Source: Funneliformis mosseae
Lineage: Eukaryota; Glomeromycota; Glomeromycetes; Glomerales; Glomeraceae
Assembly: GCA_910592005.1 (NCBI GenBank)
Contig: CAJVPP010001253.1
Span: 1-21,396, forward strand
Length of the DNA: 21,396 nucleotides
Direction of reading: 5' to 3'
Positions 1-21,396 of this stretch are shown here, piece by piece. How positions within the stretch are numbered: position 1 is the first letter of the stretch; every line of letters starts with the position of its first letter. A program made the position numbers and the translations under genes. The notes under the pieces are model-generated. The model ran no database searches and was not told the DNA's origin. It saw nothing but the letters and a program-made list of their open reading frames with translations.

Positions 1-92
1 TTATGACAAATGACAAAATGACCATCGGTCATATGACCAAATGACAAAAGGTCATATTTTAAGCTAAATGACAAGGTAATGTGCCAACACTG
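1..92. repeat. Degenerate ATGAC simple repeat
   Basis: The words ATGACAAA, ATGACC and their complement GGTCAT recur about eight times, including the small palindrome GACCATCGGTC. It looks like a degraded microsatellite or the end of a repeat that begins outside the window. No coding frame is evident. Confidence 0.55.
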
Positions 93-530
93 TTTCAAAC
101 TGCGGAACTAACCAATTTTATTTTTAAAAATTAAAAATGGGAATTCGTAAACTCTTCCTTACAATAACAACATCTATATGATAGAATCTGAAATATTTAT
201 TTCCAATCCTCAAGCATAAAAGTCCTTAATTTTCCAAGATTTTCTGGCCATCAACGTTCTACATTGGTTTAAATTATACTCTATAGATTTTCTATGTGAT
301 TAATATCAGGATTATTTGACAACCAGGGGGAACGCACTCCTTTATTTCAGAAATGTAAAATAACTTGAAGATGTGATTTTATAACTGACACTGGCATTTT
401 AGTTTCAATTTAAAAAAAGTAATATAATAACCGGGTTAATCCGTAAATTATATATCGCGTAATATTTTGCATAATATTATATATGATTTTAAAATTTTAA
501 TAAAATATATAAATTAATCACGTAGATATT
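93..530. other. AT-rich intergenic stretch, no gene seen
   Basis: All six frames are interrupted at short intervals and I see no paired splice signals enclosing coding-like sequence. The part from about 415 to 520 is almost pure A/T. I find no RNA gene or recognisable element here. Confidence 0.5.
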
Positions 531-555
531 GGGAGAGTATTTTTGTCCCACACTG
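531..555 (-). mobile_element. Possible Tc1/mariner-type terminal repeat
   Basis: Read on the minus strand, starting next to a TA dinucleotide at 556-557, the sequence begins CAGTGTGGGACAAAAATACT. That resembles the terminal inverted repeats of Tc1/mariner transposons, which start CAGTG beside a duplicated TA and often carry a GGGACAAAA-like core. I did not find the partner terminus or any transposase, so the element would extend leftwards, be truncated, or be a solo end. The resemblance is by eye only. Confidence 0.3.
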
Positions 556-580
556 TATAATACTCGTATTTGAAATCTAC

Positions 581-652
581 ATATGGGAGGTAAGCTATTA
601 AAATCAAGTTAAGGAACATTGATTTACTATGTTCGTAACTCGATTTTAATAG
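581..652. mobile_element. Hairpin (MITE-like) element, copy 1
   Basis: The segment opens with ATATGGGAGG and contains a near-perfect inverted repeat: the left arm (595-619) begins CTATTAAAATCAAGTTA and the right arm (629-652) is its complement ending AACTCGATTTTAATAG, around a loop of about 9 nt. A related element lies at 19472-19555, with the same order of ATATGGGAG, ATTAAAATC, TGATTTACT and AACTCGATT words. That supports a dispersed non-autonomous element rather than a chance hairpin. The right end that would complement ATATGGGAGG is missing here. Confidence 0.6.
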
Positions 653-1071
653 CAAAAAAAAATAATAAATATAAAGATGTCAACTATACTAGCTATACAC
701 ATCTATTTTTTAAACTGCGACATTCGAAGCACTGTTCAAATATGATTCCGGTTAATTTATTTTTAGAAGCGGACCTTTCAAAGATGACATATGCAGTTCC
801 TGAGACCCATTATGTGGTGAATTTCCTTGTTTATACTCTGAAGAAATTCAAGGTTTAAATTTTTTAATTACTTGAAAAGCAAATTATTGAAAAAGAGATT
901 TTCTATTGTTGTAAACTTAAGTGCATGAGATCGGGAGCTTTGGATACTTCCGATAATAAATATCGAATGATAGCCAATATAAAAAGCTTCAATAATGCGG
1001 GTTCATATCTTCTACTGGATTTGATTATCTGCGATAAACTTAAACAATTTAGGATCCTGTTAATAACATAG
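653..1071 (+). pseudogene. Decayed coding-like stretch, unknown product
   Basis: One plus-strand frame stays open from the end of the hairpin to TAG 1069-1071 except for two stops at 856-858 and 865-867. Both stops fall inside a possible 69-nt, in-frame intron (donor GTTTAA at 853, acceptor TTAAG ending 921), so two exons, about 653-852 and 922-1071, could be joined in phase 0. There is no ATG near the start, the donor is weak and the product is not one I recognise. Base composition is less AT-rich than its surroundings. It could be a fragment of an old gene or a chance open frame. Confidence 0.25.
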
Positions 1072-1994
1072 TCAAGTTAATTCTTCTGATTTACATGATA
1101 ATTAAATTATTTCTTCGTATTGCAGATATTCTGGCTCGAGGTTAATTGAGGATGACTAAACTTGCTTTTAATATGCGTCGGTTGTATTTTATTATTATAC
1201 TCCTGATTTAATGTTCGTTATTTAACGTCAGAAATATATATATGCTTGTGAATCTATGTTTACATCGGTGATCTATACATGTACTTCCGAAATTTCGTTT
1301 TTAAATCAATGCTAATTATTTAACATTAAACTAAGAAAAGGAAATAACAAAATAAAAATTAATCGGAGAGGGATTAAAATAATTGTAAAGAATAAAATAG
1401 GAAACGGAAAGGAATATGTTATGTGTATTTCAAAAATAAAATAAAAATGAATTCCACATCGTTTATATATTGATCTTTTTGAAATGACAATATACCCAGA
1501 AGACAATTCCGGCATGTGGACAATTTGTCAAGCCGACATTTGACTTGAGGCATTTTTTGACCACAGGATATATTGGAATGTGTACAAGGTTAAATTAATT
1601 TTGACAGAGACAAATTTCTTAAGTGAAATTTTCGTCTTAATATTATAATTTGTTATATGATAAAAGTGTTACGGTCTGAACTAGGTAAAACTACCTTCCT
1701 CGGTTATTAAAATTTTTAAAAAAAATCGTTTAAACGAGAATTTATTGAGTGATAGTTATAGAGAATTCGTTGAAAAGTATTTGCCTTATATAATTAATTG
1801 ACATTTGGATGATTATTCTTCAAAGATGCTTTTTCGGGTCGTATCGAAGTTTCAATATGATAATGATTTTGAATATTTAAGTAATACTATCATTTAGATT
1901 AAAAATATCAGATAGTTATGAAAATAAAAAGCTCTTGATAAATGATTTAATTCATTTTTATTTTAAACGAATTAAAGGATCTTACATAAATTAA
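1072..1994. other. Intergenic, no gene seen
   Basis: No coding frame longer than a few tens of codons begins with ATG and shows protein-like composition. The minus-strand open frame at 1312-1515 is a hydrophobic shadow of A/T-rich DNA. I see no repeat unit, tRNA or splice-bounded exon that I could defend. Confidence 0.5.
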
Positions 1995-2155
1995 AATTCG
2001 ATTTCGGGGCATTCAAACTTGAAATTTTCAATTTTGGGCAAAAAAATATTCATTAAAAATTAGGGCAATTTTGAATTGGGAATCCTATTACTCAAGATCA
2101 CCATTGCCCTGATTTAAAGTTAGGAAATTAGGAATTGGGCACCGCAATTTTCGTG
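1995..2155. repeat. Minisatellite fragment shared with 19594-19988
   Basis: The words ATTTCGGGGCATTC, CTTGAAATTTTCAATTTTGGGC, then CCCTGATTTAAAGTTAGG and GAATTGGGCACCGC match in order the left arm and repeat units of the element at 19594-19988. It reads as a second, shorter and more decayed copy of the same dispersed element. Confidence 0.55.
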
Positions 2156-2842
2156 AATTAAGTCACGTTATTTGTAATCGCTAAATTTTGATGCGAAACG
2201 AAGAGAATCAAAATTAAAAGACAATAGTCAAATTTATTTGCTAAATTTTATTTTGAGTAATGAGATACAAAAAAAATGACAATTGGATGAATATATTGAA
2301 AAGCAGCGAATTTAACATAAGCAGATATTTGGGAAATTATTATAACGAAATTTTTCGTAAATATGATTTTAATAAAAATAATAAAATAAAAACTTACAAA
2401 TAATAAATAAATAATATAATTGGGATTTATAAATGTTCTTTAACCCCTTACGATATCTAGTTTTTGACATATTACCGAAATTTAAGGTGAGCCGCGGGAA
2501 ATTATTGCGCGTCCACAGCACTGCGCCAAATGAGAAGGCTTAGGCTTCTACGTGCCGTCATAAGTTTTATTATAAATATCACAAAATTTGGGGGAATGAA
2601 CATTCATATATTTTGAATATTTGTGTTTCTCGTGGTAAATTCCGAATATTTAAAATTAGACACGATCCAGTTTTTAGTCCGAATTTAATATAAACTCTAA
2701 AAGTTGTGGTGCGACATTTCCTACAAGACTGTATTTTATTTGTAAATAAATGATATTTCTATATTAAGCAAGCTTCAATCTACATCCATTTAAGGCAAAA
2801 AATAATGGATGTCGATCTGGCACATATATATATATTTTTTTA
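2156..2842. other. Intergenic region upstream of the array gene
   Basis: No gene is visible. A short GC-richer island at about 2488-2560 contains GCGCGTCCACAGCACTGCGCC-like sequence and a small hairpin (AGAAG...CTTCT). It lacks the conserved A and B box words of a tRNA, so I do not call an RNA gene. A TATATATATA run at 2823-2834 could act as a core promoter element for the gene beginning downstream, but such runs are common in DNA this A/T-rich. Confidence 0.4.
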
Positions 2843-2868
2843 TTTTTTTTTTTTTTTTTTTTTTTTTT
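2843..2868. repeat. Poly-T run of 26
   Basis: An uninterrupted T run followed by AG lies about 40 nt upstream of the candidate start codon at 2907. It could be a promoter-type T tract, a polypyrimidine tract of a 5' UTR intron, or a relic poly-A tail on the minus strand. The sequence does not decide between them. Confidence 0.9.
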
Positions 2869-2906
2869 AGAAAACGCTGTATTTGTTTTCCAAAAAATTT
2901 ATAACC

Positions 2907-3301
2907 ATGGCCGGTAATTAAAGCGTTTTCGATTTTTGCCTTATTTCAGAAAATATTAATCTAATTAAATTTTAAATTTAATATTTGTAATAGGAAAAGG
3001 TATTCCAACAGTGATTTTATTAAAGTTTGATCGACATTTTTGCGTGCTAAATACAGTAATTCGTAATATATTAGAATCAGTTTCGAAAATTTTTGTATCT
3101 AGAGGTAATGTGATATTTATCTACATAAACAAAAAGTTCGATTCTTGCATACCTTATTAATTCGTATAATGTTATATTCAAAGGTAATTATAATATCATG
3201 TATTAGAAACTTGTTCATATCTCAAGCTTAAAACTAAGTAGTTTTATAAAAAAATATACTTCAAAAATAATTAGAACCTGTCGAATCTTCTACATCCAAA
3301 G
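2907..3301 (+). CDS. Candidate first exons of the array gene
   Basis: ATG at 2907 has a good context (ACCATGGCC). The model has four short exons: 2907-2913 (7 nt), 2994-2999 (6 nt), 3081-3104 (24 nt) and 3275-3301 (27 nt). Introns are 80, 81 and 170 nt, with donors GTAATT, GTATTC, GTAATG and GTAAGG and acceptors ATAG, CAG and TTAG. The 7-nt first exon sets phase 1 and every later exon is a multiple of three, so the frame arrives at the array in phase 1, as the downstream gene requires. It decodes to MAGKVSKIFVSR, then EPVESSTSK, with no stop. The 170-nt intron may hide another 3-nt exon, AAG at 3181-3183, followed by GTAATT but preceded by CA instead of AG. An alternative model uses a longer exon ending at 3183, which changes phase. 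These exons are predictions from signals only. Confidence 0.45.
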
Positions 3302-3368
3302 GTAAGGCAATATTTGATATGCTTAAAATTTGACATTTATAAAAATATCCTATAATATTACTAAATAG

Positions 3369-5685
3369 ACAGTAATTTAACTTTGATTAATTATCAATAA
3401 TTTTATAATTCTAATTGTATTTTATATTTAATCAATCGATAAATTTATAAACTAATAAATTTATTATATTATAATTTTAAATTATTGATTATATAGAACG
3501 TAAGTTAGATTACTAGTTGTCGTTTATTTATAAATTTAATATAAATTAACATTATTCAATGTTTAATATAGACGGTAAGTTAATTGATTATATGTTATCG
3601 TTCTATTATACATATTTTATAAACTTAATATATTTTTTTATACTTAACATTATTCAATATAGAACGTAAGTTAATTGATTATTAATTATCGTTAATTTAT
3701 GCATATTATAAACTCTCATAAATTTATTATAATTAAAATTATTCAATGTTTGATATAGTCGGTGCGTTATTTAATTACTAATTATCGTTTATTTATGTAT
3801 AATTAACCATAATTAACAGCTTTCTAAATTTATAAATTTATAATCATTAACGTTATTCAATGTTAACACTATATACTAAATTTATTATTATTCAATGTTG
3901 GATGATATAGAAGGTAAGTTATTTGATTACTAATTATCGTTATTTATGCATAATTTATAAAATATACTAATTTAATATTTAAAATTATTAAACTTTGATG
4001 ATATAGAGCGTAAGTTATTTGATTAATAATTATCATTCATTTATTTAAATTTATAATATATATTTTAATTTATTATAATTAACATTATTTAATGTTTGAT
4101 GATATAGCCAGTAAGTTATTTGATTACTATTTATCGTATAAATATAATTTATAAAATATACTAAATTTAGTATTTAAAATTATTCAATGTTTGATGATAT
4201 AGAAAGTAAGTTATTTGATTACTATTGTCGTTATTTATAAAATATACTAAATGTAATATTTATAATTATTCAATGTTTGATGATATAGTCAGTAAGTTTA
4301 TTTACTTATTATCGTTTATTTAAGTATAATTCGTAAAATATATTAAATTTTGTATTTAAAATCATTCAATATTTGATGACTATAGTCAGTAAGTTATTGA
4401 ATTATTAATTTTTATTTATTTATTTATAATTTATAATATTTACTAAATTTATTATTATTTATTTTATATATAGTTTGTAAGTTATTTGATATTATTTATT
4501 TAAGTATAATTTATAAATATACTAATTTAGTATTTATAATTATTCAATGATTTAGCCCGTAAGTTATTTGATTACTAAATATTGTATGTTTCAATATAAT
4601 TCATAAAGTATACTAAGTTTAGTGTGTTTAAAATTATTCAATAATATAGCCCGTAAGTATTTGATTAATAAATATCATTTGTTTAAATATTATTCATAAA
4701 ATGTACTAAATTTAATATTTAAAATTATTCATTAATATAGCCCGTAAGTTATTTGATCACTAAATATTGTTTGTTTAAGTATAATTCATAAAAATATACT
4801 AAATTTAGTAATTAAAATTAATCAATTATATAGCCCGTAAGTTAGTTGATTAGTAAATATTGTTTATTTAAGTATAATTCGTAAAATATATTAAATTTAG
4901 TATTTAAAATTATTTAATGATATAGCCAGTAAGTTGTATAATTACTAAATATTATTTGTTTAAATATAATTCATAAAATATACTAATTTAGTATTTAAAA
5001 ATATTCAATGTTTGATAATAGTCAGTAAGTTATTTGTTTACTAATTATCATTTATTTTTTTTATAATTATAAATATATTCTAAATTTATTATAATTAATA
5101 TTTTTTTATAGTTTGTAAGTTATTTGATTACTTAAATCATTCATTTAAGTATAATTTAATTTGTAAATATACTAATTTAGTATTTATTATTATTCAATAA
5201 TCTAGCTCGTAAGTTATTTAATTACCAAATATCATTTATTTAAATATAATTCATAAAGTATACTAAATTTAATATTTAAAATTATTCAATGATATATAGC
5301 CTGTAAGTTATTTGATTACTAAATATACATAATATCATTTGTTTAAATATAATATATAAAATACACTAAGTTTAGTATTTAAAATTATTCAATGCTTGGA
5401 AATATAGTCAGTAAGTTATTTAATTACTAATTATCATTTATTTATTTAAATTTATAATACAATACACTAAATTTTTATAACTAATAGGTCGTAAGTTATT
5501 TGATTAGATTATTAATTATCATTTTTATATGTATAATTATATAATACACTAAATTTAATATTTAAAATTATCCAATATTTGATGATATAGTTTGTAAGCT
5601 TTTTGATTACTAATTGTTGTTTATTTAAGTATAATTTATAAAAAATATTAAATTTATAATTTATAATTATTCAATAATATAGCTC
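3369..5685 (+). other. Microexons 1-25 (positions and triplets)
   Basis: Start positions and triplets: 3369 ACA; 3497 AAC; 3572 ACG; 3663 AAC; 3759 TCG; 3911 AAG; 4007 AGC; 4108 CCA; 4203 AAA; 4289 TCA; 4386 TCA; 4474 TTT; 4556 CCC; 4650 CCC; 4741 CCC; 4834 CCC; 4926 CCA; 5022 TCA; 5112 TTT; 5206 CTC; 5300 CCT; 5408 TCA; 5488 GTC; 5591 TTT; 5683 CTC. In phase 1 (last base of one triplet plus first two of the next) numbers 4-20 read ELEEPKIIISPPPPIIS. Four successive CCC exons (13-16) sit in nearly identical units, which suggests recent unit duplication. Number 5 has a GTGCGT donor, and the following 149-nt intron looks like two fused units. Confidence 0.75.
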
Positions 5686-5774
5686 GTAAGTTATTTGATT
5701 ACTAAATATTATTTGTTTAATTATAATTCATAAAATATACTAAACTTAATATTTAACATTATTCAATAATATAG

Positions 5775-7984
5775 CCAGTAAGTATTTGATTACTAAATAT
5801 CATTTGTTTAAGTATAATTCGTAAAATATATTAAATTTAATACTTAAATTTCTTCGATGTATTATGATATAGAAAGTAAGTTATTTGATTATTAATTATT
5901 AAATTTACATATAATATATAAAATATACTAAGAATAATATTTAAATTATTTAATATTTGATGATATAGTTCGTAAGTTATTTGATTACTAAAGATCGTTT
6001 GTTTAAGTATAATTTATAAATATATTAAATAATATTTAAAATTATTTAATGTTTGATAATATAGTTCGTAAGTTATTTGATTACTAATTATGATTATTTA
6101 TTTATAATTTATAATAAATATTAAATTTGTATTTAAAATTATTTAATGATATAGCTCGTAAGTTATTTATTTATTACTAAATATTTTTTTAAGTATAATT
6201 CATAAATATGCTAAATTAAATATTTAAAATTATTCAAAATTAGATGATATAGTTCGTAAGTTATTTGATTACTAATGATTCTTACGCATAATTTATAATA
6301 TATACTAAATATTTATTTAAAATTATTCGAAATTAGATGATACAATTTGTAAGTTATTTGATTACTAATTATTATTATTTACGCATAATTCATAAAATAT
6401 AATAAATTTAGTATTTATAATTAATCAATAATATAGCTTGTAAGCTATTTAATTACTATATATCATTTGTTTAAGTATAATTTGTAAAATACACTAAATT
6501 TAGTATCTAAAATTTTATATTTGATGATATAGTTTGTAAGTTATTTGATTACTAATTATTGTTTATAAAAGTTAATTTATAAAATATACTAAATAATAAA
6601 TATGTAATTAATAATATTATAGCTCGTAAGTTATTTGTCGCTAAATATTAATTGTTTAAGTATAATTCATAAAATATGTATACTAAATTTAGTATTTCAA
6701 ATTATTTAATTATATAGCCCGTAAGTTATTTGATTACCAAATATCATTTTTAAGCATAATTTATAAAAATACTAAATTTAATATATAAAATTATTTAATG
6801 TGCTACGATACAGTTCGTAAGTTATTTTTTTTTACTAATTATTGTATTGTTATTTACAAATAATTTATAAAATATACTAAAAAGCTAATATTTAAAATTA
6901 TTTAATATTTGATGATATAGTTCGTAAGTTATTTGATTATCAAATATTGTTTGTTTAATATAAATTATAAAATATATTAAATTTAGAATTATTTTTTGAT
7001 TATATAGTTCGTAAGTTATTTAATTACTAATTATCATTATTTATGTATAATTAATAAAAGATATAATTTATTTATAATTATTCAATAATATAGCACGTAA
7101 GTTATTTGATTACTAAATATCATTTATTTAAGTATAATTCTTAAAATATACTAATTTTAGTATTTAAAATTACTAAATGATATAGCTTGTAAGTTATTAG
7201 TATTAAATATTGTGTTTTATGTATAATTCTAAAATATACTAAATTAGTATTTAAAATTATTCAATGATATAGCCAGTAAGTTTTTTTAATTTACTAAATA
7301 TTGTTTATTTAAATATAATTTTAAAATATTCTAAATTTAATATTTATAATTATTCAATGATATAGCAAGTAAGTTATTAGATTATTATATATTATTTATT
7401 TATATTAAATTTATAAAATAGTAAATTTAGTATTTAAAATTATTCAATATTCTAGACCGTAAGTTATTTGATTACTAATTATCATTATTTACACATAATT
7501 TATAAAATAAACTAAATTTATTATTAAAATTATTTAATATTTAACAAAATAGAATGTAAGATATTTGATTACTAGTTATTATTTATTTATAAACTTTAAT
7601 AATTTTATATAATTATTCAATTTTAATATAGATGGTAAGTTAATTAATATGATTTTTATTATATATTAAATTTATTAAAATCTTTGATGATATAGCAAGT
7701 AAGTATTCAATTACTAGTTATCATTTAATTAAGTATAATTTATAAAATATACTAAATTCATTATAATTGAAATTATTCAATATTTGATGATATAGAACGT
7801 AAGTTATTTAATTACTAATTATCATTTATTTAAGTATAATTTATAAATATATTAAATTCATTATAATCGAAATTATTCAATAATTGATAATATAGAACGT
7901 AAGTTAATTATTAATTATCATTTATTTATGTATAATTATAAATATACTAAATTTATTATTTAAATTATTTTGATAATATAGAAG
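5775..7984 (+). other. Microexons 26-50 (positions and triplets)
   Basis: Start positions and triplets: 5775 CCA; 5873 AAA; 5969 TTC; 6065 TTC; 6155 CTC; 6253 TTC; 6346 TTT; 6437 CTT; 6533 TTT; 6623 CTC; 6718 CCC; 6814 TTC; 6921 TTC; 7008 TTC; 7094 CAC; 7186 CTT; 7273 CCA; 7366 CAA; 7456 ACC; 7553 AAT; 7632 ATG; 7696 CAA; 7796 AAC; 7896 AAC; 7982 AAG. Phase 1 decoding of 26-44 is PKILPLLSFSPLLLPPSTN; 45-50 read QYAKQQ. Number 32 (6346) is preceded by ACAA rather than an AG, the only broken acceptor in the array. Number 37 uses CAG. Confidence 0.75.
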
Positions 7985-8079
7985 GTAAGTTATATGATTA
8001 CTAATTATTGTTTATTTAAGTATAATTTATAAAATATACTAAATTTTGTATTTAAAATTATTAATATTTGATGATATAG

Positions 8080-10325
8080 TCAGTAAGTTATTTATTTGTT
8101 TATTATTAATTATTTATGTATAATTTATAATATATACTAAATTAGATTTATAATTATTTAATAAAATAGCCTGTAAGTTTAATGATTTCTAAAATTTATT
8201 TATTACAAGTATAATTCATAATATATACTAATTAGTATTTAAAATTATTTAATAATATAGCTTGTAAGTTATTTAATTACGAAATATTATTTAATTATGT
8301 TTAATTATAAAATATATTAAATTTTGAATTTAAAATTATTAAATGATATAGCCAGTAAGTTGTTTGGTTACTAAATATTATTTATTTAAATATTATTTAT
8401 AAAATATATTAAATTTAATATTTAATATTAATCAATGATATAGCTCGTAAGTTATTTGATTACTAAACATTATTTGTTTACGTATAATTCATAAAATATA
8501 CTAATTTAATAATGAAAATTATTTAATATTTAATGAATATTTAATAATATAGAGTGTAAGTTATTTGATTACTAGTTATCATTATTTATAAACTTTAATA
8601 AATTTAATATAATTGTCATTATTCTATATTTAATATAGATGGTAAGTTAATTGATAATTTATTTATAAACTTTTATAAATTGTTTATAATTAATATTATT
8701 TAATATTTGATAATAGGTTGTAAGTTACTTGATTACTAATTTTTGTTTATTTTAATGTATAATTATATATTAAATTTATTTAAAATCTTTAATAAATAGC
8801 AAGTAAGTTATTTTATTACTAATTATTAATTTTTAAGAATAATTTATAAAATATACTAAATTCATTATAATTAAAATTATTCAATATTTGATGATATAGA
8901 ACGTAAGTTATTTGATTACTTATTATCATTTATTTATGTATGATTATAAATATATTAAATTATTATTTAAATTATTTTGGTAATATAGGAGGTAAGTTAT
9001 TGATTACTAATTATTATTTATTTATATATATATTTACTTAGTTATTATATTTAATGTTTAATGATATAGCTGGTTAGTTATTTTATTAATTATCATTTAA
9101 TTAATTAAAATTTATAAATATATTAAATTTAAAATTAAAATTATTATATTAATGATATAGCAAGTAAGTTATTTAATTACTAATTCTTATATAATTTATA
9201 ATATATATTAAATTTAATATTTAATATTTTATGATATAGCTTGTAAGTTATTTGATTACTAGTTATTATTATTTATATATTATATATAAAAATACACTAA
9301 ATTTTATATTTAAATTATTCAATATTTGATGATATAGTTAGTAAGTTATTTGATTATTCATTATCATTAATTTATTTATATAATATATTAAATTTAATAT
9401 AAACTTATTTAATATTAGATGATATAGCCAGTAAGTTTATTTTATTACTAATTAATATTTTTATGTATAATTATAAATATTCTAAATTTATTATTTAAAA
9501 TTATTTAATGTTTAAAGATATAGAAGGTAATTTAATTGATTACTAATTATTATTTTTTTATAAATTATACTAATTTATTATAATTAAAAATTATTCAATA
9601 TTCATGATATAGTCTGTAAGTTATTTGATTACTAATTATTTATTTATTAATATATAATTTTAATATACAGTATACTAAATTTAATATTGTTAATATTTTT
9701 TAATGTTTATATAGCAAGTAAGTTATTTGATTATTAATTTTTATTATATTTTTAATAGAATATATTAAATTTAATATACAATATTTTATGATATAGCCGG
9801 TAAGTTATTTTATCACTAATTATCATTTTTTATATATATTTATAAAATACATTATAATTATTTAATTACTAATTATTATTTATTTATAAAATATACTAAA
9901 TTTATTATAATTAATATTATTCAATATTAGATTATACAGCCAGTAAGTTTTTTCATTGCTAGTTATTATTTATTTAAATATAATTTATAAATAAACTGAA
10001 TTTATTATATTAAATTTTTTTAATGTTTGATATATAGAACGTAAGTTATTTGATTATTAATTATTGTTTATTTATAAATAATTTTTAATTTAATTTAAAT
10101 TTATTATATTATTTAATTCTTGATAATATAGGAGGTAAGTTATTTATTACCTTATCAATTGTCATTTATTTAAGTATAATTTATAAAATATACTAATTTA
10201 TTATAATTTAAATATGATCGATAATATAGTTTGTAAGTTATTTAATTATTAAAATTGTTTATTTATATATTATTTATGATATATATTTATTAATTTATTA
10301 TAATTAATATTATTTAATATAGTCA
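8080..10325 (+). other. Microexons 51-75 (positions and triplets)
   Basis: Start positions and triplets: 8080 TCA; 8170 CCT; 8261 CTT; 8352 CCA; 8444 CTC; 8553 AGT; 8639 ATG; 8717 GTT; 8800 CAA; 8900 AAC; 8989 GAG; 9070 CTG; 9161 CAA; 9240 CTT; 9338 TTA; 9428 CCA; 9524 AAG; 9613 TCT; 9715 CAA; 9797 CCG; 9940 CCA; 10038 AAC; 10132 GAG; 10230 TTT; 10323 TCA. Phase 1 decoding of 51-67 is VTSSTQYGSKRAATFTK, more basic and less proline-rich than the earlier part. Numbers 56-61 (8553-8991) are a paralogous block of 45-50 (7553-7984). Number 62 has a GTTAGT donor and 67 a GTAATT donor. The 140-nt intron before 71 contains a second unit body without its junction. Confidence 0.75.
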
Positions 10326-10418
10326 GTAAGTTATTTGATTGCTTGTAATCATTTTTATATATTACATATAAAATTAAATAAATATAATATTAAATTATTC
10401 AATGTTTAAATAATATAG

Positions 10419-12459
10419 CTTGTGAGTTTTTGATTATAATTTATTGTATAATTTATAATATATACTAATTATCATTTAATATTTAATGATATAGCCTGTA
10501 AGTTACTTAATTACTAGTTATCATTTTTATATATTATTTATAAAATACATTAAATTTTATATTTAAATTAATAAATGTTTGATAATACAGTCAGTAAGTT
10601 ATATAATTTATTATTTATCATTTTTATTTGTATTATTATATAATATTTTAAATATATTATTTAAAATTATTTAATATTTAAAGACATAGATAGTAAGTTA
10701 TTTATTATTAATTATCATTTATTTATATATAATTTAATAATTTTACTAAATTTAATTTATTATAATTATTATAAAGATGGTAATTTATTTGATTATTAGT
10801 AAAATATTTAAATATAATTTATAAAATATATTAATTTATTATAATTTAAATTATTTAATATTTGATATAGAACGTAAGTTATTTGCTTGTTATTTATATA
10901 TAATATATAAAATATACTAATATTTGAATTATTTAATATTTAATGATATAGTCAGTTAGTATTTAATTTTTAGTTATTAGTTATTATTTATTTAAATTTT
11001 ATAAATAAACTTATAAAATTTATTATAATTAATATTCGATAATATAGAACGTAAGTTTTTGATTAATATTTATTATATTATATAAATACTAAATTATTAT
11101 AATAATATAATTAATATTATTTTAATATTTTAATTATATAGCTAGTAGATTATTTATTATTAATAATTGTTGATTTAAATATAACTTATTATATACTAAA
11201 TTTATTATATTAAAATTATTCAATATTTGGTGATTTAGTTAGTAAGTTATTTGATTACTAACAATTATTTATTTATGTATATTTATAATATATACTAAAT
11301 TTATTGTTTTAATATTTGATAATATAGAACGTAAATTATTTAATTATATATTATCATTTATTATATAAAATTTATAATTTATACTAAATTTAATAATTTA
11401 ATAGTTAATGATTTAGAATGTAAGTTTATTTTATTACTAATTATTATTTATTTATTTATAATTTATATTATATATTAAATTAATTATAATTATTATTATT
11501 TAATATTTAATAATATAGACGGTAATTTATTTGATTACTAATTAATTAATTATTTATATTATATATTAATTTAATTATTATTATTTAATAATATAGATGG
11601 TAAATTATTTGATTATTAATGATCATTTATTTTTATATAATTTATTAATTTTTATAAATTTAACTTATTTAAAATACTTAATAGAAGGTAATTTATTTAA
11701 TTACTATTATCATTTATTTAAGTATAATTATAATTTATACTAAATTTTTATAACTAACTTTATTTAATGTTTAATAATATAGATAGTAAGTTATTTGAAT
11801 TATTAATCATTTTATTTATATTTAATTTATAATCTAAATTAAAATTTATATTATTTAATATTCTATGTTTTATAATATAGAAGGTAAGTTATTTGATTAT
11901 TAATTATTGTTAATTAATTAATTATTTATTTATAAATTATATTTATTATAATTATATATTTATTTTAATATTATTCAATGGTTAATAATAGTCTGTAAGT
12001 TATTTAATACTAATTATTATTTATTTATATTTTATAATATATACTAATTATTATAATTTATATTATTTAATATTTAATAATATAGCCAGTGAGTTATTTG
12101 TTTACTAATTGTTATTTATTTTTAAATAATTTATAAACTTTAATAAATTTTTATTTTTAAAATTTTCAATATTTGATAATATAGGAAGTAAGTTATTTAT
12201 TATATGATTTTATAAATTTTAGATTTATTATAATTAATATAATTATCATTATTTCAACTGAATTTTATTTAATTATAGTTTGTAAGTAATTTATTTTTTC
12301 ATATGAATTTATTTTTAATTATTTTTATTATATTTTATTTACATATTTCAATAATTTTAGTAGGTATGTTGTATATTGTGTATTTTATTATTTGTTATAT
12401 AATTAAATAAAGCAAATTTTTTTGTAAAATAAATAAATTATAATTAAATATAATAGAAG
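10419..12459 (+). other. Microexons 76-98 (positions and triplets)
   Basis: Start positions and triplets: 10419 CTT; 10495 CCT; 10591 TCA; 10690 ATA; 10777 ATG; 10871 AAC; 10952 TCA; 11048 AAC; 11142 CTA; 11239 TTA; 11328 AAC; 11417 AAT; 11519 ACG; 11597 ATG; 11685 AAG; 11783 ATA; 11881 AAG; 11992 TCT; 12086 CCA; 12185 GAA; 12279 TTT; 12361 TAG; 12457 AAG. Phase 1 decoding of 82-98 is LKPIKQYDEDKVSRILE, continuing into E-FDIKDH of the exon at 12587. Here the unit bodies are the most decayed and donors the weakest (GTAATT, GTAAAT, GTGAGT, GTAGAT, GTATGT), but the 3-nt spacing is still exact. Triplet 97 is TAG, a stop in phase 0 but harmless in phase 1. The last intron is 127 nt (12460-12586). 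Confidence 0.72.
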
Positions 12460-12586
12460 GTAAATATTTATATGTTATATTTTGATAATATATAAAAAGT
12501 TAAAAAATGTGAATTTATTATATAATAATAATTATTGCAAAATTTAAAAATATTATTTATTAATTTAATAATTAACAATAAAATAG

Positions 12587-15500
12587 AATTTGATATAAAA
12601 GATCATTTAAGCCAAAAAATTTTAGATTGGCACATTTCTATTAGTCCAAATGGAGAATATATTATTATATTTAATCATAGTAATTTAAAATTATTATTAT
12701 TTAGATTATTATTCTATAAATTAATTCTTTATATTTTTATTATAGAAACTATGGAGTTTAAGATTATTAAATATAGTCAATATAAAGAAATTGATAAGGC
12801 AAACTTATGTAAATTTGATGATAGTCAGTTTGAAGAATATAAATCTCAATTTAAAGAAAGTATATATATGTTAGCAATATCAAATAAATTTGAAGACAAT
12901 TTCATTTTTGTTGCAATATCTTATGTAATAGAAATGGATTTACATGTTAAAAAAGATGAATCTGTTATTGATATTGATGATCAAATCACTATTGATAATA
13001 ATAAAAGAAAGCAACCTTTAAATGGAAAAACAATTATCTATAAAGTAATTTTAGATTCATCTAAACAAGAAAAAATTAAACCATACAAAAAAGAAGAAAT
13101 TGGTGGAATTGTTTCTTTTGTTTATGAGAAAAACAATTTTAGTAAAGCAGATTGCTTTATTTTTAATGCTAAAGGAATATATAGACTTTCATTTTCTTTA
13201 AAAAATTTTGATTATTTCAAATATCCAAAAATCCTTATGGATGAATTAGATACTTTATTTAAGAACAAATCTATTTTACGAATTAAAAATTGTATTTTTG
13301 ATCATTATTTTTATATTGAGCAATATAGAGAAGGTATTCAAGTTATGCAATTATATGATTTAAGAACTATGCAAATACAACAGATTTTTAATATATACGA
13401 AGAAAAAAATTATTCAAATAAAAATAGCAAATCTATATTAGCTATTTCAGAAAATGAGCAAATGATTGCCTTTTCTTCTGGATATGGAAAATTAGCTCTT
13501 TATTTAATAGAAAATGGTCTAGAAATTATTCATAAAGATTTTGGAAGGGATACAAAAATAATTGCTTCTGATTTTAAGGATGATAATAAATTAATGATTA
13601 TTATTAAAAAAGCTAAACACCAGGGGGTAAACATTTTACTTTGGAATTTATATACAAATGAATATCAATATAATATTCCATTAAACAAAGTTGATATTAG
13701 TAGTTTTAATAGTGCAAAAATTCCTGGTAAATATGTATCTGTTAATAAAAATGGAAGTATATTATCGATATATGATAGTTTACATTCATTAGTTAGCATG
13801 AAAGATGCAAATAATCCTACACCAAAATTTATAATATACAGAGATGGTAAAGTACCAACTGAAATGAACGTATTAAAATTTGATAATAATATTGTTTATC
13901 ATCAAGATCTTTCAAAAAAAGAAGCTCATATTCTTAAAGATAATATAGAACCATGGACAACAGATAATTATGAAAAGATATGGGTATATCTTGACTCAAA
14001 AGAATCAATGCAATTATATATTGGAAAATATACTATTCAAATATGGTGTAAAATTGAGCAAAAAGAAAATTTCGTTCTTAAATATTTTTGGGCTACTGAA
14101 GATTATAAATTACGAATATTCGAATTAGATATTTATGAAAATGGTTTTTCTCTCAAGTTAGAAAATAACATTCAGATTAAATGGTTCTATAATGATGATG
14201 ATATTAATTTAATTAAGCATGCTTGCGATTCCCTTGAATATCTAATTTATCAAAGATATAAATTAATTGGATTTGAAAATCAGCATGGTAATTATCAATT
14301 CATATTATTTATTTTAAAAAAGTTTTTTTTAATAATTTTTTACATTAATATTTTATATTAAATATAGTATTCGAGGAAATTAAGTATAATATTTCTCTTA
14401 TAGTTTGGAAATTTATTAGAAATTATCCGAATATTTGGAAAGTGTTGGATATTCATTATAACCTTATAGCAAAAATTATAATTGGTGGCACAAATACTCT
14501 CATTAAATTTATTCTATTTGGCGATGAAAAAGTAAAACTTAAATATTTACATATACCAAGAATATCTCGATGGATTAGTTCTGAAAAAATTACTAAAATA
14601 AATGATAATTTGAAAAAACCTACAAAGGAAAAAATTAATTTAAGTAAATTCAGTGATTTACAACTAGCTATTAAAATGTGTGAATCAGGAGGTAATTCCA
14701 TTATTTAAAAATTTACAAAATTTAATTATTTAATATTAATAAATAATTTTTTATAGATATTGAACGTAACCGTAGAATTTTAATTGTAACTTATTTACTT
14801 GAATATTATACAAAAAATGCAATTGAAAATCATGGATGGTTAATTACCATTTCAAAAGCATTACCAGATTTATATACATTTAAATTAGGTTTGTATTATT
14901 TTTGTATTATAATTTTTTTAAGATCATTTTTAACTTTTTTATTTTATTTTTAAATAGAGTATTTTGTGAGCGAATTATTTTACAAAACATGTATGGAAGG
15001 TATAGAAATATCAAATATTATTGAATATATGGATTTTATGCCTAAAAACTTTCATATTATTTCAAAAAAGTTTATAGCATTTAAACCAAATTCGAATTTT
15101 AAATCGACAAGTGTACCAGGACTTAATTTTACAGCTTTAAGAAATTATGTTAAAATTTTTTCCAACGATCATGAAAACTATTTTCCGGTTGTAAAAATAG
15201 TTCCTTTACATAATTTTACTGTTAATAGAATATCTCAAAAAACTTATGACTATGAAGGTTCATTTATTATCAAAATATTGAAACTATTATTTATTCCTCG
15301 AGGTTATTTTATTAATAATTCAGATATTGCAGAAAATTTTTCACAACTTAGTCCATTTGTTCAAATCGTTAGATTAGAAAGTAATGACATATTTAATAAT
15401 CCAGTAATGGAAGCTGTAATTAATTACAAATGGCGTCCGGCAAGAAATTATTTTCTTCGACTTTTCTTTATGTATATTTTATTCGCAGCTTGTTTTGCAA

Positions 15501-17030
15501 CTATTTGTGGAAATTACGTTGCACATTCTGAAATAACAGGAAGCCATTGTAATTTTTTATTATTCCTTTTAATTCTTTTCTATTATTTAGGATGCTATTT
15601 ATTAATTGTAGAATATACACAGTTTAGACATCGAGGCTGGAGATATTATATTAATTTATTTAATTGTACAGATTTAGCTTCAACTATCTTGGCAATTTTT
15701 GTAATGTCATATTGTGTTATTCCTTCATTTAATACTAAAAACGCTTTTGCTAATGCTAAGACCAGCCAAGAAAATACTATTGCAATTTCTTTTAGTATAC
15801 TATTATTGTGGTTTGAATTTGTATGTATCTAGCAATTTTTTTTTTTTAAAAAAATTTTTAACTGAAAATTAAATTATTTATCAAATAGATTTTATATCTT
15901 CGGTTATTATCAGGTAATATAGAAAAATTACATTGATGTTTATATTAAATATATTTAATTTCTACAATAATCGTTTCTTTTAGAACCAGCAAAATACATC
16001 TACATTATGTTAAATATTATTAAAGAGACTTGGATATTTCTTTCTTTTATGATTCTTGTAATGGCAGGATTAGCACATAGTTTTTTACTATTATTACAAT
16101 ATCCTGATTTTACAAATCTTACCGAAAATTCATCATCATCTACATTATTTACGGGTGATTCAACCGAGCTCAAAATTCAAAATGATTTTGATCGAACTGA
16201 GGATAACCCAGCTAAAAATTTCATTACCTCATTTCTTTCAACATATAATTGGTTAAATGGTAACTTTTTACAACAAGACACATGGAATCTTTGGGCAGTA
16301 AAAGTTATCACTTTTATTGGTAGCATTCTTTTAGTTACTATTCTACAAAATATGTATATTGCTTTTATGGGGTATGTTCATTTTATTTTCCCTTCAAGTT
16401 TTTTTTAAACCTAATTAATTAACGGTAATTCGTTAAAATAATTAAATACCTATTATTAGTGGTGTGTATTCTAAAGCATATGAGAAAGGTCGTGTTGCAT
16501 TATTACGATTTCGTGCAGAATCAATTTCAGACTATGAGGCATTAGATGAAATATATTTTTATCCTCCATCACCAGAACCAAAATATATTTATTATATAGG
16601 TAAATCAAAAAGTTATAATGAATGGGTTGCGAATGTTAAAAAATATAAGAAAAGAAACTTATATGAGGATTATGAAAAGAAAATGTTTGAAAGAAAATTA
16701 ACATATGAGGATGAAGAAGATGATTGTTCCGGTGATGTTGATAGTTCTGAAAGTGAAATAAAGAATGAAAAAACTAGCATTAAAGAGCTTAATAGTAAGT
16801 TAGTTAAGAAAGGAAAGGAAAATGAAATTAGTATTACTGAGCTTGATAATAAAGTTGCTAAGGAAGAAGACATTAACATTATTAATGATCTGTATAAAAA
16901 GATTAATGATTTTAATACTAAGATTAATGATCTTAATACTAAGATGAATGATTTTAATATTATAAATAATAGCAGGAATGATGAGCTTAATAGTAAGATT
17001 GATAAATTACTTAATGCAATCATTAAGTAA
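12587..17030 (+). CDS. Propeller-like / TRP-like ion channel protein, main exons
   Basis: Eight exons: 12587-12679, 12746-14287, 14368-14691, 14757-14888, 14958-15820, 15889-15913 (25 nt), 15984-16371, 16460-17030 (stop TAA). Introns are 66, 80, 65, 69, 68, 70 and 88 nt with GT/AG borders; five of the seven are phase 1. Residue numbers below assume the full upstream model (1431 aa). The N-terminal half, from DWHISISPNGEY at about 133, resembles a degenerate WD/propeller region. Six membrane segments lie near 980-1003, 1014-1034, 1055-1075, 1089-1110, 1128-1150 and 1220-1241, with a pore-like stretch WLNGNFLQQDTWNLW before the last, whose LVTILQNMYIAFMGG recalls TRP-type S6. A charged tail ends in a coiled coil. 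This is the family of large channel-like proteins I know from Glomeromycotina, probably plasma-membrane cation channels; ligand and ion are unknown. The first exon begins in phase 1 and has no ATG of its own, so it needs upstream exons, which the array supplies. An open frame continuing past 14287 to 14361 is intron read-through. Confidence 0.85.
16899..16961 (+). repeat. Three tandem 21-bp repeats in the coiled-coil tail
   Basis: Units at 16899-16919, 16920-16940 and 16941-16961 are near-identical (AAGATTAATGATTTTAATACT type). They encode successive seven-residue blocks INDFNTK, INDLNTK and MNDFNII near the C-terminus of the channel protein. Each repeat is one heptad, so changes in copy number would lengthen or shorten the coiled coil without shifting the frame. 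Confidence 0.85.
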
Positions 17031-17732
17031 ATTACAGAAATTTAGGATTTCAAAATTTACTTTTCTTTTAGATCGAATAACCTTCTGGTAAAATAAATTT
17101 TGCTACGAAATTTCATTTTTTTTGTCATTGCGCTCTTCGATTTAATAAATAATATATAAGTAAATAGCGCTTAGTTTATATTCCTTTATTTATTATTATT
17201 AAACCAGAGAACAATAAATTTTTTATAAAATCGGTATATTTATAATTTTAAAGGTTGTTTATTATTAATTATTGAAAATCAACATTTACAAAACATATTT
17301 ATAAATATTCTATTAAACTAGCATGATAATAAACAAATATCTTCTCAAAAGAATTACGCAATCATGATCATGAATTATAATATCTGTAATTTGAGCTCCA
17401 AGTTTGCAAATTCGAAATTTAACATGCATTAGGGGATTTTCTTATAATATAAATTAACGTTTGCTTTTGAAATTGTATAGCTCATTTAATCCTGATTTAT
17501 GTAAAGTTGATAGACTTGATTACTATTGGGCGGTTAACTGCTCGCCAAAGGTTTCTTTAAGCCATATTTTTAGAAATAGAATTTTGTAATTAAAAACAGT
17601 TCCGAGCTGATTGGATTAATTTTTGCTTGTTAATTGAAGATAAATCAAGATTTACTTGACGATTCGATTTTAATTTAAATAATTTGAATAATCTGTGAAT
17701 TTATGTGTGGTCGGATGGATGTATTATAATTC
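17031..17732. other. 3' region of the channel gene, otherwise no gene
   Basis: AATAAA words at 17092-17097 and 17213-17218 are possible polyadenylation signals within 200 nt of the stop codon, though such words are frequent in this composition. From about 17250 onwards the sequence is A/T-rich intergenic DNA with no open frame or repeat that I can support. Confidence 0.4.
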
Positions 17733-17740
17733 TATATAAA
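17733..17740 (+). promoter_or_regulatory. TATA-like box
   Basis: TATATAAA followed by GGGG lies 72 nt upstream of an ATG at 17813, the start of the possible first exon of the decayed TLD gene. The spacing is compatible with a core promoter. The motif alone is weak evidence in DNA this A/T-rich. Confidence 0.4.
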
Positions 17741-17812
17741 GGGGTCTTCGCCTTTATTGATTAAATACAATTTTAATTTCTTTATTACTTTTTCTTGCTA
17801 GTTTTATCACAA

Positions 17813-18395
17813 ATGTCACTAAAAAAAAAAAAATTTCGTAAGTCGTAAGTATAAATTTACGTATAGTCTAACTTTAGTTCTAGTCATTTTCTTTATGTAG
17901 GCAAACTTGTAACAAACCAAACAAGGAATAATAGTGTTACACCACTAAAAGCGCATTTTTTTTTTTATTAATATTAAATTATAAATACTAAATAATTAAT
18001 TATTAAAACTATATATTTATTAAAAGAAAATGTTGAACCAACTGAACTTTAAAAATAACCGGATTTAAATAGCCCAGAACTTCCACGATTTGATCAATTT
18101 TCGGTTGCACCGGAACTTCCACAATTTGATCAACAAGCCTCTATTAAATAAATATCAGCAGCAAAAATTTTATCCACTTCCTATAGAACATCCAAACCAA
18201 CAAAATTACATTGAAAAACAAGTTCATAATACACAAGAAGATTTCAAAAAGTCACCAAAGTAATCTGAATCCTCTTTCGCAGTTAATGCATGTAAATATA
18301 AAGTTCCGTCACCTTTAAAACTAAAATTTCAATTTCTTGAGCCTTTTATTTTAGATGATCTTCAGCTGACGATATCTTTTCTTCAATCAATTTAA
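17813..18395 (+). pseudogene. Possible 5' part of decayed TLD gene
   Basis: ATG 17813 opens a short lysine-rich exon (MSLKKKK) that runs into GTAAGT donors at 17838 and 17845. After about 200 nt of A/T-rich sequence, coding-like pieces appear in shifting frames: a duplicated PELPxFDQ peptide at 18074-18133, a Gln-rich piece about 18160-18260 (QQQKFYPLPIEHPNQQ...) and another at about 18300-18404. Frame changes and stops separate them. They are plausibly the variable N-terminal region of the TLD gene that follows, but no known domain is visible. Confidence 0.35.
18074..18133 (+). repeat. Two 24-bp repeats encoding PELPxFDQ
   Basis: CCAGAACTTCCACGATTTGA at 18074 and CCGGAACTTCCACAATTTGA at 18110 are the starts of two 24-bp copies 36 bp (12 codons) apart in the same frame. 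They look like a short protein-level repeat in a formerly coding stretch. Confidence 0.6.
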
Positions 18396-18401
18396 ATAAC
18401 A

Positions 18402-18918
18402 ATGACACCTAACTGGATTCAAAGAAAATATTCTAATACAAGAATTTCAAAAGTTAATAAATATAACTTTAACTTTATTCATCGTAGTAGTAGAGACAGC
18501 TATGGTACAACATTATACTTAGTATGTATAATGTACGGGGAGCATGTTTATTAAAGACTAAATATGATACGATAATTGGTGGTTATAATTCTCTCGTTGG
18601 AATTACTATTTTCTTCGTAAAGGTGTAATTCGTAGTTATTATTGGTCTAATACACCAAAAGATTTATTTTTTCTTTAGGTGATGGAAACGATTTAAATAT
18701 TTTTAAGATTATTCGAGTTGTTAATAGCGATAATGCAATATATGGAAGTTATTATCGGAATTTACCATTAAATTTGGCAATAGCGATTTTGTTAAATTAC
18801 AATACTGGTACATTGCAATCAAGCCTATTATGAAAGTATCATTTTAGATATGAATAATTTCACCATTGAAGAAATGGAGATTCTTAGATTTATAATTTAT
18901 GAAGTATTTTTAATATAA
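18402..18918 (+). pseudogene. TLD-domain protein, frameshifted remnant
   Basis: Pieces in successive frames read in order as a TLD (TLDc) domain of the type expanded in Rhizophagus. From 18402 comes NWIQRK...YNFNFIHRSSRD, ending at a stop at 18552-18554. The next frame gives KTKYDTIIGGYNSL, a third WNYYFLRKGVIRSYYWSNT, then LGDGNDLNIFKIIRVVNSDN with AIYGSYYRNLPLNLA, and finally YYESIILDMNNFTIEEMEI to TAA 18916-18918. The IIGGYN and final EEMEI landmarks are characteristic of the family, whose intact members are linked to oxidative-stress responses. At least three frameshifts and internal stops mean it cannot make a full protein, unless the breaks are sequencing errors. It lies on the same strand as the channel gene and has no evident link to it. 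Confidence 0.7.
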
Positions 18919-18927
18919 ATGCTTTTT

Positions 18928-18957
18928 GTAATAAGATATTATTTTTAATCTTATTAC
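18928..18957. other. Perfect 10-bp hairpin after the TLD remnant
   Basis: GTAATAAGAT (18928-18937) and ATCTTATTAC (18948-18957) are exact inverted repeats around a 10-nt loop, 10 nt after the final stop of the TLD remnant. It could form a 3' UTR hairpin or be a small palindromic insertion; function is unknown. Confidence 0.5.
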
Positions 18958-19471
18958 ATACTAATTGTCATAGATTAATTTAATAGAAAGTGTGTAAAGT
19001 TTCTTAGGCATGCGATAAATTCTGACGCCGCACTAATATTTATTGTCATTAATTGAATGTGTAAAACTTATACAAAAAATTCTACATGTGCATGTTGTCC
19101 TTGAAATTTCTATGACCATTTCATTAAATCCGACACTCTATGGAAGCAAAGAACGATTTTATAAAGTCAGATATAAGATTGCGGGTAAAACACTAATCTT
19201 ATTTGGCGAAAGTTGAACCCTTTTAAAATAATTTAAACAATGCCGACGGATTTCGATTTGGTTCAATATTTCTGTTTTGTATAAAAAAAAAAAAAAAGGA
19301 AATCTTCAAAATAGTTCGATTTTGACACCGATTCAAAACCACAGGTTTGCCAAGCACCTTAGCCAGAACCATAGCAATTTTATATTTAACATTCCTTTCA
19401 TTAAACAAAAGCGTATACTGTATATTATAAATATATTTGATTGTGAGATAAAATCAGCGTAGAAGTTATTA
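18958..19471. other. Intergenic, no gene seen
   Basis: Short open frames on both strands around 19223-19462 overlap each other across an A-run at 19284 and lack protein-like composition. I see no splice-bounded coding exon or RNA gene. Confidence 0.45.
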
Positions 19472-19555
19472 ATATGGGAGTTTTCTATGTTATTAAAATC
19501 ATATTACGGAGCATATGATTTACTGAATTCATAACTCGATTCTAACCTCCCATAT
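19472..19555. mobile_element. Hairpin (MITE-like) element, copy 2
   Basis: The segment begins ATATGGGAG and ends with its complement CTCCCATAT. Inside, ATTAAAATCAT...ATGATTTACT...AACTCGATTCT matches copy 1 at 581-652. This copy is about 84 bp and keeps both ends, so it defines the element limits. No flanking target duplication is obvious by eye. Confidence 0.6.
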
Positions 19556-19593
19556 ATTTGTTGTGCCCAAATTTAAAGAACTACCCTAAATTC

Positions 19594-19988
19594 AAATTTC
19601 GATTTCGGGTAATCCAATTTGAAATTTCAAATTTGGGCAATGCGACTTTGCTGCCCCAATTTAAAATCGGGAAATTAGAATTTGAGACATGCGATGCCCA
19701 AGTGACCATTGTACTATTTTAAAACTGAGGCAAATTGGAAATTGAGATATACGGTACCCCAAGTTGACTATTTCCCCAATTTAAAATTGAGGAAAATTGG
19801 AAACTGGGTACAGAGTGCCCTAAGTTTGCTATTGTCCCAATTTAAATTGTGCAATAAACAACTTGGGACATCACAAACATTGTCAGAGATCAAAGCCACA
19901 ATTGATCATAATAATTTATACACGTGGTTAATTATTGCTAAGTTCGGAGGTTTGAAATTTCAAGTTAGACTGCCCGAAATTGAAATTT
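19594..19988. repeat. Element with inverted arms around a 61-bp minisatellite
   Basis: The left arm 19594-19631 and right arm 19951-19988 are 38-bp inverted repeats matching at 33 positions by hand alignment. Between them are about 3.5 tandem units of 59-61 bp starting at 19654, 19713, 19774 and 19835, each with a CCCAATTTAAAATTGAGG-like start and GGTACxxxxTGCCC-like middle. The long open frame 19709-20035 is a by-product of the repeat. A decayed relative lies at 1995-2155. Confidence 0.65.
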
Positions 19989-20035
19989 CAATTCTGGACA
20001 ATATGGATCTGAAGTTGGGACGAATTACAACTTGA

Positions 20036-20660
20036 GGTACCACATATATATATTTGAATGTGGAAATGTAAATAACTTTTTTAAATATTATTCTATCATG
20101 CAATCTACTTTCTTTAAAGCAGGTCGTTTACATCATCTCAGTTACACCGATGCGATGATATGCTCATATTTGAATTTTTCAAGATTACGTTCACGTGCAA
20201 AATAATTTCTTCCTTCTGAAAAATATCATTGATTCAATAGGTCTATCAGATTTATTAACGATGAGTGATTTTGGTAACTGATATAATTAAATTAATAACA
20301 TGCTTTGGAGGATCATCTAGTGAAGATAATACAAAAAAAATTAGAAAAAAATTGTAACACCCAATGGATAATCAAAGTTTTCATGATATTATTCACTTGA
20401 CAAGAATAAACATACAAAAAAGCCAAAACTCATTTACTACTTCATATTGATGTCAGTTAAAGGATTATACTGATAATATTGCAGTACTTAGTTTATGTGT
20501 GCTCTTTTAATATATAAAGATATAAAGTCAACTTGCCCATGTCATGTTTCTTCTTATGAAATGTTCATGCCCATTTTTTTTTATGGAAAACAGACAGTTT
20601 GTTATTTAATTATCATTCATGACAATATTTTATGAGCAGCGCAGCAAATGAAAATTAAAA
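20036..20660. other. Intergenic, no gene seen
   Basis: Fragments such as 20318-20400 look mildly coding-like on the plus strand, but all frames close quickly and I recognise no family. No repeats or RNA genes were identified. Confidence 0.4.
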
Positions 20661-20667
20661 ATTCTCG

Positions 20668-20880
20668 TTATCCGTTCCGAAGCCCTGTAAAATTTCGAAC
20701 ATTCGTTAAACTATCCGAAAATCCAATTTTCTTCATCATTGGTAGTTTTTGGCCATGTATTTTATCTGTAGAAAGATAACTAGTCTTGATTATGTATAAA
20801 ACCTCGTTTAAGATGTTAATCGAAGGCGAATTTTTTAATTGCAGCATAAACCGAAGTAAATGCACCCGAACAAATTATAG
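20668..20880 (-). pseudogene. Possible protein kinase fragment
   Basis: On the minus strand, 20826-20872 reads SGAFTSVYAAIKKFAF, which resembles the glycine-rich ATP loop and the following VYxAxxK of kinases of the type abundant in Glomeromycotina. After a stop, another frame (20668-20865) continues with IHGQKLP and IGFSDSLTNVRNF, whose kinase resemblance is weak. No catalytic HRD or DFG motif is seen. If real, it is a short decayed fragment. Confidence 0.22.
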
Positions 20881-21396
20881 AATACATTGTAGAGTTCAAA
20901 GTCGAAATAACGAGTTTCACAATCTTTGAGGCTAACTATAATAAGTATAAACATTAACACAACTTTTTTTGGGCGCAATAAAAAAAACCATTTTTAGTTT
21001 AGGAGGGATCATCGTTTTTTATCCTTCACGGATTTATCTACTTAAGCTGTAAAAAATTTTTTTTTAAAAAAAAGCAAATGGAGTTTAATTCGTCGCAATG
21101 AGCCAAAATTATAATTGCTTGAAACAAGATATATTTAATCCTATTGCAAGAATGGATGAACAGTTATAACGTCAGAATATACTATTCGAAATAAAAAAAG
21201 GATCAAAATACTTATTAGTGTTTTAATAATTTGTTGATTTTTTTTTGATTTTAACTTTTATTAAATCATCTTTTCTTATTCAATAATTTCTTTCAGGTTA
21301 GTTTTAGACAGTGGATGCCGCAGCAACTATTTGAGTTAGATTTTCTTTCATTTTTATATTTTAAGTGTTTCAATGAGCTAATACTATGTAAACTAT
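20881..21396. other. Intergenic, no gene seen
   Basis: The sequence is A/T-rich with A- and T-runs, including a T/A palindrome at about 21054-21073. I find no coding frame, repeat family or RNA gene. Confidence 0.45.

Follow-up and report, generated by a model that had tools for sequence, protein, structure and literature searches.

Very small exons were believed to impede spliceosome binding, and the known exons of 3 nt are single cases. Recursive splicing through neighboring 3' and 5' sites is a known phenomenon; its classical ratchet points have an exon of 0 nt. Schistosome micro-exon genes carry symmetrical small exons, mostly of 6-36 nt, whose skipping preserves the frame, and introner-like elements are scattered over many genes as single insertions. 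Isolated 3-nt microexons are represented by micro-Ex8 of Drosophila homothorax and the cases listed with it (PMC7392893). Arabidopsis APC11 contains a 1-nt exon, for which its authors propose intron definition and recursive, one-after-another splicing, with mention of recursion at 3' and 5' sites that lie side by side (PMC4674806). Aphid bicycle genes have very many small internal exons, nearly all of one phase, and megacycle has 118 exons for 2092 amino acids (about 53 nt per exon) together with internal duplication (PMC9168663); pea aphid KQY1a has 37 exons of 6-416 bp (PMC7495047). Schistosome micro-exon genes (PMC4350168) and fungal introner-like elements, which are families of related introns (PMC4457414), complete the set of comparison systems.

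We describe a window, the whole analyzed stretch of 21,396 nt from the fungus Funneliformis mosseae, in which such exons appear to follow one another in a long series. The array is likely the 5' coding part of a single gene: its 97 three-base exons would be joined and would add about 97 predicted amino acids to the N-terminus of the protein whose main exon starts at 12587. The predicted start of the gene lies upstream of the array, at the ATG at 2907. The host is a root-symbiotic, soil-dwelling (arbuscular mycorrhizal) fungus. The features of the model are as follows.

2907..2913, + strand: predicted exon 1, ATG GCC G (M A G..), then GTAATTAAAGC; counterpart in paralogue C907 with an identical donor, ATG GAT G/GTAATTAAAGC (slashes mark exon boundaries)
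2994..2999, + strand: predicted exon 2, GAAAAG, 6 nt; identical exon in C907, with AATAG before and GTATTC after
3275..3301, + strand: predicted exon 3, 27 nt, in-frame PVESSTSK, from a frame-blind parser; its C907 counterpart has 36 nt and the same ending, ACATCCAAAG/GTAAGG
3369..12459, + strand: predicted three-base exon array, 97 exons with introns of 61-181 nt between them
6337..6348, + strand: acceptor-less unit, ACAA-TTT-GTAAGT, near 6345; the nearest acceptor would give an in-frame 12-nt exon
12587..12679, + strand: first main exon, beginning FDIKDHLSQKILDWHISISPNGEY.., with 2 leading bases
12746..14287, + strand: second main exon, 96% identity to Funneliformis caledonium P0001
14368..17030, + strand: remaining gene body in ordinary exons, from tblastn of P0001 and P0013, open frames and sequence; by eye, approximately 14368-14691, 14757-14888, 14958-15820, 15889-15913, 15984-16371 and 16460-17030

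At 2994 an automatic parser chose a 17-nt exon, plus a 6-nt one at 3057; GAAAAG is preferred by comparison with C907. An early candidate for a 30-nt exon ahead of 3104 found no confirmation and is excluded from the model. The gene body, which may resemble an ion-channel-like family, has no Pfam family above cut-off and no solved relative in a PDB sequence search, and the AlphaFold model of P0013 (mean pLDDT 40) is too poor for use; these three sources gave nothing usable on an ion-channel identity. Rfam yields 0 matches in the window, and no tRNA is found there.

The array is a series of 97 AG-NNN-GT units, a count that omits two chance matches (4623 and 5994) and overlapping echoes 4-8 bases downstream, which arise from the AG inside GTAAG. 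The original prediction had counted 98; its series is borne out with 97 units, and a further unit near 6345, which has lost its AG, may account for the discrepancy. The donor, branch-like and acceptor pattern that it described is likewise present, with GTAAG donors in 82 units and ACTAA in 65 of the 96 introns (15-60 bases from the acceptor in 50 of 96). Introns have a median length of 91 nt, and 92 of the 96 fall between 55 and 112 nt; the exonic fraction of the array is 3.2%, so the earlier figure of about 97% intron was correct. By sequence, the 97 units fit the description of a spliceosomal microexon, which is at most about 30 nt long, is flanked by AG and GT, and has a splice-site consensus on either side.

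Chance does not yield such a series: AG-NNN-GT, echoes included, occurs 128 times, whereas 100 dinucleotide shuffles average 13.6 and never exceed 23; AG-NNN-GTAAG is found 82 times, with 0.19 on average and at most 2 in the shuffles. When the spacing k in [TC]AG-Nk-GTAAG is varied from 0 to 15 across the region, k=3 is found 82 times, k=12 four times, k=15 once, and every other value 0 times. The first two triplet columns hold A, C, and T at about one-third each, and the third holds all four bases; each of the flanking columns, six before and eleven after the triplet, is 82-100% a single base. GC content is 41.6% in the triplets versus 8.7% in the intron interior.

This array is one member of a genome-wide class found in dozens of places. 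GTAAGT-N62..92-AG-N3-GTAAGT occurs 602 times in the genome versus 40 in a reversed control; a 4-base spacing gives 23 versus 88, and a 6-base spacing 23 versus 67. The arrays lie on the upstream side of main exons of the same phase in at least two gene families with unrelated gene bodies: that of the window gene and a protein-kinase family. In the latter, the C505 model, which runs from an ATG through 39 nt and 17 triplets to a further 18 nt and the kinase exon, has 0 stops, with a weak donor at one triplet (1343) and a last intron of 185 nt; its gene body is a protein tyrosine/serine-threonine kinase (Pfam PF07714, 108.6 bits, cut-off 23.1). The C907 model, MDGKETFKTSEASTSK...SPPPPTIYSPP...WHISISP, joins 42 small exons of 3, 9, and 39 nt with 0 stops; its exon starts are hand-set, three use AAG acceptors, the exon at 6967 is two bases off with the frame unaffected, and units near 3989, 5277, 7241, and 7452 are left out. 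Automatic parses depend on the threshold: C907 gives 0 stops in one parse, but under looser thresholds it has 5, with exons of 1, 8, 8, and 20 nt, and C1135 then has a 44-nt exon and 4 stops. One exon of C2700 is readable as 33 or 15 nt, each in frame. Some arrays look decayed. C1860 has only about six triplets and its automatic parses yield no open chain, C393 has gaps and a broken leader, and AAG acceptors stand at some units of C907 and C1135.

The main exon at 12587 has 2 leading bases, so that each codon must consist of the third base of one triplet and the first two of the next; the same phase is available at the main exons of paralogues C907, C2700, and C1860. In the window, this forced frame is open from the ATG at 2907 across the leader exons and all 97 triplets, and the whole model, MAGKEPVESSTSK...WHISISP, is free of stops. 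The other two frames contain 1 and 5 stops across the 97 triplets, and shuffles of triplet order give a mean of 4.9 in the forced frame (P(0) = 0.00175). The joined transcript is predicted to read ATGGCCG/GAAAAG/AACCTGTCG...AAAG/ACAAACACG at its 5' end and ...GAATTTTAGAAG/AATTTGATATAAAAGATC at the 3' end, and its product would include the stretches SPPPPIISPFSLSPK and VFTSFNNELKPIK.

Across 14 arrays (379 triplets, 342 pairs), the forced frame has 1 stop versus 16.68 expected, a count that none of 4000 order shuffles matches or undercuts; in the other junction frame there are 85 versus 76.5 expected. All 17 arrays of the stop count together have 4 forced-frame stops versus 21.4 expected. C1860 (few triplets, no clean chain) is outside this count, as are C2700 and C907, which have some exons of more than 3 nt. 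C301, C41, C1065, and C722 are anchored by homology of 5' triplets or leader exons rather than by a main exon. In one set of five loci, four were already listed as unit-bearing and none was picked by frame. Where five loci were read by a main-exon pattern, it failed for two, C3961 and C3031; these were read separately, with a weak main-exon join. C1135 has one forced-frame stop among close pairs (two in another parse), and C1180, whose frame is unanchored, has three versus 1.9 expected. Together with the genome-wide 3-nt spacing, these counts fit exons that are multiples of three and keep the frame. Reading the triplets as whole codons (phase 0) was attractive at first, since some third bases are silently variable (N G L I K I); it is excluded because ATG exons and main exons both force the split frame, and by stops in the window, C929, C301, C2836, C1717, C3961, and C3031. 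The original idea that each codon's worth of sequence is its own exon therefore stands as to length and is revised as to phase: every codon is split 1/2 over two exons. A run of 3-nt exons as such is supported by the open forced frame, the stop depletion, the 3-base spacing, and the conservation of the triplets.

The stop counts also bear on an improbable alternative. Here the whole stretch from the 27-nt exon to 12587 would be a single large intron, or a scaffold for recursive splicing, and the triplets untranslated ratchet sites or relics. Joining 3301 directly to 12587 is also in frame, both being in phase 1/2, and recursive splicing of this sort has precedent. Untranslated triplets, however, predict neither the depletion of forced-frame stops nor amino acid conservation between paralogues with diverged introns, yet both are present; and ratchet points, where GT follows AG directly, are absent, [TC]AG-N0-GTAAG occurring 0 times in the region.

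The conservation is seen among paralogues. Among eight kinase arrays, identity over the first six triplets is 0.80 for matching indices versus 0.30 between indices, while the introns score 0.579 for matching indices versus a background of 0.555. Their predicted peptide, WI[DNAK][EQK]N, has an amino acid identity of 0.714 versus 0.027, and W, I (ATT or ATC), and N are kept in 8 of 8. These eight were chosen for a recognizable opening triplet series, so that selection favors conservation, and arrays that start otherwise (C3031, C1180, C269) are outside the comparison. With three less clear arrays added (C2836, C3961, C41), triplets score 0.772 versus 0.315 and introns 0.602 versus 0.571; C2836 differs at three of the five residues of the stretch.

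Conservation of this coding type is one of several observations against unspliced satellite DNA whose unit resembles an intron by chance, an explanation we consider extremely improbable. The tandem units of about 91 nt and the relatedness of the window introns (mean identity 0.655) would suit it. A satellite unit would be free of functional constraint, whereas the column statistics, with three free columns embedded in conserved splice motifs, the stop depletion, and the paralogue conservation point to constraint; in addition, the genome-wide excess of 3-nt over 4- or 6-nt spacing and the placement of arrays ahead of main exons of matching phase in two gene families argue against it.

For the translated series of 3-nt exons, we propose splicing that is intron-defined, through the near-consensus GTAAGT donors. 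Since two spliceosomes are unlikely to occupy sites 3 nt apart, introns would probably be removed one after another, each step lengthening the upstream exon by 3 nt. Because any subset of triplets preserves the frame, an open frame does not imply that all of them are included. Nested within this explanation is the possibility, which we regard as open to considerable doubt, that the triplets are real and optional splice units, transcript-specific subsets generating N-terminal isoforms. Skipping would keep the frame, all 97 units being 3 nt and of the same phase, and lost or weak acceptors exist (6337-6348; AAG in C907 and C1135); the near-consensus donors of most window units (GTAAG in 82) nonetheless suggest efficient use.

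The array has probably grown by tandem duplication of the intron-plus-triplet unit. Every unit adds 3 nt in the same phase, so duplication cannot break the frame, and the tail could become longer or shorter or be altered one codon at a time. A rather unlikely alternative, as to origin only, is that introner-like introns were inserted into an exon that was once continuous. The window introns are much more alike than the triplets (about 0.66 versus 0.3), as insertion would have it; triplet identity climbs with intron identity, however, from about 0.28 to 0.62, and C3961 contains a run of units at an exact spacing of 87. The triplets that flank the most similar introns of the window have diverged more than those introns, a pattern that purifying selection does not give and that counts against translated exons. 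Introners would place near-identical copies at many sites unrelated to one another; here the resemblance lies within the window rather than over the eight loci.

An older continuous exon for the kinase N-terminus was also sought. Within the same genome this N-terminus gives 86 matches, mostly from query residue 24 or later, near the main exon, and the WIDEN stretch was not found in one continuous exon in the four loci inspected among them (C1527, C1261, C1915, C812). C1527 has a stop-free match from residue 19 at 34% identity; it and C812 are distant kinases without an array, with a methionine shortly before a zinc-finger-like stretch. The upstream match of C1915 is intron-like, and C1261 shows no clear exon in the stretch examined. 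Among database proteins, none of 34 candidates matched the predicted N-termini at E<=10, and none of 14 at E<=0.01.

Taken further, and with rather less than even confidence, the N-termini of whole gene families could be built by codon-length exons that are spliced stepwise, duplicated as frame-safe units, and optionally skipped, their tails being re-spelled residue by residue in evolution and perhaps per transcript. If true, runs of 20 to 97 in dozens of places of one genome would mean that the splicing of such exons in series can be routine, and gene finders and read aligners would overlook some of the proteins that these fungi make; the database entries of the relatives P0003 (MEFK..) and P0004 (MEYK..), which begin at an internal methionine downstream of the WHISISP stretch, would be an instance. 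The arrays would also offer a natural system to measure splice fidelity across about 100 tiny steps, and frame-safe unit duplication would be a route to new coding sequence.

In the open-licence PubMed Central literature, outside which most subscription journals and bioRxiv lie, we found no report of serial 3-nt exons; the same open-licence literature yielded no report of microexons in arbuscular mycorrhizal fungi. As far as could be found, the predicted array would be the most finely chopped coding region described, and the proposed stepwise architecture of codon-length exons has no precedent in the literature searched.

Set against the known systems, the predicted array shares with homothorax micro-Ex8 and APC11 an exon of at most 3 nt between introns; those genes have a single microexon, whereas here 97 would stand in series, and a known fungal microexon is likewise single. 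Schistosome micro-exon genes have frame-safe small exons like those of the array, but not arrays of 3 nt. Introner-like elements are dispersed, whereas the array introns are in tandem within one gene region. The bicycle and megacycle genes come close in their many small internal exons of one phase, as the window, C907, and C505 models are in phase 1/2 at the array; megacycle does so in its internal duplication too. They belong to another kingdom and encode a CYC-motif protein; the peptide predicted from the window array contains no cysteine. Their exons are longer; the exons of the array, in a fungus, are predicted to be 3 nt each, upstream of kinase and other gene bodies.

Between positions 3369 and 12459 of the window, 97 AG-NNN-GT units follow one another in series, each triplet being a predicted 3-nt exon. 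Within this array, [TC]AG and GTAAG are separated by 3 nt in 82 instances, by 12 nt in four, by 15 nt in one, and by no other length up to 15 nt; the spacing is thus 3 nt, with other lengths as rare exceptions. Counting echoes, AG-NNN-GT occurs 128 times in the region versus a mean of 13.6 in shuffles. The introns have a median length of 91 nt, and exons make up 3.2% of the array. The gene body begins at 12587, and homology search places its relatives among proteins of F. mosseae, F. geosporum, and Rhizophagus, with the longest exon 96% identical to a Funneliformis caledonium protein. These matches identify the source as an arbuscular mycorrhizal fungus, most likely a member of the Glomeraceae, the lineage to which F. 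caledonium belongs. The last exon contains a 21-bp in-frame repeat (16881-16959) of NDLNTKI heptads, by eye suggestive of a coiled coil. Beyond the gene lie an open frame of decayed appearance (18651-18833; ..FSLGDGNDLNIFKIIRVVNSDNAIYG..), which we take to resemble a TLDc-type protein fragment, and a tandem repeat of 2.5-3.2 copies with a 61-62 bp unit (19652-19846).

The main exon dictates how the array would be read. It begins at 12587, is preceded by AAAATAG, and in its frame (..FDIKDHLSQKILDWHISISPNGEY) two bases come before the first full codon; the preceding exon must therefore supply one base, and array codons are split between neighboring triplets, the third base of one joining the first two of the next. 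Over the 97 triplets this forced frame contains no stops, the other two frames contain 1 and 5, and shuffles of triplet order average 4.9, with zero stops in 0.175% of trials. A frame-blind parser, run from a 27-nt exon at 3275 onward, returned only exon lengths divisible by three (96 exons of 3 nt plus single exons of 12, 27, and 33 nt), and no stop interrupts the resulting chain when read in the forced frame. Three predicted leader exons precede the array; the first two were set by hand from the paralogue on contig C907, the parser having placed 17 nt at 2994.

Predicted leader exons of the window gene
2907, + strand: leader exon 1, ATGGCCG followed by GT (comparison with C907)
2994, + strand: leader exon 2, GAAAAG, 6 nt (comparison with C907)
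3275, + strand: leader exon 3, 27 nt (parser)

All three share one phase, and the joined exons read MAGKEPVESSTSKDKHELEEPKIIISPPPPIISPFSLSPK...KVSRILEEFDIKDHLSQKILDWHISISP with zero stops.

The C907 leaders match the window's three (ATGGATG, GAAAAG, and 36 nt ending in ACATCCAAAG); then come 42 small exons, set by hand, with lengths of 3, 9, and 39 nt. Joined, they read MDGKETFKTSEASTSK...SKIYSPPPPTIYSPP...KLIKESNWHISISP without a stop in the forced frame; each of the alternative frames has 3 stops, one and two of them respectively lying in the array and the remainder in the main exon. Automatic parsing of C907 depends on threshold: one parse is open, and looser thresholds yield a chain that is not (exons of 1, 8, 8, and 20 nt). 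Proline-run triplets differ between the paralogues, with CCC in the window and CGC plus CAC in C907. Multi-exon blocks recur in C907 (L057 3090-7790), including repeated 9-nt exons (CCACGGAGG), and would encode PTEEA-like repeats. C2700 carries a further paralogue, whose forced frame has no stop where the alternatives have 3 and 5; automatic parses of the paralogue on C1860 gave no open chain.

Such arrays form a genome-wide class. Across the assembly (82.0 Mb, 4154 contigs), GTAAGT-N62..92-AG-N3-GTAAGT occurs 602 times versus 40 in a backward control; the corresponding counts are 23 (control 88) for a 4-nt version and 23 (control 67) for a 6-nt version. Several arrays lie immediately 5' of a kinase-family main exon (ICxNCNK...WCK.CNS..). 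In the cleanest case, on C505, a single open frame runs from an ATG exon through a 39-nt exon, 15 triplets, an 18-nt exon, and 2 more triplets into the main exon, and the exon after the main exon matches Pfam PF07714. The kinase main exon has at least 153 matches in the genome. Among the arrays and kinase matches listed, on contigs up to C832, an array is listed for 9 of the 18 contigs whose kinase match reaches 54% identity or more and for 0 of the 24 where all matches are weaker, so arrays seem to mark one kinase subclade. Two distant kinases (C1527 and C812) have no array within the stretch fetched and carry a methionine just 5' of the main-exon motif. Kinase leader exons show, by eye, a recurring EPVSD/APTxxELN theme, and the window leader reads EPVESSTSK; this resemblance of the EPVSD-like motif to the window's EPVES raises the possibility of a 5' module common to gene families. 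The motif often appears more than once per gene (C1135; C393, L025; C929, L028; C1065, L029; C722, L026).

Two tests bear on translation. In 14 arrays anchored in frame either by their main exon or through homology of their leader triplets (342 adjacent pairs among 379 triplets), the forced frame contains 1 stop versus 16.68 expected from shuffled order, and 0 of 4000 shuffles were so low. The other junction frame contains 85 versus 76.5 expected, and the whole-triplet frame 8 as observed. Adding three unanchored arrays gives 4 versus 21.4, with C1180 accounting for 3 of the 4; C1180, C393, and C1135 appear damaged. In eight paralogous kinase arrays, selected by their recognizable start, the first six triplets are 0.80 identical at like indices versus 0.30 at unlike, and introns between them 0.579 versus 0.555, near background. 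The five codons so formed specify W, I, [DNAK], [EQK], and N, with residue identity of 0.714 versus 0.027; for the conserved isoleucine, five arrays use ATT and three use ATC. Adding C2836 (predicted start WRINN), C3961, and C41 gives 0.772 versus 0.315 for triplets, 0.602 versus 0.571 for introns, and 0.664 versus 0.042 for residues. Sequence that was never translated would have no reason to show either this stop depletion or this conservation. Any subset of triplets preserves frame, so these results establish neither inclusion of every triplet nor use of the array to generate isoforms. The predicted N-termini matched no protein in the database searched, a negative that would follow from gene finders overlooking 3-nt exons and equally from triplets that are never joined. 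P, S, L, and K are abundant in the predicted tail of the window protein, and D, N, and Y in those of the kinases, compositions that would fit disordered extensions.

Intron definition is plausible, given short introns and near-consensus donors. Sites 3 nt apart would hardly accommodate two spliceosomes at once, so adjacent introns would probably be removed sequentially. For Arabidopsis APC11, which has a 1-nt exon, a stepwise model has been proposed (PMC4674806); a model of that type would need about 100 rounds for the window array.

The array would have grown by duplication of units, as supported by related introns (mean identity 0.655), triplet identity that climbs with intron identity from about 0.28 to about 0.62, and adjacent identical triplets (8 versus 3.9 expected, P 0.04). 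On C3961, five units at exact 87-nt spacing (L071 769-1117, reverse-complement coordinates) look like a very recent duplication. Among the 14 most similar intron pairs of the window array, triplets are more diverged than introns; the window tail may therefore be under relaxed or diversifying selection, unlike the start of the kinase arrays, which is conserved. Diversifying selection and intron homogenization are both possible sources of this excess.

Single exons of 3 nt and of 1 nt are already known, and the literature searched gave no description of runs of 3-nt exons. By structure the array units are predicted microexons, and their arrangement is an extreme new form of microexon organization. 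Genes with more than 100 small exons of the same phase are also known, as in aphid megacycle, with 118 exons for 2092 residues (PMC9168663).
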